Origin: Echinicola vietnamensis DSM 17526
Lineage (GTDB): Bacteria > Bacteroidota > Bacteroidia > Cytophagales > Cyclobacteriaceae
NCBI RefSeq assembly: GCF_000325705.1
Contig: NC_019904.1
Location: forward strand, 380,001-444,000
Direction: 5' to 3'
Length of the DNA stretch: 64,000 bases
In this document: in pieces, positions 1 through 64,000 of the stretch
Layout of the letters: every line of letters starts with the position of its first letter
How positions within the stretch are numbered: the first letter of the stretch is position 1
Translations under genes and position numbers: made by a program
The notes under the pieces: model-generated
Database searches by the model: none
Seen by the model: the letters and a program-made list of their open reading frames with translations, nothing else
What the model was told of the DNA's origin: nothing

Positions 1-916
1 AATTACTGACGCCCCCTCTCAGGTAAGCCACTTGTTTGTATCCGATCTCCATGCCCACCTTGGGGTCGATGCTCACCACCGAAGTGCTGATCACGGTGTT
101 TCGCCGCCCATCGAAGGTCATGTTCAAGTCCACCACCGCCTGAGCCGTGAAATGCTCCTGCACTTCGAGCGTCTTGGAGAGGCTCAACACCGCCTGTGGC
201 AAGGTCAGCTCAATGCTGTTTTGCGGCAGCTCATTATCTGTCTGGGCATATATCTCCCGCACCATTTCGGCATTATGCGACCAGGCGTTAAAGGTCGTCG
301 TGACATCTCTTAGCATCACCCCAATTTGCCAAGTATCCGCCAAAAAAATCCCTCCTACATCAAACCCAAAACCCCAGGCTTTGGCAAACTTCCCGACGTT
401 CCGGTGGATAATCTTGGTATTGATCCCTGCCTTGAAAACATCGCTGAAATCCCGTGCATAAGAAAGGGTCAATGCATAATCCGCAGCATTAAAAAACTGG
501 ATATTATCATAATTTAATGCGCCATTGGCATCATATAAAAAGCGGGTATCAGGAATATCATCCACACCAAACCTGACCAGTGAAATGGCCACTTGATTGT
601 CTTCTTCTATGTTGGTAGAAAACCCTGCGTAGTCGTATTTGGCAATACCGGCAAAATATTCCGCATGCATCAGCGAAAATTCATACTTATGCTCTATGGC
701 CAACAGGGCAGCCGGATTCCAATACGCCGCTGTCACATCCTTCACAGCTGATACTTGTGCTCCTCCCATCCCCAAAGCCCGGGCGCCCACGCCGATATTC
801 ATAAATTCGTTGGAGTACTTTGGCGTAATTCCTTGAGCCACTACATCTACATTGGCCAATAGCAGAACCAAGCCAATTAAAAAGTGTTTACATGCAGTGA
901 GTTCCAATTTTTCCAC
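1..916 (-). CDS. PorV/PorQ-like outer-membrane barrel protein, 3' end outside window
   Basis: The minus-strand frame stays open from the left edge to about 916. It begins with a hydrophobic signal peptide (FLIGLVLLLANVDVVAQ) and then the segment IGVGARALGMGGAQVSA followed by YWNPAALL. That segment is the typical N-terminal signature of the PorV/PorQ/FadL-like barrels that accompany type IX secretion. The best start is a GTG at 916 to 914 (VEKLELTACK); no ATG precedes the signal peptide in this frame. PorV-type proteins sit in the outer membrane and, in the studied members, hand T9SS cargo to the attachment machinery. This copy could be a paralogue such as the PorV2 group, because no other por genes adjoin it. 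About 305 residues are visible and the C-terminal end is missing. Confidence 0.75.
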   Translation of the reverse strand, partial: MEKLELTACKHFLIGLVLLLANVDVVAQGITPKYSNEFMNIGVGARALGMGGAQVSAVKDVTAAYWNPAALLAIEHKYEFSLMHAEYFAGIAKYDYAGFSTNIEEDNQVAISLVRFGVDDIPDTRFLYDANGALNYDNIQFFNAADYALTLSYARDFSDVFKAGINTKIIHRNVGKFAKAWGFGFDVGGIFLADTWQIGVMLRDVTTTFNAWSHNAEMVREIYAQTDNELPQNSIELTLPQAVLSLSKTLEVQEHFTAQAVVDLNMTFDGRRNTVISTSVVSIDPKVGMEIGYKQVAYLRGGVSN

Positions 917-1327
917 GGATGCAAAGTAAAAAATAATTTAGATAAACGAACAACTCATATTTAAATTATAAGTGCTCATTATAATTTTCAATACTGTTCA
1001 TTACCGAACAAATCCTGTTCACTAAATATACATTGCGGAAAAGGATATATGTACCAAAAAATTAGTCGAAAAAAAATTCAAAAAAATTTCCATCCATCAA
1101 AAACATGTACCAAACCCGCTCCAGCGCGCCATAATAGGGCAAAATGCCAAATCTTATATATTAAAAACATCCTTTGTTTACCCAGTTTTATGTTATACAA
1201 GGTAGCTGTTGTAACTTTGGTATTATTTTTCGGCATAGGATTAGGGAAATGAATCGAACAGCAGGGAAAACAGCAAACGATGTACATGAATCACCCTGGT
1301 TTCATCTACACTAAAAAAGAAGCATTG
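917..1327. other. AT-rich intergenic region between PorV-like gene and padR
   Basis: No convincing gene is seen in these 411 bases. They separate two divergently transcribed genes, so both promoters should lie here. The stretch around 1065 to 1100 is very A-rich. Short open frames at 1049 to 1252 (+) and 1078 to 1287 (-) have no protein-like composition. Confidence 0.5.
1212..1219 (+). promoter_or_regulatory. candidate -7 box for the padR-pspC operon
   Basis: TAACTTTG matches the Bacteroidota primary-sigma -7 consensus TAnnTTTG exactly. The -33 region about 20 bases upstream (TTATG) is a weak match to TTTG. Transcription would start near 1226, about 100 bases before the padR start. Confidence 0.35.
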
Positions 1328-1657
1328 ATGAAAGCATCCAACACACAAATACAAATGCGGAAAGGAATCCTGGAATTCTGTATCCTGCATATCATCTCTC
1401 GGGGGGAAGTATATGCCTCGGATATGATCGAAGAACTGACAGAAGCAAAATTAATTGTCGTAGAAGGCACGCTCTATCCACTGCTCAACCGGCTAAAAAC
1501 AGCCGCATTGGTTTCATACAAATGGGTGGAGTCGGAGTCTGGGCCACCCAGAAAATATTATTCCATCACCCCTGAGGGAAGTCAATTTCTCGACCAGCTC
1601 AGCGGCACCTGGAATGATCTGGTCACTTCTACCACATTAATCACCTCGAAAAAATAA
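1328..1657 (+). CDS. PadR-family transcriptional regulator
   Basis: This 109-aa protein has the PadR winged-helix layout: an opening helix (MRKGILEFCILHIIS), the segment YASDMIEEL, then GTLYPLLNRLKTAALV for the recognition helix, and the wing PPRKYYSITPEG. The ATG at 1328 is preferred over the one at 1280, which would add about 16 residues that do not belong to the family. The gene ends only 4 bases before the PspC-domain gene, so the two are almost certainly co-transcribed. PadR proteins without a long C-terminal dimerization arm usually repress a neighbouring membrane-stress or transporter operon and often their own gene. The pair padR plus PspC-domain membrane protein recurs in Bacteroidota and Firmicutes. 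Confidence 0.9.
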   Translation: MKASNTQIQMRKGILEFCILHIISRGEVYASDMIEELTEAKLIVVEGTLYPLLNRLKTAALVSYKWVESESGPPRKYYSITPEGSQFLDQLSGTWNDLVTSTTLITSKK

Positions 1658-1661
1658 GGCC

Positions 1662-3569
1662 ATGAAAAAGACAATAAGCATAAATATCAGCGGCATCCTC
1701 TTCCATATTGAGGAAGACGGTTATGACCATCTTAAAAAATACCTGGAGTCTATAAACAAACACTTCTCGCATTACGAGGACAACCAGGAGATTATCAAGG
1801 ACATTGAAAACCGTATTGCCGAGATTTTCCTCAGCAATCTGAAAAACAACAAGCAGGTCATCACTGCCGAAAACGTGGACCGTCTCATCGAAAAGATGGG
1901 AACCATTGCTGATTTCAAGGCAGTGGAAGAAGAAAAAGCATCGGAGACGGAAACGCAGCAAGACACCGAAAACCAAGAAAGTGAGTTTTATAAATACATC
2001 ACGCCTCCTGACCAGGAAGCTGGAAAAGGCTATAAAAAGCTCACCAGACTGGAACGCAGCAAAATTCTCGGGGGTGTATGTGCCGGCTTGGCCCATTACC
2101 TGGCCATTGACCCGCTATGGACGCGATTGGTCGCCATCCTGCTACTGTTCAGCGGAGAGTTTTCGCTGCGCAATTTTGATTTCTTCCCATGGGACTGGAA
2201 CATTTCCCTTAGCCTGGGATGGTGGGCGGTACTGGCATATATCGTCCTGTGGATCATTCTGCCGGTTTCTTACGAAGAACCTGAGGACAAGAAGATCAAA
2301 AAACTCTACCGAAACCCTGACGACAGGGTCATCGGAGGGGTCAGCAGTGGACTGGCCGCTTATTTCAAGATCGAAGTCCTTTGGGCGCGGTTGGCCTTTG
2401 TAGGATTGATCTTTGCCGGTGGTGCAGGTCTGGTAATCTACCTGATCCTATGGATCATCACGCCAATTGCCAAATCCATCACCGAACGGATCAAGATGAA
2501 AGGAGGTGAAATCACCTTAAGCACCATAGAAAGCACCATTATTGAAAACCGCCAAATTCCAGAACCCCCTATCCAACCTAAAAACCAAAAAGCTTGGTTG
2601 GCACCATTCCGGTTTCTGGGGGACCTGATCAATGGCCTGGGAAAGGCTCTGGGCCCCTTCGGTAGGTTTATGCTCGATGTGATCAGGGTGGCTTTTGGGT
2701 TGTTGATCTTCTTCATCGGTCTTGTCATCACACTCGTTCCTTTGGCATTCTTAGGGGCCTATTTTGAACTGTTCAATAATGACAGCCTCGGTTATATGAT
2801 CGAAAATATGCCTGTCGAAATGATTTCAGAGTTATTGCCTATTTGGCTGGGAATCGCCGTCAGCGTGGTAGTGTTCATTCCTGGCCTCATCCTGACCTTA
2901 CTTGGGATCAGCGTGATCATCAGAAGAAGCCTGATCGAATCGAGGTTTGGGCTGGTTTCCTTTGGTATTTGGTTGCTGAGCATCATGGTCTGTGCGTTCC
3001 AAATCCCCAAAACCATTGCAGAGTTCAAAGATGAAGGAAAGTTCACTACTGAAGCTGTCTTGACCCCTCAAGGGAGCGTAATGGTCCTCGAAGGTGGTGA
3101 GCGAGAGCAGGCGATGGACGACTTTGATCTGGTACATGTCCAGTTGAAAGGAACCGCAGACAGCACCATTCGCTTGGTGCAAGAATTCAGGTCACAAGGC
3201 AGCTCCAGAACAGATGCCATCGAAAATGCAAAGGCCATCCAATATGATTACTCCTTAGAGGATTCGGTCCTTACGTTTTCCAGGACGTTGGAATTTGCGA
3301 ACATGGCTAAATTCAGGGGCCAAAACCTACATCAAATCTTGCACATCCCCTACAACCGACCATTTGTGATGGACAAGTCGATGATATCGATTCTCAGAAG
3401 CACCATTTACGCCAACGGCTACAAACTCAAAGATGTCACCCGACATAACTATTGGGTCTTTAATGAAGAGGGGCTGTTGTGTCTCACCTGCAGTGACGAA
3501 CACAAGCAAAGCGCCACCGACAGCCTTTCCCGTGTGAAATTTAAAGATGCCTTCTTCTTGAAAAAGTAA
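1662..3569 (+). CDS. PspC-domain membrane protein with two PspC units
   Basis: This 635-aa protein starts with about 90 polar residues of the kind that precede PspC domains in padR-linked proteins (ISINISGILFHIEEDGYD, then ENVDRLIEKMG). Two PspC domains follow, one from about residue 127 (LERSKILGGVCAGLAHYL) and one from about residue 215 (DRVIGGVSSGLAAYF). Each carries hydrophobic transmembrane helices. More membrane segments lie around residues 335 to 450 (RVAFGLLIFFIGLVITLVPLAF; SVVVFIPGLILTLLGISVI; FGIWLLSIMVCAFQI), and a soluble C-terminal domain of about 190 residues ends the protein. PspC modules sense or relay envelope stress in Proteobacteria. The role in Bacteroidota is not established. 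It is co-transcribed with padR, which probably represses it. Confidence 0.85.
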   Translation: MKKTISINISGILFHIEEDGYDHLKKYLESINKHFSHYEDNQEIIKDIENRIAEIFLSNLKNNKQVITAENVDRLIEKMGTIADFKAVEEEKASETETQQDTENQESEFYKYITPPDQEAGKGYKKLTRLERSKILGGVCAGLAHYLAIDPLWTRLVAILLLFSGEFSLRNFDFFPWDWNISLSLGWWAVLAYIVLWIILPVSYEEPEDKKIKKLYRNPDDRVIGGVSSGLAAYFKIEVLWARLAFVGLIFAGGAGLVIYLILWIITPIAKSITERIKMKGGEITLSTIESTIIENRQIPEPPIQPKNQKAWLAPFRFLGDLINGLGKALGPFGRFMLDVIRVAFGLLIFFIGLVITLVPLAFLGAYFELFNNDSLGYMIENMPVEMISELLPIWLGIAVSVVVFIPGLILTLLGISVIIRRSLIESRFGLVSFGIWLLSIMVCAFQIPKTIAEFKDEGKFTTEAVLTPQGSVMVLEGGEREQAMDDFDLVHVQLKGTADSTIRLVQEFRSQGSSRTDAIENAKAIQYDYSLEDSVLTFSRTLEFANMAKFRGQNLHQILHIPYNRPFVMDKSMISILRSTIYANGYKLKDVTRHNYWVFNEEGLLCLTCSDEHKQSATDSLSRVKFKDAFFLKK

Positions 3570-3599
3570 CGGTTGGTAGCGTAAAATTTAATTCTTTTT

Positions 3600-3633
3600 A
3601 AAAAGGCAAGTGAGCCATCTCACTTGCCTTTTT
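3600..3633 (+). terminator. rho-independent terminator after pspC gene
   Basis: A perfect 15-bp stem (AAAAAGGCAAGTGAG and its complement) encloses the 4-base loop CCAT and ends in a T-run. It lies 30 bases after the PspC-domain stop codon and 38 bases before the next gene. Confidence 0.85.
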
Positions 3634-3671
3634 CTTTTTATCCTTCTATATTTTACAAACAATAAACCGTT

Positions 3672-5072
3672 ATGGACATCAGGGTTAAATTTTTAGGCGG
3701 CGCCCAAACAGTGACCGGCTCCCGGTATTTGTTGGAAATCGACAAAACCAAGATATTAATTGATTGTGGACTTTTTCAAGGGATCAAGGAATTGCGCAAG
3801 CGCAATTGGGACCCCTTTCCCATTTCCGCAGCAGCCATTGACATGGTTTTGCTGACCCATGCGCACATCGACCATTCGGGTTACTTGCCCAAATTGGTAA
3901 AAGAAGGGTTCAAAGGCCCTATTTTGCTCACTGAACCTACGATGGACTTGGTGAAGACACTCTTGTTGGACGCGGGAAAGCTTCAGGAAGAAGAAGCCGA
4001 ATATGCCAAAAGAAAGGGATTCTCCAAACACGAAGACCCCAGTCCCCTCTACACCATGGAGGATGCCGAGGAGGTATTTGACCAGCTCTCTCCGATCAGT
4101 TTTGACCAGCCCATCAGCCTGACCCCGAAGGCCACATTGACAGCTTATAATGCTGGCCATATCCTTGGTGCAGCCATTCTCAAAATTCAAGTGCGCGGTA
4201 ACCACCAGACCAAAACGATTGTCTTTTCCGGGGACCTTGGTCGCTATACAGACCCCTTGCTGAATCCACCGATCGGCCTTCCAAAGGCAGATATCCTCTT
4301 TATTGAATCTACTTACGGCAACCGCTCCCATGAGACGAATGGTCCGGAAAAATTGCTGGCTGGCGCCATTAACGAGACCTATCAGAAAGGAGGTGTGGCC
4401 GTCATTCCCGCTTTTGCTGTGGGCAGGACTCAGCTGGTCCTCTATTACCTGTATAAGCTGCAACAAAAAGGCATGATCCCTCAGATTCCGATTTATGTGG
4501 ACAGCCCGATGGCCATCGATGTGACAAAACTCTATAAAGACCACTTGGCCTACCACCGGCTTGGCCCTTCCCTTCAAGAAGATGGCACCAACCCTTTTTC
4601 CCATAAAAATCTCCACTATTATCAGAGCCAAGAAGCCTCCATGTCCTTAAACAATATCCGAGGAGATGCCATTATCATTTCCGCCAGTGGCATGGCCACC
4701 GGTGGAAGGATCCTGCACCACCTCTATAACCGATTGCCCAACGAGAATGACAGCATCATCTTCGTCGGCTATCAAGCAAAAGGCACGAGAGGAAGGAAGC
4801 TATTGGACGGGGAAGAGCGGGTACGGATGTATGGCATAGACGTCCCAGCCAAGGCTTCCATCCATTATATTGATGGATTGAGTGCCCATGCAGATCAAGA
4901 CGAATTGTTGCGCTGGGCAGATTGTATAGCTGAAAAGCCCAAATTAACCTTCGTCGTTCACGGTGAGCAAGAAGTCTCCGCTGCCTTTGCCCACACCTTA
5001 AAAGAAACATTTGGCTGGAATACCATTGTTCCGGACTATTTGGAATCCTTTGAACTGTTCCAAGGAATCTGA
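3672..5072 (+). CDS. MBL-fold beta-CASP metallohydrolase, RNA-processing type
   Basis: The 466-aa protein has the metallo-beta-lactamase zinc motif HAHIDH at residues 63 to 68. It also has the later metal ligands in FSGDLGR and in the C-terminal VVHGE, the beta-CASP insertion with PIYVDSPMA, and the RMMBL-type segment GLSAHADQ. This is the layout of the YSH1/CPSF73-like bacterial proteins, which are usually annotated as MBL-fold RNA-specific exonucleases. Length and motif order are normal, so it should be active and cytoplasmic. It has its own transcription unit after a terminator and is followed 53 bases on by a small lipoprotein gene. The RNA substrate cannot be inferred; DNA repair beta-CASP enzymes are a less likely alternative. 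Confidence 0.9.
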   Translation: MDIRVKFLGGAQTVTGSRYLLEIDKTKILIDCGLFQGIKELRKRNWDPFPISAAAIDMVLLTHAHIDHSGYLPKLVKEGFKGPILLTEPTMDLVKTLLLDAGKLQEEEAEYAKRKGFSKHEDPSPLYTMEDAEEVFDQLSPISFDQPISLTPKATLTAYNAGHILGAAILKIQVRGNHQTKTIVFSGDLGRYTDPLLNPPIGLPKADILFIESTYGNRSHETNGPEKLLAGAINETYQKGGVAVIPAFAVGRTQLVLYYLYKLQQKGMIPQIPIYVDSPMAIDVTKLYKDHLAYHRLGPSLQEDGTNPFSHKNLHYYQSQEASMSLNNIRGDAIIISASGMATGGRILHHLYNRLPNENDSIIFVGYQAKGTRGRKLLDGEERVRMYGIDVPAKASIHYIDGLSAHADQDELLRWADCIAEKPKLTFVVHGEQEVSAAFAHTLKETFGWNTIVPDYLESFELFQGI

Positions 5073-5125
5073 TTTGGCATAAAATGTGTTCACTCCCCAT
5101 AAGCAATCACCAGAAACCTTCAACC

Positions 5126-5608
5126 ATGAAAACCAAGCAAGCAACATCCTCCATTTCCCTCGTCATCACCACCTTCATGGCCGTGCTCCTATTTGGCTGC
5201 AAAGCCCAGCGGGTGGACACACAAGGAATCGTCGGCCAAGTCTATTGGATCGAGGGCAATCAAATGCCCACCATCACCGATGGCCATCAGGAAACATCCA
5301 CAAAACCTGAAAGAAAAAAGGTAAAAAGAACCATCCGCATTTATGAGCGGACCCATATCAACCAAGCCACCATGGGCGATCATCTTTTTAAGGACATTGA
5401 AACGCCCATGATCGCCGAAATTGAAACAGAAGAAGACGGAAGTTTTGCCATTGGTCTTGCCCCAGGTGCCTATTCCATTTTCACCGTGGAAGAAAATGGG
5501 TATTTTGCCAGCACCTATGACCTGGACAGCTATATTCATCCGGTAGAAGTTAAAGAAAATCAATGGAACGACATCCAGATCCTGATAAACTACAAAGCTG
5601 CTTACTAA
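5126..5608 (+). CDS. small lipoprotein with carboxypeptidase-regulatory-like fold
   Basis: The ATG at 5126 gives a 160-aa product with a lipoprotein signal peptide ending LLFGC, so the mature protein would begin at the cysteine and be membrane-anchored. An upstream in-frame start at 5084 would place polar residues before the signal peptide and is less likely. The body has a beta-sandwich look (IVGQVYWIEGNQMP near the start, IETEEDGSFAIGLAPGAYSIF near the middle). The latter resembles the carboxypeptidase-regulatory or Cna-B-like fold found in many Bacteroidota surface proteins. No catalytic motif is seen. It follows the MBL-fold gene on the same strand. Confidence 0.7.
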   Translation: MKTKQATSSISLVITTFMAVLLFGCKAQRVDTQGIVGQVYWIEGNQMPTITDGHQETSTKPERKKVKRTIRIYERTHINQATMGDHLFKDIETPMIAEIETEEDGSFAIGLAPGAYSIFTVEENGYFASTYDLDSYIHPVEVKENQWNDIQILINYKAAY

Positions 5609-5995
5609 GCCATTAAGCTTTATCATATGGTTTCATCCCTGCTTATGGACACCCCATATTAGCATGATGTTAGCAACATCCTCCCCTACTATTCGCGCTG
5701 GAGCGCTTCCCCAGCGCGAATAGTAGGAACCCTTCCTTCTCCAAGCAATCTCTTTCCCTTTGACCTTATTGCTTTTTTATCCTGCCCTTTGGCCCTAAGT
5801 ATTTTTCAGTCCCCACACTCATTTGCAGCCTATAGCGCTATTTCTGGTAAATACGAAAAAAAAAATCGCCCACCCATGCAACCCTTTTTCCTTAACTTGT
5901 ATCTACCTTATTGAAACCCGGCTATTGCCAGTGAGCAGGCCAGGTGAAGTTGCAGAAACTTTAGATCGAATACATTCGAGGGAACGCAAAAAAGC
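5609..5995. other. intergenic region before sigma-factor operon
   Basis: These 387 bases hold no supportable gene. The main structure is the perfect 17-bp inverted repeat at 5685 to 5727. A C/T-rich stretch covers 5728 to 5830. A promoter for the sigma-factor operon should lie in the last 150 bases, but no clean TAnnTTTG box was found. Confidence 0.5.
5685..5727. repeat. perfect 17-bp palindromic stem with 9-base loop
   Basis: CCTACTATTCGCGCTGG at 5685 to 5701 is the exact reverse complement of 5711 to 5727. The loop AGCGCTTCC itself contains the palindrome AGCGCT. No T-run follows on either strand, so this looks more like a REP-type palindrome than a terminator. Confidence 0.75.
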
Positions 5996-6565
5996 ATGTT
6001 TATCAGAAAAACCTTTACCACTGAATCCGCCATCATACAAGGGTGCCTCAAGGGAAATCGCAATGCCCAGAAGCACCTGTATGATCAATATTCGGGAAAG
6101 TTTCTGATCATATGCCGCCGTTATATCAAAGACCATGACCTCGCAGAAGACGTGATGATCGAAGGGTTTATGAAGATATTTGAAAAATTGGATCAGTATG
6201 AAGCCAAAGGCAGTTTTGAGGGCTGGATGAAACGCATCATCGTCACCCAATCACTGCTGACGCTTAGAAAAAACCAAAAACTGTCCATGGAAGTAAACTT
6301 GGACCATGAACTGGAAAAAAGCCTGCCTCAATACGAATTTGTGGACATGGAAGCAAACGAGCTCCTCGAAATGATCCACGCATTGCCGCTAGGCTACCAG
6401 ACGGTTTTTAACCTGTATGCCATCGAAGGATACAGCCATGCAGAGATCAGTGATCTTTTGGGGATTTCGGAAAACACCTCCAAATCCCAACTCAGCAGGG
6501 CCAGGGCCATGCTAAAACAAAAAATCGCCCAGTTACAATTAAAAGAAAGGAGAATCAATGGATAA
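5996..6565 (+). CDS. RNA polymerase sigma-70 family (ECF-type) sigma factor
   Basis: The 189-aa protein has a sigma region 2 (LYDQYSGKFLIICRRYIKD, then LAEDVMIEGFMKIFEKL, then SFEGWMKRII). It also has a sigma region 4 helix-turn-helix (LPLGYQTVFNLYAIEGYSH, then EISDLLGISENTSKSQLSRAR). Size and layout are normal for an ECF sigma factor. Its stop overlaps the start of the next gene by 8 bases, and that gene has a membrane anchor, so an anti-sigma relation is likely. The signal is unknown; the downstream genes encode envelope proteins, so an envelope-stress or surface role is inferred. Confidence 0.92.
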   Translation: MFIRKTFTTESAIIQGCLKGNRNAQKHLYDQYSGKFLIICRRYIKDHDLAEDVMIEGFMKIFEKLDQYEAKGSFEGWMKRIIVTQSLLTLRKNQKLSMEVNLDHELEKSLPQYEFVDMEANELLEMIHALPLGYQTVFNLYAIEGYSHAEISDLLGISENTSKSQLSRARAMLKQKIAQLQLKERRING

Positions 6566-7343
6566 GCAGCAACATCCCATAGACGAATTGTTTCGCAAGA
6601 AATTGGGGAAACATCAGGAGAAACCAAGCGGTTTGGCTTGGGAGCGTCTGGAATCCCAGCTTGGGCCTGCCAAGTCGCCTAAAAAAGGAGTATGGATGCG
6701 TGTAGCAGCCATGTTAATCGCTGTCTTGGGCCTTACCTACCTGCTCTGGCAGTACCTGCCATCAGAACATCCCCAAGCGCCTGCAGTCGCTGAAAACACC
6801 ACTCCCAAACCGGTGGAAGCGAACAAAAGTCCTAAATCCATCGCTGTACCAAAGACTACAGAACAAGCCCCTTTAGCAGAGGCGACGCCCCCTGTCAAGG
6901 AAGAGCCAAAGGCAGAAAGCAAGGAAAAAACGAAGCCAGCTATTCAGCAAAAGAAACCGAAAAACACGGCCAATGCTTCGGAACAGCCGGCCCAAAACGT
7001 CCTTCCAGCAGCAAAAGCCACAGAAGAAGACCTAAACCATCCAACAACAAAAACCACTGTTCCGCCCTTGCCACAACTGGAAGTGCCGACACCGGACATG
7101 GGTGAATTAATTGCCGAAAACAACGCTGCTCCTGCCAAAGAGGAGAAGGTTTCCTATAAGGTGAGCATCAAGTCCAGCGGGATCAGTGAAAAGCCCAAAA
7201 AAGAAAAACTAGTCGAAGAAATCGGCGACAAAATCAATACACTAGGGGGCCTATTGGGCAAAGTAGACCAAGGATATGCAGACCTGCAGGATGCAAAAAA
7301 CAATCTCTTTGCTGCATTGATCACCAAAAATGAAAGTAAATAA
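6558..7343 (+). CDS. single-pass membrane protein, probable anti-sigma-like partner
   Basis: This 261-aa protein has a short cytoplasmic N-terminus (DELFRKKLGKHQEKPSGLAWERLE), one membrane helix at about residues 48 to 66 (MRVAAMLIAVLGLTYLLWQYL), and a long Pro/Lys/Glu-rich low-complexity segment. The C-terminal end is helical (EEIGDKINTLGG, then AKNNLFAALITKNESK). The topology and the 8-base overlap with the sigma-factor gene match Bacteroidota anti-sigma or sigma-linked proteins. The N-terminus is about 45 residues, shorter than a classic anti-sigma domain, so the anti-sigma function is inferred from context. The disordered periplasmic linker could span to the cell wall. Confidence 0.7.
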   Translation: MDKQQHPIDELFRKKLGKHQEKPSGLAWERLESQLGPAKSPKKGVWMRVAAMLIAVLGLTYLLWQYLPSEHPQAPAVAENTTPKPVEANKSPKSIAVPKTTEQAPLAEATPPVKEEPKAESKEKTKPAIQQKKPKNTANASEQPAQNVLPAAKATEEDLNHPTTKTTVPPLPQLEVPTPDMGELIAENNAAPAKEEKVSYKVSIKSSGISEKPKKEKLVEEIGDKINTLGGLLGKVDQGYADLQDAKNNLFAALITKNESK

Positions 7344-7364
7344 GCAAAAACCTTAACTCAACGC

Positions 7365-8405
7365 ATGATGAAAAGATACCTATTGGCCTTGTTTTTAATG
7401 GCCTTAGCACACGCTTCCTTTGCCTCTGGAGGAACTGACAGTACTTTTACGGCTGCAAAGGATAGCATTATCGTAGAATACGGCCATTCTGGAAAAATCG
7501 TCATCCTGGTCGACAACAAGGAGGATTTCGAAAAATTAAAAATCCTGGACGTCAATCAGATCATTGATGAACTGGACCTGGAACTGGACGAGGACACAGG
7601 CGACCTTACCGTCGTGGAAATCCGCGACAAAGATGGCCATAGCAAAGAAATCGTCAAAGTGGAAGAAGGCGGTGCCGAAACGGCCGTCTCCGTAGGAAGG
7701 ATCAAAGTGATCGTAGACGAATCCGGTCCCACGACCAAGGTTCGCGTGGAAAAGACCAAAAAAAAGGAACCCAGTTTCCGGACTTATTTTAATGTGGACC
7801 TGGGCATCAACAACTACCTCAGGGAAGGCGGCGGGTTCCCGACGTCTGACCAACCCTATGCAGTCAAAGGCTGGGGCAGCTGGAATGTAGGCCTTAACCT
7901 GATGGCCAGCCAGCGTTTGTCCAAAGGTTTTTACTGGGATTTTGGCCTCGGGGTGCAGTGGTACAATTTCAAATTTGAAAACCGGGATTATCAGGCCGTT
8001 CGCGGTGACCAAGGCATCGACTTCATCCAACGCACCGACGTGGATGGCTTCAAAAGTAAGGTTTCTGCCTCGTACCTCACGGCGATGACACTGCTAAAAG
8101 TGGATTTTGGCCGCATGAACGACAATGGCAACAAAGGACTGAAAATTGCTGCCGGCCCATATTTTGGCTACCGTGTAGGAGGCAGGAGCAAATATGTCTA
8201 TCGTGAATTAGGAGGCTCCGGAAGGCACAAAGACAAATTAAATACCGGTATCTACCTCAACAATATCCGCTACGGTATCCGGGGCGAAATCGGCATTGGG
8301 CGTGTGACGTTCTTCTCTACTTACGACCTGAACGAACTCTACCAAGATGGAAAAGGCCCATCTGAAACGTCCCTCCACCCCATTACCTTCGGCCTCGTTT
8401 TCTAA
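7365..8405 (+). CDS. outer-membrane beta-barrel protein in sigma-factor operon
   Basis: The 346-aa product has a signal peptide (KRYLLALFLMALAHASFASG) and an acidic periplasmic-looking N-terminal region (residues 25 to 130). From about residue 135 a barrel with alternating strands follows (YFNVDLGINNYL, WNVGLNLMASQRL, FYWDFGLGVQWYNF, GLKIAAGPYFGYRVGG). It ends with the terminal aromatic ITFGLVF, typical of BAM-inserted barrels. Two adjacent ATGs (7365, 7368) make the start uncertain by one residue. It lies 21 bases after the anti-sigma-like gene and 30 before the DUF4097 gene, so one operon is likely. No specific transport function can be assigned. Confidence 0.75.
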   Translation: MMKRYLLALFLMALAHASFASGGTDSTFTAAKDSIIVEYGHSGKIVILVDNKEDFEKLKILDVNQIIDELDLELDEDTGDLTVVEIRDKDGHSKEIVKVEEGGAETAVSVGRIKVIVDESGPTTKVRVEKTKKKEPSFRTYFNVDLGINNYLREGGGFPTSDQPYAVKGWGSWNVGLNLMASQRLSKGFYWDFGLGVQWYNFKFENRDYQAVRGDQGIDFIQRTDVDGFKSKVSASYLTAMTLLKVDFGRMNDNGNKGLKIAAGPYFGYRVGGRSKYVYRELGGSGRHKDKLNTGIYLNNIRYGIRGEIGIGRVTFFSTYDLNELYQDGKGPSETSLHPITFGLVF

Positions 8406-8435
8406 TTTATAATCCAACACGCTAAACATAAAACC

Positions 8436-9359
8436 ATGAAACACTTCCTAACCCATATTACACTCGCTGCCTATCTTTTTTTGGCAGCGAGTACGGTGGC
8501 CCTCGGTCAAACGAAAATCGAAAAGACTTTCGAAAACATCCATAAGCTGGATATCGAAGGCGGCAGCATCGAAATTTCCTATGAAGGAAATCCTGGTCAA
8601 GATCAGATCGAGGTAATAGCAGATTTGGGGAATGACGAAGAAGCCGGCAAAAACCTGGTCTTTGTGACCATTGGGAACACCCTCAAAATCTCCTATCAAA
8701 CGCCTCCCAACAGCTGGAAAAACAACCATAGAGGCAGACGATATGTACACATTACAGGACCGGAAGAGATCGAATTTAGTGCGGTCAACTCTTCAGGAAA
8801 GATGCATGTCCGCATGGTTAAATCTGACAAAATTTACCTAAAAGCCAGTTCTGGAATAATCGAAGCAGAAGACCTTACCGGCGACTTGGACATCAAGGCT
8901 TCCTCTGGAAAAATATCTGTCAGCCGTGTCACCGGAAATGTGCTCTGCAAGGTCAGCAGTGGCATGGCATCCCTCGAATACATCAAAGGCAATACGGACA
9001 TCAGCTCTAGCAGTGGAAAAGTAGAAGCCGAACACATCGCAGGTGAAGTAAATATCAGCGTGACTTCCGGAAGTGCTTCACTCGAAGACGTCTCTACCAT
9101 AGGCAGCATGAAACTTTCCTCTGGGCATGTAAAAGCAAAAAAGGTAGGGTTTGGGCCAAACACCAGCTTTAATGGCAATTCGGGAGCCTTTCACATCAAG
9201 GCCCAAGCAGATTTGGACAAGTATAATTACGACTTGAGGGCTGGCAGCGGCATGGTAAAAGTAGGTGGGAGTAATTCCAGCGACCACTTGGTCATTAACA
9301 ATCAAGCCCCTTATACCATCACCGGAAAAATTGGCTCGGGCATGATCTCCATCGAGTAA
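8436..9359 (+). CDS. DUF4097-type beta-helix/repeat exported protein
   Basis: The 307-aa protein begins with a signal peptide (AAYLFLAASTVALGQ). The rest is a run of short beta repeats such as YLKASSGIIEAEDLTG, DIKASSGKISVSRVTG and DISSSSGKVEAEHIAG, the SSGxIxxxxxxG pattern of DUF4097/DUF4098 solenoids. The repeats number about eight from residue 110 to the end. Such proteins are frequently encoded at the end of sigma/anti-sigma operons in Bacteroidota and may be envelope-stress outputs, but no biochemical activity is known. It is the last gene of this operon. Confidence 0.85.
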   Translation: MKHFLTHITLAAYLFLAASTVALGQTKIEKTFENIHKLDIEGGSIEISYEGNPGQDQIEVIADLGNDEEAGKNLVFVTIGNTLKISYQTPPNSWKNNHRGRRYVHITGPEEIEFSAVNSSGKMHVRMVKSDKIYLKASSGIIEAEDLTGDLDIKASSGKISVSRVTGNVLCKVSSGMASLEYIKGNTDISSSSGKVEAEHIAGEVNISVTSGSASLEDVSTIGSMKLSSGHVKAKKVGFGPNTSFNGNSGAFHIKAQADLDKYNYDLRAGSGMVKVGGSNSSDHLVINNQAPYTITGKIGSGMISIE

Positions 9360-9606
9360 GTCGGCCAACTTCGTGTGATCATAAAGTAAACAGAGATCAG
9401 GCGGAAAAGTTGGGGGCTAGGCTATTTCGATGGCTAAATTTATGGCTTTCCCCCGTTGGCTTCTATTCGGTCACGGATGAAGGCTGACAAGAACAGATCA
9501 GTGCCTAAGGCATTGCCAAGCTGTGCTCATCCTTTTTTTCAGCTGTGGCTCAAATAGTTTTAATACCTCCTTTTAGGGAAGCCCCCAGCATATGGATTGC
9601 TCCCTC

Positions 9607-9658
9607 AATGGCGCCAAGGAAAAGATGAAAGACACCTTTTCCTTGGCGCCATTTTTTT
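9607..9658 (+). terminator. strong rho-independent terminator
   Basis: An 18-bp perfect stem (AATGGCGCCAAGGAAAAG with its complement at 9636 to 9653) has an 11-base loop and is followed by a T-run to 9658. It lies about 250 bases after the DUF4097 stop and directly abuts the stop codon of the convergent gene at 9657. Confidence 0.85.
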
Positions 9659-10136
9659 ATCCTTCCCGAACTTTCAGGCCTTCTACGGCCTCTCTATCCT
9701 CACCCTTAAGCCGTAGTAAACGGATAATCCTGTCAGGGGTAGGCTTGGCCAAGGAGGTCAAAATCAACGTGACGGCATAGGCAACCGTAAATCCGGGATT
9801 CTCATAAACGATCAGGCCAAAGGCACATAAAAATCCCGCTATGAACAACTGCCAAAAGCGGGCCATCGTCAGTCGCCCATACTCCTGAACCTTGTCCTCT
9901 ATCGGGATGTCACGCCCCTTTATGGTTTTCATCCCACGGTTAAACCTCACATAGCTGAAGGCAAGTAACACGATGATGGCCGCCAACACCACGCCATTCA
10001 GCCATGCGGGAAAGGATGGAATGGAAAGTTCCATGTTACCGCTCGTAGTGTAAAGGTATGCAAAGGCAAATACAGGAAGCGGAATCGCTATCAATATCAA
10101 CACATTACGCTCCAATATCCAATATTTCTGTTTCAT
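9657..10136 (-). CDS. small integral membrane protein of unknown function
   Basis: The 159-aa protein has about four hydrophobic helices (VLILIAIPLPVFAFAYLY; LNGVVLAAIIVLLAFSYV; WQLFIAGFLCAFGLIVY; FTVAYAVTLILTSLA) and a charged C-terminal tail (RIIRLLRLKGEDREAVEGL). The middle loop DIPIEDKVQEYGRL is the most polar conserved-looking part. I do not recognise a named family. It starts 10 bases after the stop of the reductase gene, so both are probably one transcript, which hints at a membrane redox or accessory role but does not prove it. Confidence 0.75.
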   Translation of the reverse strand: MKQKYWILERNVLILIAIPLPVFAFAYLYTTSGNMELSIPSFPAWLNGVVLAAIIVLLAFSYVRFNRGMKTIKGRDIPIEDKVQEYGRLTMARFWQLFIAGFLCAFGLIVYENPGFTVAYAVTLILTSLAKPTPDRIIRLLRLKGEDREAVEGLKVREG

Positions 10137-10146
10137 GCTTACTCCC

Positions 10147-11259
10147 TTATCCGATATCTACTTTTACATCTCCGCTCTTAGGGTACGACACACAGCACAG
10201 GATGTAGCCGTCTTTCTTTTCTCCATCCGAAAGCCCGGCATCCTGCTCCATCTTCACCTCTCCACTGGACAGTCGTCCGCGACATGCAGTGCAGAGACCA
10301 CTTTGGCAACTGTAAGGCATGTCATAGCCCTCATCCAAGCCTGCTTCCAGTATGGTTTTGCCTGGTGGCACCTCAAAGGTGTGTTCTTCCCCTTCCAGGT
10401 CAATGGTCACCGATCTGGTCAGGGCAGGTTGGTCAGCAGCATCCGTCTCCGCCTCCTTTTCTGCTTCTTCAGAAGAAGAGGTATAAAAGCTTTCCCGATG
10501 GATGTTTTCATGCGGCACGTCCAACTTTAACAAGGCCTCTACACTGGCCTCCATCAATCCCTCAGGTCCACATAAATAATACAATTCCTTATCGGCTGCA
10601 GCAAAATGCTTTTCTTCCAGCACTTGCTCGATCATTTGCTCGTCCAATCTCCCCTGCAAGCCCGACCAATCACCGGAAGGCCTGGAAAGGGTGTGGACCA
10701 CTTCAAAACGTCTTTTTTGCTCGTTTACGAGCTTTTGGATGGCCTGGTCAAAAATCACCTGCTCTTCCGAACGGTTGCAGTAGATCAGCGTCACCTTGGA
10801 CTCGGGTTCATTGATCAGGACTGATTTAGCAATGCCCATGATCGGAGTAATGCCACTTCCTCCCGCGATCATGATAAAGTGATTTTTATTTTTGGAATGG
10901 AAGTCTGCCGTAAAATGTCCCATGGGCTTCATCACCTCGATGGTCTTTCCCGGCTTTATGGATTCATTGAGGTAATTGGAGACCACGCCACCTGCTATCC
11001 GCTTCACTGTGATCCCCGGATGCGGATCCACATACGGCGAGGTACATAGGCTGTAGGAGCGGCGTTCTTCCTTGCCATTGATGTCCAGGATCAAGGTCAG
11101 GAACTGTCCCGGCTTATACTCCAAATAAGGCTCTGGCTGCTCAAAATAAATCGTGACTGCATCGGGTGTTTCCCTTACCACTTCACGAACTTTCAGGGAT
11201 AAATACTGACTACCCCTCTTCTTCTCTCCTTTATGCTTTTTGAATAAATTGAATATCAT
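10147..11259 (-). CDS. flavin reductase with C-terminal 2Fe-2S ferredoxin domain (PaaE-like)
   Basis: The ATG at 11259 gives 370 residues; the upstream alternative at 11283 adds eight residues without support. The FAD-binding motif RRSYSLCTSP and the NAD(P) region IAGGSGITPIMGIAKS mark a ferredoxin-NADP reductase-type module (about residues 20 to 260). The C-terminal domain has the plant-type 2Fe-2S signature CQSGLCTACRG plus a later cysteine in YILCCV. The order FAD, NAD, 2Fe-2S is that of PaaE/Hmp-like electron-transfer subunits. A linker rich in Glu and Ala (SSSEEAEKEAETDAADQ) joins the two parts. The partner oxygenase or desaturase is not next to it, so the electron acceptor is unknown. 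Confidence 0.88.
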   Translation of the reverse strand: MIFNLFKKHKGEKKRGSQYLSLKVREVVRETPDAVTIYFEQPEPYLEYKPGQFLTLILDINGKEERRSYSLCTSPYVDPHPGITVKRIAGGVVSNYLNESIKPGKTIEVMKPMGHFTADFHSKNKNHFIMIAGGSGITPIMGIAKSVLINEPESKVTLIYCNRSEEQVIFDQAIQKLVNEQKRRFEVVHTLSRPSGDWSGLQGRLDEQMIEQVLEEKHFAAADKELYYLCGPEGLMEASVEALLKLDVPHENIHRESFYTSSSEEAEKEAETDAADQPALTRSVTIDLEGEEHTFEVPPGKTILEAGLDEGYDMPYSCQSGLCTACRGRLSSGEVKMEQDAGLSDGEKKDGYILCCVSYPKSGDVKVDIG

Positions 11260-11512
11260 TGTTTTATGTCGTAAATGAAACACGCATCCTTTCAGGCATC
11301 AAAATTAAGACCGATTTTTTAAAAACCATTTTAATCCCCAAGTAAAATCCCTTTTTAAACTACACACCACCAAAAGAGGTTCAACTTTCAGGAAGAAACT
11401 ATAGCCCTTAAAAATATTTTTCTTCTGGTGTAGCGTTTTTGCAGATGCTTACGTTTCGAGAACAAAACCTGTTTATCAGAAAGAGAGTAAAATAGATTAA
11501 ACCAACGTGATT

Positions 11513-12265
11513 ATGTTAACGCGATTAAACAAAACCAATTTCCTTACCAAATGGAAAAAAAGTCTAGGACTTCTTTTCCTTGCGCTTTCACCCCTTTTGA
11601 TCACCAGCTGCTTGGATGACGACGAAATCGATTACTATGACGGTCCGCTAGCCTATGTATCCTTTTATCATGGATCTCCCGAAACTGGAGCAGTGACCAT
11701 TTATGCAGATGGCGTCAGCAAGCCTCCCTACAGTACTTACGACTTTAAGTACACTGATTATTTCAACTATGGTAATTTCTATACCGGAGAAAGAACCCTT
11801 TCTTTCAAAAACAGAAATGCCAATAATTCATTATTGGATACGACGGTGACCCTTGAAGAAAATCAAGTGTACTCTTTTTTCTTTATTGATGGGGAGGATG
11901 CCGATATGGGGATCGTACAAGCCGAAGATGACTGGGATTCCCCCGCAGCGGACAAGGCTCTCGTCCGACTGGTAAACCTGTCTCCAGACGCTCCGGCACT
12001 GGACCTGTATATCAATGATGAAGAAACTCCTCTTTTTGATGGAGAAGCTTTCAAGAGTGTCACTGATTTTGTGGAGATCGATGCTGACCTGACCACCTTC
12101 ACCGTGGAAGGTACCGGAGAGATCAGCCTCACTGCAGAAGACCTTGACCTCCGTGCTGAGCGGGTATATACCGTCATCGTAAGAGGTTATGTCAATCCGG
12201 AAAGCGGGGCAACATCAGAAAAAAACCTCAGCATTCAGGTTATCAGAAATTACCCCAATTATTAA
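11513..12265 (+). CDS. DUF4397-domain lipoprotein
   Basis: The ATG at 11513 is used because the only alternative in frame is a GTG two codons earlier. The 250-aa protein has a lipoprotein signal (FLALSPLLITSC) followed by an acidic stretch (LDDDEIDYYDG). It then has two beta domains with the DUF4397 pattern (AYVSFYHGSPETGAVTIYADG and VRLVNLSPDAPALDLYIND). These proteins sit in the outer membrane or on the cell surface and have no known enzyme activity. The gene stands alone, flanked by divergent promoters on the left and a terminator on the right. Confidence 0.85.
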   Translation: MLTRLNKTNFLTKWKKSLGLLFLALSPLLITSCLDDDEIDYYDGPLAYVSFYHGSPETGAVTIYADGVSKPPYSTYDFKYTDYFNYGNFYTGERTLSFKNRNANNSLLDTTVTLEENQVYSFFFIDGEDADMGIVQAEDDWDSPAADKALVRLVNLSPDAPALDLYINDEETPLFDGEAFKSVTDFVEIDADLTTFTVEGTGEISLTAEDLDLRAERVYTVIVRGYVNPESGATSEKNLSIQVIRNYPNY

Positions 12266-12298
12266 AATATTGCTAAACCAACACGTTTGATTTTTAAG

Positions 12299-12326
12299 AG
12301 GCTGCTCAAAGGGCAGCCTTTTTTTA
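12299..12326 (+). terminator. rho-independent terminator after DUF4397 gene
   Basis: The stem AGGCTGC pairs with GCAGCCT across the 7-base loop TCAAAGG. Eight T residues follow, 34 bases after the stop codon. Confidence 0.85.
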
Positions 12327-12507
12327 TGCATGCCACCTCGGCCTTTCGGCCGTGCTCAGGAGCCGGTTCCAAGGCATCACCGGAGAAATGCCCACCATTG
12401 ACCTTGAATCAGATGAAAAAGGCACCTCAATCGACGTTACTTTTTTCATAAAACCTATCCCGCTTGAAATTACCATCAAATTAAAGGGCTTTTAAGCATT
12501 AAACATT

Positions 12508-12515
12508 TATTTTTG
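12508..12515 (+). promoter_or_regulatory. candidate -7 box of purB promoter
   Basis: TATTTTTG fits TAnnTTTG and would give a 5' leader of about 25 bases before the purB start at 12547. No good -33 TTTG is at the expected distance, so this is a tentative call. Confidence 0.4.
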
Positions 12516-12546
12516 CATCGTCATACAATTTCAAAAAAGCATCACC

Positions 12547-13890
12547 ATGAATTTAAATACGCTGACAGCAGTATCCTCAGTAGACGGAAGATACGGAAGC
12601 AAAACCGCTCCCTTGAGAGCTTACTTTTCTGAATTTGCCCTTATCAAATACCGGGTAAAGGTGGAAGTGGAATATTTCATTGCCCTGTGTGAACTTCCCT
12701 TACCTCAGCTCACCGGCATCTCGAAAGATATTTTCCCAAAGCTACGGGCGATCGTTGACGACTTTTCGGAAGAAGATGCAGCGGCCATCAAAGAAATCGA
12801 AAAGACCACTAACCACGATGTAAAAGCGGTCGAATATTTCCTTAAAGAGGCTTTTGACAAACTGGGGCTGGAAGCACAAAAAGAATTCATCCATTTTGGC
12901 TTGACATCTCAGGACATCAACAATACCGCGACGCCCCTCATGCTGAAAGGAGGAATGGAACGTGTGATGCTACCGGTGTTGGTAGAAGTCATTTCCAAAC
13001 TCCACAGCCAAGTAGAAGAGTGGAAGGACATTTCCATGCTGGCCAAAACCCATGGCCAACCTGCTTCTCCCACACGATTGGGAAAGGAATTCCAAGTTTT
13101 TGTCACGCGGTTGGAGAACCAGCTGAACCTGCTGCAGCAAGTCCCTTACTCGGCCAAATTCGGTGGTGCCACAGGCAATATGAATGCCCATAAGGTGGCC
13201 TATCCCAACCAAGAATGGAATGCTTTTGCCAACAACTTTGTGCAAAATCACCTTGGCTTGGAGCGAAGCTTTCCTACCACCCAAATCGAACATTACGATA
13301 ACCTGGCGGCCACATTTGATGGGCTGAAACGCATCAATACCATCCTGCTGGACCTTTCCAAGGACGTTTGGCAATACGTCAGCATGAATTACTTCAAGCA
13401 AAAAATCAAAGCGGGGGAAGTCGGCTCTTCTGCCATGCCACACAAGGTCAACCCCATCGACTTTGAAAATGCTGAAGGCAACCTTGGCATTGCCAATGCC
13501 CTATTGGAGCACTTGGCCGCCAAACTTCCCATTAGCCGTCTGCAACGTGACCTGACGGACAGCACGGTTTTGCGGGTAATCGGAGTGCCTTTGGCCCATA
13601 TGCTGATTTCCTTCGAATCCCTCAAAAAAGGCTTGGGCAAACTTGAACTTAACAAAGCTGCCATCGATGCGGATTTAGAGGACAATTGGGCCGTAGTGGC
13701 AGAAGCCATTCAAACCATCCTTAGAAGAGAAGGATACCCCAAACCTTATGAAGCGCTCAAGGATCTCACCCGTACCAACACGCACATTACCCAAGAATCC
13801 ATTCAGGATTTTATTGAGACCTTGAATGTTTCTGATGATGTTAAAGCAGAATTGAAGGGCATTACACCTTTTAACTATACTGGTATTTAA
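12547..13890 (+). CDS. purB: adenylosuccinate lyase
   Basis: The 447-aa protein carries the fumarase/aspartase superfamily signature GSSAMPHKVNP at residues 293 to 303 and the catalytic THGQPASPT around His169. It also has the N-terminal SSVDGRYG that is typical of the Escherichia coli-like PurB branch. It catalyses two steps: SAICAR to AICAR plus fumarate in purine synthesis, and adenylosuccinate to AMP. The enzyme is a cytoplasmic homotetramer in studied members. Length is complete and no residue looks missing. It is a single-gene unit here with no purine-biosynthesis neighbours. Confidence 0.97.
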   Translation: MNLNTLTAVSSVDGRYGSKTAPLRAYFSEFALIKYRVKVEVEYFIALCELPLPQLTGISKDIFPKLRAIVDDFSEEDAAAIKEIEKTTNHDVKAVEYFLKEAFDKLGLEAQKEFIHFGLTSQDINNTATPLMLKGGMERVMLPVLVEVISKLHSQVEEWKDISMLAKTHGQPASPTRLGKEFQVFVTRLENQLNLLQQVPYSAKFGGATGNMNAHKVAYPNQEWNAFANNFVQNHLGLERSFPTTQIEHYDNLAATFDGLKRINTILLDLSKDVWQYVSMNYFKQKIKAGEVGSSAMPHKVNPIDFENAEGNLGIANALLEHLAAKLPISRLQRDLTDSTVLRVIGVPLAHMLISFESLKKGLGKLELNKAAIDADLEDNWAVVAEAIQTILRREGYPKPYEALKDLTRTNTHITQESIQDFIETLNVSDDVKAELKGITPFNYTGI

Positions 13891-14050
13891 CGCATAAAAG
13901 AAGATCGATCCTTAGACGGACATATGATGTACAGCGATCCTGTTTTGAAAAAACGGGCTCGCCGTACTTTTTTAATGCCTGTTCTTATCATTCTGCTCTT
14001 CCCACTCCTTACTAATGGATTGGGAAATTACCACAGGAGAAACATGAAAC

Positions 14051-14995
14051 TTAAGGGTGCTGCCCCGTTTGTTTTGGTAAAAAAATCTCTGCCATCATAC
14101 ACCTAACGCCTCCTCCCCCGACCTTTTCAATGGTAGGAATTTTAGCAACAACCACCTCTGTATACTTCTCGATCACCTGCCGCTGGCCTTGCTTAAGGCT
14201 TTGATATGCTGTTTCGGACATCACGGTGATTTTTTTCCCGTTTTCACCGTCCACCTCCAACATATTGCCGGCAAAGGCAAATTTCTGGGGAATGGTGATG
14301 GGCACCACCTTTTTCCCCGAACCTTCCAAGGACTCCTTTACCCATTGCTTGACAGATTTACCCACAATGCTGTCCAGACAGACCACCGCAAGCTGGCTGC
14401 CAACATGCATCATGACATTCGTATGGTAAACGGGGATTTTAGAAGAGGAATGGACCGCACGAAAACTTACCACCTGATAGTCCATTAACCGCTCAAAATA
14501 GTGAAGCGGCTCCGGATGGGTGCGTTCAGAAAGACAAGCATACGCGATTTTATGCTCCCTGTCCAGCACCATACTGCCGGTACTTTCCAAAAACTGCTGC
14601 GCATCCTCAAAAAAAGTAAAATCTACAAGTTCATCGACCCTAAAACCTTCGACGCCCAATATGTCTACCAGGTCTTTTCTCCTTTCCTTCCTTCTCACCG
14701 GGGAAAGCATCGGATACCATAACAATCTGCCATCTTCGTGCGTGCTGAACCAATTATTCGGAAAAACCGCATCAGGTTTTACGGGAAGGGGGCTGTCCTG
14801 AGCGACAATTACGCGAACGCCCTTCTTTCGGAGCAAGGCCACAACATCGTCAAATTCTTGTTCAGCCACCTGTTGGATTTCAGCTGTGCTCCTGGCATCC
14901 TCTTGCTGGTAACTATTGTCTAGGGCCGTTTCCGGATTAAAGCCAAAAGCTGCCGGACGGACCATTAGGATGGTAGAAGTAGTTTGTGCACACAT
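14051..14995 (-). CDS. ctlX: CtlX-type arginine-deiminase-related hydrolase
   Basis: The 314-aa protein has the amidinotransferase/dimethylarginase fold motifs: FPNNWFSTHEDG near residues 80 to 90, STGSMVLDREHK in the middle, YHTNVMMHVG with a catalytic histidine, and a C-terminal catalytic Cys at about position 299 in GGGGVRCMMAEI. This set matches the group annotated as citrulline-utilization hydrolase CtlX and arginine deiminase-related proteins. The family acts on guanidino or ureido groups; the true substrate here is not proven. It is transcribed away from purB and stands 60 bases from the following gene on the same strand. Confidence 0.85.
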   Translation of the reverse strand: MCAQTTSTILMVRPAAFGFNPETALDNSYQQEDARSTAEIQQVAEQEFDDVVALLRKKGVRVIVAQDSPLPVKPDAVFPNNWFSTHEDGRLLWYPMLSPVRRKERRKDLVDILGVEGFRVDELVDFTFFEDAQQFLESTGSMVLDREHKIAYACLSERTHPEPLHYFERLMDYQVVSFRAVHSSSKIPVYHTNVMMHVGSQLAVVCLDSIVGKSVKQWVKESLEGSGKKVVPITIPQKFAFAGNMLEVDGENGKKITVMSETAYQSLKQGQRQVIEKYTEVVVAKIPTIEKVGGGGVRCMMAEIFLPKQTGQHP

Positions 14996-15054
14996 GATGA
15001 TCCCGTTATTGATAACCTTTTGGCAAGGTACAAACTACCGTTCACCAAGCCCTG

Positions 15055-15969
15055 CTATTTTTTATAATATTGATAAAGCACTGGCTTTATTCGAAACCTC
15101 TCTTCACTAAGGGAAAAAAAGCTGCTGCCGTTTTTTGAAAAGGCTAGGGCTTCCCCTTGCGGCTCGGGCACATATGGCAACTGGACTGGTTTTCTCGAAA
15201 GGGCTTCCCATAAGGACTCTCCTTCTTCTCGTGTCCAGTAATAGATTACCCAATAGTTTTTGATGATAATTTCTTTGCCGTCCGGCGAAATATCACCTGC
15301 TACGGACATGGTGATGGGGAGTTTGCCTACAGGCTCTAGCACCGCTTCCTGCTCCTCTAGCTTTTGAGCTGGAACTCGGTACAGCATATTACTGGAGTCA
15401 CGCTTACTGACGATATAGACATCCCCATTCCAAGGATCGACCATCAATGTCTCAGCATCCTTGGGGCCATCCGGGTACGTCAATTTGATGGTTTGAGGCT
15501 GTACATGAATGTCTACACTATCGACCGTAGGCTCCTCAAATCTCAGCAAGCCGATGGATGGGTATTTGCCGTCATTATCACCAATTTCGCCGACATACAC
15601 ATAGGACTTTTCGCCCGCTGCATCAGGCCCCACTGCCATATCCTCCCAGTCACGGTTATAGGTGCTGTCCAAAATGATCTTGCCGGTCAAGGCTCCAGTA
15701 GCGTCCAGCTTATAAATGATGGGTTTCCCTCCGCTGTCATTGTGTGCGTACAGCACATTATCATGGGTTTTGCTTACCGCCAACCCACTGGCTTCATCCA
15801 AAAACTTTCGATTTACTTCTCCCATTTCCTTTCCACTGGAATAGATCGAATCCACCACCTGAGGATTGATCCGCACATGGTACTTGCTGTATATCTTCTC
15901 CGATAGCAGATAAGGCATCAGCGACACCAGAAAGGTAAGTTTCAATATAACCTGGAACATAAATTTCAT
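15055..15969 (-). CDS. exported beta-propeller-like protein
   Basis: The ATG at 15969 gives 304 residues beginning with a hydrophobic signal segment (FQVILKLTFLVSLMPYLL). The remainder shows propeller-like strands with repeating aromatic and Asp residues: LDEASGLAVSKTHDNVLYAHNDSG, DWEDMAVGPDA, YVGEIGDNDG, DAETLMVDPWNGDVYIVSK, and LSVAGDISPDG-like segments toward the end. The pattern EASGLAVS plus HNDSGG resembles SdiA-regulated or esterase-like phytase propellers, but no metal-binding catalytic set is clear. It likely sits in the periplasm or outer membrane. The stop lies 60 bases before the start of the ctlX-type gene. Confidence 0.7.
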   Translation of the reverse strand: MKFMFQVILKLTFLVSLMPYLLSEKIYSKYHVRINPQVVDSIYSSGKEMGEVNRKFLDEASGLAVSKTHDNVLYAHNDSGGKPIIYKLDATGALTGKIILDSTYNRDWEDMAVGPDAAGEKSYVYVGEIGDNDGKYPSIGLLRFEEPTVDSVDIHVQPQTIKLTYPDGPKDAETLMVDPWNGDVYIVSKRDSSNMLYRVPAQKLEEQEAVLEPVGKLPITMSVAGDISPDGKEIIIKNYWVIYYWTREEGESLWEALSRKPVQLPYVPEPQGEALAFSKNGSSFFSLSEERFRIKPVLYQYYKK

Positions 15970-16156
15970 CACCCAAAATTAACAAAAAGGAGACCAAATC
16001 CACTCGCTGTCAGGTAAATGACATGTTAAATTATGTAAACGTCTCGATGATGTAACCCATTGGAATAAAATGGTCAATCAAGGCCCCAATACTATAAAAA
16101 CAGGAATCAAGTAGAAATAGGAATTGCTCCATGATTCATCCACTTTTTACTAGATC

Positions 16157-16188
16157 AAAAAAAAAGTGGCCCCAATTGGAGCCACTTT
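16157..16188 (-). terminator. rho-independent terminator of clpC
   Basis: Read on the minus strand, an 8-bp stem AAAGTGGC/GCCACTTT with an inner CC/GG pairing is followed by a run of nine T residues. It begins 24 bases after the clpC stop codon. Confidence 0.85.
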
Positions 16189-16211
16189 AAAAATAAACCG
16201 TCTATTAAAAT

Positions 16212-18740
16212 CTAATCTGCTTTTTCCTTTTTCTTAACAGAAATATTCAACTCATCTCCTTTACCGGGATAATCAGCTTTGATCACATCCCCTTCGGAAA
16301 GATCTCCCTTGAGAATTTCCTCTGCAATGGCATCTTCCAAATACTTCTGTATCGCCCTGTTCAATGGTCTGGCGCCATATTGCTGATCATAACCTTTATC
16401 GGCCAAGAAATCCTTAGCCTTATCGCTCAGTTCAATCTTATAGCCCAGTTCAGTGATCCGGCTAAACAGTTTCTCCAAGGTGATATCAATGATTTTATGG
16501 ATATCATCCTTGTTAAGGGAGTTAAACACCACCACGTCATCCAGCCTGTTCAAGAACTCTGGGCTGAATGCCTTTTTCAAGGCACTTTGGATGGTAGATT
16601 TCATGACTTCGTCCATATTCTCCTGTTTTGCCTTGGAGGCAAAACCGATACCGGCACCGAAGTCCTTCAAGTCTCTCACTCCGATATTGGACGTCATGAT
16701 GATCACGGTATTTCTGAAATCCACACGCCTTCCAAGACCGTCTGTCAAGATCCCATCGTCAAGCACTTGAAGTAGTAAATTGAAGACGTCAGGGTGCGCT
16801 TTTTCGATCTCGTCCAGCAAGACCACAGAATACGGCTTTCGTCGGACCTTTTCGGTCAACTGCCCACCTTCTTCATAGCCTACATAGCCGGGAGGTGCTC
16901 CCACCAAACGGGATACGCTGAATTTCTCCATGTACTCAGACATGTCTATCCTCACCAAGGAATCTTCCTTGTCAAACAAGTAGGTAGCCAAAGTCTTGGC
17001 CAATTCTGTTTTGCCCACTCCTGTAGGGCCTAGGAAAACAAATGAACCAATGGGTTTTTTAGGATCCTTTAACCCTACTCGGGTACGCTGAATGGCCTTG
17101 GTAAGCTTCTTGATGGCATCGTTTTGCCCGATGACCTTGTCTTGAAGTTCTATTCCCATATTGAGCAGCTTGTTGCCTTCTTTTTGGGCAATTCGCTTGG
17201 CAGGGATTCCAGTCATCATGGCAATCACTTCGGCCACGTTATCTTCTTCTACCGTGTAACGTTTGGTTTTGCTTTCTTCTTCCCACTTGGCTTTTGCATT
17301 CTCCAGTTGCTCAAGGAGTTTTTTCTCCCGATCCCTTAGCTGCGCAGCCTCTTCATACTTTTGGCTTTTCACCACACGGTTTTTCTCTACCTTGATGTTT
17401 TCTACCTCTTCTTCCAATTTCAGGATTTCATCCGGCACATGGATATTATTGATGTGCACGCGGGCACCAGCCTCATCCAAGATATCGATGGCCTTGTCTG
17501 GCAGGAAGCGGTCAGAAATATATCTATCGGACAATTTCACACAAGCATCGATCGCCTCAGGGGTGTAATTCACATTGTGGTGATCCTCGTATTTGTCCTT
17601 AATGTTATTCAAGATTTGTACAGTCTCCTCAGGAGTGGTAGCATCCACCATGACCATCTGGAACCTTCTGGCCAGGGCACCATCTTTTTCGATGTATTGA
17701 CGGTACTCATCCAAGGTAGTGGCTCCGATGCATTGGATTTCACCCCTTGCAAGGGCAGGTTTGAACATGTTGGAAGCATCCAGCGAACCACTGGCTCCTC
17801 CGGCTCCCACGATGGTGTGCAGCTCATCGATGAAAAGGATAACGTTTGGAGATTTCTCCAGTTCATTCATCACTGCTTTCATCCGCTCCTCAAACTGGCC
17901 ACGGTACTTGGTACCGGCCACCAATGATGCCAAATCAAGCGTCACTACGCGCTTATTAAACAGCACGCGGGAAACTTTCTTTTGAACTATTCTCAGTGCC
18001 AGTCCTTCGGCAATGGCCGTTTTACCCACACCGGGTTCACCGATCAGGATAGGGTTGTTTTTCTTCCTCCTGGACAGGATCTGCGCCACCCGCTCGATTT
18101 CTTTTTCCCTACCGATGATGGGATCCAGCTTGTCATCTTCTGCCATTCGGGTAAGGTCCCGGCCAAAGTTATCCAGCACGGGTGTCCTGGACTTCTCGGT
18201 AGAGCCTTTGCCTCCCCCTCCGGAAGAACCACCGGAGCTACCAAAGAGCTTGCTACTCTCCTCATCCGTATCATCCGCCTCAGCTCCAGAGCGGGGCGTC
18301 TGATCGGTTTGGAATTCCAGCATTTCCTTCACCGTATCGTAGGTCGTATCGAATTTATGCAGGATCTGGGTAGCGATGTTGTCTTCATCCCTGAGGATGG
18401 AGAGCAACAGGTGCTCTGTTCCGATAAGTTGGCTTTTAAATATCTTAGCTTCCAAATAAGTAATTTTCAGCACTTTTTCAGATTGCCTGGTCAGGGGGAT
18501 ATTGGCCAAATTCTTCACGTTGTGATTGGCCGTCCCTTTCACCGCACGCTCCACGGAGTTACGAAGCTCATCCAAAGGCACTCCTAATTTCTTCAATATG
18601 GAAACAGCGACACCTTCTCCTTCACGGATCATGCCCAGCAAGAGATGTTCTGTCCCTATATAATCGTGACCCAAGCGCAAAGCTTCTTCACGACTTAGAG
18701 AAATCACCTCCTTGACTCTATTTGAAAATTTTGCTTCCAT
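16212..18740 (-). CDS. clpC: ATP-dependent Clp protease ATP-binding subunit ClpC
   Basis: The 842-aa protein has the full Clp/Hsp100 class-1 layout. A double Clp N-domain opens it ([20 protein letters not shown] and a second copy with [12 protein letters not shown]). AAA+ domain 1 has Walker A GEPGVGKT, a UVR-type coiled segment ([20 protein letters not shown]) lies between the two ATPase domains, and AAA+ domain 2 has GPTGVGKT and the ClpC/B arginine-rich end [12 protein letters not shown]. The UVR segment separates ClpC from ClpB, which has a longer middle domain. It unfolds substrates for ClpP in the cytoplasm. A Gly-rich linker at residues about 160 to 175 joins the N-domain to AAA1. Its terminator lies directly downstream. 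Confidence 0.96.
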
Positions 18741-18822
18741 TTAGTTCCTTTCTGAATTGTTAATAATTCTCTATATAATTTTACCGAATTTGTTTTAAAA
18801 ACACAATCCTTTTGCAGATTGT

Positions 18823-19452
18823 TCATTTCTTTTTTTTCGATTGTGAGATTATTTCATTGGCCAGCGGCCCCTCACAAAACAACAAATCGATAATGCTTAA
18901 GTTAGGTACAAAGTCTGAGCCAAAGAGCTGAACATATGGATACGGTTCATAAATATTTCTTTGCTCAAACGGCTCCTTTGCCACTATAATTCTCCTCAGG
19001 TCCTCACAGGTAGAATAATCTTCCTCTTTTGTCCCAATGGATACCTTGGTTTTCACCTTCATTAATTTCAGACAAAGTGTCAGTAGTTCCAAATTCAAAC
19101 TGTACAAATTGTCAATGTTTTTTTCATAAATCGCTTCAAAATATGGAAAGAAATATTCAAAAAAAGGTGCTTTTCCGTATGCACTACGGATTCCTCGTAG
19201 GTGAATATTTTTCCATTTTTGCTTATAATCTATTTTTACGTCCCGGTAGTGGACCTTTTTATTCCCTCCTATAACCGGTATGCTCAAACTCTCTACTTTA
19301 TTCGCCAGGCGTACATGTGCCCGATTACGGTAAGTCTGCTTTTGATAACGATCATCCCCCGCGATGATAAGCTGATCGGCGTCAGCTATTGCCACAAAGA
19401 ACTCTATGGGAGGCAGGTAAAACAAATCCGCACAAATCACTTTCTTTTCCAT
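18823..19452 (-). CDS. WbqC-like family protein
   Basis: The ATG at 19452 gives 209 residues; a TTG two codons upstream is less likely. The N-terminus CADLFYLPPIEFFVAIADAD and the segment QKQTYRNRAHVRLANKVESLSIPV fit the WbqC pattern (the first strand-turn-helix and the YRNR box). The later part KWKNIHLRGIRSAYGKAPFFEYF is also family-like. WbqC proteins are found in O-antigen or cell-surface sugar loci, with a proposed cysteine-dependent role that has not been shown biochemically. Here it lies between clpC and the threonylcarbamoyl-AMP synthase gene rather than in a glycan cluster, so its role is unclear. Confidence 0.8.
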   Translation of the reverse strand: MEKKVICADLFYLPPIEFFVAIADADQLIIAGDDRYQKQTYRNRAHVRLANKVESLSIPVIGGNKKVHYRDVKIDYKQKWKNIHLRGIRSAYGKAPFFEYFFPYFEAIYEKNIDNLYSLNLELLTLCLKLMKVKTKVSIGTKEEDYSTCEDLRRIIVAKEPFEQRNIYEPYPYVQLFGSDFVPNLSIIDLLFCEGPLANEIISQSKKKK

Positions 19453-19499
19453 GCCCAAAAATAGTCAAAACTTTGGGCTATTCCTGTTTACCTCCCCAC

Positions 19500-20129
19500 C
19501 TAAAGCATCTCTTCCAAATCCCCTTGGCCTTGCCGGAGGATTTCGATCTCATCCCCTGTACAATCGACGACTGTAGAGGCAACATTATTGCCATAGCCCC
19601 CGTCAATGACGACATCCACCAGATCCTTGTATTTTTCATAAATCAGTTCAGGATCAGTGCTGTACTCCAGCACATCATCTTCATCCCTGATGGAAGTCGT
19701 GACAATGGGCTGGCCTAGTTCTTTAACCAATATACGTGGAATACTATGGTCCGGGATGCGTATCCCGACAGTTTTCTTTTTACTGTGCAGTAATTTGGGC
19801 ACCTTGTTATTGGCATCCAAAATAAAGGTAAACGGTCCGGGAAGGGCTTTCTTCATCACCTTGAACACTGGCGTACTGACCACCCGTGTATATTCGGATA
19901 TATTGCTGAGATCATAGCAGATAAAGGAGAAATTCTGCTTCTGGGGCTTTACACCCTTGATCAGGCAAATCCTTTCTATGGCCTTTTGATTGTAAATATC
20001 ACATCCAATCCCGTAAATGGTATCCGTAGGATAAATGACCACACCACCCCGCCGAAGTACTTCCACCACTCGGTTTACCTCGCGCGGATTGGGGTTTTCA
20101 GGATAGATTTTGATAAAAGAAGCGGCCAT
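19500..20129 (-). CDS. tsaC: L-threonylcarbamoyladenylate synthase (TsaC/YrdC family)
   Basis: The 209-aa protein has the YrdC-fold signature [17 protein letters not shown], then the [17 protein letters not shown] strand and the [15 protein letters not shown] segment. Later comes [26 protein letters not shown], typical of the ATP/threonine-binding pocket. It makes threonylcarbamoyl-AMP from threonine, bicarbonate and ATP for the t6A37 modification of ANN-decoding tRNAs. Length is that of the single-domain YrdC form without the Sua5 extension. It is cytoplasmic. Confidence 0.93.
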
Positions 20130-20211
20130 AAAATAAATTTCAGTTTAGACTGTTATAGATGTCAATGTATCAAATTTAGCACCAAACAACTAACACTTTT
20201 TACCAGTTGCG

Positions 20212-20219
20212 TACATTTG
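20212..20219 (+). promoter_or_regulatory. candidate -7 box for mltG operon
   Basis: TACATTTG matches TAnnTTTG. It would place the transcription start near 20226, about 70 bases before mltG. The -33 region lacks a clear TTTG, so confidence is modest. Confidence 0.35.
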
Positions 20220-20295
20220 TGTATGAATAAGTATCTTCACTCATATCATTTCCCTATTTTTGTGCCTAGCTAGGAAATGCCTCGATAAATTAACC

Positions 20296-21339
20296 ATGAT
20301 CACAAAAAAGAATCAAAAGTATTACATGATCGCAATGATCGCCATATCCGTATTGGTAAGCTCATTTGCGTTTTATTTTTATCAAGTCTTCTTCAGTCCA
20401 AACACCCTCACGGAATCAGATGTTCCCGCAGAGCTAAAAATCCCCAGCAATGCCACCTTCCAACAGGTTTCTGACAGCCTTTCCGAGCACAACATCATCA
20501 CCGATGTGATCTCCTTCAGCTTCGTAGCCAAAATGCTGAAATATCAGGAAAATGTCAAACCCGGTCGGTATATCATTCCACCAAAACTATCGAACAAAGA
20601 GCTCGTTACGCTCCTTCGGTCTGGGCGGCAAACCCCGATCGACCTCACGTTCAATAACATCCGAACCAAGGAAGACCTTTCGGAAAAAATCTCAAAGAAC
20701 CTGGAAATCTCCCAAGACCAATTCCTGGCCCTGCTGCAGGACAGTGTCTATATCCGCAAATTTGATTTTAACGAAGAGACCATCATGAGCATGTTTATCC
20801 CCAACACCTACGAGGTGTATTGGGACACTAGCCCTGAGCAACTCTTTGACCGGATGTACAGAGAGTACAATAAATTTTGGACCAAGCCACGGATAGCCAA
20901 GGCAGATTCCCTCGGCATGAGCAGAATCGAAGTGTCCACCTTGGCATCCATCGTGCAGGCCGAAACAGCCAAAAAGGACGAACGACCAACCATCGCTGGC
21001 GTGTACATCAACAGGCTAGAACGTAATATCCCCCTTCAGGCGGATCCTACTTTGGTATTTGCCTTGGGTGATTTCAGCATAAAGCGCGTGCTCAACGTCC
21101 ACAAAGAAATCGACAGTCCATACAACACGTATCTTCACACCGGGCTGCCTCCCGGTCCTATTAACCTCCCTGACATCTCCTCGCTGGATGCCGTATTGAA
21201 TTACGCGCACCACGATTACTTATATTTCTGCGCAAAAGAGGACTTTTCGGGCTATCATGTTTTTTCTACCAACCTCCGCGACCACCTGATCCAAGCTCGG
21301 AAATACCAAAACGCGCTTAACAAAGCAAATGTCTACTAG
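20296..21339 (+). CDS. mltG: endolytic transglycosylase MltG
   Basis: The ATG at 20296 gives a 347-aa protein; the earlier start at 20260 adds a Cys/Lys-rich stretch before the membrane anchor. A single N-terminal membrane helix (MIAIAISVLVSSFAFYFYQVFF) anchors it in the inner membrane. The YceG/MltG core follows, including a LysM-like segment (PGRYIIPPKLSNKELVTLLRSG) and the catalytic block STLASIVQAETAKKDERPTIAGVYINRL with the active-site Glu in QAET. The C-terminal end has PYNTYLHTGLPPGPI and the HHDYLYFCAK motif of the family. It trims growing glycan strands and so sets their length. It overlaps no neighbour; the thioesterase starts 4 bases later, so these are co-transcribed. Confidence 0.95.
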   Translation: MITKKNQKYYMIAMIAISVLVSSFAFYFYQVFFSPNTLTESDVPAELKIPSNATFQQVSDSLSEHNIITDVISFSFVAKMLKYQENVKPGRYIIPPKLSNKELVTLLRSGRQTPIDLTFNNIRTKEDLSEKISKNLEISQDQFLALLQDSVYIRKFDFNEETIMSMFIPNTYEVYWDTSPEQLFDRMYREYNKFWTKPRIAKADSLGMSRIEVSTLASIVQAETAKKDERPTIAGVYINRLERNIPLQADPTLVFALGDFSIKRVLNVHKEIDSPYNTYLHTGLPPGPINLPDISSLDAVLNYAHHDYLYFCAKEDFSGYHVFSTNLRDHLIQARKYQNALNKANVY

Positions 21340-21342
21340 CCT

Positions 21343-21747
21343 ATGTTTACTGCAGAAACCCAAGTAAGAGTACGATATGCCGAGACAGATCAAATGGGAT
21401 ATGTCTACTATGGCAATTACGCCATGTATTTTGAGGTGGCCCGTGTAGAATCCCTACGGCAAATTGGTTTTTCGTACAAGGATATGGAAGACCAGGGCAT
21501 CATGATGCCTGTACTAGAAAGCTACAGCAAGTACATCAGGCCTGGGCGATACGATGAACTATTGACGATCAAAACGACCATTAAGGAAATGCCGGGGGTA
21601 AAGATCAGGTTTGATTATGAAATCACGAATGAAGGCCAGGAACTGATCCATAAAGGCCATACCGTGCTTACCTTTCTCAAAAAAGACGACCACCGACCGT
21701 GCAGACCTCCGGCGAATTTGTTAGATTTATTAAACGCTTACTTTTAG
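21343..21747 (+). CDS. acyl-CoA thioesterase, YbgC/FadM hotdog family
   Basis: The 134-aa protein has the hotdog-fold signature VRYAETDQMGYVYYGNYAMYFEVA with the catalytic Asp at residue 16, typical of YbgC/4-hydroxybenzoyl-CoA-type thioesterases. The remainder (VLESYSKYIRPGRYDELLTIKTTI, then IHKGHTVLTFLKKD) fits the second half of the fold. It hydrolyses short or medium acyl-CoA; the substrate is unknown. It sits 4 bases after mltG and 13 before the YihY/BrkB gene. Confidence 0.9.
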   Translation: MFTAETQVRVRYAETDQMGYVYYGNYAMYFEVARVESLRQIGFSYKDMEDQGIMMPVLESYSKYIRPGRYDELLTIKTTIKEMPGVKIRFDYEITNEGQELIHKGHTVLTFLKKDDHRPCRPPANLLDLLNAYF

Positions 21748-21759
21748 CCAACAGCACGA

Positions 21760-22704
21760 ATGGTCAAAAAAAAGGTGCATCACATATTGCAAGCGCTGGA
21801 TGGATATGCTCAAAAGCTTCGCCATGTCCATTTAAAAAATCCAGATCAGAACCTCTATGATGTAGGAAAAATTTTCATCCATCAGATCCAAAAGGACGAG
21901 ATCGATGACCGGGCCAGTGCCGTGGCATTTAACTTCACGATCGCCCTCTTTCCGCTGATCTTGTTCTTGCTTAACCTGCTGCCCTTTATCGAAGTGTTCT
22001 TTCCGGAAGTCACCCCCGAAAACATCCTGTTTTTGGTAAAAGAGGTCCTCCCGGCCCCGCTTTACGAAGGTACCGAAGCCACGGTACAGGACATCATCAA
22101 CCGCCCCCGACAGGGCATGCTGTCAGTGGGCTTCTTTATGGCATTATACCTGTCCACCAATGGCATTGTCTCCTTGATTAGTGCCTTCAACGCCTGCTAC
22201 AAGACGCGTGAAAACAGGGGATTTATCCAAACCCGGCTGATCGCGGTGATGATCATTGTCTTTCTGGTGCTCAACCTTTGTGCAGCTGTACTGGTGATGA
22301 TATTCGGAAACAAAGCGCTCTCCTTGCTCACGGACTATGGCGTGGTCTCCAGCAGCAGCTATATCCTTTACCTGCTGGTGGCTGGCTTGCGTTTTTTTGT
22401 ACTCCTCTTTCTGTTCATGTTGGCCACCTCCTTTATCTTCCACTTTGCCCCCGCCGTCCATGACCGGTTTCATTTTTTTTCCGCAGGATCCATTACCGCC
22501 GGCCTGTTGATCACACTGGCCTTTTACCTATTTTCTTTTTACCTCAACAACTTCGCTTCGTATAACAAACTCTACGGCTCCATTGGTACGATGATCGCGC
22601 TCATGCTCTGGATACTGATCACCTCATTTATCATTTTGGGCTGTTTTGAGATCAATGTAAGCTTGGCCAAAGCCATAAAAAAGAAACACCCCGCCAAAAA
22701 TTAG
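21760..22704 (+). CDS. YihY/virulence factor BrkB family membrane protein
   Basis: The 314-aa protein has an N-terminal cytoplasmic part and six hydrophobic helices. The family motifs are visible: DRASAVAFNFTIALFPLILFLL at residues 47 to 68, the TNGIVSLISAFNACY segment, and GSIGTMIALMLWILITSFIILGCFEIN toward the C-terminus. This is the YihY/BrkB family, once called ribonuclease BN in error. Members are inner-membrane proteins of uncertain function. It is the last gene before the tRNA-Ser and the accessory island. Confidence 0.9.
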   Translation: MVKKKVHHILQALDGYAQKLRHVHLKNPDQNLYDVGKIFIHQIQKDEIDDRASAVAFNFTIALFPLILFLLNLLPFIEVFFPEVTPENILFLVKEVLPAPLYEGTEATVQDIINRPRQGMLSVGFFMALYLSTNGIVSLISAFNACYKTRENRGFIQTRLIAVMIIVFLVLNLCAAVLVMIFGNKALSLLTDYGVVSSSSYILYLLVAGLRFFVLLFLFMLATSFIFHFAPAVHDRFHFFSAGSITAGLLITLAFYLFSFYLNNFASYNKLYGSIGTMIALMLWILITSFIILGCFEINVSLAKAIKKKHPAKN

Positions 22705-22758
22705 TCCCCAACAAGCCAGCAAGTTACTGCAAAGAACAAATTTTAATTTCCAAAACCA

Positions 22759-22788
22759 TTGTGAATTTCACAAGAAGTAGTACCTTTG
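22759..22788 (+). promoter_or_regulatory. promoter for tRNA-Ser (TTG-N19-TACCTTTG)
   Basis: TTG at 22759 to 22761 and TACCTTTG at 22781 to 22788 are separated by exactly 19 bases, which fits the Bacteroidota -33/-7 consensus. The spacer contains the near-palindrome TGTGAATTTCACA, which may bind a regulator. Transcription would start around 22795, leaving a leader of about 120 bases before the mature tRNA. Confidence 0.6.
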
Positions 22789-22844
22789 CAAACCGTAAGA
22801 CAAACACAATTGTCCTACAAACATAACGCAACAGATCCAGAGGA

Positions 22845-22864
22845 CCTACCTAACGGCAGGCAGG
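22845..22864. repeat. imperfect inverted repeat in tRNA leader
   Basis: CCTACCTAACGGCAGGCAGG has an imperfect palindrome of CCTGCC/GGCAGG type. A related CAGG/CCTG-rich palindrome lies at 34426 to 34437. Confidence 0.35.
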
Positions 22865-22913
22865 ATGGCAGAAAGTATCGATTTAATGTCATCTTGAAAA
22901 CCTCAACACCTAT

Positions 22914-22998
22914 AGAGGAGTGGCAGAGTGGTCGATTGCGGCGGTCTTGAAAACCGTTGTACCGCGAGGTACCGGGGGTTCGAATCCCTCCTCCTCTG
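22914..22998 (+). tRNA. tRNA-Ser (anticodon TGA)
   Basis: The acceptor arms AGAGGAG (22914 to 22920) and CTCCTCT (22991 to 22997) pair perfectly. The D-arm GCAGAGTGGTCGATTGC, the anticodon arm with loop CTTGAAA (anticodon TGA, codon UCA), a long variable arm of type GTACCGCGAGGTACC, and the T-arm GGGGGTTCGAATCCCTC are all present. The long variable arm is the class-II feature of tRNA-Ser. CCA is not encoded. The gene borders the accessory island and so is a candidate integration site. Confidence 0.96.
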
Positions 22999-23005
22999 CA
23001 CAAAC

Positions 23006-23042
23006 AAACCCTAACTCGCTTAAAAGCAATGAGTTAGGGTTT
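23006..23042 (+). terminator. terminator of tRNA-Ser transcript
   Basis: AAACCCTAACTC pairs with GAGTTAGGGTTT around a 13-base loop and is followed by T-rich sequence. It begins 8 bases after the tRNA. Confidence 0.8.
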
Positions 23043-23188
23043 TTGTTTTTAATTCAGGGTCCTTTTCAGGGTCCCGAAAAAAAATTAAGTTTTTTTCCTC
23101 CCAAGATTTATTCGGTATTTGATCACCTATTAGAGTGCCAACAACCTAAAAACAACAATAAATAAATACCCGGTATTTTTTTATATCT

Positions 23189-23217
23189 TCAATTGTTTGG
23201 AAATACAGAACAATTGA
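23189..23217. repeat. 9-bp inverted repeat near island edge
   Basis: TCAATTGTT at 23189 to 23197 is the reverse complement of AACAATTGA at 23209 to 23217, with an 11-base loop. It could be an operator, a terminator for the minus-strand gene at 23299, or part of an attachment region. No T-run follows. Confidence 0.4.
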
Positions 23218-23298
23218 TTCCGGTTATTCGATGAATCTGACTTAGATCCCTACCAAATCATGAAAACCATCTTGATACACCACTCTAACCCCTCAATC

Positions 23299-23862
23299 TC
23301 AACTTTTAAAGCCTCTTCCATTTTCTGAGGAAGGGACAATATCATTAATATCTTCTTTAAACAATGCCACTGCTGTCATACAAGCTTCATAAAAGCTCAA
23401 TATATAAATAGTATAGCGTCCCTTTCCACTTTGAGAATTAACTTTAATAAATGGTTTAGCCCCCCTAGGATGGAGTAGAATTTCTTTACCTATTATGGAA
23501 TTATGAGACAAGGTACTCCTAGCATATCTATATAATTGCAAAATATCATTATAAGATAAGTTTAGATTGAAATATTCACTATTAAGAATATAATAATGAG
23601 ATTTGACATCACCGGGTCTTATTTTTCTTTTTTTACCATCTATTTCAACTTCTAAGTTATCGCAATAACTACCTATAGTATCAACAATGGTAAAAAGCAA
23701 TGTGGTTGCAGGGAAACCCAAAATACCTCCCAGCGCATGTGGTTCTACCCATAATTTACGGTCACTTTTTTTATAAGTGACACAGTATTTAACAGCAAAC
23801 AATAATTCATCTAAAGACTCCATAAGCATTTCTGCTGGAGTTGAATGTCGTCCTTTGATCAT
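23299..23862 (-). CDS. hypothetical protein with R-x4-H motif
   Basis: The 187-aa protein has no family I recognise. It is mixed alpha/beta with a hydrophobic stretch (GGILGFPATTLLFTIVDTIGSYC) and the segment YRYARSTLSHNSIIGKE. The R-S-T-L-S-H there fits the R-x4-H motif that marks HEPN ribonuclease folds, but one motif is not proof. It lies 63 bases after the MltR-like gene and is read on the same strand, so it is likely the last gene of the defence transcript. The C-terminal part (KGRYTIYILSFYEACMTAVALF) is amphipathic. Confidence 0.6.
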   Translation of the reverse strand: MIKGRHSTPAEMLMESLDELLFAVKYCVTYKKSDRKLWVEPHALGGILGFPATTLLFTIVDTIGSYCDNLEVEIDGKKRKIRPGDVKSHYYILNSEYFNLNLSYNDILQLYRYARSTLSHNSIIGKEILLHPRGAKPFIKVNSQSGKGRYTIYILSFYEACMTAVALFKEDINDIVPSSENGRGFKS

Positions 23863-23925
23863 ATTTAAAAGATTTTGGAGCTATTAACCATTAAGTCATA
23901 TTAACAAATTCGCATTTTAATAATC

Positions 23926-24474
23926 TCAAAAGTCATTTTTAATAGTACGTTTTTCAGCCCTTGCAATTGATACACAGCCATTCAAATGCATGATCAGACT
24001 ATTTACCCCTACTCGGAAATAATCTCTTGCATTTGCTTCTAATGGAGGGGTAGAAGAAATTAGAACCCTATGCCATTTTAAGGCTAAACACCAGGATTTT
24101 AATTTATCATTCTCGAAGGATGCATATAAATTATGGGCGAATTCATTTCTTATTTTTCTCACCAGATTCAGATCATCTTTTATGACTTTATCGATCAGTC
24201 CAAGGCAATAGCACATCTTGATTTTACCACTAAAATTTCCTAAGGGTTGATTGAAAAGCATCATTTCCTCTACTTCTTTTTCATCTTCTGGGAAGAAAGC
24301 ATACAGAATATGCTCTAAAATCATTTCTAAAAACGTTCCTCCCAAAATAGCAATGGTTCTATCATCTTTGCTCTCGTAGGTAAAGAGCTTATGAAACTCC
24401 ATTAGGGAGTCATTTAAATCAAAATACCTATCTACTGCTTTCCCTTTTAAAATGAATCTATTTTTGTCCTCCAT
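23926..24474 (-). CDS. MltR-like protein with RNEFAH motif (possible HEPN-fold)
   Basis: The 182-aa protein has the pattern of the MltR family: DDRTIAILGGTFLEMILEHIL, then LGNFSGKIKMCYCLGLI, then LVRKIRNEFAHNLYASF. The RNEFAH element is an R-x4-H motif, the catalytic signature of HEPN domains, and MltR proteins are all-helical like HEPN. A mannitol regulator is unlikely here because no mannitol genes are near. Its place at the tail of the restriction-modification operon suggests a defence-linked role, which is inferred. It begins 84 bases after the small Pro-rich ORF. Confidence 0.65.
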   Translation of the reverse strand: MEDKNRFILKGKAVDRYFDLNDSLMEFHKLFTYESKDDRTIAILGGTFLEMILEHILYAFFPEDEKEVEEMMLFNQPLGNFSGKIKMCYCLGLIDKVIKDDLNLVRKIRNEFAHNLYASFENDKLKSWCLALKWHRVLISSTPPLEANARDYFRVGVNSLIMHLNGCVSIARAEKRTIKNDF

Positions 24475-24558
24475 AAAGTTTAGTTTTAAACATATTCTTC
24501 AAAATGCTTCTATCTTCACAATTAAAAGGATTCAATTTCCAATGTTTAAACAACTGCC

Positions 24559-24672
24559 TTATTTTTTAGATGGGACAGGGTTTGGCCTTATTGAGGGTTT
24601 TGGGGTGGTCCTTCCTTTATTACCTTCTCTACTTGGTGGGGGAGTGGCGGGATTCGGTTTTTGTTTAGCCAT
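24559..24672 (-). CDS. small Pro/Lys-rich protein coupled to membrane-protein gene
   Basis: This 37-aa ORF starts ATG at 24672 and ends TAA at 24559. The product is basic and rich in Pro, Lys, Arg and Asn, with PPPSREGNKG and a final PNPVPSKK. Its ATG overlaps the last codons of the interrupted membrane protein by 8 bases (ATGGCTAA), the pattern of translational coupling. A longer reading from 24684 would start just after a stop codon and is less likely. The ORF has no family I can name. The overlap supports it as a genuine gene that was the next member of the defence operon. Confidence 0.45.
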   Translation of the reverse strand: MAKQKPNPATPPPSREGNKGRTTPKPSIRPNPVPSKK

Positions 24673-24775
24673 TATAATAAGCATTTAGTGATGAGAAAAT
24701 TAGTACGAACAAAATCCCAGTGCCTAAAGAAATAATAGATGAAATATTTAAGCATGAAATTTTTTCATTTCTTTT
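24665..24775 (-). pseudogene. 3' fragment of IS-interrupted membrane protein gene
   Basis: When the insertion sequence and one copy of the 9-bp duplication are removed, codon 111 (AAT) of the upstream fragment reads directly on into 33 more codons and a TAA stop at 24667 to 24665. The new residues include a second hydrophobic region (SSIISLGTGILFVLIFSSLN), giving a restored 144-aa protein. The fragment has no start of its own. Confidence 0.8.
24767..24775. repeat. left copy of 9-bp target-site duplication
   Basis: ATTTCTTTT is repeated in the same direction at 26186 to 26194, directly outside the inverted ends. Confidence 0.8.
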
Positions 24776-26185
24776 CATTGTTGTCCGGTAAACCCGGATA
24801 TTAGTTAAATTCAATTTTCAACCTCTTGATTACAAAGTGGTTATTTATTTTTCGTCAGGGGCAAGCCCCCCTCATCTCAGGGAACAGTGTGTTTTGATTT
24901 TTCAAAATATCTTCTTGTATGATGGCTCTCCAGCTTCCTTCCGGATCCTCCAGGAACCTATACAAGCTGATATAATTCATTAATTGCTGTCTGACCAGGG
25001 ATACCAAGTTGGAGAAAGCCCATTTCCTTTTGACCTGGCTTTTGATCAAGGTCAAAAGGAGATTGGCCAACATGGCCGACCATATCTGTATTTCTATGGC
25101 ATTTTCATTGTCGCCCAAGAAGTACTTTAAAGGGAAGTTCTGCTTAAGCTGTTTGAATAATAGCTCTATCTGCCAGCGTCTTTTATAGATGAGTGCTATC
25201 TTCTCTGCTGCCATCTCAAAATTATTGGTAATGAACTCAAACGGGCGTTCACTTTTGCTGTCCCAATAGGCTATTCTCCTGGAACGGTGCTCCTGTTGCT
25301 TGTTCTTGCCATATCGTAAGATGATTTCTTCATCCTTGAGTACTCCGGAATCTGCCTGATCAGGAATATTAAACTCCTTTCGGGCCTGATAGACAGCATT
25401 GTCTTTTAACCTGGTCACATACCATATCCCGCTTTCGGTCAGGACCTCATATTTTCCATAATCCACATATCCCTTATCAAAAGTGATGATAGAGCCCCCG
25501 GGCAGGTTGAAAACCTCATCCAGGAAGGTATGGTCATGTCGGACAGCCGCACTGTAACGGACAAGATAAGGAACATGGTCACTCGCCCTGATGATGGTGT
25601 GGGCCTTAATACCTCCTTTCTTTTTGCCCGTTTTAGGGTTCCTGCCTACTCCCTTGAGAATATCCTTGAACAGACTAATGGTGGTAGAATCCATAATATA
25701 GAGCCTCTTCATATCAGCATCCTTCAACCGGCTGTCCGTTAAACTGTCACCATGCCTTTGGTACACACTCATGTATATATCGGCGAACACATCGCTCACA
25801 CGTCGTTTGTTGGCTTCTGATAACGTACTCCGCCTTACCACATAGTTCAGACCCAAATGGGCCAATCTATGGGCATTGGCCAACAAACCGACAAGTGTCT
25901 CACGAATGGAATGATAGCCCTCAAATGCTACAAACAGCATTACTATCAAGTGGTTATAAGTCGTGAACTTCTTCACATAACGCTCCGCATTATGCCTGCG
26001 GGCTATCTCCCTTACCTCCCCCTTGTCAATGAACTTTATTAACTGATTGAATATCGGCTGTCCGCTAAAATTACTACTTTTGCCCATGGCTTAACTTTTT
26101 TGTGTCGTAACTCAAAAGTAGCCACAATGGGCTGGTTCAGCAATGGACTGGCCCTCTTTCATTTATTTTTTACCGGACACCAATG
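24776..26185 (-). mobile_element. IS4-family insertion sequence, about 1410 bp, intact
   Basis: The ends are 17-bp inverted repeats with one mismatch: CATTGTTGTCCGGTAAA at 24776 to 24792, and on the opposite strand CATTGGTGTCCGGTAAA ending at 26185. One transposase gene fills the interior. The flanking 9-bp direct repeats show it arrived by transposition rather than by rearrangement. It splits the membrane-protein gene of the restriction-modification operon. Confidence 0.9.
24855..26087 (-). CDS. IS4-family transposase
   Basis: This 410-aa protein shows the IS4 DDE layout: LYIMDSTTISLF with the first Asp, SIITFDKGYVDYGKYEVL with the second, and the Y-(2)-R-(3)-E-(6)-K element in YKRRWQIELLFKQLKQNFPLK. 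The N-terminal domain (GQPIFNQLIKFIDKGEV, then KFTTYNHLIVMLFVAFEG) is the DUF4372-like region common in Bacteroidota members. The gene is full length with no frameshift, so the element may still move. It is the only gene of the IS and reads in the same direction as the operon it interrupts. Confidence 0.93.
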   Translation of the reverse strand: MGKSSNFSGQPIFNQLIKFIDKGEVREIARRHNAERYVKKFTTYNHLIVMLFVAFEGYHSIRETLVGLLANAHRLAHLGLNYVVRRSTLSEANKRRVSDVFADIYMSVYQRHGDSLTDSRLKDADMKRLYIMDSTTISLFKDILKGVGRNPKTGKKKGGIKAHTIIRASDHVPYLVRYSAAVRHDHTFLDEVFNLPGGSIITFDKGYVDYGKYEVLTESGIWYVTRLKDNAVYQARKEFNIPDQADSGVLKDEEIILRYGKNKQQEHRSRRIAYWDSKSERPFEFITNNFEMAAEKIALIYKRRWQIELLFKQLKQNFPLKYFLGDNENAIEIQIWSAMLANLLLTLIKSQVKRKWAFSNLVSLVRQQLMNYISLYRFLEDPEGSWRAIIQEDILKNQNTLFPEMRGACP

Positions 26186-26194
26186 ATTTCTTTT
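26186..26194. repeat. right copy of 9-bp target-site duplication
   Basis: ATTTCTTTT matches the left copy at 24767 to 24775 exactly. Confidence 0.8.
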
Positions 26195-26518
26195 ATCGAT
26201 ATTCTCCAACAGCATAGAATAATCGATATCCATATCGATTTCATTGATTGTTTTTTCGTTGTATCTACTCGACAGGTAATGGGAGAATAAATTTAAAAAC
26301 AGCGTCAGTGCAAACAGCCCCCAGCCAAGAATAATGGTCCAAACGTAAACAGACTCCTTTAAAGGACTAATTTTATCAATAAAAGTGACCGTAAGACCAA
26401 GTGCCCCAGAGCTTATAAATGTTATGTATTTCTCAAAATCATCCTCACTTTTACTTTTCTGCTCTAAAATATACAGCCTATATTCCTTCCATTGATTTTC
26501 TTCCTCTTTTGTTTTCAT
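26186..26518 (-). pseudogene. 5' fragment of IS-interrupted two-region membrane protein gene
   Basis: This is the N-terminal 111 codons of a protein that starts 1 base inside the hsdS stop (TAATG). It has a charged helix (KTKEEENQWKEYRLYILEQK) and two hydrophobic helices (FISSGALGLTVTFIDKI; YVWTIILGWGLFALTLFLNL). The frame then enters the insertion sequence and ends after eight foreign residues at 26159. Rejoining it with 24665 to 24766 gives a 144-aa protein with further hydrophobic segments. I do not recognise a named family, but short multi-helix membrane proteins commonly sit beside type I restriction genes in Bacteroidota. The truncated form may still be made, without its last third. Confidence 0.8.
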
Positions 26519-27846
26519 TACACCACCTCCCTTTCATTTGGCTCCAATGCCTCCCTCAAAACCTGCTGCAAAAGCAATTCATTCTGCACTTGGCTTTCCA
26601 TGATACTGGCCTCCAACTGATCACAATACCCCATCAACTTATCTAGCTTGGCGACTATCCGTTGTTGTTCAGAAAGCGGGGGGATGGGAACATCTATGTC
26701 TCGAATTGTGCCCATTGACAAACTGGGCTGCGCTGTTGCTTTAACATGCTTAAAAATTTCATTTCTTCCATAAGGTGAGCTAAGAAAATAGTTCAAGAAT
26801 TTTAAATTGTAAAAATCTTCACATTCCTCGAATGGCTCTAATTTAGAAACATTGGGAGCTAAATGCCACCTTTCTTTCTCCCTGAACCTTGCAACATCAC
26901 CAATACCAGCGCCTATAAAAGTCACCAATAGGGATTCTTTTGTCAAAGCACACCTCCCTAATAGAAGACTTGTTTCCTTATCGATAAATAGTAGGTTTGT
27001 TTTATCTAATTCGAACGGTCGAACATTTTGAGCACGGACCACAGGAATTTCTCCAATCGTCTTGAAATTAATGTATTTAGTAAATTCAAAACCCGCAAGT
27101 TTAGTTACAAAAAAAATATCGCCAACCTTAATTGGCACCCATGAATTTGGTATTTCCCATTCATTAGCTTTTGAAACCGATTGACTTGATGCTTTCCCTT
27201 TTTTTAGTTTCTTCTCCCTAATCAACCTTTCTTTTTCCATCTTGATCTTCTCCAAAAGCACCGAAGCAGGTTCTTCATTTGGATCTTGTGGCACCAATTT
27301 ACCTTGCATGGCTTCCCGCAAAAAGGCTTGACGGAGTTGCTTCACCAAATCAAGTTGGTGTGTGAGTTCATCACTAAGATTTTTGCTTTTAGCCTCTAGA
27401 ATCCCATATTGTTCTACAAATTCTATTTGAACCTCAATAGGTGGAACAGGAATTTCAATTTTGGCAATTTCTTTCAATGGTAAGGTCACATTGGCCATAC
27501 CTTTCATTCTACTCACCAATTCATTTTCTCGATTCAGATCTAGATATCGAAATAGAAAATCTGCCCTAAGAATATCTTCATCATTTGGAATTACTGCACA
27601 GAGAATGTTGCCCACGGCAAACTTTCCGGATTGAAAATGTATCCGCTTTAAGCTTTTGTGACCATGTCCTGTTGATGAAACCAGAGGAATGATAACTGCA
27701 TTCCCCTCAAAATGGAATTCATTATGTGAAAGCCGTTCTTCCGCTGTTACCACTAAAGGATATTTACCTGGAACAGCTTTTTGAATTCCAATTTTGCCTT
27801 TTTGAATATTACAAAGCTCTCCTAATGTCTTCTTCGTCCAACTCAT
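26518..27846 (-). CDS. hsdS: type I restriction-modification specificity subunit
   Basis: The 442-aa protein has the two-half layout of HsdS: target recognition domain 1 (residues 1 to about 145), a central helical repeat (KLVPQDPNEEPASVLLEKIKMEKERL), TRD 2 (about 230 to 390), and a C-terminal conserved helix (SEQQRIVAKLDKLMGYCDQLEAS). Each TRD ends with the IPVPP/IPIPP motif seen at EIPVPPIEVQ and DVPIPPLSEQ. The subunit places HsdM and HsdR on a bipartite DNA site. The first four bases overlap the end of hsdM and the stop overlaps the next gene by one base. It is a single full-length copy with no second hsdS or recombinase nearby, so phase variation is not suggested. Confidence 0.94.
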   Translation of the reverse strand: MSWTKKTLGELCNIQKGKIGIQKAVPGKYPLVVTAEERLSHNEFHFEGNAVIIPLVSSTGHGHKSLKRIHFQSGKFAVGNILCAVIPNDEDILRADFLFRYLDLNRENELVSRMKGMANVTLPLKEIAKIEIPVPPIEVQIEFVEQYGILEAKSKNLSDELTHQLDLVKQLRQAFLREAMQGKLVPQDPNEEPASVLLEKIKMEKERLIREKKLKKGKASSQSVSKANEWEIPNSWVPIKVGDIFFVTKLAGFEFTKYINFKTIGEIPVVRAQNVRPFELDKTNLLFIDKETSLLLGRCALTKESLLVTFIGAGIGDVARFREKERWHLAPNVSKLEPFEECEDFYNLKFLNYFLSSPYGRNEIFKHVKATAQPSLSMGTIRDIDVPIPPLSEQQRIVAKLDKLMGYCDQLEASIMESQVQNELLLQQVLREALEPNEREVV

Positions 27847-29279
27847 TTTATCGCAGATCTTATATGACTTAGTAGTTCATGGCTTCTATCAAAAGAATCA
27901 TCCAACATGGTCATTAATTCAGAACTTGAATGTTCGATTTCTTCTTCCTGCTTGGTAGGGTTCTTAATATCTAAATCATAATTTCTGTCCTTAACAGTCT
28001 GAATATCCACCTTCCAACTCACCTCGCTTTCCTGTCGATCATTCCACCATTTTTTAATGGGGTCAAATTCCTTTACTTGAAGTGGTTTTGTTTTACTATA
28101 GCTTTTTTGCCCTTCCGGCAAGCGATGCTCATAATACCATATCTCTTTGGTCGGCTCACCTTTGGTAAAGAACAATAAATTCGTTGCCACAGTAGCATAA
28201 GGCTTAAACACGGAATTGGGTAATCGGATGATGGTGTGCAGATTACAATCGGTAAGCAGTTTTTCACGTACCCTTTGCTTTACACCATCCCCTGTCAAGG
28301 AACCATCAGGCAATACAATCCCAGCTCTACCACCCTGCTTCAGTAAATGCACCATCAGCACCAAAAACAGGTCGGCACTTTCCTTGGTCTTAAAATTCTG
28401 CGGAAAATTATTTTCGTTATTATTGGCCACGATACCGCCAAAAGGAGGGTTGGCCAGGATCACGTTAACCCTGTTTTTTTCGGTATAATTGCTCAGTGGC
28501 TGATCCAAACTATCACGGAAAGTGATATTGGGCACCTCCATATCATGCAAAATCAGGTTGGTAGTGGCCAGCAAATAAGGAAGCGGCTTGTACTCCCATC
28601 CAAACACGTTCTTTGCTATACTCTCCCTTTCTGCTACACTATTGGCCTGGCTTTTCAAATGTTCAATAGCTGCTGTCAAGTAACCACCTGTTCCACAGCT
28701 AGGGTCTAAAATCTTTTCCCCCAATTGTGGATTCATCATTTCACAGATAAACTCCGTAATGGCTCTTGGTGTGTAGAATTCCCCGCTTTTACCCGCACTT
28801 TGCAGTTCCTTCAAAATGGTTTCATAGAGTTCGCCAAATGCGTGGCGGTCTTTGGCAATATTGAAGTCTATTTCATTGAGCTTGTTCAATACCTTGCGGA
28901 GATTGATCCCGCTTTTCATGTAATTGTTATTGCCCTCAAACACCTCACGTACCAATAGTGCCCTTTGGTTGGCCAGGTCTTCGCTCATTCCCACCTTTAG
29001 GTTTCGAAGTGTAGGAAAGAGTTTCTGATCCACAAAAGCCTGTAATTCATCACCCGTAATCCCTTCATCATCCCCAGCCCATTCGTCCCAGTGAAACTCA
29101 GCAGGAATAGGGCTTTCGTAATCGTCCTTAATGACTTCCAGCTCCTTGTCCTTATCGGAGAAAATTTTCAGAAACAGCATCCACCCCAACTGTTCAATGC
29201 GCTGTGCATCACCATTCAGTCCGGTGTCCTGCCACATGATCTTGCGGATGCTATCTAATATTCCTTTTAAGTTGGCCAT
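27843..29279 (-). CDS. hsdM: type I restriction-modification DNA methyltransferase subunit
   Basis: The 478-aa protein has an N-terminal helical domain (about residues 10 to 140). The SAM-binding motif DPSCGTG is at residues 192 to 198, and the catalytic NPPF at 277 to 280 defines an N6-adenine methyltransferase. Further family features are GEFYTPRAITEF before motif I and GGRAGIVLPDGSLTG. It methylates the host copy of the recognition site and is a core part of the restriction complex. hsdM starts immediately after the stop of the rhuM gene and overlaps hsdS by four bases, so translation is coupled. Confidence 0.95.
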   Translation of the reverse strand: MANLKGILDSIRKIMWQDTGLNGDAQRIEQLGWMLFLKIFSDKDKELEVIKDDYESPIPAEFHWDEWAGDDEGITGDELQAFVDQKLFPTLRNLKVGMSEDLANQRALLVREVFEGNNNYMKSGINLRKVLNKLNEIDFNIAKDRHAFGELYETILKELQSAGKSGEFYTPRAITEFICEMMNPQLGEKILDPSCGTGGYLTAAIEHLKSQANSVAERESIAKNVFGWEYKPLPYLLATTNLILHDMEVPNITFRDSLDQPLSNYTEKNRVNVILANPPFGGIVANNNENNFPQNFKTKESADLFLVLMVHLLKQGGRAGIVLPDGSLTGDGVKQRVREKLLTDCNLHTIIRLPNSVFKPYATVATNLLFFTKGEPTKEIWYYEHRLPEGQKSYSKTKPLQVKEFDPIKKWWNDRQESEVSWKVDIQTVKDRNYDLDIKNPTKQEEEIEHSSSELMTMLDDSFDRSHELLSHIRSAIK

Positions 29280-30266
29280 TTATTTCTTCTTGTTTTTTAG
29301 CTGCTTGGCAGTCTTGTCAATATTTTCAATAAAATCTTTCTCGACTTGAGAAAGCTCATTTTTAGTTTTTTCTTTGAACTTCTCATACTCCGAATGGGCT
29401 TTACCCAGTGCCTTTTGATGGCTGATCTTACCCGCATGGGTCAATATTTCATTCCCAGTCATGGTCAAAAAATCATCCAGCCTGGATACCCAGTCCTTCA
29501 TATACATGGGCTTTCGGTTCATCGCCTGTAATTCTGCCATTTCGAGGTAAGCCGTAACGATCCTGTTTAGAATTTCCAATTCCTGCTCGTTCAGGTAATT
29601 CTTGGCTACCTCGGTCTCCTTTTTTGTGGGCTTTGCCCCCTTAAAATTAGTAAGCCCAAGATTTTTTTTACCGGCATCTATCCTTTTGTAAATTACTTCT
29701 GCCGCTGTGTTTCCATGTGCAGCCCAGTGCATTTTATTTTGTACCGTTTTGAAAAAAGTGGTAGAAATTTCGGTGTTGGGATCGTAGTCTATACTGGTAG
29801 CATAGATATCCAGAACCTTTCTCCAAAACACCTTCTCGGAAGATCTAATGTCCCGAATTCTGGCAAGAAGTTCATCAAAGTAGTTACCACCTCCGGCCTC
29901 TTTTAGGAGCTCGTCATTCATGGTAAATCCCTTAACGATGTACTCTTTGATTCTCGAGGTGGCCCATTTTCTAAACTGAACACCCCGATGAGATTTCACC
30001 CTGTATCCCACAGAAATGATGACATCCAGGTTATAGAACTTAACTGGACGGTCTGAACCACTAATGTGCAAAATCTGCACATTGCTTTTTTCGTCCAATT
30101 CTCCTTCTTTAAAAACATTCCCTATGTGCTTGGTGATCACACTTCTGTCCCGCTGAAAAAGGTCACTGATTTGTTCTTGGGTCAGCCAAACGGTTTCATT
30201 CTCTAATCGGGTTTGAATTTTGGTCTGCCCGTCTTCTGTTTGGTAAATTAGTATTTCCGAACTCAT
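29280..30266 (-). CDS. RhuM-family protein inside type I restriction operon
   Basis: The 328-aa protein begins with the RhuM pattern: IYQTEDGQTKIQTRLENETVWL, the helix-turn-helix-like LTQEQISDLFQRDRSVITKHI, then VGYRVKSHRGVQFRKWATSRIKEYIVKGF. Its second half is helical with a charged C-terminal end (KEKTKNELSQVEKDFIENIDKTAKQLKNKKK). RhuM was named in Salmonella as a virulence-linked gene. In many genomes it sits inside type I restriction operons, where its role is unknown. Here it lies between hsdR and hsdM with no gap, which makes a functional link to restriction very likely. Confidence 0.9.
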   Translation of the reverse strand: MSSEILIYQTEDGQTKIQTRLENETVWLTQEQISDLFQRDRSVITKHIGNVFKEGELDEKSNVQILHISGSDRPVKFYNLDVIISVGYRVKSHRGVQFRKWATSRIKEYIVKGFTMNDELLKEAGGGNYFDELLARIRDIRSSEKVFWRKVLDIYATSIDYDPNTEISTTFFKTVQNKMHWAAHGNTAAEVIYKRIDAGKKNLGLTNFKGAKPTKKETEVAKNYLNEQELEILNRIVTAYLEMAELQAMNRKPMYMKDWVSRLDDFLTMTGNEILTHAGKISHQKALGKAHSEYEKFKEKTKNELSQVEKDFIENIDKTAKQLKNKKK

Positions 30267-32722
30267 TAAGCTCCTGTATTATATAATTCTTGTTCCAATT
30301 CTTTTACGGCTTCTAAATATTTGGCTTTGCTTCCAAACTGCTTGATAATCTCCAAGGGGGAACCGTAATCCGTAAGCGGTTTGACCTTGAGGATATCCAT
30401 GCTCTCAATATTGGTCACTCCTTCGTCTGCATACTTGTCCAAAAGCGTCTCTAAGACTTTCCTGGCTTGGTCACCATATTTAGTGAAATAATCCCGCTTT
30501 TTAACATTATTGGCACGTTCCTTACGTGTGAGTGGGGGCTGCTCAAAAGCAACATGGCATATAAGATCAAAAAGATCAACCTCCCTGTTTACTGCATCTC
30601 GCAAAGCTTCCACCAAAACACCTTGTTCTTCCAGTTCCTTGATGATGATTTCTTTTTTGTCCGTACTGTTCCATCGAGCTAGGAAATCATCCAAGGATGC
30701 GTACTGACCTTTGATCAATTCTTTGGTATGGTCTTTTAGGCTGGTGGTAATGGGCTTTCCATTGGTGTCAAAATACATTTCACGGCTGATCAACACCGAT
30801 ACATCCACCCCATTCACGTACACTTTCTGACGGGGCTCATTGACTTTGCTGGTTCTTGTCTGCGGTTCGGGATAGCGAATCTTTGTTCCGATTTCTATCT
30901 CTTCCCCTGTCTCCTCGTCTATGATCAGGCTGTCAATGCTTTGTTCTTCATCAACGATATTGGTCAAATCGGTATCCTCTGAAACAGGTTTTACTCTTAT
31001 AGGGTCTCCATCAAAGTCCTTGTCGGCAAAAAGATCAGTAACATTTCGAAAATCCAGAATAGTAAAAAACATTTTGCCAAATTCCTCATTGATCCTGGTT
31101 CCTCTTCCTACTATTTGCTTAAACTTGGTCATGGATTTGATTTCCGCATCCAATACGATAACCCTACAAGTTTGGGCATCCACTCCGGTGGTCATTAATT
31201 CGGATGTAGTGGCTATCACGGGATATGTTTCTTCTGGATTGATAAAGTTGTCAAGCTCTCTTTTCCCTTCATCATTGTCTCCCGTAATCTGCATGATATA
31301 CTTGTGGTTCTTGGCCACTAAATCAGCATTCAGATTGGATAGGGCAAATCGCATCCGCTCAGCATGATCAATGTCCGAACAAAAAACAATGGTCTTGGCA
31401 AATCGGTCATAACCTTTCAAAAACTCAGTAAGCTTTCTAGCCACTGTTTGGGTTCGCTCATCGATGACCAGTGTTTTATCAAAGTCCTTCCGGTTATATA
31501 CACGGTCTTCCACTTCCTTGCCATCCTTATCCTTTTTCCCTTGCTCCGGCCGCCAGCCTTCAGCATCAACGTTCAGGTTGACCCGAACCACCCGATAAGG
31601 AGCCAAAAAACCATCATCAATCCCTTGTTTAAGGGAATAGGTATAAATCGGATCTCCAAAATATTCAATATTGGATACCTCTTTGGTTTCTTTGGGAGTA
31701 GCTGTCAAACCAATATGGGTCGCTTTATTGAAATAGCGAAGTATCTCCCGCCAGGCACTGTCCTCTTTGGCACTTCCTCTATGGCACTCATCTATGACTA
31801 TGAGATCGAAGAATTCAGGTGAAAAATCCTTATACGCATCTTCTATATCGCTGGCATTTGTCAATCCCTGATAAAGGCCCAGGAACACTTCATAGGCCTT
31901 ATCCTCTGTATCTATTCCCCTCTTATTATTACTTACAAGCTCTTCCTTTCCATCTGCCCTGCTCACCACCTTTTTTTTGATGATGGTCATCTTGTCTTTG
32001 AAATGTTTGAAATCCCCCCTTCTGGTTTGATCTATTAGGGCTGTTCTGTCTGCTAAAAACAGAATTCTCTTCTTTGCCCTACTTTTCCAAAGTCGGTGGA
32101 TGATCTGAAAAGCCGTGTAAGTCTTTCCCGTTCCGGTTGCCATGACCAGTAAAATCCTTCCTTGTCCATTTGCAACCGCCTCTACCGTTCGGTTTACAGC
32201 AATTTGTTGATAATATCTAGGTGACCTACCACTTCCGTCAAAATAGTAATCCTGTAATGCTACTTCTTGAGCCTCGCTTGTATGGATTCCTTTGTATTGT
32301 TTGTACTTTTTTAAAAGTTCTTCAGGACTTGGAAAGCTATCAATATCAAGTTCTGTCTCAATATTTCCGTCAGTGGCCGTCCGGTCATGGAAAACAAACC
32401 CGTCACCATTGCTACTAAAAACACATGGTATATCCAGGATTTCGGCATAGTCCAAAGCTTGTTGCAGTCCTGCCCTTACTGAATGTCTATTGTCCTTGGC
32501 CTCAACAATTGCAATAGGGATATTGGGTTTGTAGTATAGGATATAATCTGCTCTTTTTCTTTTTCCCCTTGCGGTAAGCCTTCCCCTAACATAGATTTTA
32601 CCATCTGTAAATGATACTTCTTCAAGTAACTGAGTGGTCTTGTCCCAACCCGCCTTTTCTATGGCAGGTGTGATGAATTTGGTACAAATATCACGTTCAG
32701 AAAGGGTTTTCTTGTCAATCAT
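30266..32722 (-). CDS. hsdR: type I restriction endonuclease/translocase subunit
   Basis: The ATG at 32722 gives 818 residues; a GTG two codons upstream is possible. An N-terminal PD-(D/E)xK nuclease is seen with Asp59 and EAK at residues 74 to 76. The helicase core has ATGTGKT at 195 to 201 and DECH at 311 to 314, followed by TATPKE, the later motif TTGVDA and the QIVGRGTR box. The layout and the C-terminal helical segment fit the EcoEI-type HsdR. It translocates DNA and cleaves unmethylated DNA away from the site. It overlaps rhuM by one base and begins 41 bases after the XRE regulator. Confidence 0.95.
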   Translation of the reverse strand: MIDKKTLSERDICTKFITPAIEKAGWDKTTQLLEEVSFTDGKIYVRGRLTARGKRKRADYILYYKPNIPIAIVEAKDNRHSVRAGLQQALDYAEILDIPCVFSSNGDGFVFHDRTATDGNIETELDIDSFPSPEELLKKYKQYKGIHTSEAQEVALQDYYFDGSGRSPRYYQQIAVNRTVEAVANGQGRILLVMATGTGKTYTAFQIIHRLWKSRAKKRILFLADRTALIDQTRRGDFKHFKDKMTIIKKKVVSRADGKEELVSNNKRGIDTEDKAYEVFLGLYQGLTNASDIEDAYKDFSPEFFDLIVIDECHRGSAKEDSAWREILRYFNKATHIGLTATPKETKEVSNIEYFGDPIYTYSLKQGIDDGFLAPYRVVRVNLNVDAEGWRPEQGKKDKDGKEVEDRVYNRKDFDKTLVIDERTQTVARKLTEFLKGYDRFAKTIVFCSDIDHAERMRFALSNLNADLVAKNHKYIMQITGDNDEGKRELDNFINPEETYPVIATTSELMTTGVDAQTCRVIVLDAEIKSMTKFKQIVGRGTRINEEFGKMFFTILDFRNVTDLFADKDFDGDPIRVKPVSEDTDLTNIVDEEQSIDSLIIDEETGEEIEIGTKIRYPEPQTRTSKVNEPRQKVYVNGVDVSVLISREMYFDTNGKPITTSLKDHTKELIKGQYASLDDFLARWNSTDKKEIIIKELEEQGVLVEALRDAVNREVDLFDLICHVAFEQPPLTRKERANNVKKRDYFTKYGDQARKVLETLLDKYADEGVTNIESMDILKVKPLTDYGSPLEIIKQFGSKAKYLEAVKELEQELYNTGA

Positions 32723-32763
32723 AATCACGCAATCAAAAAGGTCAAGTCAAACAAGGAAAATAA

Positions 32764-33048
32764 TTACTTGGCCAATTCCCCTTGTACAAAATTTAAGGCA
32801 TTCAAACCTTGTGGCTCTTGGTCAATATCATCTATAATCTTATCAGCCAACCAAAGCAGTTCCAGTTCTTTTTCATCTACCTCCAAAAAAGCTGCGATTT
32901 TTTTTAGCTGATTCTTTTGAGCCTTTCTCTCCCCTCGCTCCAGTTTACTGACCAAAGCTGTATCCGCTTCAATATAGGCCGCTACTTGTCTAAGTAGAAA
33001 ACCTTTAGCTTCTCTTAGCTCACGAATTCTTCTTCCCAAATAGGTCAT
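32764..33048 (-). CDS. XRE-family regulator at head of restriction operon
   Basis: The 94-aa protein has one Cro/C1-type helix-turn-helix at residues 5 to 60 (LGRRIRELREAKGFLLRQVAAYIEAD, then LVSKLERGERKAQ) and a short acidic tail with KIIDDIDQEP. Small XRE proteins before hsd genes often act as controllers that delay restriction until DNA is methylated. It is 41 bases upstream of hsdR on the same strand and has its own promoter-like box in front, so a controller role fits, by context only. Confidence 0.85.
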   Translation of the reverse strand: MTYLGRRIRELREAKGFLLRQVAAYIEADTALVSKLERGERKAQKNQLKKIAAFLEVDEKELELLWLADKIIDDIDQEPQGLNALNFVQGELAK

Positions 33049-33441
33049 AGGATACAGATTTAGGTTCTAAAATCCTTTACAAATCTATTATTATTTCTGA
33101 GACTTGTCAGAATTAGTCAAATATAAAAAATACCATGAAAATTAAACGTGTCACATTGGCCTTTTTCATATTTCAAGCTTTTTTAACGCTTAATAAATAA
33201 TTGACTGATTCAACAGAATAAACGAAAACTGTATTTGTTATATGAATTTTTAATTGATGGTTCTTCCGCTTTCAATCAAACTTAAAGAGAAATAACAAAA
33301 CCCATCATTTATCTGGGATCTTAATAAAACAGTAAATAGTTTTTGTACTACAAAGGAATTTCTATCAGCGAAGATGAAGCCTTTTAAATCCACCTCAACT
33401 TCTCACAAAATTTGGTAGGTAAAAAGTTATTTGAATTATAT
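33049..33441. other. AT-rich intergenic region between two minus-strand operons
   Basis: No supportable gene lies in these 393 bases. The end near 33080 carries the putative promoter of the restriction operon. A partly palindromic stretch at about 33104 to 33120 (TTGTCAGAATTAGTCAA) could be an operator for the XRE protein, but the symmetry is imperfect. Confidence 0.4.
33080..33087 (-). promoter_or_regulatory. candidate -7 box of restriction operon
   Basis: Read on the minus strand, TAGATTTG matches TAnnTTTG and lies 31 bases before the XRE start codon at 33048. A TTTG occurs upstream but at a longer distance than usual, so the -33 element is uncertain. Confidence 0.4.
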
Positions 33442-33768
33442 TTACTGGTCATTTTCACTTTGACTTTTCAAATAAAACAGCTTGTTCAACCCCTCATAAC
33501 CCTCCTCCGCCAACACCCTCAACTCTTCACCTAAACTGGAAATAGGATAATCCAGGCATCTATCCATATAGCCCATATAAGTATCTAAAAAATCATTCTC
33601 CAAATGCTCTGGTACTTCCATCAGCCGCTTGACCAAATCCATAATACCCAGATGATGTCGATGGCCGGCATCCAAGTCCAAATTATCCAAGCCCTTAACC
33701 AGCTGGTTATGCTTGAGATCTTGACGGATCAATTCTCTGATAAGCTCGTCATTTTGAATATTGATCAT
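33442..33768 (-). CDS. hypothetical helical protein
   Basis: The ATG at 33768 gives 108 residues; a TTG start at 33792 would overlap the previous gene by 8 bases and is less likely. The sequence is helical and acidic (DELIRELIRQDLKHNQLVKGL; GIMDLVKRLMEVPEHLENDFLDTY). I do not recognise the family. It lies 16 bases after the XRE gene on the same strand, so it is probably its operon partner. A toxin-antitoxin or regulator-partner pairing is possible but has no direct evidence. Confidence 0.6.
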   Translation of the reverse strand: MINIQNDELIRELIRQDLKHNQLVKGLDNLDLDAGHRHHLGIMDLVKRLMEVPEHLENDFLDTYMGYMDRCLDYPISSLGEELRVLAEEGYEGLNKLFYLKSQSENDQ

Positions 33769-33784
33769 AATGTTCTTATTAAGT

Positions 33785-34171
33785 TTAAACAATAGCCTCC
33801 TTTATCAGGCTTTTTAAAGTATCATTGCTGTCTTTGAGTTCTCGGAGTATCTCGATTAAGGTATCAAACTGGCTACCATCCATGAGAACTTTCCTTTTTT
33901 CGAGTTCATCAAAATACTCAATCAGTTGCCCTGGCCTTATGGTCAAAATATGAATGGGATCAACCTGCACATAATCGGCATATTTTTTAATCAGGTCCAC
34001 CGTGATTTTGGTTTCTCCACGTTCATATTTGGTATAGGCGGCCTCGCTGATTCCTAAATGAAAAGCCAGCTCCATGGCCTTAAGACTCCTCAGTTTTCTA
34101 AAGGTCATCATATTATGTCCTATTGATTGATTATCAAGGAGCGCTTCTTTAAACTGGCTTGGATCACTCAT
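33785..34171 (-). CDS. XRE-family regulator
   Basis: The 128-aa protein has a Cro/C1-type helix-turn-helix at about residues 20 to 75 (MMTFRKLRSLKAMELAFHLGISEAA, then YERGETKITVDLIKKYADYV). A helical tail follows (LMDGSQFDTLIEILRELKDS). It leads a small operon with the helical hypothetical gene. Regulators of this type are common in Bacteroidota mobile elements. Its target is unknown. Confidence 0.75.
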   Translation of the reverse strand: MSDPSQFKEALLDNQSIGHNMMTFRKLRSLKAMELAFHLGISEAAYTKYERGETKITVDLIKKYADYVQVDPIHILTIRPGQLIEYFDELEKRKVLMDGSQFDTLIEILRELKDSNDTLKSLIKEAIV

Positions 34172-34263
34172 ATCTAAATATTAAGTAGTTCTAAATGACG
34201 CTTTATCCTAGTTGACTTTATTTGTGATAGCATAATTACTCTGTTATAATCAATGCATTCTTT

Positions 34264-34295
34264 GTTACTTTTTTTCTTCAGGTAAAAAAAGTAAC
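34264..34295. repeat. inverted repeat GTTACTTTTTTT / AAAAAAAGTAAC
   Basis: Perfect 12-bp arms surround the 8-base loop CTTCAGGT. The T- and A-runs mean it could act as a bidirectional terminator, but no gene ends close by on either strand. A similar structure lies at 44902 to 44927. Confidence 0.6.
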
Positions 34296-34425
34296 CAAAA
34301 AACCCCGCCGCTATACATCTATTGGGTTAAAATTAAAGCCTTCCCTCATGCAGGCAAACTCCTCCTGTAAAACTGCCAGCCAACTTTTTAATCGGCAATT
34401 CGTCAAATCTACCTTTGGCGGCAGA

Positions 34426-34437
34426 CAGGCATGCCTG
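34426..34437. repeat. 12-bp perfect palindrome CAGGCATGCCTG
   Basis: The palindrome is flanked by GCAGA on the left and TCTGC a few bases to the right, which extends the potential stem. It could be an operator or a REP-like element; there is no direct support for either. Confidence 0.5.
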
Positions 34438-34748
34438 CCTTTCTGCTTACCCTCTTCTTTAATTTCTTAACACCCAATATCTGCAAGGCGGACCAGCATA
34501 TTTGTTTGTTTTACCAAATTAATAATAGGCCCAAGTTATTCTTTCTAAACTAAGGCGAACCTATTTTAAAGGTATCATCCTCAAAATTAAGAACTGCAAT
34601 AATACAATTTATCCACCCTCCCAATTCTAAACTATTCCTACAGGAATAAAATATTCCTTGATTCACCTAACCACCATTTATAAAAACCATTTCCCAAATT
34701 CCACCAATTTCCTTAACTTGTCTTTTAGTTTTTTAATAGCCAAGAGTT

Positions 34749-35171
34749 ATGACCAATTCAGCTGCACGAAATATCCATCAGGGACGCAACATCAAACGCT
34801 TTAGGGAAATGCTGGGCATCAAGCAAGACGCCTTGGCCCACGAACTGGGAGAAGACTGGTCCCAAAAGAAAATCAGCCTACTAGAGCAAAAAGAGAGCAT
34901 AGAGGAAAATATTCTAAAGGAGGTAGCAGAAATCCTTCATATTCCTGTTGAGGCCATCCAAAATTTTGATGAGGAGCAAGCGGTGAATATTATTTCGAAC
35001 ACTTTTAATGAAGGATCATTTTTAAATACTGGGCACACCCCTACATTTAATGTTAACCCAATTGACAAATTGCTTCAACTTCATGAAGAAAAAATTGCGC
35101 TATACGAGAGGATGTTGAAGGAAAAAGATGAAATGATGGCTAGGTTAGAACGTTTGATTGGAGGTAAATGA
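34749..35171 (+). CDS. helix-turn-helix regulator with C-terminal coiled coil
   Basis: The 140-aa protein has a Cro/C1-type helix-turn-helix (GRNIKRFREMLGIKQDALAHEL, then KKISLLEQKESI) at residues 12 to 65. A low-complexity middle follows, and it ends with a helical stretch likely to form a coiled coil (LLQLHEEKIALYERMLKEKDEMMARLERLIGG). Proteins of this shape are common near mobilization modules in Bacteroidota. It reads away from the XRE operon, opposite in strand to the mobilization genes. Confidence 0.75.
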   Translation: MTNSAARNIHQGRNIKRFREMLGIKQDALAHELGEDWSQKKISLLEQKESIEENILKEVAEILHIPVEAIQNFDEEQAVNIISNTFNEGSFLNTGHTPTFNVNPIDKLLQLHEEKIALYERMLKEKDEMMARLERLIGGK

Positions 35172-35286
35172 TTTTATTTAGCCCCTAAGTAATCTCTACT
35201 TTTCCAATTCTAAAATATCCCCCTCAAGAATACTTCATCCCATCATCAGACCCGACCTTAAATGGCGTAACATAAAATGTACTGCC

Positions 35287-35751
35287 ATGAAAAAGAAAAA
35301 ATCTAAAGTGATTGTAGTTGACAAATACAAAAAATACACTGAGATAGGAAACATGTATTCTTCCCGCTGGAGAAAGTTGGACCTATTTATCCCCAGTAAC
35401 TTCCGGTTACTATGTGCCATTCTAAAAGTAAAGCCAGAAGACATCTTAATGGATTTTATGTGGATGGTATGTTATGGAAATAAGGATGCTACCAACAAGC
35501 AAGCCAAATCTGCTCAGAAATACTTTCTGACGGCTCAGTTTGGTCAACCCTCTTATTCTAAAAAAGAAATCAAAAAGATGTTTAAGGAATTAAAAGCTGT
35601 CAGAACACTCATTAACACCACCGATAAAATGAATGAAGAAGACCAAGAGCTATTCTGGAAAAATAAGCATATGTATCTAGAATTCTGGTATAAAAGGTGG
35701 TTTGAGAAAAACACGAGGAAGGAGGATTTTTCCGTTTTGGAGAAATTCTAG
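35287..35751 (+). CDS. hypothetical protein of mobile element
   Basis: The 154-aa protein is basic and mixed (MKKKKSKVIVVDKYKKY at the start; KMFKELKAVRTLINTT toward the C-terminus). It contains the aromatic-rich DILMDFMWMVCYGNKDA. I do not recognise the family. It follows the HTH gene by 115 bases on the same strand and ends about 185 bases before the relaxase stop codon, so the two operons converge. It has no signal peptide or membrane helix, so it is likely cytoplasmic. Confidence 0.55.
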   Translation: MKKKKSKVIVVDKYKKYTEIGNMYSSRWRKLDLFIPSNFRLLCAILKVKPEDILMDFMWMVCYGNKDATNKQAKSAQKYFLTAQFGQPSYSKKEIKKMFKELKAVRTLINTTDKMNEEDQELFWKNKHMYLEFWYKRWFEKNTRKEDFSVLEKF

Positions 35752-35936
35752 GCTACAATGCATGGTCTGAACTTTTGCCAACATCAAGCGGATTGTTAGG
35801 TTTTATGCGGGAGTTATATGGTCTTATTAGGGAGCTTAAACGAAGGTTGAGTTTACACTGGTTATTAAAACAAGGGTAAAAAAATGATCTAATTTACCCT
35901 CGTTAATTATGTAAACCATTACCTAAAATTACTAAT

Positions 35937-37112
35937 TTAAATACTTCTACCCTTTTTCCGTCTCTTTTTTTTCTTCTTAGGAATTTGACCTACCTCCCCA
36001 GTATCAGGAACAGGCCTAAGCAGCAGATCAAGAATATCAATGGTACCACCAACAATTTGATGACTAAGGTAAATTTCTTTTCGATCTTTTGTTGCTGTTC
36101 GTGCTGGTATTGAAGCTCCATCTTTATCACCTCGAGTTTGGAATTCATTTTGATCCCGCACTGATAATTGGTCTCGATCTGATCGTTCAGTCTGTCCTGC
36201 TTTCTGCTGATGTGCAGGAGACTGTCCTGCATCTTGGGAATGTACCCCATGAACTCGAGTTGTTTTTTCATCATTTCCTGATAGCCCTCTTGGGTATTTT
36301 GATGTTGTTCTTGCGTTTGCCTGGCCAATTGCTTGGCGATCTCTAGTTTGCTCATAGTGTAAGGTATTTGCGATGTTCTTCCATTTGAATTGGTTACCCA
36401 AGGATTGTCCTTTGGCCTTGAAACCATCATAGCAATAGGCTACTCCTGATACCCTGCCGGTACTGGCCTGGTTGAACAACAGGTTGGCTCCTGAAGCCTC
36501 TACTTGATGGATAAAATCCTCAATGGTATTGGTCCGCTTTAAGGCCTCTGATATTATTTGCTGTAGCACCATTTTCTTTGAGGGTTTACCGGTTCTCATT
36601 ACCATTTCGATTTCATCCTTATTGGGCGCCTTGACTTTGGCCTCCTTGCTGCTCTTTACTTGCTGCAATCCATATTTCTTTTCCAGTTTTCGCACCAGGC
36701 TTTCACTTCTTCTATAATTGTTGCTATCTGAGACCACGGTTCCATCAAATCGGTTTCTCAGTGCCAACAAATGGCAATGGGGATGGTCGGCATCATGATG
36801 TCTGAAAATAAAATAGGCATTGTCATCGAATCCCATGCCTTTCAGGTATTCATTGCCTATGGCCAACATTTTATCATTTGATATTTTTTCCTCCTTGCCA
36901 AAGCTTAGACTGACATGATAAGTGTTCCGTTTTAGCCTGGGATTCATACTCTTCATCAGCTCTACTTCTTTCTTTACCATTTCCCTGTCCAAACTGGTGA
37001 AGTTGGTTTCCAGTACTTCCGCCCGTTTGCTTTCATCACTGGTCAGCATCTTTTTGAGATTATAATCCAGTGCTCCCATAAAGTTTTTGCCGATGGACTG
37101 TTTAGCGATCAT
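35937..37112 (-). CDS. MOBP-type relaxase (mobilization nuclease)
   Basis: The ATG at 37112 (MIAKQSIGKNF) gives 391 residues; an upstream frame to 37160 reads into mobC and is rejected. The relaxase motifs are the candidate catalytic Tyr17 in GALDYNL and the three-His metal motif HDADHPHCH at residues 106 to 114. The C-terminal third (from about 250) is polar and low in complexity, and a second gene lies inside it in another frame. The enzyme nicks oriT and leads DNA transfer with MobC. The start overlaps the mobC stop by 11 bases. Without conjugation genes nearby, the element would be mobilizable rather than self-transmissible. Confidence 0.88.
   Translation of the reverse strand: MIAKQSIGKNFMGALDYNLKKMLTSDESKRAEVLETNFTSLDREMVKKEVELMKSMNPRLKRNTYHVSLSFGKEEKISNDKMLAIGNEYLKGMGFDDNAYFIFRHHDADHPHCHLLALRNRFDGTVVSDSNNYRRSESLVRKLEKKYGLQQVKSSKEAKVKAPNKDEIEMVMRTGKPSKKMVLQQIISEALKRTNTIEDFIHQVEASGANLLFNQASTGRVSGVAYCYDGFKAKGQSLGNQFKWKNIANTLHYEQTRDRQAIGQANARTTSKYPRGLSGNDEKTTRVHGVHSQDAGQSPAHQQKAGQTERSDRDQLSVRDQNEFQTRGDKDGASIPARTATKDRKEIYLSHQIVGGTIDILDLLLRPVPDTGEVGQIPKKKKKRRKKGRSI
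35990..36355 (-). CDS. nested membrane-anchored coiled-coil gene within relaxase gene
   Basis: This 121-aa ORF starts ATG at 36355 (MSKLEIAKQLARQTQEQ) and lies wholly inside the relaxase gene, in a different frame, over relaxase residues 253 to 374. The product has a long helical region (KKQLEFMGYIPKMQDSLLHI, then LNDQIETNYQCGIKMNSKLEVIKMELQYQHEQQQKI) and one C-terminal membrane helix (LVIKLLVVPLIFLICCLGLFLIL). The relaxase frame is low-complexity there, while the nested frame looks like a true protein. Nested mobilization genes are known in ColE1-type plasmids (mbeB/mbeD inside mbeA), so a similar role is proposed by analogy only. Confidence 0.65.
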   Translation of the reverse strand: MSKLEIAKQLARQTQEQHQNTQEGYQEMMKKQLEFMGYIPKMQDSLLHISRKQDRLNDQIETNYQCGIKMNSKLEVIKMELQYQHEQQQKIEKKFTLVIKLLVVPLIFLICCLGLFLILGR

Positions 37113-37446
37113 GAAGCAGCAGTTTGATGACCTGGTCCAGTTTTGTAGAGATGGCGTCAATTGCCTTCATCCTGTCCGCTGGCACCTCAAATTTTGAATT
37201 GAGTTGTTTGGCTATCTGGTTGATATTATTACCAATTCTTTTGAGCTCCACATAAGTCTGTTTGTCCAGTTTGGGGACCTTCGCCTTGGGCAACCTGTTT
37301 TTGAACACGCAAGCCCTGACCACGTCAGCGGCCGGCATCGCTGCCACCTCGCATAAACTCCCCAGCAGCCGGACCTCTTCTTCGGTCATCCGGAAAGTAA
37401 ACTTTATATTTCTCTTCTGGTCTGCGGGTTTCTTTGGTCTTCCCAT
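37102..37446 (-). CDS. mobC: MobC-like relaxosome accessory protein
   Basis: The 114-aa protein opens with GRPKKPADQKRNIKFTFRM, a ribbon-helix-helix-type DNA-binding start. It has the MobC core EEVRLLGSLCEVAAM, then ADVVRACVF, and the conserved LKRIGNNINQIAKQLN. Its helical end is AIDAISTKLDQVIKLLL. MobC binds near oriT and helps the relaxase nick. It overlaps the relaxase start by 11 bases and reads the same way, with the large inverted repeat of about 37481 to 37531 just upstream. Confidence 0.88.
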   Translation of the reverse strand: MGRPKKPADQKRNIKFTFRMTEEEVRLLGSLCEVAAMPAADVVRACVFKNRLPKAKVPKLDKQTYVELKRIGNNINQIAKQLNSKFEVPADRMKAIDAISTKLDQVIKLLLHDR

Positions 37447-37480
37447 GAGTGAAATGAACGGAGTGAATTTCAGCCTGAGC

Positions 37481-37531
37481 GGAGCGAAGCAAGCCGTTTT
37501 GGTCTGACCAAAACATGGCTTGCTTCGCTCC
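37481..37531. other. candidate oriT: 15-bp plus 9-bp nested inverted repeat
   Basis: Arms of 15 bp (GGAGCGAAGCAAGCC at 37481 to 37495 and its complement at 37517 to 37531) enclose a second perfect pair of 9 bp (GTTTTGGTC/GACCAAAAC) with a single central T and a 2-base bulge. The left side carries two related short repeats (CGGAGTGAA and CGGAGCGAA). It sits between the primase-like gene and mobC, upstream of mobC and the relaxase, which is the usual oriT position. A bidirectional terminator is an alternative, but no T-run follows. Confidence 0.5.
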
Positions 37532-37547
37532 GACTTGTAAAACGTTC

Positions 37548-38087
37548 CTACCTTCGCATGCCAACGCTTTTTGACTTTCGATGGTAATCGTTTAGATCCT
37601 TATGCCCCAAATAGTTGCCCGATTGGTCAGTGCATTGGCTGAAGTCTTTCAACAATCTTTTTGTCCAGGCCTTGCCTTGTATATCGTTGTCAAGGTAAAG
37701 GTTGACCCGTGGAAATCCTGCCAAAATCTTCTTTGCCGCATCCATATTAGACAGGGAATTGAGAACTAAGAAGTCATCTGGCTTCACTTCTTTTTGGTTG
37801 CGCTCGTAGAAACTGAGCAGGTCAAAAATTCCTTCGAACATATGAAGGTTGTTGCCTTCTCCTGGATAGTAGCTAATACCCTGGGCACTGCTTCCTTTCC
37901 AATAGGCATTCCGAATGGCCCAGCCGTTCTCGTTCCTATTTCCGATCCCGAAATACTTTTTGTCCCCTATGGAATAATACACTTCCATACAGAATCTGGA
38001 TGCGGTCTCGACACTTACCTTCCGGTGAAGAAGGTAGTCCGTTAAGGTCGGATTGCTTCCAATGGCTTTTACCGACCGGATGGTCAT
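37548..38087 (-). CDS. toprim-domain half of mobile-element primase
   Basis: The 179-aa protein carries a toprim fold: HMFEGIFDLLSF with the first acidic residue and NLYLDND with the DxD pair. Between them is LVLNSLSNMDAAKKILAGF. It begins with TDYLLHRKVSVETASRFC, the linker region that in related proteins joins the zinc-finger part to toprim. This protein therefore matches the C-terminal part of Bacteroidota mobile-element primases. The ATG overlaps the stop of the upstream gene by four bases. It could be a separate coupled gene or the product of a frameshift in a formerly fused gene. Confidence 0.75.
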   Translation of the reverse strand: MTIRSVKAIGSNPTLTDYLLHRKVSVETASRFCMEVYYSIGDKKYFGIGNRNENGWAIRNAYWKGSSAQGISYYPGEGNNLHMFEGIFDLLSFYERNQKEVKPDDFLVLNSLSNMDAAKKILAGFPRVNLYLDNDIQGKAWTKRLLKDFSQCTDQSGNYLGHKDLNDYHRKSKSVGMRR

Positions 38088-38410
38088 TTTGGATCCTGTT
38101 CCTTTTCCATGGGTTCCTGTGGGTGAAAAGAAAAAGAGTTACCAGTAATATCTTCGATGTAATGAAGGGCATCGGAAACCGAAATGCCCGGTTTCAATTT
38201 CATGACCAGATCAAGGACCTTTCCGCCATAATTATTGTCCCCAAAATCAATCCATAGATTCTTGGAGGCACTGACCTTAAAGGAAGGTGTGTTTTCTTTC
38301 CTGTATGGGGAATGATAGAAATAACTGTCCCCTGAAATCTTTGATGGTTTGATGCCAAGCTTTTCCAGAAAACCAATAATGGAAAGCTCACTTGCTTGTT
38401 TGATGTTCAT
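38084..38410 (-). CDS. CHC2-like N-terminal half of mobile-element primase
   Basis: The 108-aa protein has the pattern LEKLGIKPSKISGDSYFYHSP, then ENTPSFKVSASKNLWIDFG, then GGKVLDLVMKLKPG. This corresponds to the zinc-finger-like N-terminus of DnaG-type primases in mobile elements, although the usual zinc-binding cysteines are absent. In most relatives this part is fused to toprim. Its end (QEPMEKEQDPK) is followed by the ATG of the toprim half in an ATGA overlap. Confidence 0.7.
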   Translation of the reverse strand: MNIKQASELSIIGFLEKLGIKPSKISGDSYFYHSPYRKENTPSFKVSASKNLWIDFGDNNYGGKVLDLVMKLKPGISVSDALHYIEDITGNSFSFHPQEPMEKEQDPK

Positions 38411-38555
38411 GGTAAGGTTGTTAAATGGTGAAAATGTAAAACATGATTACTACGGATACTACCAGTGCGGGTGTGGTAGGCTTTATTAATTTTCTTATTA
38501 GTTGCCCATCCTATCTAATAGCTATAATCTTTGAAGTAGGAAGTACCCTGAATTT

Positions 38556-38837
38556 CTATTTTTTAAAGCCGTTCTTTTGCCTGCCCGCATTCATGACCTC
38601 CGACTTTTTGAAATAAACCCTGGTATTAAAGACATGCTCCTTTAAAAACCCTTCCTTTCGCCAATTATTGATCGTCGTTCGGGACCTACCCAAAAGCTTC
38701 ATAACTTCAGGGATTTGGATCAATTCATCATCCGGCTCTTGAGCAGGTAAAACGTCCGAAAGCCGAGAGGCAACCGCATCGGCGATTTCATCTACCAATA
38801 CCTCCTTTTCAATTTGTGTTAAGATTACATCGTTCAT
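38556..38837 (-). CDS. excisionase/MerR-like helix-turn-helix protein
   Basis: The 93-aa protein has an acidic helical start (LTQIEKEVLVDEIADAVASRL) followed by a helix-turn-helix of the DNA-binding excisionase type (QIPEVMKLLGRSRTTINNWRKEGFL). It ends with a basic segment (VYFKKSEVMNAGRQKNGFKK). It resembles the DUF3853/HTH_17-type small proteins that are placed before primase and mobilization genes in Bacteroidota elements. These are thought to aid excision or control element genes. Here there is no integrase to partner with. Confidence 0.75.
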   Translation of the reverse strand: MNDVILTQIEKEVLVDEIADAVASRLSDVLPAQEPDDELIQIPEVMKLLGRSRTTINNWRKEGFLKEHVFNTRVYFKKSEVMNAGRQKNGFKK

Positions 38838-39044
38838 GGCATAACTGTTTGATTACACTCCAAACTTGCCAAAACTATCTTTTGGGTAGTTAATCCGGGT
38901 ATACCCAAGTTTTCAAAAAAGTTAGGTTTCTACCTAGATCCCTATCTCATGCTTGATCCTCTTTTGAAAGTTCCCTTTAAGTTTTTTGAACAGATGGTAT
39001 TAAAATTTTGGAAAGAGAATTCATGACACGAAAAAAAAGGGCCA

Positions 39045-39515
39045 TTAAAGCCCTCCTTCATCAGCATAGGAATAATAGGATTCACTGGTAACAATTATAT
39101 GATCCAGAACCGGCAATTCCATCAATTTACCCAGTTTGACCATTCGTTCAGTCAAATTGTTATCGGCATTACTTGGGAATCTATTTCCAGAAGGATGGTT
39201 GTGGACCAAAATCATTCCTGAGCTATTCGATTTTACCGCAGCTGCAAAAATGATTTTTGGATCAGCAACAGTTCCAGAGGTTCCGCCCGTCGAGACATCA
39301 ACGACTCCAAGAACCCTGTTGGAACGATTAAGCAACATCACTTTAAACTGTTCTACGAACTGCAGTTTTGACTTATCCCAGTTTTCCAAAAGGACATCAT
39401 AGGCTTCTTTGGAAGAGGTGATTTTAGGGACTTGGGAGAGCTTGACTTTGGGCCGGTAACAAAGGACGATTTCGGCTACTTTGTTGGAAACGATGTTTTT
39501 GCTTTGGGTATCCAT
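39045..39515 (-). CDS. RadC-like JAB-domain protein
   Basis: The 156-aa protein has the JAMM motif HNHPSG at residues 105 to 110 with the later Asp118 in SNAD, and an upstream Glu in FVEQFKVMLLN. It lacks the N-terminal helix-hairpin-helix of chromosomal RadC, which is usual for the short form carried on mobile elements. RadC was once linked to DNA repair; the enzymatic role remains unproven. It lies at the far side of the mobilization block and is a typical accessory gene there. Confidence 0.88.
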   Translation of the reverse strand: MDTQSKNIVSNKVAEIVLCYRPKVKLSQVPKITSSKEAYDVLLENWDKSKLQFVEQFKVMLLNRSNRVLGVVDVSTGGTSGTVADPKIIFAAAVKSNSSGMILVHNHPSGNRFPSNADNNLTERMVKLGKLMELPVLDHIIVTSESYYSYADEGGL

Positions 39516-39875
39516 AACATTTCAATTTAAGGTTAGAAATTAATTTGGATACCATCCCAGCTTGAGGGCAATCAAGGCCAAGTGGCAACGGAATAAATGA
39601 AGGCCTAGCGGGCAGCCCAGTGTTTATGCCGAACGCTCTTGGCACGCTACAGCAGCCCGAAAGCTAACTTTGTATCTGATTAATGAATAAATTATGCCCC
39701 TAATCTTTTGAAATTGTCCTATAAGTATCTACTCTTAACATTGAATTCTAAACTTTTTTACCTATTAGTGCATTTGTAAACGAAGCCATGCCCACAACAA
39801 AAAGTAGGGCTTCCTAAAATGCCTTTATAAATTAAACTTTTGGACCAAATAATGAAGGGAAAACTAAATCAATCT
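39516..39875. other. 360-bp non-coding region at island edge
   Basis: Nothing that reads as a gene is seen. The left half (about 39550 to 39670) is richer in G and C than its surroundings and contains GGGCAGCCC and a TGCC/GGCA-type stem. It could hold a structural site of the element. The right half is AT-rich. It separates the mobilization block from the GntR regulator of the polysaccharide locus. Confidence 0.4.
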
Positions 39876-40922
39876 TCATATAGAGCTCCTCTTTATAAAA
39901 GAAAAGTCATTTTTATATTGAATAATTTTTCTTTCAGAAACACATCTTGCTGCTAACTCTCCCATTTTTTTAAAGTCTGTTGACAATACCGAAACATTAA
40001 ACAATTTTTTAATTGGAGTATCATTATAACTGATTACACCTATGTCTAGCCCCAAGGCATATTTTTTTGATTTTACTCGAATCATAACTTCTAAAAAATC
40101 ATTTTCACTAATCACGACATAAGCCTGGCCAGCACTAAAACAACTATCCAGAGATGAGACATCAAACACTTCGAAAGCCAAATCATTTTTTTTACAAAAA
40201 GTGATAAAGCCTTGTTTCACTTCTATGGGATAGCTATGAAAATAGCTTTTTGGGTATATAAGATTGATCTTTCCATATCGCTTGATTTCATTAATCGCTT
40301 GAGTAAGGGCCAAATTGATATCCTTTTCAAAATCCTGATAGATGCAACTATAATTTTCTTTTAGATCAGGAATTTTCTTTTCTAAAACAATCAACTTTTC
40401 CCTTGGGATATTTTCTATACGTTCAAGGATTTGTTTAGGTAGCCCATAATGTTCTTTCTTAGGAACATGAAATAATGGTATAACCACTACATAATCATAG
40501 TTTTCGAATGAAGTTCCTAATTGGTCCATAAATATATGGACATCATTAAAAAAGAGACGAAATTCAATATCATAATCTTTATTTAGAGCTTCCTGCATTG
40601 TTTTAAAAACCTCTAATTTATAAGGACTTACTTTATTGACTAAATAGAGTATTTTCCCCACTTGATGTAGGACTTTCTTTTTATTCACATAGTAACCTTT
40701 TGAAGGTTCAGCCATCACTACGCCTTTCTTCCGGAGCCAATTATAGGCCTTCTCAATTGTGTCCCTTGATAGATATAACCGCTCACTCAACTCGTTTATT
40801 GAAGGAAGTTTATCCCCATTGGATATTTCTTCAATGTAAATAAGAGAATAAATTCTATTGGCTACTTGTTGATATTTAGGAACTCTTGAACCTTCATCGA
40901 TTTTGATATCAAAGTTCTTCAT
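39876..40922 (-). CDS. GntR-type regulator with periplasmic-binding-protein-like sensor
   Basis: The 348-aa protein starts with a GntR winged helix (KYQQVANRIYSLIYIEEISNG, then LPSINELSERLYLSRDTIEKAYNWLRKKGVV) at residues 14 to 75. The remaining 260 residues look like a LacI/ribose-binding-type sugar sensor (GKINLIYPKSYFHSYPIEVKQG; YVVISENDFLEVMIRV; LGLDIGVISYNDTPIKKLFNVSVL). This is the GntR/LacI-fusion family used to control sugar catabolism in Bacteroidota. It lies at the 3' end of the polysaccharide locus, on the same strand, and probably senses a released sugar to control the enzymes upstream in the cluster. Confidence 0.88.
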   Translation of the reverse strand: MKNFDIKIDEGSRVPKYQQVANRIYSLIYIEEISNGDKLPSINELSERLYLSRDTIEKAYNWLRKKGVVMAEPSKGYYVNKKKVLHQVGKILYLVNKVSPYKLEVFKTMQEALNKDYDIEFRLFFNDVHIFMDQLGTSFENYDYVVVIPLFHVPKKEHYGLPKQILERIENIPREKLIVLEKKIPDLKENYSCIYQDFEKDINLALTQAINEIKRYGKINLIYPKSYFHSYPIEVKQGFITFCKKNDLAFEVFDVSSLDSCFSAGQAYVVISENDFLEVMIRVKSKKYALGLDIGVISYNDTPIKKLFNVSVLSTDFKKMGELAARCVSERKIIQYKNDFSFIKRSSI

Positions 40923-41111
40923 AAAGTCCTCTATTTTCCATTAATTAATATAAACAAAATTTATTATTTGATCATTTTCAAACCTTGACCCGTGTTTTCA
41001 CTGCACCTTACCACGGACCGAATGAAAGGTCACGAGTAGAGAAACTCTGCCCCAACGAATAATAGCCACCTTAAGTTCTTATCCTGTGAGTACGGGTCGA
41101 ATTTGACTTTT

Positions 41112-42461
41112 TTAATAAGCCCTTTTTACATCGTCCATGATCAGCACCCAATCGTGCTCGTTGCCCTGAGAAGGTGGAGTGAATTTTCTAACGCCTTTGT
41201 TTTTGTAAACTCCGGCGATGGTTGTTTCGCCGGTTCTGGGGTTGTACCAACTGGCCTTTACTCTTTTTCCCGATATTCTGCCCATGACAACTTCAAAGGG
41301 ATGTCCTGAAGAGGAATAGATAAAGGCGTAGTCGTTTCCTCGTGTAGCCATAACGCGCTCCCGGTAATGATCAGAACTGCTCACGATCATAGATGGATCA
41401 GGTATGCGGTCCAGCATCGGGCGCGACTCCATCAGCTTTCTTACAAAAGTCATAGAACTGGCACCAGGCAGATCCAGCGATTCATACCAGGGTCTGGTAG
41501 CGGAAATGTGGCGTTTGCGCTCTGGGGCATACATTTGCCAGACGTTGTTGCACCCATAAGTATGACCGTGTGCTCCTGCGAATAAGCTGAGATAAGCCTT
41601 TCTTCTTACATCGTTCGGATCGGAGTAACCATTTTTTTCCAGATCAAAGCAGACAGGGATCTCTTCATACATCGGTTCTCCATCCATCGTAGGTTTTACT
41701 GGCTTCAGGTTGTAGTCGTGGCTTATCTTTTCCCATACTTTTGTGTCGGCACAATGGCTGGTCTGGAGCATATTAAAGTCCAGCCATTCGTCTTCATGAA
41801 ACCAGGTCGACGACGCGGTCTGCGGGTGAAATGTCATTAATGCCTTGTCATTTCCGCCCACAGTTTCCACAATCCCTCTGGCCATCGCCCGCCAGATCTC
41901 TACATCGTCGCTGTCTTCTCTGGGATTTCTATCCCCGCCTATTACCCAAATGATATTGCGATTGTGCTTGTACCGGTTGCCGATGAACCTGCCATATTTA
42001 TAAGCATTTTCCGGATTAAAAATTTCAGGACCTACACCCCACTTGTTTTTGAAGACTTTATCTCCCCAGGTGGGCAACAGCGCAATGTGCAAATTCAGCT
42101 CAGCCGCCTTTTCAATGACAAAATCCACGTGCTTGAAATACGCTTCGTTGGGCTTTGCGGGATCATTGTCAGTCAAAGGAAGCTCTCCGTAGGCGTTTGG
42201 TTCTTCCAGTCCGTTATGCTCGGCAAGCACTACCGCCTGAATTACCGTAAATCCTTTGCCAGCTCGGTCTTTCAGGTACAGGTAAGCCTCTCCCCTGTTC
42301 AGCCGGTGGAAAAGTTCCCAGGCCGTGTCGCCAAGATAGAAAAAAGGTGTCCCATCCTGGTAGACAAGAAAGCGGCCATTGTCGCTCACCCTCAGGTCCG
42401 ATTGGGCGAGACTGCAAAGAGAAAGAAGAAGGGCCGAAAAGGTGAAAAATAACGTTTTCAT
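41112..42461 (-). CDS. GH140-like (apiosidase-type) glycoside hydrolase
   Basis: The ATG at 42461 (MKTLFFTFSALLL) gives 449 residues with a signal peptide ending SLAQ. The core matches the DUF4038/GH140 family: FFYLGDTAWELFHRLNRGEA, then FTVIQAVVLAEHNGL, then IIWVIGGDRNP and the later MDGEPMYEE. A collagen-binding-like beta domain closes the protein (VMGRISGKRVKASWYNPRTGE). Studied GH140 enzymes cleave apiose from rhamnogalacturonan-II. That reaction is possible here but unproven. It is the most 3' of the locus enzymes and follows the GH3 gene by about 38 bases. Confidence 0.87.
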   Translation of the reverse strand: MKTLFFTFSALLLSLCSLAQSDLRVSDNGRFLVYQDGTPFFYLGDTAWELFHRLNRGEAYLYLKDRAGKGFTVIQAVVLAEHNGLEEPNAYGELPLTDNDPAKPNEAYFKHVDFVIEKAAELNLHIALLPTWGDKVFKNKWGVGPEIFNPENAYKYGRFIGNRYKHNRNIIWVIGGDRNPREDSDDVEIWRAMARGIVETVGGNDKALMTFHPQTASSTWFHEDEWLDFNMLQTSHCADTKVWEKISHDYNLKPVKPTMDGEPMYEEIPVCFDLEKNGYSDPNDVRRKAYLSLFAGAHGHTYGCNNVWQMYAPERKRHISATRPWYESLDLPGASSMTFVRKLMESRPMLDRIPDPSMIVSSSDHYRERVMATRGNDYAFIYSSSGHPFEVVMGRISGKRVKASWYNPRTGETTIAGVYKNKGVRKFTPPSQGNEHDWVLIMDDVKRAY

Positions 42462-42499
42462 AAACCTGTTGATCATCAATGATTGCTTACAAATTTTCT

Positions 42500-44824
42500 T
42501 TATTTCCTTTTGAACTCCGATATTTTTTCCTGCGGAACAAGCACTTTGTGCACTTTTTCCACCGTCAGTTCTTTTTCAAGATCGAAACCGGCAGATTTCC
42601 TGATATCTCTGGAAGAAGCCCCCACATGGACGGTATATTTTCCGGCTTCTGCTATCCAGGCACTTCGTTCCGAAACGAAAGAAGCAAGCGAGCGTGCATC
42701 CAGCACGAAAGTAATGGTTTGCGATTCGCCGGGCGCCAATAATTTCGTTTTTGCAAAATTCTTCAATTCTTTCACTGGCTTGTCCATAGCTTTGCCGGGG
42801 GCAGCCAGATACAACTGCACCACTTCCCGTCCCGCCTTGTTGCCTGTGTTTTTGATATCTGCCGTTACTTCAATTTCATTTTCAAAAGTTTCTGAACCCA
42901 GTTTCAGGTTGTCGTAAGAAAAATCGGTGTAAGACAATCCAAACCCAAATTCATAAGCGGGATTAACCGCAAACGAATCGTAATAGCGATAGCCTACGTA
43001 AATCCCCTCCTCGTGCACCACCTTCTCCGGATTTTCGGCAGGTGTGCCGGGAAAATTCTTCGTAGTGGGAACGTCAGGGTAATCCAGGGGAAAAGTTGTC
43101 GCTAATTTTCCGGAAGGATTTACTTTCCCGGTGAGGATATCCGCCATAGCATTGCCACCCTCCTGCCCCGGTTGCCAGGCCAGCAATATCGCATCCGCCA
43201 GTTCTCTCCAACTTGCAGTCTCAATTACTCCGCCAATATTCAGCACTACCACCACTTTCTTTCCTTTTGCTCTAAATGCTTCAGATACGTTCTTCAGCAG
43301 GTTCTTTTCCTCTTCCGTCAGGTAAAAAGTTTCCAGCTTCCGGTCTCCTCCTTCGCCAAATACCCGCATTATGCTCACCATGGCGATATCGGATTCCTCC
43401 GCATTCTGCCGGATCAGGCTCGCATCCAGCGGCAATTCGCCCAGAATGCTGTCGGGTTTTGGCATGGCGGTGATCAAACTATCCGCTTCAAGGTTTTGTG
43501 GTTTTCCTTTTTTCAGGTAATCGGTGTATTTTTCGTGAAGCGCTGCATCAATTTCGTAACCCGCATTTTCCAGTCCCTGAGCTAAGGATATGCTGTACTC
43601 GTTGTTGACCATTCCGCTGCCCGTGCCCCCTACGGTCAGTTTGTAGGAATAATTTCCGAAAGGTGCCACCTTTTTAATATCCGGCTTTAATGGCAGGATG
43701 TCAGCATCATTTTTTAACAACACCATGGATTCTCCTGCAGCTTCACGGGCAATTTTTATACTTTCTTTAAAATTTGGTTTATTAGAGTAAGGATAATCTT
43801 TATAAGTAGAAGTTCGGGTGATTACATCCAAAATCCGAGCGATATTCCGGTCCACCAACTCCTTCTCAAGACTGCCGTTTTCCAGCGCTTCGGCGATGGC
43901 ATCTGACCAGTCCTGCAACCCCGGCATCAGCAGGTCGTTGCCGGCTTTCATTTGCTCCACCGGATCATCACCGCCGTACCAATCGGTAAGTACAAATCCA
44001 TCAAATCCCCATTCTTTTCGCAAAATGATTTCCAGCAATTCTTCGCTCTGCGGCGTATAGGTGCCGTTGACTTTATTATAGGACGACATTACCGTCCAGG
44101 GATCACCTTCTTTCACGGCTATTTCAAAACCCCGCAGATAAATTTCCCGCAGCGCCCTTTCGCTTACAACCGCATCTATGGTTCTCCTGTTTGTTTCCTG
44201 GTTATTCGCTACAAAATGTTTGATGGCCGTGCCAATTCCCTGCGATTGTATACCCCGTACCAACGCGGCTCCCATTTTTCCGGAAATCAGCGGGTCTTCG
44301 GAATAGTATTCAAAACTTCGCCCTCCCAGCGGGTCGCGGTGAATGTTCATGGCTGGCGACAGCAAAATATCCACGCCGTATTCCAGCGCTTCATGGCCCA
44401 TAGCGTTCCCCACTTTTTCCACCAACTGCGGATCCCAGCTGGACGCTACCAAGGTCCCCACGGGAAATGCCGTGCAATAGTAGGTTTCCGGATCGTTCGG
44501 CCGGCGTGGGGCTATGCGCAGTCCTGCAGGGCCATCCGACAGCATAATGGAAGGGATGCCCAAATGAACAAACGGATAGGTGTAACCGCCCACTGCTGTT
44601 ATATTTTTCTGTTTTCTTCCCGGCAGGGGCACTGGCACTACCTCCCTCCTTTTGGCGCCGGTCACCATCAGCGATTTTTCTTCTATGGTCATAGCATCTA
44701 TAACTTCCTGTACCGGGCTTTCGCCCAGCCTGGGGTGTTTATCTGTTGTACAGGATAGATTTATAGTGAGGAAAGAAGAGAGAAGTAAAAGGGTTGAGTA
44801 TTTAATATGATTAGAAAATTTCAT
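42500..44824 (-). CDS. GH3 beta-glycosidase lipoprotein
   Basis: The 774-aa protein has a lipobox with Cys25 (LTINLSC). The N-terminal GH3 domain has the catalytic Asp281 in GFVLTDW and the substrate-side KHF at 202 to 204. A second alpha/beta domain follows (AREAAGESMVLLKNDADILPL). The C-terminal fibronectin-III-like domain has ELKNFAKTKLLAPGESQTITF. Family members cleave terminal beta-glucosides, xylosides or related sugars; the exact specificity cannot be read from the sequence. It is probably a periplasmic or cell-surface lipoprotein acting on oligosaccharides after import. It starts upstream of the GH140 gene in the same unit. Confidence 0.93.
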   Translation of the reverse strand: MKFSNHIKYSTLLLLSSFLTINLSCTTDKHPRLGESPVQEVIDAMTIEEKSLMVTGAKRREVVPVPLPGRKQKNITAVGGYTYPFVHLGIPSIMLSDGPAGLRIAPRRPNDPETYYCTAFPVGTLVASSWDPQLVEKVGNAMGHEALEYGVDILLSPAMNIHRDPLGGRSFEYYSEDPLISGKMGAALVRGIQSQGIGTAIKHFVANNQETNRRTIDAVVSERALREIYLRGFEIAVKEGDPWTVMSSYNKVNGTYTPQSEELLEIILRKEWGFDGFVLTDWYGGDDPVEQMKAGNDLLMPGLQDWSDAIAEALENGSLEKELVDRNIARILDVITRTSTYKDYPYSNKPNFKESIKIAREAAGESMVLLKNDADILPLKPDIKKVAPFGNYSYKLTVGGTGSGMVNNEYSISLAQGLENAGYEIDAALHEKYTDYLKKGKPQNLEADSLITAMPKPDSILGELPLDASLIRQNAEESDIAMVSIMRVFGEGGDRKLETFYLTEEEKNLLKNVSEAFRAKGKKVVVVLNIGGVIETASWRELADAILLAWQPGQEGGNAMADILTGKVNPSGKLATTFPLDYPDVPTTKNFPGTPAENPEKVVHEEGIYVGYRYYDSFAVNPAYEFGFGLSYTDFSYDNLKLGSETFENEIEVTADIKNTGNKAGREVVQLYLAAPGKAMDKPVKELKNFAKTKLLAPGESQTITFVLDARSLASFVSERSAWIAEAGKYTVHVGASSRDIRKSAGFDLEKELTVEKVHKVLVPQEKISEFKRK

Positions 44825-44901
44825 TTTTTAATATTTAGAATCTACTGATTAAGAGAAGATGTAAGTTGCTATTTATCGTTTGTCCGCAAACCCGACAGGC
44901 T

Positions 44902-44927
44902 TTCCTTTTTTCTCGATAAAAAAGGAA
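44902..44927. repeat. inverted repeat TTCCTTTTTT / AAAAAAGGAA
   Basis: Perfect 10-bp arms enclose the 6-base loop CTCGAT. The layout (short G/C-containing base, long T- and A-runs) parallels the repeat at 34264. It lies before the GH3 start and after the small ORF, so a weak terminator or attenuator role is possible. Confidence 0.5.
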
Positions 44928-44977
44928 CAAACCCCGAAGGGATCCCTCTGGAAAGATCAAGTCTGTGAATTAAAATG

Positions 44978-45124
44978 CTAACATTTGAACGTATTCGATT
45001 CAAGGCCGGAATACATGGCGTTAGTCCATCCTTCGAAAACTACATGTTGGTATTTCTTGTTGATGGTGACAGAAGCAGCAAATTTTGAAGCCAATTTTGC
45101 TGCTCCCGACACATTCAAAACCAT
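44978..45124 (-). CDS. possible small ORF or gene remnant after SGNH hydrolase
   Basis: The 48-aa frame starts ATG at 45124, overlapping the last codons of the SGNH gene by 10 bases, and ends TAG at 44980 to 44978. The product is mixed, with segments AAKLASKFAASVTINKKYQ and HVVFEGWTNAMYSGLESN that look like a real fold fragment rather than random sequence. No family is recognised. It could be a small coupled protein or the tail of a former gene. Confidence 0.25.
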   Translation of the reverse strand: MVLNVSGAAKLASKFAASVTINKKYQHVVFEGWTNAMYSGLESNTFKC

Positions 45125-45825
45125 TTTACAATTTCACTGGCGATCAGTTCGTGCCCCCGGCGATTGGGATGATTTACATGCGACATATAGGCCTTAATAT
45201 CTCCTTCTTCACGAGCCTTCTTTTGAAACTCCGCAAACGGATCTGCCAGGCCGACGCCATATTTGGCCGCCAGTTTTCTGATCTGCTCCGCATGCTGCTC
45301 CAGCTGATTGCCCGGCGCCAGCATATCGTGCCGCTGGTCGGGAGACGGCGTAACGAGGATCACCTTTAAGTTTGCTTCCAATGCTTCCCCGATCATCTTT
45401 TCCCAGGCCACTCCGGCCCTTTCCAGACCAATGCCCAGATCGTTCAGCGCGTAATCGATAAACAGCACATCGGGTTTATGAGGCAGCACATCAGTGGTGA
45501 CCCGCGGCTGCCCTTTTTCGGAATACTCCCCGCCAATGGCCGTCACGATGACATTCACCACGGCATGCGGATACATTTGTTTTACTTTAGCAAGTACAAT
45601 ATTAGGGTAAGAATCAAGGGTGTGCACTTCAGAATTGTGCCAATAACCCGCCGGCACAGAATGCCCGTGAAAGACCAGGTTGATCGTTCTGTTATTGGGC
45701 CAGCGGGTGGTCAGCTCTTTTTTAAGGTCTGAAAGATAGGTGGCGGTATCTGCCACTTTCTGGTTCTGCGCCACGGAACATGTGGACATCATGAAAATCG
45801 AAAATGCAAAAATTATAACTCTCAT
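45115..45825 (-). CDS. exported SGNH/GDSL-type hydrolase
   Basis: The 236-aa protein has a signal peptide (VIIFAFSIFMMSTCSVAQ). The SGNH blocks are Ser56 in GHSV, TAIGGE at about 95 to 100, Asn128 and Asp129 in YALND, and His219 in VNHPN, a complete catalytic set. Such enzymes remove acetyl or other ester groups from glycans. Its place between the 851-aa lipoprotein and the GH3 supports a role in removing decorations from the substrate. A cysteine in the signal region (STCS) could make it a lipoprotein, but the spacing is not typical. Confidence 0.85.
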   Translation of the reverse strand: MRVIIFAFSIFMMSTCSVAQNQKVADTATYLSDLKKELTTRWPNNRTINLVFHGHSVPAGYWHNSEVHTLDSYPNIVLAKVKQMYPHAVVNVIVTAIGGEYSEKGQPRVTTDVLPHKPDVLFIDYALNDLGIGLERAGVAWEKMIGEALEANLKVILVTPSPDQRHDMLAPGNQLEQHAEQIRKLAAKYGVGLADPFAEFQKKAREEGDIKAYMSHVNHPNRRGHELIASEIVKWF

Positions 45826-45836
45826 TTTAAAATTAT

Positions 45837-48392
45837 TTACCAGGATACCACCAGCTCGCCGGTCACTCCTTCCACTACATAACTGTTACCAAACTCTTTT
45901 TCTCCTTTTTTAGAAGATATCTTTCCTGTTTTCCAGGGATATCCGCTATTCAGGTAGAAATTGATCTCATCTTCTGAAATTCCTTCGTCGGGATATATCC
46001 TTACAGTCGCATTTTCAAGTCCCGAAACCTGCAACCTCCGGGTAATTCCCAGTTCGCCCGAATGCATTTCTTTACAGGATACTATTCCATTTTGCTGTTC
46101 CACAAATACGCGACACTCGCGATTCCAGGCCGTAGGAAAAGAATAGGTCGCAAAACCGTCTTGCAATTCCGTGTCGTAGCCCAACAACACTGGCGCTCCC
46201 TGACCAAATTTAAACCGGTGATCCACCGTAGTGTTCGGCACGTATCCGGCAAAGAAAAACCCATTGTTGCTGCGCGAAATGCTCAGCACCGGACTTTTTA
46301 CCGCAGGATCGCGTTTGTCCACGGCATATTCCAACCCGCACTCTTTGAGCGCATAGCGCAAATAAGAAGGCCCGGTGAAATATTTTGCGGGATCGTCGGG
46401 CTCCAGCAACCGCTCCCCTTCAAAATGGCTGGAATTTGTGCCGCGCAAATAAATGACCTTCCCGTCTTTCCAACCGGGATGCTGCCTCACCCAGAGCGCA
46501 TCGCGCGAATGATTTCCCTGCGACATTTTTACCAAAACACGCGTGTAAGGATCCTTCCGGTCTTTTACCTGGCTTCTCAAACCGCCGCCTGAAAACAAGG
46601 CGTCGTGCCGGATCGTTTTCGGATATTTCTTTTTCAAAATATCGTTTTCATAATTCCCTGTAATGCTAAACTCTCCCTCCAGCGGGTCATCATTCCTGAG
46701 ATTAACTAGCGAAAGAAACTCCTCGCCTGCACGATCCGACGGCCCATAGATGATCACTTTTCCACCACTTTTCACAAATTCCATCAATTGTTTTTCATAC
46801 TCCGATCCGGCATCGGGAACAATGGTCATCAGCACCGATTCGTCGAATAGATCCGGCTGATTTTGTAAAGCAGACTTAAAATTTCCGGTGGAGATCACTG
46901 TATTCAGTGGCAACCCATTGTTGATGGCCTGGCGGATAAACCAATCGCCATAGTAAATTTCTGACAGGCGATCTGGCTGCATACGTGCCCACTGATGGTA
47001 TTCTTCAAAGGGATATACCCAGACCAGGGGACCCGGAGCCGTGGGGGCATCGTACCTGGCTTTCAGGATATGCGGTATTACCTCGTCCGGAACCTGGGTG
47101 GGCATATTCCCATAAGAATCATCTATCGTTAAAAAGTTCAAATGTGTGGGTAGCGCCACTTCTCCCTTCCCGTTGATGCGGGCCACCGACATGGGCAGGT
47201 AAATATCGTGAGGCTCACGGCCATAGCGATCAAGCCATGGGCTGTTGAGCCACCAGGGATCGTGTGTATAGTACCGGAAAATATAACGGTCATCGGGCAG
47301 CTCTGCCATTCGCGACAGGTATCCGACCAGCTCCAGTCCGAAATCGCCGTCGAGCGCCGCCCAGGGAGAATTGGGCGGCGGCAGTATGTTGAAATCACCT
47401 TCATAAATGGCCTTTAGGTCAACGCCGTCCTTGGCCAGGTCGACCCCTGTGGAGAGGTTTGTGCCGCGGGTTTCAATCCTGAAACCAGAACATTCCTTGC
47501 GAAACAGGCTCCAGAAGTCGATGATCTTTTTGCGGGTATCTTCCAGCTTATCCGCATTGAAACCAGTACCGGTGAAAATAGTTCCTGTAGACGCCCAGGG
47601 CTCCATGCCAAACCCGAATCCATTGCTGAACCAGATATAATCAAAATCCAGGTCTGACAGGAAATGCTGGCTCTGGCGGCCAAAGAAAGTGCCAAAAGGC
47701 GTACCCCCGGGGATACCGTTCGGAAACCCAGCGTATGCAGCGTCATCGGCATTCAGCGTAGCATAGCTAAACACAAATGATTTGTGCCCCATAGCACTGC
47801 CTTCCAGTATTTCCGGATGCTTTTCATACTTGAAAGGCGATTTGGCAAATTCAGGCCCGGGATCGAAAGTAGCCCCGATCCTCACTGGCTTTCCGGTAAT
47901 CGCCTCTCCTGTTTCTTTCAGTGTATTGACAATAAGTTTAAGATCTTTGTAGGTAAAATCCGGCGGATTTTCCATGTACAAATAGGCCCGCTCGTGAAGC
48001 GACAGCTCTTTAGGACCGGAGCCCACTTCATGTTCTGTGTTTGGATTTCCGATATATTTGGACCATTCCAGCGGCTGGTTGAGATCTCCCGAATAATCGA
48101 GTATTTCCGAGCCATCTGCCGTCCAGAGCATCACCGAAACGGTATCGGCGTGCCTGAGCAAAGAATGCCACTGGGTAAACATTTCCGACGCTACTTTTTT
48201 AAAGTAGGCTTCATCGTTTTGCTTGAAAGGCTTCAAAGAGGCTTCCAGTGTAATGTTGTGGAACGGTTTTCCTTTTAATGATGTTTCCACCAACGGACGA
48301 GGATCCTGCCCGGGTGTTTTATTAGAAATGCCGCTGCATCCCTCCAGTACCAGCAGCAGCGAAATCAACACTAAAATTTTACTTTTAAACAT
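45837..48392 (-). CDS. large lipoprotein of unknown family, putative glycoside hydrolase
   Basis: The ATG at 48392 (MFKSKILVLISLL) gives 851 residues with the lipobox LLVLEGC. The mature protein has a TIM-barrel-like N-terminal half (HNITLEASLKPFKQND; FVFSYATLNADDAAYAG; FDYIWFSNGFGFGMEPW; EGDFNILPPPNSPWAAL). A Rossmann-like part follows (EKQLMEFVKSGGKVIIYGPSDRAGEEF) that recalls the trimerization domain of GH42 enzymes. A beta-rich C-terminus comes after (ITRRLQVSGLENATVRIYPDEG). I cannot name a family. Repeated Glu/Asp at barrel strand ends fits a glycosidase, but no catalytic pair can be fixed. It lies between SusD and the SGNH gene, and the start is separated from SusD by a hairpin. Confidence 0.6.
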   Translation of the reverse strand: MFKSKILVLISLLLVLEGCSGISNKTPGQDPRPLVETSLKGKPFHNITLEASLKPFKQNDEAYFKKVASEMFTQWHSLLRHADTVSVMLWTADGSEILDYSGDLNQPLEWSKYIGNPNTEHEVGSGPKELSLHERAYLYMENPPDFTYKDLKLIVNTLKETGEAITGKPVRIGATFDPGPEFAKSPFKYEKHPEILEGSAMGHKSFVFSYATLNADDAAYAGFPNGIPGGTPFGTFFGRQSQHFLSDLDFDYIWFSNGFGFGMEPWASTGTIFTGTGFNADKLEDTRKKIIDFWSLFRKECSGFRIETRGTNLSTGVDLAKDGVDLKAIYEGDFNILPPPNSPWAALDGDFGLELVGYLSRMAELPDDRYIFRYYTHDPWWLNSPWLDRYGREPHDIYLPMSVARINGKGEVALPTHLNFLTIDDSYGNMPTQVPDEVIPHILKARYDAPTAPGPLVWVYPFEEYHQWARMQPDRLSEIYYGDWFIRQAINNGLPLNTVISTGNFKSALQNQPDLFDESVLMTIVPDAGSEYEKQLMEFVKSGGKVIIYGPSDRAGEEFLSLVNLRNDDPLEGEFSITGNYENDILKKKYPKTIRHDALFSGGGLRSQVKDRKDPYTRVLVKMSQGNHSRDALWVRQHPGWKDGKVIYLRGTNSSHFEGERLLEPDDPAKYFTGPSYLRYALKECGLEYAVDKRDPAVKSPVLSISRSNNGFFFAGYVPNTTVDHRFKFGQGAPVLLGYDTELQDGFATYSFPTAWNRECRVFVEQQNGIVSCKEMHSGELGITRRLQVSGLENATVRIYPDEGISEDEINFYLNSGYPWKTGKISSKKGEKEFGNSYVVEGVTGELVVSW

Positions 48393-48429
48393 ATGTAATC
48401 TTAAATTTATCTGCTCTCTAAAAATCTTC

Positions 48430-48454
48430 CTCATCGGGATTTGATCCCGGTGAG
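48430..48454 (-). terminator. hairpin after SusD, attenuator or weak terminator
   Basis: Read on the minus strand, CTCACCGGGAT pairs with ATCCCGATGAG (one mismatch) around a 3-base loop, followed by AAGATTTTT. It begins 18 bases after the SusD stop. It may lower expression of the downstream enzymes relative to the transporter. Confidence 0.5.
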
Positions 48455-48472
48455 GAACATATCATTAACTGA

Positions 48473-49894
48473 TTAATATCCGGGGTTCTGTTTCATTTCA
48501 GGATTGATCTCAATTTCCCTTTGCGGGATTGGCATTATCAACTCGTGATCTTTTACTGAGAAATTTACACCTTTATTTTTAAAGTAGTCGTCGATCTCTT
48601 CCTGCGCGCGCGCTGTCCGCACCAGGTCAAACCAGCGGTGGGCCTCAAAAGCCAGCTCCACCCTTCGTTCGTGTGCTATCGCTTCCCGCATGTCTTCCTG
48701 GCTAAGCCCAAGGTGCGGTGATAAATCAACCCTGTCCCTCACCGCATTTATATATTCTTCGGCATCTTCCGGCTTGCCCTGCTCATTGAGCGCTTCGGCG
48801 TACATCAGCAAAACATCGGCATACCTCAAAACCGTAAAATTGATAGAACCATCCCGGGGATTTTCCAAGTTCAGGTCCACAAATTTCAACCCGTGACGAG
48901 CGTAAAATTTCTCTTCTGAAGCCGGGGCGATCGTATCGCCTACGGATGCTCTTTTTCTCTCTCCTTCTTCATAGGCATTCATCAGATCGAGTGTCGGATT
49001 GATCCTGCCGGAGCCCTGCTGGTTGTTGGCCAACAAGCCTACCGTGGCCGGTGTAAACAACACTGAATATTGATTGCCCAGGTTATCTCCGGATATAAAT
49101 TTCAGTTCAAAAATTGATTCAGAAAGATTTTCGTTGCCCGCGGAAAACAGGCTTTTGTAATCGTCTACCAGAGAATAATCCTTGGAATCGATCACTTCCT
49201 TAAGCTTTGGTGCGGCCAGATCGTACTTCTTTTGGGTAAGATAAACTTTTCCCAGGAGCGTTTTCACCGTACCGACCGAGACGTATCCTTTGTCGGGATT
49301 CATGGCTTCCGGCAACAACGATTCCGCATCCTTCAAGTCGATTTCGATCATCGTGTAGACCTCCTCCTTGGATTTCAGCGAAAGATCAGAGGCATAAATT
49401 TCTTCCGGACTACGAAATTCCACGTCGGCAACGGGAGCTTTCCCAAAAGTCTGCACGAGGAAGAAATAGCAGAAAGCCCTGATGAACCTCGCCTCGCCCA
49501 TTATCCGGTCGTTTACTTCCTGATCAATGTTAGCCGTATTCAGCCGGTTGATGATCACATTGCACCGGGCAACTGTATAAAGCGCCTTGTTCCACGCATT
49601 TTCAATGATCGGGTTTTCGGAAGTGATGATCATTTCGTCAAATTCCACTTCGGCTGCAGACGATGAAGAAATGGAAATCTCCGCATTGTCTGACGTCAGC
49701 TCACCGATATAAAACATCTCGGACGTATACAGGCCTTTGAAAGAGGCGTATATTCCCAACATCGAGGTTTCAAAATCATTTTCCGTAAGGTAATAATTCT
49801 TGTCATTGATCTGGTTTTCCGGCTCCAGCTCCAGGAAATCTGCGCAGGAAGTGAAGGCAAGCAAGAGGAGCAGTATGAATATGTAATTCTTCAT
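48473..49894 (-). CDS. RagB/SusD-family outer-membrane lipoprotein
   Basis: The 473-aa protein has the lipobox with Cys17 (LAFTSC) and an N-terminal FLELEPENQINDKNYYLTENDFE typical of SusD. TPR-like helices follow (EARFIRAFCYFFLVQTFGKAPV; VKTLLGKVYLTQKKYDLA). The family end is YADVLLMYAEALNEQG, ELAFEAHRWFDLVRT and IPQREIEINPEMKQNPGY. It binds glycans on the cell surface and caps its SusC partner. It starts 18 bases after the susC stop, so the two are translated from one transcript. Confidence 0.95.
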   Translation of the reverse strand: MKNYIFILLLLLAFTSCADFLELEPENQINDKNYYLTENDFETSMLGIYASFKGLYTSEMFYIGELTSDNAEISISSSSAAEVEFDEMIITSENPIIENAWNKALYTVARCNVIINRLNTANIDQEVNDRIMGEARFIRAFCYFFLVQTFGKAPVADVEFRSPEEIYASDLSLKSKEEVYTMIEIDLKDAESLLPEAMNPDKGYVSVGTVKTLLGKVYLTQKKYDLAAPKLKEVIDSKDYSLVDDYKSLFSAGNENLSESIFELKFISGDNLGNQYSVLFTPATVGLLANNQQGSGRINPTLDLMNAYEEGERKRASVGDTIAPASEEKFYARHGLKFVDLNLENPRDGSINFTVLRYADVLLMYAEALNEQGKPEDAEEYINAVRDRVDLSPHLGLSQEDMREAIAHERRVELAFEAHRWFDLVRTARAQEEIDDYFKNKGVNFSVKDHELIMPIPQREIEINPEMKQNPGY

Positions 49895-49912
49895 GATCTT
49901 AATATTTTGTGG

Positions 49913-52900
49913 TTAAAATGACACCCTCAGTCCTAAAGTGAATATCCTCGGTATGGGATAGGAGAAATAATCTATACCGCTGGCTGCAATGTTGTCGCCG
50001 GTAGAGCTGGCCTCCGGGTCATAGCCGGGATAGTCTGTGAAGGTATAGACATTGGAGATATCTCCGTACACAGACAGTCCGGAGAGGTTAATTTTTTCCA
50101 ATGTTTGCCGCTGAAATGTATAGGAAAGATTAATGTTCTTGATCCTGACATAAGATCCGTCAAACAAATACCGCGAATTGGAGCTTATCCCTTTCGCGTA
50201 ATCACTCCTGATGGCACGGGGCGTGAAACCGTTGCCGGGGTCGTCCAAAGATTTCCAACGCTCATCGGTAACGGCCAATTGATTTTGTACGCCTGCCGCA
50301 TTGAGGATGATCTCGCCGCCCTGGAAGTACACGTCATTGCCCTGAGACCCCGTCACACTTATGCTGAGTGCGAAATTGTCATACTCCAACCGGTTATTGA
50401 ACCCAAAGGTATAGTCGGGCCAGGGATCGCCTACAAAGGTTTTGTCGTCGTTGGTGATCACCCCATCACCGTTGACGTCTTCAAACTTCAGGTCTCCCGG
50501 TTGCACGTCGGGATGTTGTTTCGGATGGGCATCCACATCGTCCCAATCCTGAAATACACCAATAGCATGCAGCATGTAAAAGCTGGAAATCGGCCTTCCT
50601 ACTTCTGTAAACTGGTAGGCAGAATTTTCAATTCTGGCATTATCTGAATTGAGTACCAACACTTTATTTTTGTTTACCCCGATATTGAAATTGGAGTTCC
50701 AAGAGAAATTCCCTGTGTTGACGACAACGGCATCCAATGTGAATTCCAACCCTTTGTTTTCCAGCTCGCCAATGTTTTGGGTGGACGCTGAAAACCCTGA
50801 AATCGCTGGCAAAGAGGCGTTAAGCAGCAGATCTTTTTTATGATTTTTATAGGCATCAACAGAAAGTGTGAGGCGATTGTCGAACAAAGCGACATCCAGC
50901 CCGATGTTGGTTTGCAGCGATCTTTCCCAGGTGAGGTTTTCATTTGCCAGGCTTTGGGGAATGATCCCTAGGGCTGCCTGGTTGCTTGAAACATACCGCG
51001 TAGTGCCCAACAACCCGATGTGCGCATAATTTCCGATAAGGTTATTTCCAGAAACTCCGTAGCTGGCCCTTATTTTCAGATTATCGATAAAGGTGACAGA
51101 TTGCATAAAAGGCTCTTCAGATATCCGGTACCCCACCGAAAATGAAGGGAATGTACCCCATCGGTTATTGGGGCCAAACCTCGAGCTTCCGTCGCGGCGC
51201 ACGGTACCGGTAACCAGGTATTTCCCTTTGTAAGTATAGTTTACCCTGGCCAACAAAGAAAGCATGGACCATTCCGAAACATAGTTGGTTCCGGCGTTTA
51301 CGTTTCCTCCTGCGAGGTATTCGATATGGTCGGTGGGAAAATCAGTGGCGCCTGCCTGTAACCAATCCGTTTTGTCTTTTTGCGCAGTGAAACCGACAAT
51401 GGCATCCACATCGTGAACTCCATTGATCGATCGACGGTAGTTAAGCACATTTTCGTTTAACCAATTCAGATTTGTTCTTTGGTGAACACCCGCTGTGGCC
51501 AAACTGGTCTTGGCACCCCATTCACCAATTTCAGAAGATTTCCATAGCCTGGTATGGTCGGCTATGTAGTTTATCCCTATGGAAGATTTAAGCGTTAAGC
51601 CTTCGACAATTTCATATTCCAGATAGTTGTTGGTAAATACATTGGTAGAACTGCGCGTGTCACTAAACTCATCAATGATCAACAGTGGATTTTCCACCGG
51701 CACGCCCAACGGGTCCAGCAGCTCTGAAGTATAGTTTCCGTTTTTATCATAAACCGAAAGCGCTGGGGAGCTGGCCAATGCTGCCGATATTAGTCCGCGC
51801 TGGCCCAGATGCCCCTCCGCTCTGGCAAACTTACCCCAGGAATGCGATCCAGCTATAGAAATCCCCAGCTTGAGCCTTTTGGTAAGGTAAGCGTCAATAT
51901 TGGATCGCAGGTTGAATTTCTTAAAATCCGATCCTTTAATGATTCCCTCCTGATTAAAGTATCCACCGGAAACATAATAGTCAACCCCTTCCTTACCTCC
52001 ACTAGCCGAAAGCTGGTAACTTTGGACAACCGACGGACGGAAAATAACATCCTGCCAGTTGGTGTTTACGGTGATGGCTTCCGGGTTTCGGAATTCAGGT
52101 TTTACTCTTGTACCGGCAGATCTTACTTCATTGGGATCTGAAGCGTTGCCACCCGAAAGCACCCAGGCATTATCCCTTCCATCAGCCACAAATTCAGCAA
52201 ATTGGCGGGCATTTAGCATGTCCAGCTTATTGGCTATCATTTGTACGCCATTGCTAGCATCGAAGTTAATTTTAGATTGTCCCTGCTTTCCTCTCTTCGT
52301 GGTAATAATGACCACTCCATTTGCCCCCCTGGATCCGTAAATGGCTGTTGCTGAAGCATCTTTCAGTATCTCTATGGATTCGATATCCGCAGGGTTTATA
52401 TTGGTCAGGGGATTTATCTTGCTGGCCGTGTTTTGTGCCATCCCCCCGGAGGAAAATGAATTCCCATTGAAACTGCTGACATCCGAACCTGATCCGCCTG
52501 CGCCCATGGCAAAACCGTCAATCACATACAGCGGTTGGTTGCCACCGGTAATCGAGCTAACACCCCTGATGACAATGTTTACATTACCGCCAGGAGCTCC
52601 TGTTGTTTGGGTGATCTGTGTTCCCGCAATTTTTCCCTGCATCATCTGATCGAAACTTGGAGAAGGTATGGATAAAAGCTCCTTTCCGGAAATGGTACCT
52701 ACGGCACCGGTAAGATCGCTTTTTTTCTGCGTTCCATACCCAACCACCACCACTCCTTCCAGGCTCTTAAGATCTTCCTCCAACGCAACATCCACGGTAG
52801 TCTGGTTCCCGATCTGTACCTCCTTGCTAAGGTATCCGATATACGAAAAGATCAGAGTGGCATTCGCGGGAACGGAGATGCTGAATTCTCCTGAATCATC

Positions 52901-53086
52901 TGAGACCGTGCCATTCGTGGTTCCTTTCTGCACTATGGTGGCCCCAATGAGCGGCTCTCCTTCAATAGCGTCGGTTACCCTGCCGCGGACAGTAGGTTGC
53001 GCGGCGAGCTGATGTGACAATACCGCAAAGCAAAGAGTTATCCAACCCCATCCTAAGATTTTTTTTCTATTCTTTATTGATAACAT
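49913..53086 (-). CDS. SusC/RagA-family TonB-linked outer-membrane transporter
   Basis: The 1057-aa protein has a signal peptide, then a carboxypeptidase-regulatory-like domain (VRGRVTDAIEGEPLIGATIVQ) and the TonB-linked segment GVVVVGYGTQKKSDLTGAV. The plug contains LKDASATAIYGSRGANGVVII, the SusC signature. A 22-strand barrel with aromatic strand ends follows, and it closes with PRIFTLGLRVSF. It imports oligosaccharides across the outer membrane using TonB energy, with SusD as partner. The start lies 4 bases after the stop of the SGNH-GH5 gene, so the two are in one operon. Confidence 0.96.
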   Translation of the reverse strand: MLSIKNRKKILGWGWITLCFAVLSHQLAAQPTVRGRVTDAIEGEPLIGATIVQKGTTNGTVSDDSGEFSISVPANATLIFSYIGYLSKEVQIGNQTTVDVALEEDLKSLEGVVVVGYGTQKKSDLTGAVGTISGKELLSIPSPSFDQMMQGKIAGTQITQTTGAPGGNVNIVIRGVSSITGGNQPLYVIDGFAMGAGGSGSDVSSFNGNSFSSGGMAQNTASKINPLTNINPADIESIEILKDASATAIYGSRGANGVVIITTKRGKQGQSKINFDASNGVQMIANKLDMLNARQFAEFVADGRDNAWVLSGGNASDPNEVRSAGTRVKPEFRNPEAITVNTNWQDVIFRPSVVQSYQLSASGGKEGVDYYVSGGYFNQEGIIKGSDFKKFNLRSNIDAYLTKRLKLGISIAGSHSWGKFARAEGHLGQRGLISAALASSPALSVYDKNGNYTSELLDPLGVPVENPLLIIDEFSDTRSSTNVFTNNYLEYEIVEGLTLKSSIGINYIADHTRLWKSSEIGEWGAKTSLATAGVHQRTNLNWLNENVLNYRRSINGVHDVDAIVGFTAQKDKTDWLQAGATDFPTDHIEYLAGGNVNAGTNYVSEWSMLSLLARVNYTYKGKYLVTGTVRRDGSSRFGPNNRWGTFPSFSVGYRISEEPFMQSVTFIDNLKIRASYGVSGNNLIGNYAHIGLLGTTRYVSSNQAALGIIPQSLANENLTWERSLQTNIGLDVALFDNRLTLSVDAYKNHKKDLLLNASLPAISGFSASTQNIGELENKGLEFTLDAVVVNTGNFSWNSNFNIGVNKNKVLVLNSDNARIENSAYQFTEVGRPISSFYMLHAIGVFQDWDDVDAHPKQHPDVQPGDLKFEDVNGDGVITNDDKTFVGDPWPDYTFGFNNRLEYDNFALSISVTGSQGNDVYFQGGEIILNAAGVQNQLAVTDERWKSLDDPGNGFTPRAIRSDYAKGISSNSRYLFDGSYVRIKNINLSYTFQRQTLEKINLSGLSVYGDISNVYTFTDYPGYDPEASSTGDNIAASGIDYFSYPIPRIFTLGLRVSF

Positions 53087-53090
53087 AACT

Positions 53091-56000
53091 TTATTGTAAT
53101 CGTATCATGAACTTTTTACTAACCTTTTCTTTTCTCTTGTTGTTATAAAAGGTGACAATATAAAATCCGGGAAGACTACCTTCTATCCCTATTTCAACAG
53201 CTTGTTGCCCTTTTGTAAAAGAGCGAGATTCGTCCGCAAGCTTTTTACCAAACATATCAGTAACCGTAATCCTACCCTGGGTATCTTCCGGAACCTCTAC
53301 GGCCATGGACATGTTTCTTCCTTCATTTTTGTAAACTGTCAGTTTGCTTTCCGTGCTGTCATCGAACATCGCCGTAATCACAGGATTCAAAAGCACACTG
53401 TCCTGAGCGATCTTCGGGTTGTCCGGTGACAGGGTGATACAATCTATCTCTACCACATTACCAAAAGAAGCCTGACTCACCGGGCTGGGCACATCGAACC
53501 GGATAATCCTAATATGGCTGTTTCCCGTCCATGACGCTTCCTGGCTCAGGTCCACGGTATATTCCTTATAATCTGTATCGTTTGCTAAAATATCGAACTC
53601 AACAAAATGGGCAACATTGTCACCTACTGGCCCCCACCAATAAAATCTGGCTTTCGAATCACCAGTTCCGTTTTTCATTTTAATGGTGGCATATTTGTAA
53701 ACACTAGGATCTATCGGTTCCGCAACCGGCACATCAAACCGGATGTTGTTGTAGGTTTGCGCAGTTGTGAGCGAAAGTACACTGTTGGAGGTGCTGGCAT
53801 TCGTATAATTCACAATATTCCAGCCCTCTACCTTGTTGTTTACCACCGGTTCGTCAAAATGCCAGGTATAAGTCTGAATTTGCGGAAGCGAGGAAAGCAA
53901 TTTCACCTGGTCTATGCGTACATTTTCACCTAAAGAGGCGGCGCCCGCCAAAGCCGGAACATCGAAACGGATGATACGGATATTGCTCTTGCCGGTCCAG
54001 GCCGTATTTTGGCTCAGATCGACTACGTATTCTTTATAATCGGCGTCATTAGCCGAAATGTCGAATTCGATAAAATTGGCTACATTGTCGCCAACCGGCC
54101 CCCACCAGTAAAACCTGGCTTTGGTTTCAGGGGTCTCGTTCTTTAACCGAATTACCGCATACCTACTGTGGGTGGGATCTATTGCGTTGCTGGCAGGAAC
54201 ATCGTATTTGATATGCTGGTAGGTTTGCGAGACCGTCAGGTTTAAAATTCCGTCTGCGGAATTGGCGTTCGTGTAATTAACGATCGTCCAGCCATCGATC
54301 CGGTTGTTTTCTACCGTTCCGTTAAACTCCCAAATGTGCGTTTGCGGGTCTGTCTCTGCCACACATTCCGAGTTGGCTGTTTTGTATTGCTCCAGTACCG
54401 CCATCTGCGGCCGTTCGGAGCCGCCTATAGGCTCTACTGCCAGCCGGTAGCTTCCCCACCAAGGACCCGCTGCCCAGTAGGTGCCGTTGACACAATTTTC
54501 CTTTAGATATGCCAGCATGTTGTCGAGCGTAACCAACCACCGTGGATCGTCGTCAGGCACACCATATTCTCCAATAAACCCTCTGAAACCGTTTTGTTTC
54601 ACCCAGTTGACGAATGGGGCTGTCCGGGTAATGCCTATGTTTGGATCTGCCCCTTCATCGTCATAACTCTGATCATATTTTCCTGAAGCGTCGTCATCAA
54701 AATAGACATGCCCTTCAAAGATCAGATTGTCGGAAGGATCCTCGAGGTTTTTCAGATTATCGCTCGCCGAAGGCCACCTTTCCGCAGAACTCCAGCTATC
54801 TCCGGCCACCACAATTGTGGTGGTGGAATCCACGCTTCTGATCTCCGTAATGATCGCCTGGGCAATTTCAGTCCAGGGGGTACTGGGCAACATGTCGTGG
54901 GGTTCATTCATGATGCCATAGCCCCAGATGTTTTCACTCGTTTTAAATTCGTCAGCAAGTTTTCGCCAGACATCCGCAGCTGCTGAAACCGGTAAAATCG
55001 GATCGCCGATGATATACTCCGTGGTATCAATTTTCCTACGGCCATAATTGTGCATATCCAGCAATACCCACATTCCCCTGGCCCGAGCAGCAGTTACAAA
55101 GGTTTTAATTCTGTTCAACTCCTCAACATTAAGCGTTCCGTTGAGCTGATGTTGAATTCGCTCCCACTTAAAGGGTAGTCTTATCAGGTTCAAACCTTTG
55201 GATTTGAAATAATCGAGCTCTTCGCTTGTAGGATAGGTATAGTCCGATCCATATACACCCGGCATGTTTTTTCCAAACTCCGCTCCGGCCAGATTTACTC
55301 CAAAGGGCGACGGGATCAGGGGCGCCATAGGTTGTACCGGCTCGGGTTCGGGTTCCGCCAGAACTTCTTCCGACATTTTCACATAATCAATGTCGATGGT
55401 CTTGCTGAAAGAGGAAGAACGCAACGGACTAGGCACATCAAAACGGATAATGCTGATAGTTCCATCCCATCGAGAATCCCTGCTTAAATCTATTTTGTAT
55501 TCTTTGAATTCAGTATCATTGGCGGAAATATCGAACTCAATAAATGCGGCGGTAGCTTGGCTTCCCCACCAATAAAATCGCGCTTTGGTGTCTTCCGTAC
55601 CGTTTTTCAACCGGATAATGGCCGTTTTGCTTTGAGTAGGATCGATGGCATTACCGGCAGGAACATCGTATCGGATGTGGTTGTAGGTCTGAATGCCTGT
55701 AAGATTGAGAATTCCATTGCTGGTGCCAGGGCTGCCATAGTTGACAATGGTCCACCCTTCTACTTTGTTGCTCACCACCGGCTCCTCAAATTCCCAGACA
55801 TGGGTAATATCTGCGTCAGGATCGGTCATTGCACCGGCGCTGAGGCGGAATTTCCGTGTGACAGGCTTATTGATGGAATATATCTGGTTGTTTACAGCGA
55901 GCAGTTGTTGCTCAATATCATTTTCCTCAGGCTTGTTGATCAGATAATTGTCAAAAAGATTTTTGTTGTGCGTATATTTTGGATCATTCGCGTTCTTTAG

Positions 56001-57203
56001 GGTTTCTATATAGTTTTTAATGTCTTCAAAAGTGCCATTTTTTATAGAATCGGGGAGGTAGTTGATCTCTACTCTTTTAATGTCGCGCAGCTTTCGCTGA
56101 AGCGAACGGTAGAGAACCGTTTGTACCCTTACCTGCTCTGCCTGTTTATATTGAGGCATATTTTTTTCAAGGGCCAGATTCACTCCGGCCGCCAGCTCCT
56201 CACTGGAATAGTTAGCAACGAAGACGTCGTCGATCGTCAATGCATAATCACCAATGGGCAATTTTTTTACCCTCAGGGTTTCCGCATTGAGCTCCTGCAT
56301 GAAAGGGACCAATTCCAGGGCCGGCTCTGCCTCCGGAGCGACCGGAAATGGAAGACTGTTGGCCAGATAAGAAAAGGTAATTAAACTATCTGAAGCCTGA
56401 AAGTCGTCGATCTTGCAGTTCTTGGACTGTTTGAGTTTTCCGTCGCTGATGTTAATGCCGGCCACAGTGCGCGGCACCCCGGTATCCTTCAGAAACTGGT
56501 AGGCCATAATGAAATTTCCGGGGGTGTCGGGGTGTATCCTGTCGTTGCTGATCAATGTAGCTTTTGGATCGCTTGCCTGCACCTGCTGATTCAGGGTATT
56601 AAGTATGGTCCAGTAATCTACCACCATCAGGTTGTATTCCGCGGCCAGTTCGTCAACGATCACGGCACATTGCTGTAATGCATCGTTTACCCCATACATG
56701 TTTTCAGCGGGCAAATCGCCCGTTTGGTCGTAGATGGATGGCTTTTGTAAAATTACTTCCGTTTTTGCCTCCTGGAGACGCTGGATCACGAGCTCCATGT
56801 AGCCGCGATAGTCGCTGAGAGCCCGTTGCTTTTTTGCTTCAATTTCGGGATCTCCCTGGTTTGCGGCCGCATACAGCGCCCGGTTTACGTCGTTCATACC
56901 GGCCATTACCACCGAATAATGGGCGGGTTTGTTAAGAATGTCTTCATCCATTCGGCGAAGAAAACTGTTGGCATTGTCGCCCCAGATGCCGGAGTTGTAA
57001 AAGGTAACATTCGCCTCCGGGAAACGAGTAGCATAATAAAGCAGGATGAAGTTGTGAAATTCACCTGCATGGGTGATGCTGTTACCGATAAAGTTGACTT
57101 TATCTCCGTCCTTAAGGACCACATCGCTTGTGCTTTGGGCCCTGCAAACGTAAAAGACCGTCAGCAGTGCCAAACTGATGAGTAAAGCTGATTTTCTAAA
57201 CAT
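53091..57203 (-). CDS. SGNH esterase - GH5 fusion with three repeated modules and T9SS tail
   Basis: The 1370-aa protein has a signal peptide (LLISLALLTVFYVCRAQ). An SGNH hydrolase at about 28 to 245 shows GNSITH with Ser42, MND with Asn104 and DRIHPD with His224. Three copies of a roughly 145-residue beta module follow at about 468 to 610, 956 to 1104 and 1112 to 1259, all with ARFYWWG and (N/S)IRIIRFDVP-like motifs. Between the first and second lies a GH5-type domain (633 to 945) with acid/base Glu767 in MNEPHD and nucleophile Glu879 in GFIGEYGVPD. A C-terminal type IX secretion domain (about 1283 to 1370) suggests surface export. The modules look like glycan-binding domains. It is directly upstream of susC. 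Confidence 0.9.
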   Translation of the reverse strand: MFRKSALLISLALLTVFYVCRAQSTSDVVLKDGDKVNFIGNSITHAGEFHNFILLYYATRFPEANVTFYNSGIWGDNANSFLRRMDEDILNKPAHYSVVMAGMNDVNRALYAAANQGDPEIEAKKQRALSDYRGYMELVIQRLQEAKTEVILQKPSIYDQTGDLPAENMYGVNDALQQCAVIVDELAAEYNLMVVDYWTILNTLNQQVQASDPKATLISNDRIHPDTPGNFIMAYQFLKDTGVPRTVAGINISDGKLKQSKNCKIDDFQASDSLITFSYLANSLPFPVAPEAEPALELVPFMQELNAETLRVKKLPIGDYALTIDDVFVANYSSEELAAGVNLALEKNMPQYKQAEQVRVQTVLYRSLQRKLRDIKRVEINYLPDSIKNGTFEDIKNYIETLKNANDPKYTHNKNLFDNYLINKPEENDIEQQLLAVNNQIYSINKPVTRKFRLSAGAMTDPDADITHVWEFEEPVVSNKVEGWTIVNYGSPGTSNGILNLTGIQTYNHIRYDVPAGNAIDPTQSKTAIIRLKNGTEDTKARFYWWGSQATAAFIEFDISANDTEFKEYKIDLSRDSRWDGTISIIRFDVPSPLRSSSFSKTIDIDYVKMSEEVLAEPEPEPVQPMAPLIPSPFGVNLAGAEFGKNMPGVYGSDYTYPTSEELDYFKSKGLNLIRLPFKWERIQHQLNGTLNVEELNRIKTFVTAARARGMWVLLDMHNYGRRKIDTTEYIIGDPILPVSAAADVWRKLADEFKTSENIWGYGIMNEPHDMLPSTPWTEIAQAIITEIRSVDSTTTIVVAGDSWSSAERWPSASDNLKNLEDPSDNLIFEGHVYFDDDASGKYDQSYDDEGADPNIGITRTAPFVNWVKQNGFRGFIGEYGVPDDDPRWLVTLDNMLAYLKENCVNGTYWAAGPWWGSYRLAVEPIGGSERPQMAVLEQYKTANSECVAETDPQTHIWEFNGTVENNRIDGWTIVNYTNANSADGILNLTVSQTYQHIKYDVPASNAIDPTHSRYAVIRLKNETPETKARFYWWGPVGDNVANFIEFDISANDADYKEYVVDLSQNTAWTGKSNIRIIRFDVPALAGAASLGENVRIDQVKLLSSLPQIQTYTWHFDEPVVNNKVEGWNIVNYTNASTSNSVLSLTTAQTYNNIRFDVPVAEPIDPSVYKYATIKMKNGTGDSKARFYWWGPVGDNVAHFVEFDILANDTDYKEYTVDLSQEASWTGNSHIRIIRFDVPSPVSQASFGNVVEIDCITLSPDNPKIAQDSVLLNPVITAMFDDSTESKLTVYKNEGRNMSMAVEVPEDTQGRITVTDMFGKKLADESRSFTKGQQAVEIGIEGSLPGFYIVTFYNNKRKEKVSKKFMIRLQ

Positions 57204-57346
57204 ACATTAGGTTATTTTGGGTTGGAACTAAATACTAAATCATCTGGAGAAGAACGACCATTTCTCGTCATTTCCCTGCCATTAGTCCTGTGGTCTTTGC
57301 CTTCTTCTAATTAACTTAATTGATTCATGATTCTTCGAAAATGCGC

Positions 57347-60300
57347 TTATTTCTCCGCTGTAGCCTCTTGTTCTCCCCAACCCTCCTGCAATAGGAAGTA
57401 CACGCGCGAGAAATGTTTTTTGCTCCAGTGTTCCCTTGCCAGCTCGAGATAAGGCTTGTGCTTCCGGAAGAGCTTCTCCTGTTTTTCTGCCTGGTTTTCC
57501 ATATCTGTCAGTGACTTTTCAAGACTGGTCAGCCACTCTTTATCCACTTTTACTTTACCACCGGCAATATCCTGGGTGGCCGACGAGCTGACGAATACCC
57601 GCAGGTCGTAGGGTTTCAACTTCAGGTTTAATGTTTTTGACTTTGCATAAACCTCATTTGTCGCGGGTTCCCGTAGTTCTCCCGGTTCTTTTAATTTCAG
57701 GCTGATCTCTGCGGGAGCGGGAATAGTATTCAGCACATAGAGATACAGCTTCCCGTCCACTACCTTTTTCCTCACCCGAACCGGATCGGCAAGACTTGGA
57801 ATATCTTCAAATTTTGTTGCCGGCAAAGCCTGAAGGGCTTTCGAAAATTCCGACAGCTCTTTTTCCATGCCGAAAGTACCTACCACGTAGCCTCCTTTCA
57901 CAATGCTCGCAGCATCGAGGTGATTGAGCGCAATTACATACGGCTCCAGACTGTGAAAGCCGGTGGCATTTAAGGTTGATGCCCTCCAAACCATTTCACT
58001 TACCCCCATTGCGGTGAGGCCTTCCATTGGTTTTTCCCGCCCTACCGCGTCTTCCCAATAACGATCGTGGATCGTAACGCGGACGTTTTCCAGGCCCTGC
58101 ATGGAAGTCACCATCTCCGGAGCGGTCATTATCGTGCGGTCTATATTGGGGATGGCGGGAGGATAATGAGAACGCTTCCACCTAAGATCTGCCGGCACCA
58201 GCGTATGATTAATGACAATGTTCTTTTCGTTTTTATACCGCGCAGGATCAATGCCCATTTCACGCATAACTTCTACCGGCGGTTCATTGAGGTAGTCTGC
58301 CAGTCGCTGGTTATGCATCAAGTGGACAAATATATTGAGCTTGAGCTTTAAATCCGGACGATAAACTGCCAATTTTCTGCCCATGGCAGCATAATGTTCA
58401 TATAAGATTTGGCACCGCCAGTCGATCCAGGCTTTTTTAGCTTCAGCATTTTCCATCAGCCATTCATAGCTTTTCCGGAACCGGCTGGAATCGCCGGGAA
58501 CGTAACCGGGAATTTTAATACCGGAAGCTTTTTGAAAGCGCTGCAGGTTGGAATCGTTATAACCAGAAGCCAGCGAACCAAAGGTGAAAAGCTTTGGTTT
58601 AGCCATAACAAGGGAAATTCCATCAAAAGCAGGTTCCTTCGCGTAGCGCTCCGCGATTTCCATGACAATGGTATCTACGGCATGCATGACCCGTGGATCT
58701 GCAGCATTGAAGTTGGGGTCGTTGCCATGCCAGTATCCGTACCACAGTTTTCCGTCTTTGTTGATGTTGATAACTGTTTCTTCCCCGTGGTCGATTCTCT
58801 CCCAGTCTGCCAATGCATATTTATTTAAGCTGGGCAGGGTATGGATGTGCAAACCTGCCGTAAATTTTATGTTTTGCTCGCCCAGGCGATTTATCAGATA
58901 TGCGGGGTAGCCATCGGGATGAGGACGTTGACCGCCTTGTGCGCCATCGATGTCTGGCTGGAAAGGTTCGACCGACGTTCCATATAACGGCCCTGCATAC
59001 CACCCCAGTGGATACTCAAACTCCGTCTGCCCCAGAGAATTCAGGTATTGCACCAGGCGATCGGTAGCGGTAACGAATCCCTGAAGGTCTCTTCCCGTTC
59101 CGAAGTTGTGAAACAACACAGGGTCTTCATAATACAATCCGCTACTGCGGAAAGGTACGCTCCCACGGAAATTGCTCTCAGCCGATGCGACTTTAAATTT
59201 ATCAATCTTATAAATTTTGATGTCTTTCACTGCCGCCGGATACTTCTTTTCCGCAGTCATAAAGACAAATGCCTGTTTTTTGGAACGAGGCCAAAACACG
59301 ATCTCAAATTCTTTAGTAGCATTCGTAACCGGATATTCTTCACCGGTTAAGACGCCGGTATGCGATTGAAAGTCTATGGCGCCATTGAAATGTTGCAGCA
59401 TAATTTCCATGGTTCGCGGTTTATCATCCGGATAAGTCACGATTGCCAGGTGAGGCTCTCCCACTGCCTCCACTTCAAAATCCATCGCAAACCGGTCGTT
59501 GAAGTGGCTTCCCGCCTCCCGGTATTTGCCAAAAGATGCTTCGCAAACAAGGGTTCCGCCGGTTTCCGCTATGGGTTCTTTTTCAGCTGCTTTTATGTGA
59601 GATACCATTTGAACACTCCAATCCTGCGTTACAGCCTTTTCTCTACTTTCATAGACATGAAGAGGTGTAACGGCTCGCTTCCTTTCGTTATTCTCAAGGT
59701 ATGTGAGGGAAAAAGAGAAAGTACCGCTTTTATCTGTTTTCATCGGGATCTGTAGGGTTTTGTGACTCAATTTCTCCAGCGACTGCTCTCCCAGGCCAGC
59801 GTTAAATAGTTCGTTGCCCTTGTTATCGGTGAGCATGCATACGATGTTCTTCAGCACAACCGGATGATCCGTGGGGTTGACCAGTTCTGCGATTAATATA
59901 TTCTCTTTTCCTGCCTGAATAAAAGGATCTTTAAACAAAATTTGGGCAGAGAAATGGCCATATTTAAGAAATTCTTTTCCTGCCTCCTCTTCTGTAAGTT
60001 CGCGATTGTAAATGGTAAACTCGTCGATGGCAACCTGTGATGCCTCTTCTCCGTTGGCGTTACCTGCACCGATAAAGAAACTGTCGTAAACTTTGGCTTC
60101 CCATTGGGGCATCCACCCGGTAGACACGGCTTTTCCGTCTACGTAGATAAAAGCACCTTTCTTCACATTCCAGGTGATGGCCAGGTGATGCCATTCATTT
60201 CTTTTCCAGGCGCCAATCTTGTGATAATAAATGTAGGAATCCCTGGAGTCCTTCAGGCTGAAACGGATAAAACGGTTTGGAAAGAGCTCGATCCGGAAAC

Positions 60301-60667
60301 TGTTTTCGCCTGCATCTTTCGGCCCGTTTTCCGCAAATAGCGTCAGCGGCCCCTGCTTCGGCATTTCGTCTCCGGGCTTCAGCCAGAAGCTGATCGTACC
60401 TTCTTCTTTATTCAGGTTTTTGGGTGAAGGATATTGTAACACTTTTCCGCCTTCAAAAAAGGCTGCACTGCCGCCGACTCCTGAGATCAGTTCGGGAAAA
60501 TTTTTGTTCAAGGGGTTGTTTTCTCCCATTGCATTGGGCGAAAAGCCTTTTTCAAAATCGAGGAAAAACAGCTTTTGCAAGGGTTTTTCCGCATCGCCAT
60601 GGCCTGCGACTAAATTGCCGGCAAATATGGTAAGGACAAGGAAAATAAAGATGCGAACTGTGTTCAT
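57347..60667 (-). CDS. LamG-domain protein with TIM-barrel-like region, putative glycanase
   Basis: The ATG at 60667 (MNTVRIFIFLVLTI) gives 1106 residues; the longer frame to 60748 puts polar residues before the signal peptide. A LamG/concanavalin-like domain covers about 30 to 230 (GTISFWLKPGDEMPKQGP; RNEWHHLAITWNVKKGAFIYVDGK). Beta domains follow to about 480. A large alpha/beta part from about 520 to 950 has strands such as FEYPLGWYAGPLYG, IKFTAGLHIHTLP, FDGISLVMAKPK and LKLKLNIFVHLMH that suggest a TIM barrel. The end has helices. I cannot name the family; an enzyme acting on plant glycans is inferred from context and shape. It lies between the isomerase-like and SGNH-GH5 genes, with a 143-bp gap before the latter. 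Confidence 0.6.
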   Translation of the reverse strand: MNTVRIFIFLVLTIFAGNLVAGHGDAEKPLQKLFFLDFEKGFSPNAMGENNPLNKNFPELISGVGGSAAFFEGGKVLQYPSPKNLNKEEGTISFWLKPGDEMPKQGPLTLFAENGPKDAGENSFRIELFPNRFIRFSLKDSRDSYIYYHKIGAWKRNEWHHLAITWNVKKGAFIYVDGKAVSTGWMPQWEAKVYDSFFIGAGNANGEEASQVAIDEFTIYNRELTEEEAGKEFLKYGHFSAQILFKDPFIQAGKENILIAELVNPTDHPVVLKNIVCMLTDNKGNELFNAGLGEQSLEKLSHKTLQIPMKTDKSGTFSFSLTYLENNERKRAVTPLHVYESREKAVTQDWSVQMVSHIKAAEKEPIAETGGTLVCEASFGKYREAGSHFNDRFAMDFEVEAVGEPHLAIVTYPDDKPRTMEIMLQHFNGAIDFQSHTGVLTGEEYPVTNATKEFEIVFWPRSKKQAFVFMTAEKKYPAAVKDIKIYKIDKFKVASAESNFRGSVPFRSSGLYYEDPVLFHNFGTGRDLQGFVTATDRLVQYLNSLGQTEFEYPLGWYAGPLYGTSVEPFQPDIDGAQGGQRPHPDGYPAYLINRLGEQNIKFTAGLHIHTLPSLNKYALADWERIDHGEETVININKDGKLWYGYWHGNDPNFNAADPRVMHAVDTIVMEIAERYAKEPAFDGISLVMAKPKLFTFGSLASGYNDSNLQRFQKASGIKIPGYVPGDSSRFRKSYEWLMENAEAKKAWIDWRCQILYEHYAAMGRKLAVYRPDLKLKLNIFVHLMHNQRLADYLNEPPVEVMREMGIDPARYKNEKNIVINHTLVPADLRWKRSHYPPAIPNIDRTIMTAPEMVTSMQGLENVRVTIHDRYWEDAVGREKPMEGLTAMGVSEMVWRASTLNATGFHSLEPYVIALNHLDAASIVKGGYVVGTFGMEKELSEFSKALQALPATKFEDIPSLADPVRVRKKVVDGKLYLYVLNTIPAPAEISLKLKEPGELREPATNEVYAKSKTLNLKLKPYDLRVFVSSSATQDIAGGKVKVDKEWLTSLEKSLTDMENQAEKQEKLFRKHKPYLELAREHWSKKHFSRVYFLLQEGWGEQEATAEK

Positions 60668-60754
60668 GTTTAAGTAATTTGATGTAGGAAGGAAAGCCTG
60701 CCTTAAAGATGAGGTCGGTTCAGCCTTAAGAACTGCTTTCGTCTTCACAATATG

Positions 60755-62245
60755 CTATTCAACTATTACCGCTTCAATGTTTAAATACTCGCCGATCTTC
60801 CGGATCGTCTGCGCATGGTGACCAACTCCCAAAGCGAAATGATGGGTGGGCCCTTCCTTCACCCACTTCGTGAGAAACGTCCTTACATCCGGCTTGAAGT
60901 AACCCCGGGTGTTCGTGTTTCCGGTGGGCGGGATAGGGCCTTCCACCGATTCTCCTTCAGCTATCACAAACTTGAACTTTCCCTCATACGTGGAAGTGAT
61001 ACTCAGCATGGTAATAGGGCCTTCTTTGATCTTAAACTCCACTCCGGCACCAAAGCCCGGCTTGCCATGGTATTTCTTCAAACTTCTTAACACTGGTTTA
61101 CCTTCTGCAATGGAAATATTATGCGGGCCGTCGTGCCCTACCAATATGAAGTTCTCCTTAAAATCTACCGGGTGAAATTCCGCGAAGCTTCCGCCGATGC
61201 CGAGCCTGTCCATAATGAACATGGCCAGGCAGCATTTCAGGTCAGATTCACCACACATGGGGAAGCCGGCACTCGTCAGCAAGGAGTTGCCAACGATAAG
61301 GTTGGACATTACCAGTTGGGTGTCGCTGTTTTCCTCTCCATTGTAATAATAGGCAAGTCCATCCAGTTCCTTTTCTTCCACAAATTTTTTCAACGCTACC
61401 GATACCCTTGCCGCAACCTCAAGGTCTTCCGGTTTAAGTTTTTCGGAAATCGGATCGGAAACCGGATCGGGCGTGTCAAAAAATGCGAGGATGCGCTGTT
61501 CTTCACTCTTTATTTCCCGTTCATTTACCTCTTTCTGGTATTTGGAAACGATCTCGTGGGGCTCGCATTGCACAACGTGCACCCCAAAATGCGCTGTGAG
61601 CATAGTGGAATCAGAGTGCATATCGAGCATAGCTTCAATAGGATGTCCTATATGACCGATGCGTGTTGTTTTCAATCCATGTAAAACCCTCGCAATGTTG
61701 CAGTATTCTCTGATCTCCTGTTCCGACTGAGGATCATCGTGCAGGGTACCAATGATGACATCAGGAATTTTTTTCCCCATTCTTACTGCAACACCAGTAA
61801 ACTCCGGCAGCGAGCAAACATCGTCGTTGTAAAGCTGCATGTAGGTTGAAGCCTTTGAATAGTCCATCGCTTTATCCGGCTGCAAGGCCACCAATACGAT
61901 AGGTACATCGAGATTTTTGATGATGACACCAAATGTACTGGACGTGGCATAAGTAAGCATGTCGCAAAAGATAAGATCCAGATTGGCAGCTTTAAGCTTT
62001 GGCACCAGGTCATAAGCGCTTTTTGCGTCGTCGACCAACCCAAATTCTATTGTATCTACTTTATTTCTCTTTAATTTCTCTACAAATACGTTTTGCTTTT
62101 CCAGCAAATCTTCTAAAAGACCGTCGAATTGCTCCCAGTATTTGAAGTATCCGACCCCAAAAACACCTATTCTGGGAACAGTTTCCTCCCTTCTTACCAC
62201 CTGTCCGTTCATGACAACCTGTTCCCTTTTTAGTAGTTCATTCAT
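60755..62245 (-). CDS. L-arabinose/L-fucose isomerase-family protein
   Basis: The 496-aa protein is cytoplasmic, with no signal peptide. It carries the AraA/FucI-like N-terminal region (RIGVFGVGYFKYWEQFDGLL), then VDTIEFGLVDDAKSAYDLV and LDLIFCDMLTYATSS. The C-terminal half has GGSFAEFHPVDFKENFILVGHDGP and HHFALGVGHHAQTIRKIGE, typical of the L-fucose/L-arabinose isomerase superfamily. It would convert an aldose to a ketose. The exact sugar is unknown. A cytosolic isomerase inside a Sus-type locus suggests that the glycan releases a sugar needing a dedicated catabolic step. It is 88 bases from the preceding gene. Confidence 0.85.
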   Translation of the reverse strand: MNELLKREQVVMNGQVVRREETVPRIGVFGVGYFKYWEQFDGLLEDLLEKQNVFVEKLKRNKVDTIEFGLVDDAKSAYDLVPKLKAANLDLIFCDMLTYATSSTFGVIIKNLDVPIVLVALQPDKAMDYSKASTYMQLYNDDVCSLPEFTGVAVRMGKKIPDVIIGTLHDDPQSEQEIREYCNIARVLHGLKTTRIGHIGHPIEAMLDMHSDSTMLTAHFGVHVVQCEPHEIVSKYQKEVNEREIKSEEQRILAFFDTPDPVSDPISEKLKPEDLEVAARVSVALKKFVEEKELDGLAYYYNGEENSDTQLVMSNLIVGNSLLTSAGFPMCGESDLKCCLAMFIMDRLGIGGSFAEFHPVDFKENFILVGHDGPHNISIAEGKPVLRSLKKYHGKPGFGAGVEFKIKEGPITMLSITSTYEGKFKFVIAEGESVEGPIPPTGNTNTRGYFKPDVRTFLTKWVKEGPTHHFALGVGHHAQTIRKIGEYLNIEAVIVE

Positions 62246-62422
62246 AATTCTTTGTTTAAGATATTTTTATATTGTTAACGCACTAAGTCTTATTCTACAT
62301 TCCTATTTCATTCCATATTAGTTATGGTATTTTTTAAAACACCCAGTTTGTTTTTTTTAGATGACTTTCCTGCAAGCGAAAAAAAGCGACCTGGATGAAC
62401 TTTACCATATAGTACCCTTGCA

Positions 62423-63328
62423 TTATTCCTCTTCGACCGCGATCGTAAACTGCCTGATCACCTCTTTATGGTCATCTACTGTGTAGTTTGATCCGATGAA
62501 TGTCACTGTGTATGTACCCGGAGTATTATATACAAATTCATACCCTTTCAGCGCATTCGAGCCTATATTCTGAATAGGCAGGCCAGTATCCGGTGGAACC
62601 TTGGTGAAGTTCAGTCCTTTGGTGATCATCCAGTCTTCGCTTGGCGGCGCGTTGTACCCACCACCGATAATGTAGGCTTGGGTATTGTTGTTTCTGAAGA
62701 TCCATTTAGAGGCATCGTTGAGAATGCTAAACGTAGACCAGCTTGCTGTAGGCATCGTCACTACCGGCAACGCACTCCCATCGTCCATAACCGTATTTGC
62801 CACAAAATCGTGGATGATCCAGTTGCCGGGTAAATGTGTAGCGCTAGTTTCTCCCACGAATTTAAACCCAAAAAACAACGGCTTCCCGGACTCAACATAT
62901 TCACTGAGATCCAATACACCGGAAGGAGTTATCGTGGTGTTGGGAGCAATGTCCGCTTTATCGGAAATGTCCGTCCAATTAGCATTGACCACTCCGGCGG
63001 AATCCATTGACATCAGATCTGTCGTTACCATCAGTCTCAGGGAATTGATTTGTGTACCGCCGCCACCGTACTGTGTTACGAGCTCAATCTGCGGAACACC
63101 ACCATCAATTTCTTTTCTCTCACGGAATTCGTAATCAGATCCCGGCAAACCGGAGTAAAAAGTAATATTTCCAGCATATCCTGTAAATGCGAATTTTACC
63201 GTATCGCCCACATTATAAGTAAGTCCTTTCTCCAGCATTACGTCAAAGTCGGGAGTATCCACTTCTATTAGGCTTTCACAGGATGATAAGATGGAAATCA
63301 ACGGTACTATTAAATATACAAACTTCAT
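62423..63328 (-). CDS. DUF5017-domain lipoprotein, probable surface glycan-binding protein
   Basis: The 301-aa protein has the lipobox SILSSC at Cys17 and then VDTPDFDVMLEKGLTYN, as in DUF5017-type proteins encoded next to SusD. The first domain is beta-sandwich-like (VGDTVKFAFTGYAGNITFYSG; GGTQINSLRLMVTTDL), and the middle resembles a discoidin-like glycan-binding fold. The end (YEFVYNTPGTYTVTFIG) is immunoglobulin-like. Such proteins sit on the outer surface next to SusC/D and probably bind the substrate. It starts 12 bases after the SusD stop. Confidence 0.85.
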   Translation of the reverse strand: MKFVYLIVPLISILSSCESLIEVDTPDFDVMLEKGLTYNVGDTVKFAFTGYAGNITFYSGLPGSDYEFRERKEIDGGVPQIELVTQYGGGGTQINSLRLMVTTDLMSMDSAGVVNANWTDISDKADIAPNTTITPSGVLDLSEYVESGKPLFFGFKFVGETSATHLPGNWIIHDFVANTVMDDGSALPVVTMPTASWSTFSILNDASKWIFRNNNTQAYIIGGGYNAPPSEDWMITKGLNFTKVPPDTGLPIQNIGSNALKGYEFVYNTPGTYTVTFIGSNYTVDDHKEVIRQFTIAVEEE

Positions 63329-63340
63329 AACTATAATCTT

Positions 63341-64000
63341 TTAATAACCTGGATTTTGAGTAAGTGCTTTGTTTAAAGCCATTTCTGCTGTAGGAATGGG
63401 CAGTAGATAATTCCGTTCGGAAATATTGGTTTGGGCCAGTACGTGCCCCTGAACGGCGCCGTTGGCCAGAGCCCAGTCCTTGTATTCCTTCATCCGATCG
63501 ACAAAAGTACCCCAACGGATATAATCGGACCTTCTGGAAGCTTCGAAACAAAACTCCCTTGCGCGCTCGTCTACAATCGCCTGAAAAAACTCTTCCTTGC
63601 TCAGGCCTGGAGGCAGATCCGCATTCACATCAGGATTGGGAGGAGCCGGAAGCAGCAGGCCGTAAGCTCTTCTTCTCACCTGGTTGATGGCCTCATAAGC
63701 TACATCTGTAGGACCGTTTACTTCATTTTCAGCCTCAGCGATCATCAACAGCACATCTGAATACCGGAGTATCGGGAAATTCTGTGCGGAAACCACTCTG
63801 TCTTTTGGTGTGAGCGTCTCATATTCTCTCCTCCATTTACCCATGGTTCTTCTCCACAAATCCGGATTGTAGGTCTGTACACCGGGCACGCCTACATAAG
63901 TAAAAGGAGCTATGTTCCAGTCTCTACGCAAATCAGGAGATTCTTTCGGCGTTTCGGTACTTCCTTCATCGATTTCATACAAATCAAACAGCCATTTGGT
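63341..64000 (-). CDS. RagB/SusD-family protein, 5' end outside window
   Basis: The last 220 codons of a SusD-like protein are visible, with the frame open to the right edge. Family signatures seen are FPILRYSDVLLMIAEAENEVNG, FFQAIVDERAREFCFEASRRSDYIRWG and the end AEMALNKALTQNPGY. A second SusC partner would be expected beyond the window. The transporter pair at 48473 to 53086 is thus the second of two in this locus. Confidence 0.93.
   Translation of the reverse strand, partial: TKWLFDLYEIDEGSTETPKESPDLRRDWNIAPFTYVGVPGVQTYNPDLWRRTMGKWRREYETLTPKDRVVSAQNFPILRYSDVLLMIAEAENEVNGPTDVAYEAINQVRRRAYGLLLPAPPNPDVNADLPPGLSKEEFFQAIVDERAREFCFEASRRSDYIRWGTFVDRMKEYKDWALANGAVQGHVLAQTNISERNYLLPIPTAEMALNKALTQNPGY

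Follow-up and report, generated by a model that had tools for sequence, protein, structure and literature searches.

The window, a stretch of 64,000 nucleotides from Echinicola vietnamensis DSM 17526, carries on its minus strand a gene for a MOBP-type relaxase of 391 aa (35937..37112; PF03432, E 2.6e-36). Upstream of it lies a gene for a MobC/NikA-like relaxosome protein (37102..37446, minus strand; PF05713 E 5.6e-15, PF21983 E 2e-10), which overlaps the relaxase start by 11 nt. Both features by which a MOBP relaxase was assessed, the PF03432 domain and an upstream MobC-like partner, are present. Entirely within the relaxase gene, in its +1 frame, a second gene of 121 codons (35990..36355, minus strand; ATG at 36355-36353, stop at 35992-35990) encodes a helical protein with a predicted C-terminal membrane helix and spans relaxase residues 253-374. 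A nested frame at this place had been claimed in the first-pass annotation, and both its coordinates and its overlap with the relaxase are borne out. The nested ATG is held in the Tyr-Glu codons TAT GAG of the relaxase motif Y253-E-Q-T-R-D258 (36339..36356, minus strand). The nested product begins with MSKLEIAKQLARQ and ends in a strongly hydrophobic stretch, where a membrane helix is predicted at about residues 101-119 (35999..36055, minus strand). The relaxase is read on past the nested stop into its own C-terminus with the basic run KKKKKRRKKGRSI (35940..35989, minus strand), where normal codon evolution returns. The nested frame occurs three times in the genome (copies 100, 88 and 83% identical), each time open and within a relaxase. 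A fourth, distant relaxase of the same genome (L041; 31% identical, 407 codons, basic C-terminus) and its counterpart L040 in a relative contain no nested membrane ORF.

The genes flanking the relaxase suggest an integrated mobile element: primase-like, RadC and regulator genes lie to one side of it, a type I restriction system to the other. A Toprim-like ORF (37548-38087, minus strand) and an overlapping CHC2 zinc finger ORF (38084-38410, minus strand), both primase-like, and a gene for a RadC-like JAB protein (39045..39515, minus strand) probably belong to the same element. The restriction system comprises HsdS (26518-27846), HsdM (27843-29279) and HsdR (30266-32728), and a DDE transposase gene is found at 24855-26087. 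A RhuM-family gene sits between HsdM and HsdR, as part of the cargo beside the mobilization genes (24855-33792).

The best 19-residue window at the C-terminus of the nested protein has a mean Kyte-Doolittle (KD) hydropathy of 3.21, and AlphaFold2, run with a 22-row alignment, predicts a single unbroken helix over residues 3-120 (mean pLDDT 94.1), including the putative membrane segment. This model is compatible with a coiled-coil stalk followed by a C-terminal anchor, but a single helix is by itself no proof of a coiled coil. Of the earlier description of the product as a coiled coil with a membrane anchor, the helical character and the predicted C-terminal membrane helix thus stand, and the coiled coil does not follow from the AlphaFold2 model. 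The relaxase tail that overlaps it is polar (26% hydrophobic residues vs 38% in the rest of the relaxase), and no invariant column is left past residue 266 in a 9-sequence alignment. The tail had also been described as low-complexity, which its entropy does not support: it is 3.91 bits vs 4.04 bits for two stretches of equal length elsewhere in the relaxase, and no 12-residue window falls to 2.2 bits or below.

Related relaxase loci were collected from Bacteroidota genome records (59 loci), from one viral contig found by the relaxase-alignment search, the only such contig among the relaxase matches, and from the own genus (8 loci). In these 68 loci, a locus was scored as positive by script when a nested +1 ORF had a hydrophobic helix close to its end. 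The nested ORF was found in 52 of the 68, in genera that include Algoriphagus, Belliella, Anditalea, Pedobacter, Parapedobacter, Mucilaginibacter, Chitinophaga and Chryseolinea. It is free of internal stops in 51 of these 52 loci; the exception, L080, is a more distant copy in which the relaxase is open and the nested frame has one stop. In all 52 the nested stop precedes the relaxase stop, by 35-77 nt. Nested-frame stops next to an intact relaxase were also looked for specifically in close homologues, and none was seen: the eight own-genus loci, with relaxases 56-100% identical to that of the window, are all open in the nested frame. The same genus also has a 5'-truncated remnant (L008/L022), in which the end of the nested frame is open and the relaxase frame has two stops.

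In fourteen of the 68 loci the relaxase is open and the nested gene is absent; eleven of these relaxases are shorter (329-353 aa), and L079, L089 and L090 have about 390 aa. The two remaining loci, L046 (stops in both frames) and L081 (ambiguous bases and a frame change), were excluded from these state counts. The relaxases of L085-L088, from four different metagenome-assembled genomes, are identical in their tails and motif codons, through either a recent transfer or a binning mix-up. In a relaxase tree of 78 rows, built by a quick method and with long branches, the nested gene occurs in both main Bacteroidota subclades, the Bacteroidota rows without it fall in a few places inside one subclade, and a minimum of 6 changes is needed over the whole tree. 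We read the absences as losses, often accompanied by shortening of the tail. Among 14 more distant relaxases (27-32% identical) of the relatives, to which L041 of the E. vietnamensis genome itself was counted, no fully nested membrane ORF was found, L029 not being properly judged.

The nested frame could be open merely because the polar relaxase tail happens to leave it so. The overlapped relaxase codons were therefore shuffled synonymously. In 5000 shuffles of the window locus (L012), the nested frame acquired a mean of 3.7 stops; it was fully open in 0.8% of them, had a hydrophobic end (KD 2.0 or more) in 0.04%, and combined both in none. Across 50 of the 52 positive loci (L013 and L101 left out), 0.5-4.5 nested stops were expected per locus and none was observed, with the limits that these loci had been chosen for an open frame and a hydrophobic stretch and that L080 was scored only downstream of its nested stop. 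In contrast, 11 of the 14 loci without the nested gene (duplicates L086-L088 left out) have 3-7 stops in the +1 frame, where 3.3-5.7 are expected. An open +1 frame alone is less telling, as it arises in up to 57% of the shuffles of one locus (L055). Conversely, when the nested proteins are taken as given, 2.9-10.6 stops are expected per locus in the relaxase frame, and none is found in any of 50 positive loci (L013 and L080 left out of this test).

Codon positions point in the same direction. In the non-overlapping part of the relaxase, codon position 3 is the most variable. Within the overlap, relaxase position 1, which is the wobble position of the nested frame, is more variable than position 3 in 10 of 10 sets with the nested gene, whereas the flip is seen in neither of the 2 sets without it, where evolution is of the ordinary single-frame kind; pairs within a set are not independent. 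When seven sets are pooled, the switch sets in at the nested ATG and ceases at the nested stop. The five 20-codon bins before the ATG have a relaxase position-3 divergence of 0.245-0.422; it is 0.06-0.15 inside the overlap and 0.367 after the nested stop, in the relaxase end where position 3 is again the fastest.

Substitution classes were counted per opportunity in 15 pairs of the own genus. Within the overlap, changes that are silent in the relaxase and alter the nested protein occur at 0.064, changes silent in the nested frame that alter the relaxase at 0.203, changes that alter both at 0.091 and changes silent in both at 0.444 (few sites). In relaxase residues 1-240, silent changes occur at 0.325 and amino acid changes at 0.053. 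The synonymous sites of the relaxase, for which the first-pass annotation had proposed a comparison of both frames in relatives, are thus constrained in the overlap (0.064 vs 0.325). Three further sets gave 0.054 and 0.182, 0.058 and 0.236, and 0.144 and 0.288 for relaxase-silent/nested-changing and nested-silent/relaxase-changing substitutions respectively. In the overlap, constraint is strong on the nested protein and weak on the relaxase tail, and the nested frame is the better conserved of the two. Together, the shuffles, the codon positions, the substitution classes and the openness of the relaxase frame with the position-3 pattern of its end demonstrate, at the level of sequence evolution, that both frames are protein-coding and kept by selection.

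A chance ORF is ruled out by the synonymous shuffles and the codon-position tests, given the signature of selection and the stop-ridden control loci, and we consider such an origin of the frame next to impossible. The suppression of synonymous change in the relaxase would be produced likewise by a constraint on DNA or RNA, such as an origin of transfer or an RNA structure, with no protein made. The signal is codon-periodic, however, with relaxase position 1 fastest and position 3 slow, and neither the missing stops nor the hydrophobic end would be expected of an RNA element. The codon-position tests contradict this explanation, to which we assign a negligible probability.

As the relaxase motif Y-E-x-x-R-D partly forces the nested N-terminus, conservation of the N-terminal motif was rejected as stand-alone proof and the wobble choices were examined instead. 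The nested ATG is formed by relaxase Tyr-Glu codons (TAT GAG or TAT GAA), and the Tyr codon is TAT in 52 of 52 positive loci, where the ratio of TAT to TAC in the first 240 codons of the same relaxases is 256:205. This would have a probability of 5e-14 if the trials were independent, but the loci are related. TAT is also found at this Tyr in 12 of 16 loci scored as lacking the nested gene, and three cyanobacterial relaxases without it have TAC at the motif Tyr. In Pseudomonadota, the nested product starts with M-[ST]-K-x-E in 9 of the 11 loci read, several of which are closely related; ColE1 and pDN1 are the exceptions. In the GC-rich L102, this N-terminus relies on the codon AGA, which is absent from the first 225 relaxase codons. 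A Shine-Dalgarno-like word, from a pattern list of our own making, precedes 10 of 11 nested starts in Pseudomonadota and 2 of 50 in Bacteroidota; the sequence before the Bacteroidota starts is rich in A (45%). Bacteroidota generally depend little on Shine-Dalgarno sequences.

A similar arrangement is known from plasmids of Pseudomonadota. ColE1 mbeB (PF04837) lies in the +1 frame of mbeA, a MOBP relaxase gene, and takes its ATG from the TAT GAG (Tyr-Glu) codons at MbeA residue 230; its product has a polar, helical-looking stretch and then a single hydrophobic helix. Unlike the Bacteroidota proteins, MbeB starts with MSNLL, without K-x-E, and has a long part beyond the membrane helix, and ColE1 has a second nested gene, mbeD, annotated with mobilization/exclusion. 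The IncQ-type MobB proteins (PF17511; L102, L136 and pDN1, L120) are likewise encoded in the +1 frame of a relaxase gene and have a membrane helix. Those of the IncP-6-like plasmids L102 and L136 share the Tyr-Glu start, with the N-terminus MSKTE, and that of pDN1, nested in a MOBQ relaxase, starts at the His-Glu of HERDR in the +1 frame. They differ in their size (136-167 aa, with residues past the helix), in the upstream Shine-Dalgarno-like sequence that is usually lacking in Bacteroidota, and in the continuation of the relaxase frame into a RepB-type primase. The codon-position flip was also found in the known MobB pair L102/L136, which served as a positive control; it is seen in a trio of small plasmids too, with a weak rise of position 3 after the nested stop.

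The nested gene of the window agrees with MobB in position, being out of frame in a relaxase gene and starting just past the conserved relaxase domain, and, as a prediction from hydropathy and the AlphaFold2 helix, in its C-terminal membrane helix. It agrees with MbeB in being nested in a MOBP relaxase in the +1 frame, with its ATG in Tyr-Glu codons. Its assignment to either family, PF17511 MobB or PF04837 MbeB, is nevertheless ruled out, as neither profile matched any of 36 Bacteroidota-type nested proteins. In the controls, PF17511 matched L102 at 3.7e-13, and PF04837 matched one of the 8 proteins of a Pseudomonadota set that includes ColE1 MbeB, at 3.6e-22. A profile comparison of the 36 Bacteroidota-type proteins with these 8 gave a probability of 15.7, with homology undetectable beyond the N-terminal M-x-K-x-E. 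The nested protein of the window matched nothing at E 0.001 in a protein-database search and nothing at E 1 in a tblastn search of plasmids, and Pfam and PHROGs searches of the nested proteins gave scattered weak matches only.

The same start site is used in ColE1 mbeB, in pDN1 mobB and in 10 of 10 Pseudomonadota relaxase relatives examined. The latter belong to 18 plasmid relatives picked by hand, and hence not at random, from 553 matching records; the nested gene was found in these 10, all from Pseudomonadota and with L102 and L103 identical in this region. Six others (L108, L109, L113, L114, L115 and L117) lack it by the hydropathy filter, and L116 was not scorable, its relaxase frame ending early. 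The codon pair and frame coincide with annotated MobB in the IncP-6-like plasmids and with unannotated or 'hypothetical' ORFs in Enterobacter, Klebsiella, E. coli, Aeromonas, Komagataeibacter and Marinobacter plasmids, where the second residue is Asp or Val in a few. The relaxase-nested +1 membrane ORFs of three enterobacterial plasmids of 4.4-4.9 kb (L105, L111 and L118) are missing from the gene tables, as is that of Marinobacter. A possible cyanobacterial case is a Gloeobacter plasmid relaxase (L119, 2267-3376), in which a +1 ORF begins at His-Glu codons (CAT GAA) and the open segment runs for 370 residues with a hydrophobic stretch near its end. Overlapping mobA, mobB and mobC genes of MOBP5 type are described for the Paracoccus plasmids pMARC2 and pAES4 (PMC3832669). 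A word search of the accessible text of a 2025 review of type IV secretion systems returned neither 'MbeB' nor any word starting with 'Bacteroid' (PMC12857230).

Small membrane proteins also accompany a different relaxase family (the L024 family), scanned at 14 loci of genomes from the same order, presumably Cytophagales (L126 included, L125 and L127 left out). In 9 of them (L122, L123, L124, L128, L130 and L132-L135), a gene for a predicted coil and membrane helix begins 1 base before the relaxase stop. In L024 itself, where the relaxase frame has 257 codons, the membrane gene begins 20 nt before the stop in the +1 frame, and in L129 it lies 35 nt downstream of the relaxase; the remaining three loci have no such gene or, in L126, no relaxase. 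These tandem genes resemble the nested one in encoding a small, relaxase-adjacent protein with a predicted coil and then one membrane helix; they differ in being non-nested, in the long tail past the membrane helix and in sequence. Tandem order, short overlap and full nesting form a graded series, which suggests that the relaxase may have grown over an older membrane gene.

MobB of RSF1010/R1162 is associated with the membrane and improves transfer as an accessory protein, and IncQ-type MobB raises mobilization and contacts the relaxase or the coupling protein at the membrane. By analogy, we think it likely that the nested genes form a Bacteroidota family of relaxase-nested membrane proteins that act like MobB/MbeB and anchor the relaxosome, and whose origin is probably shared with mobB/mbeB. 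The product would be a helical, possibly coiled-coil protein, with its N-terminus inside the cell and a C-terminal tail anchor, that binds the relaxase or relaxosome and keeps it close to the type IV coupling protein at the inner membrane; such tethering could raise mobilization efficiency as MobB of RSF1010/R1162 does. That the protein inserts into the membrane, forms a coiled coil and binds the relaxase is predicted, and the tethering of the relaxosome, already suggested in the first-pass annotation, is plausible. The nested membrane protein might instead be real and serve another purpose, such as entry exclusion, donor-cell signalling or a pore- or toxin-like activity, since small proteins with a coil and one helix are versatile and the mbeD gene of ColE1 bears its exclusion annotation. 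Its being locked to the relaxase in 52 of 68 loci, the recurrence of a coil and membrane-helix gene after 9 of the 14 scanned relaxases of the other family and the mobilization names borne by its positional counterparts argue against such a role, which we regard as improbable.

A common origin with the Pseudomonadota mobB/mbeB genes is less certain than the proposed action, and is suggested because frame, start codon and, mostly, the N-terminal M-x-K-x-E coincide. The gene had earlier been taken as a possible independent example of the ColE1 arrangement; ColE1 mbeB and the IncQ/IncP-6-type mobB genes start in the same frame at an equivalent codon pair, and it is probably no independent invention, although no sequence homology was detected. 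The shared start could nonetheless be convergent, because an ATG arises easily at Tyr-Glu/Asp codons and 12 of the 16 loci without the gene use TAT as well. In that case a MobB/MbeB-like gene specific to Bacteroidota would have arisen separately at the Tyr-Glu/Asp end of the relaxase domain, which readily yields an ATG in the +1 frame. The undetected homology (profile probability and family matches alike), the ATG at this site in relaxases without a nested gene, and the lack of a nested membrane ORF in the Bacteroidales, Persicobacter and 3 of 4 cyanobacterial plasmid relaxases examined all speak for a separate origin. The shared frame and codon pair, the Pseudomonadota M-x-K-x-E starts, spelled with rare codons in GC-rich plasmids, and the presence of the gene in both main Bacteroidota relaxase subclades speak against it, and we hold a separate origin to be possible but rather unlikely. 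The common-origin reading can be carried further, to a single ancient overlapping pair that predates the split of the Bacteroidota and Pseudomonadota relaxases, possibly that of MOBP and MOBQ, with its start in a Tyr/His-Glu/Asp..Arg-Asp motif and with a relaxase tail that, its basic terminus aside, would be largely a by-product of the nested protein. We propose this extension tentatively, giving it slightly less than an even chance.

With the nested gene, a Bacteroidota mobilization system gains what is probably its missing membrane component, of a kind that automatic annotation tends to overlook because it lies wholly within another gene. The pair is also a clean example of a full overlap that has lasted long, with selection measurable on both frames and the inner one better conserved. 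The common start site unites MbeB, MobB and the Bacteroidota family under one rule that can be tested on other relaxases. If the ancient pair is real, a whole family of mobilization proteins would be hidden within relaxase genes.
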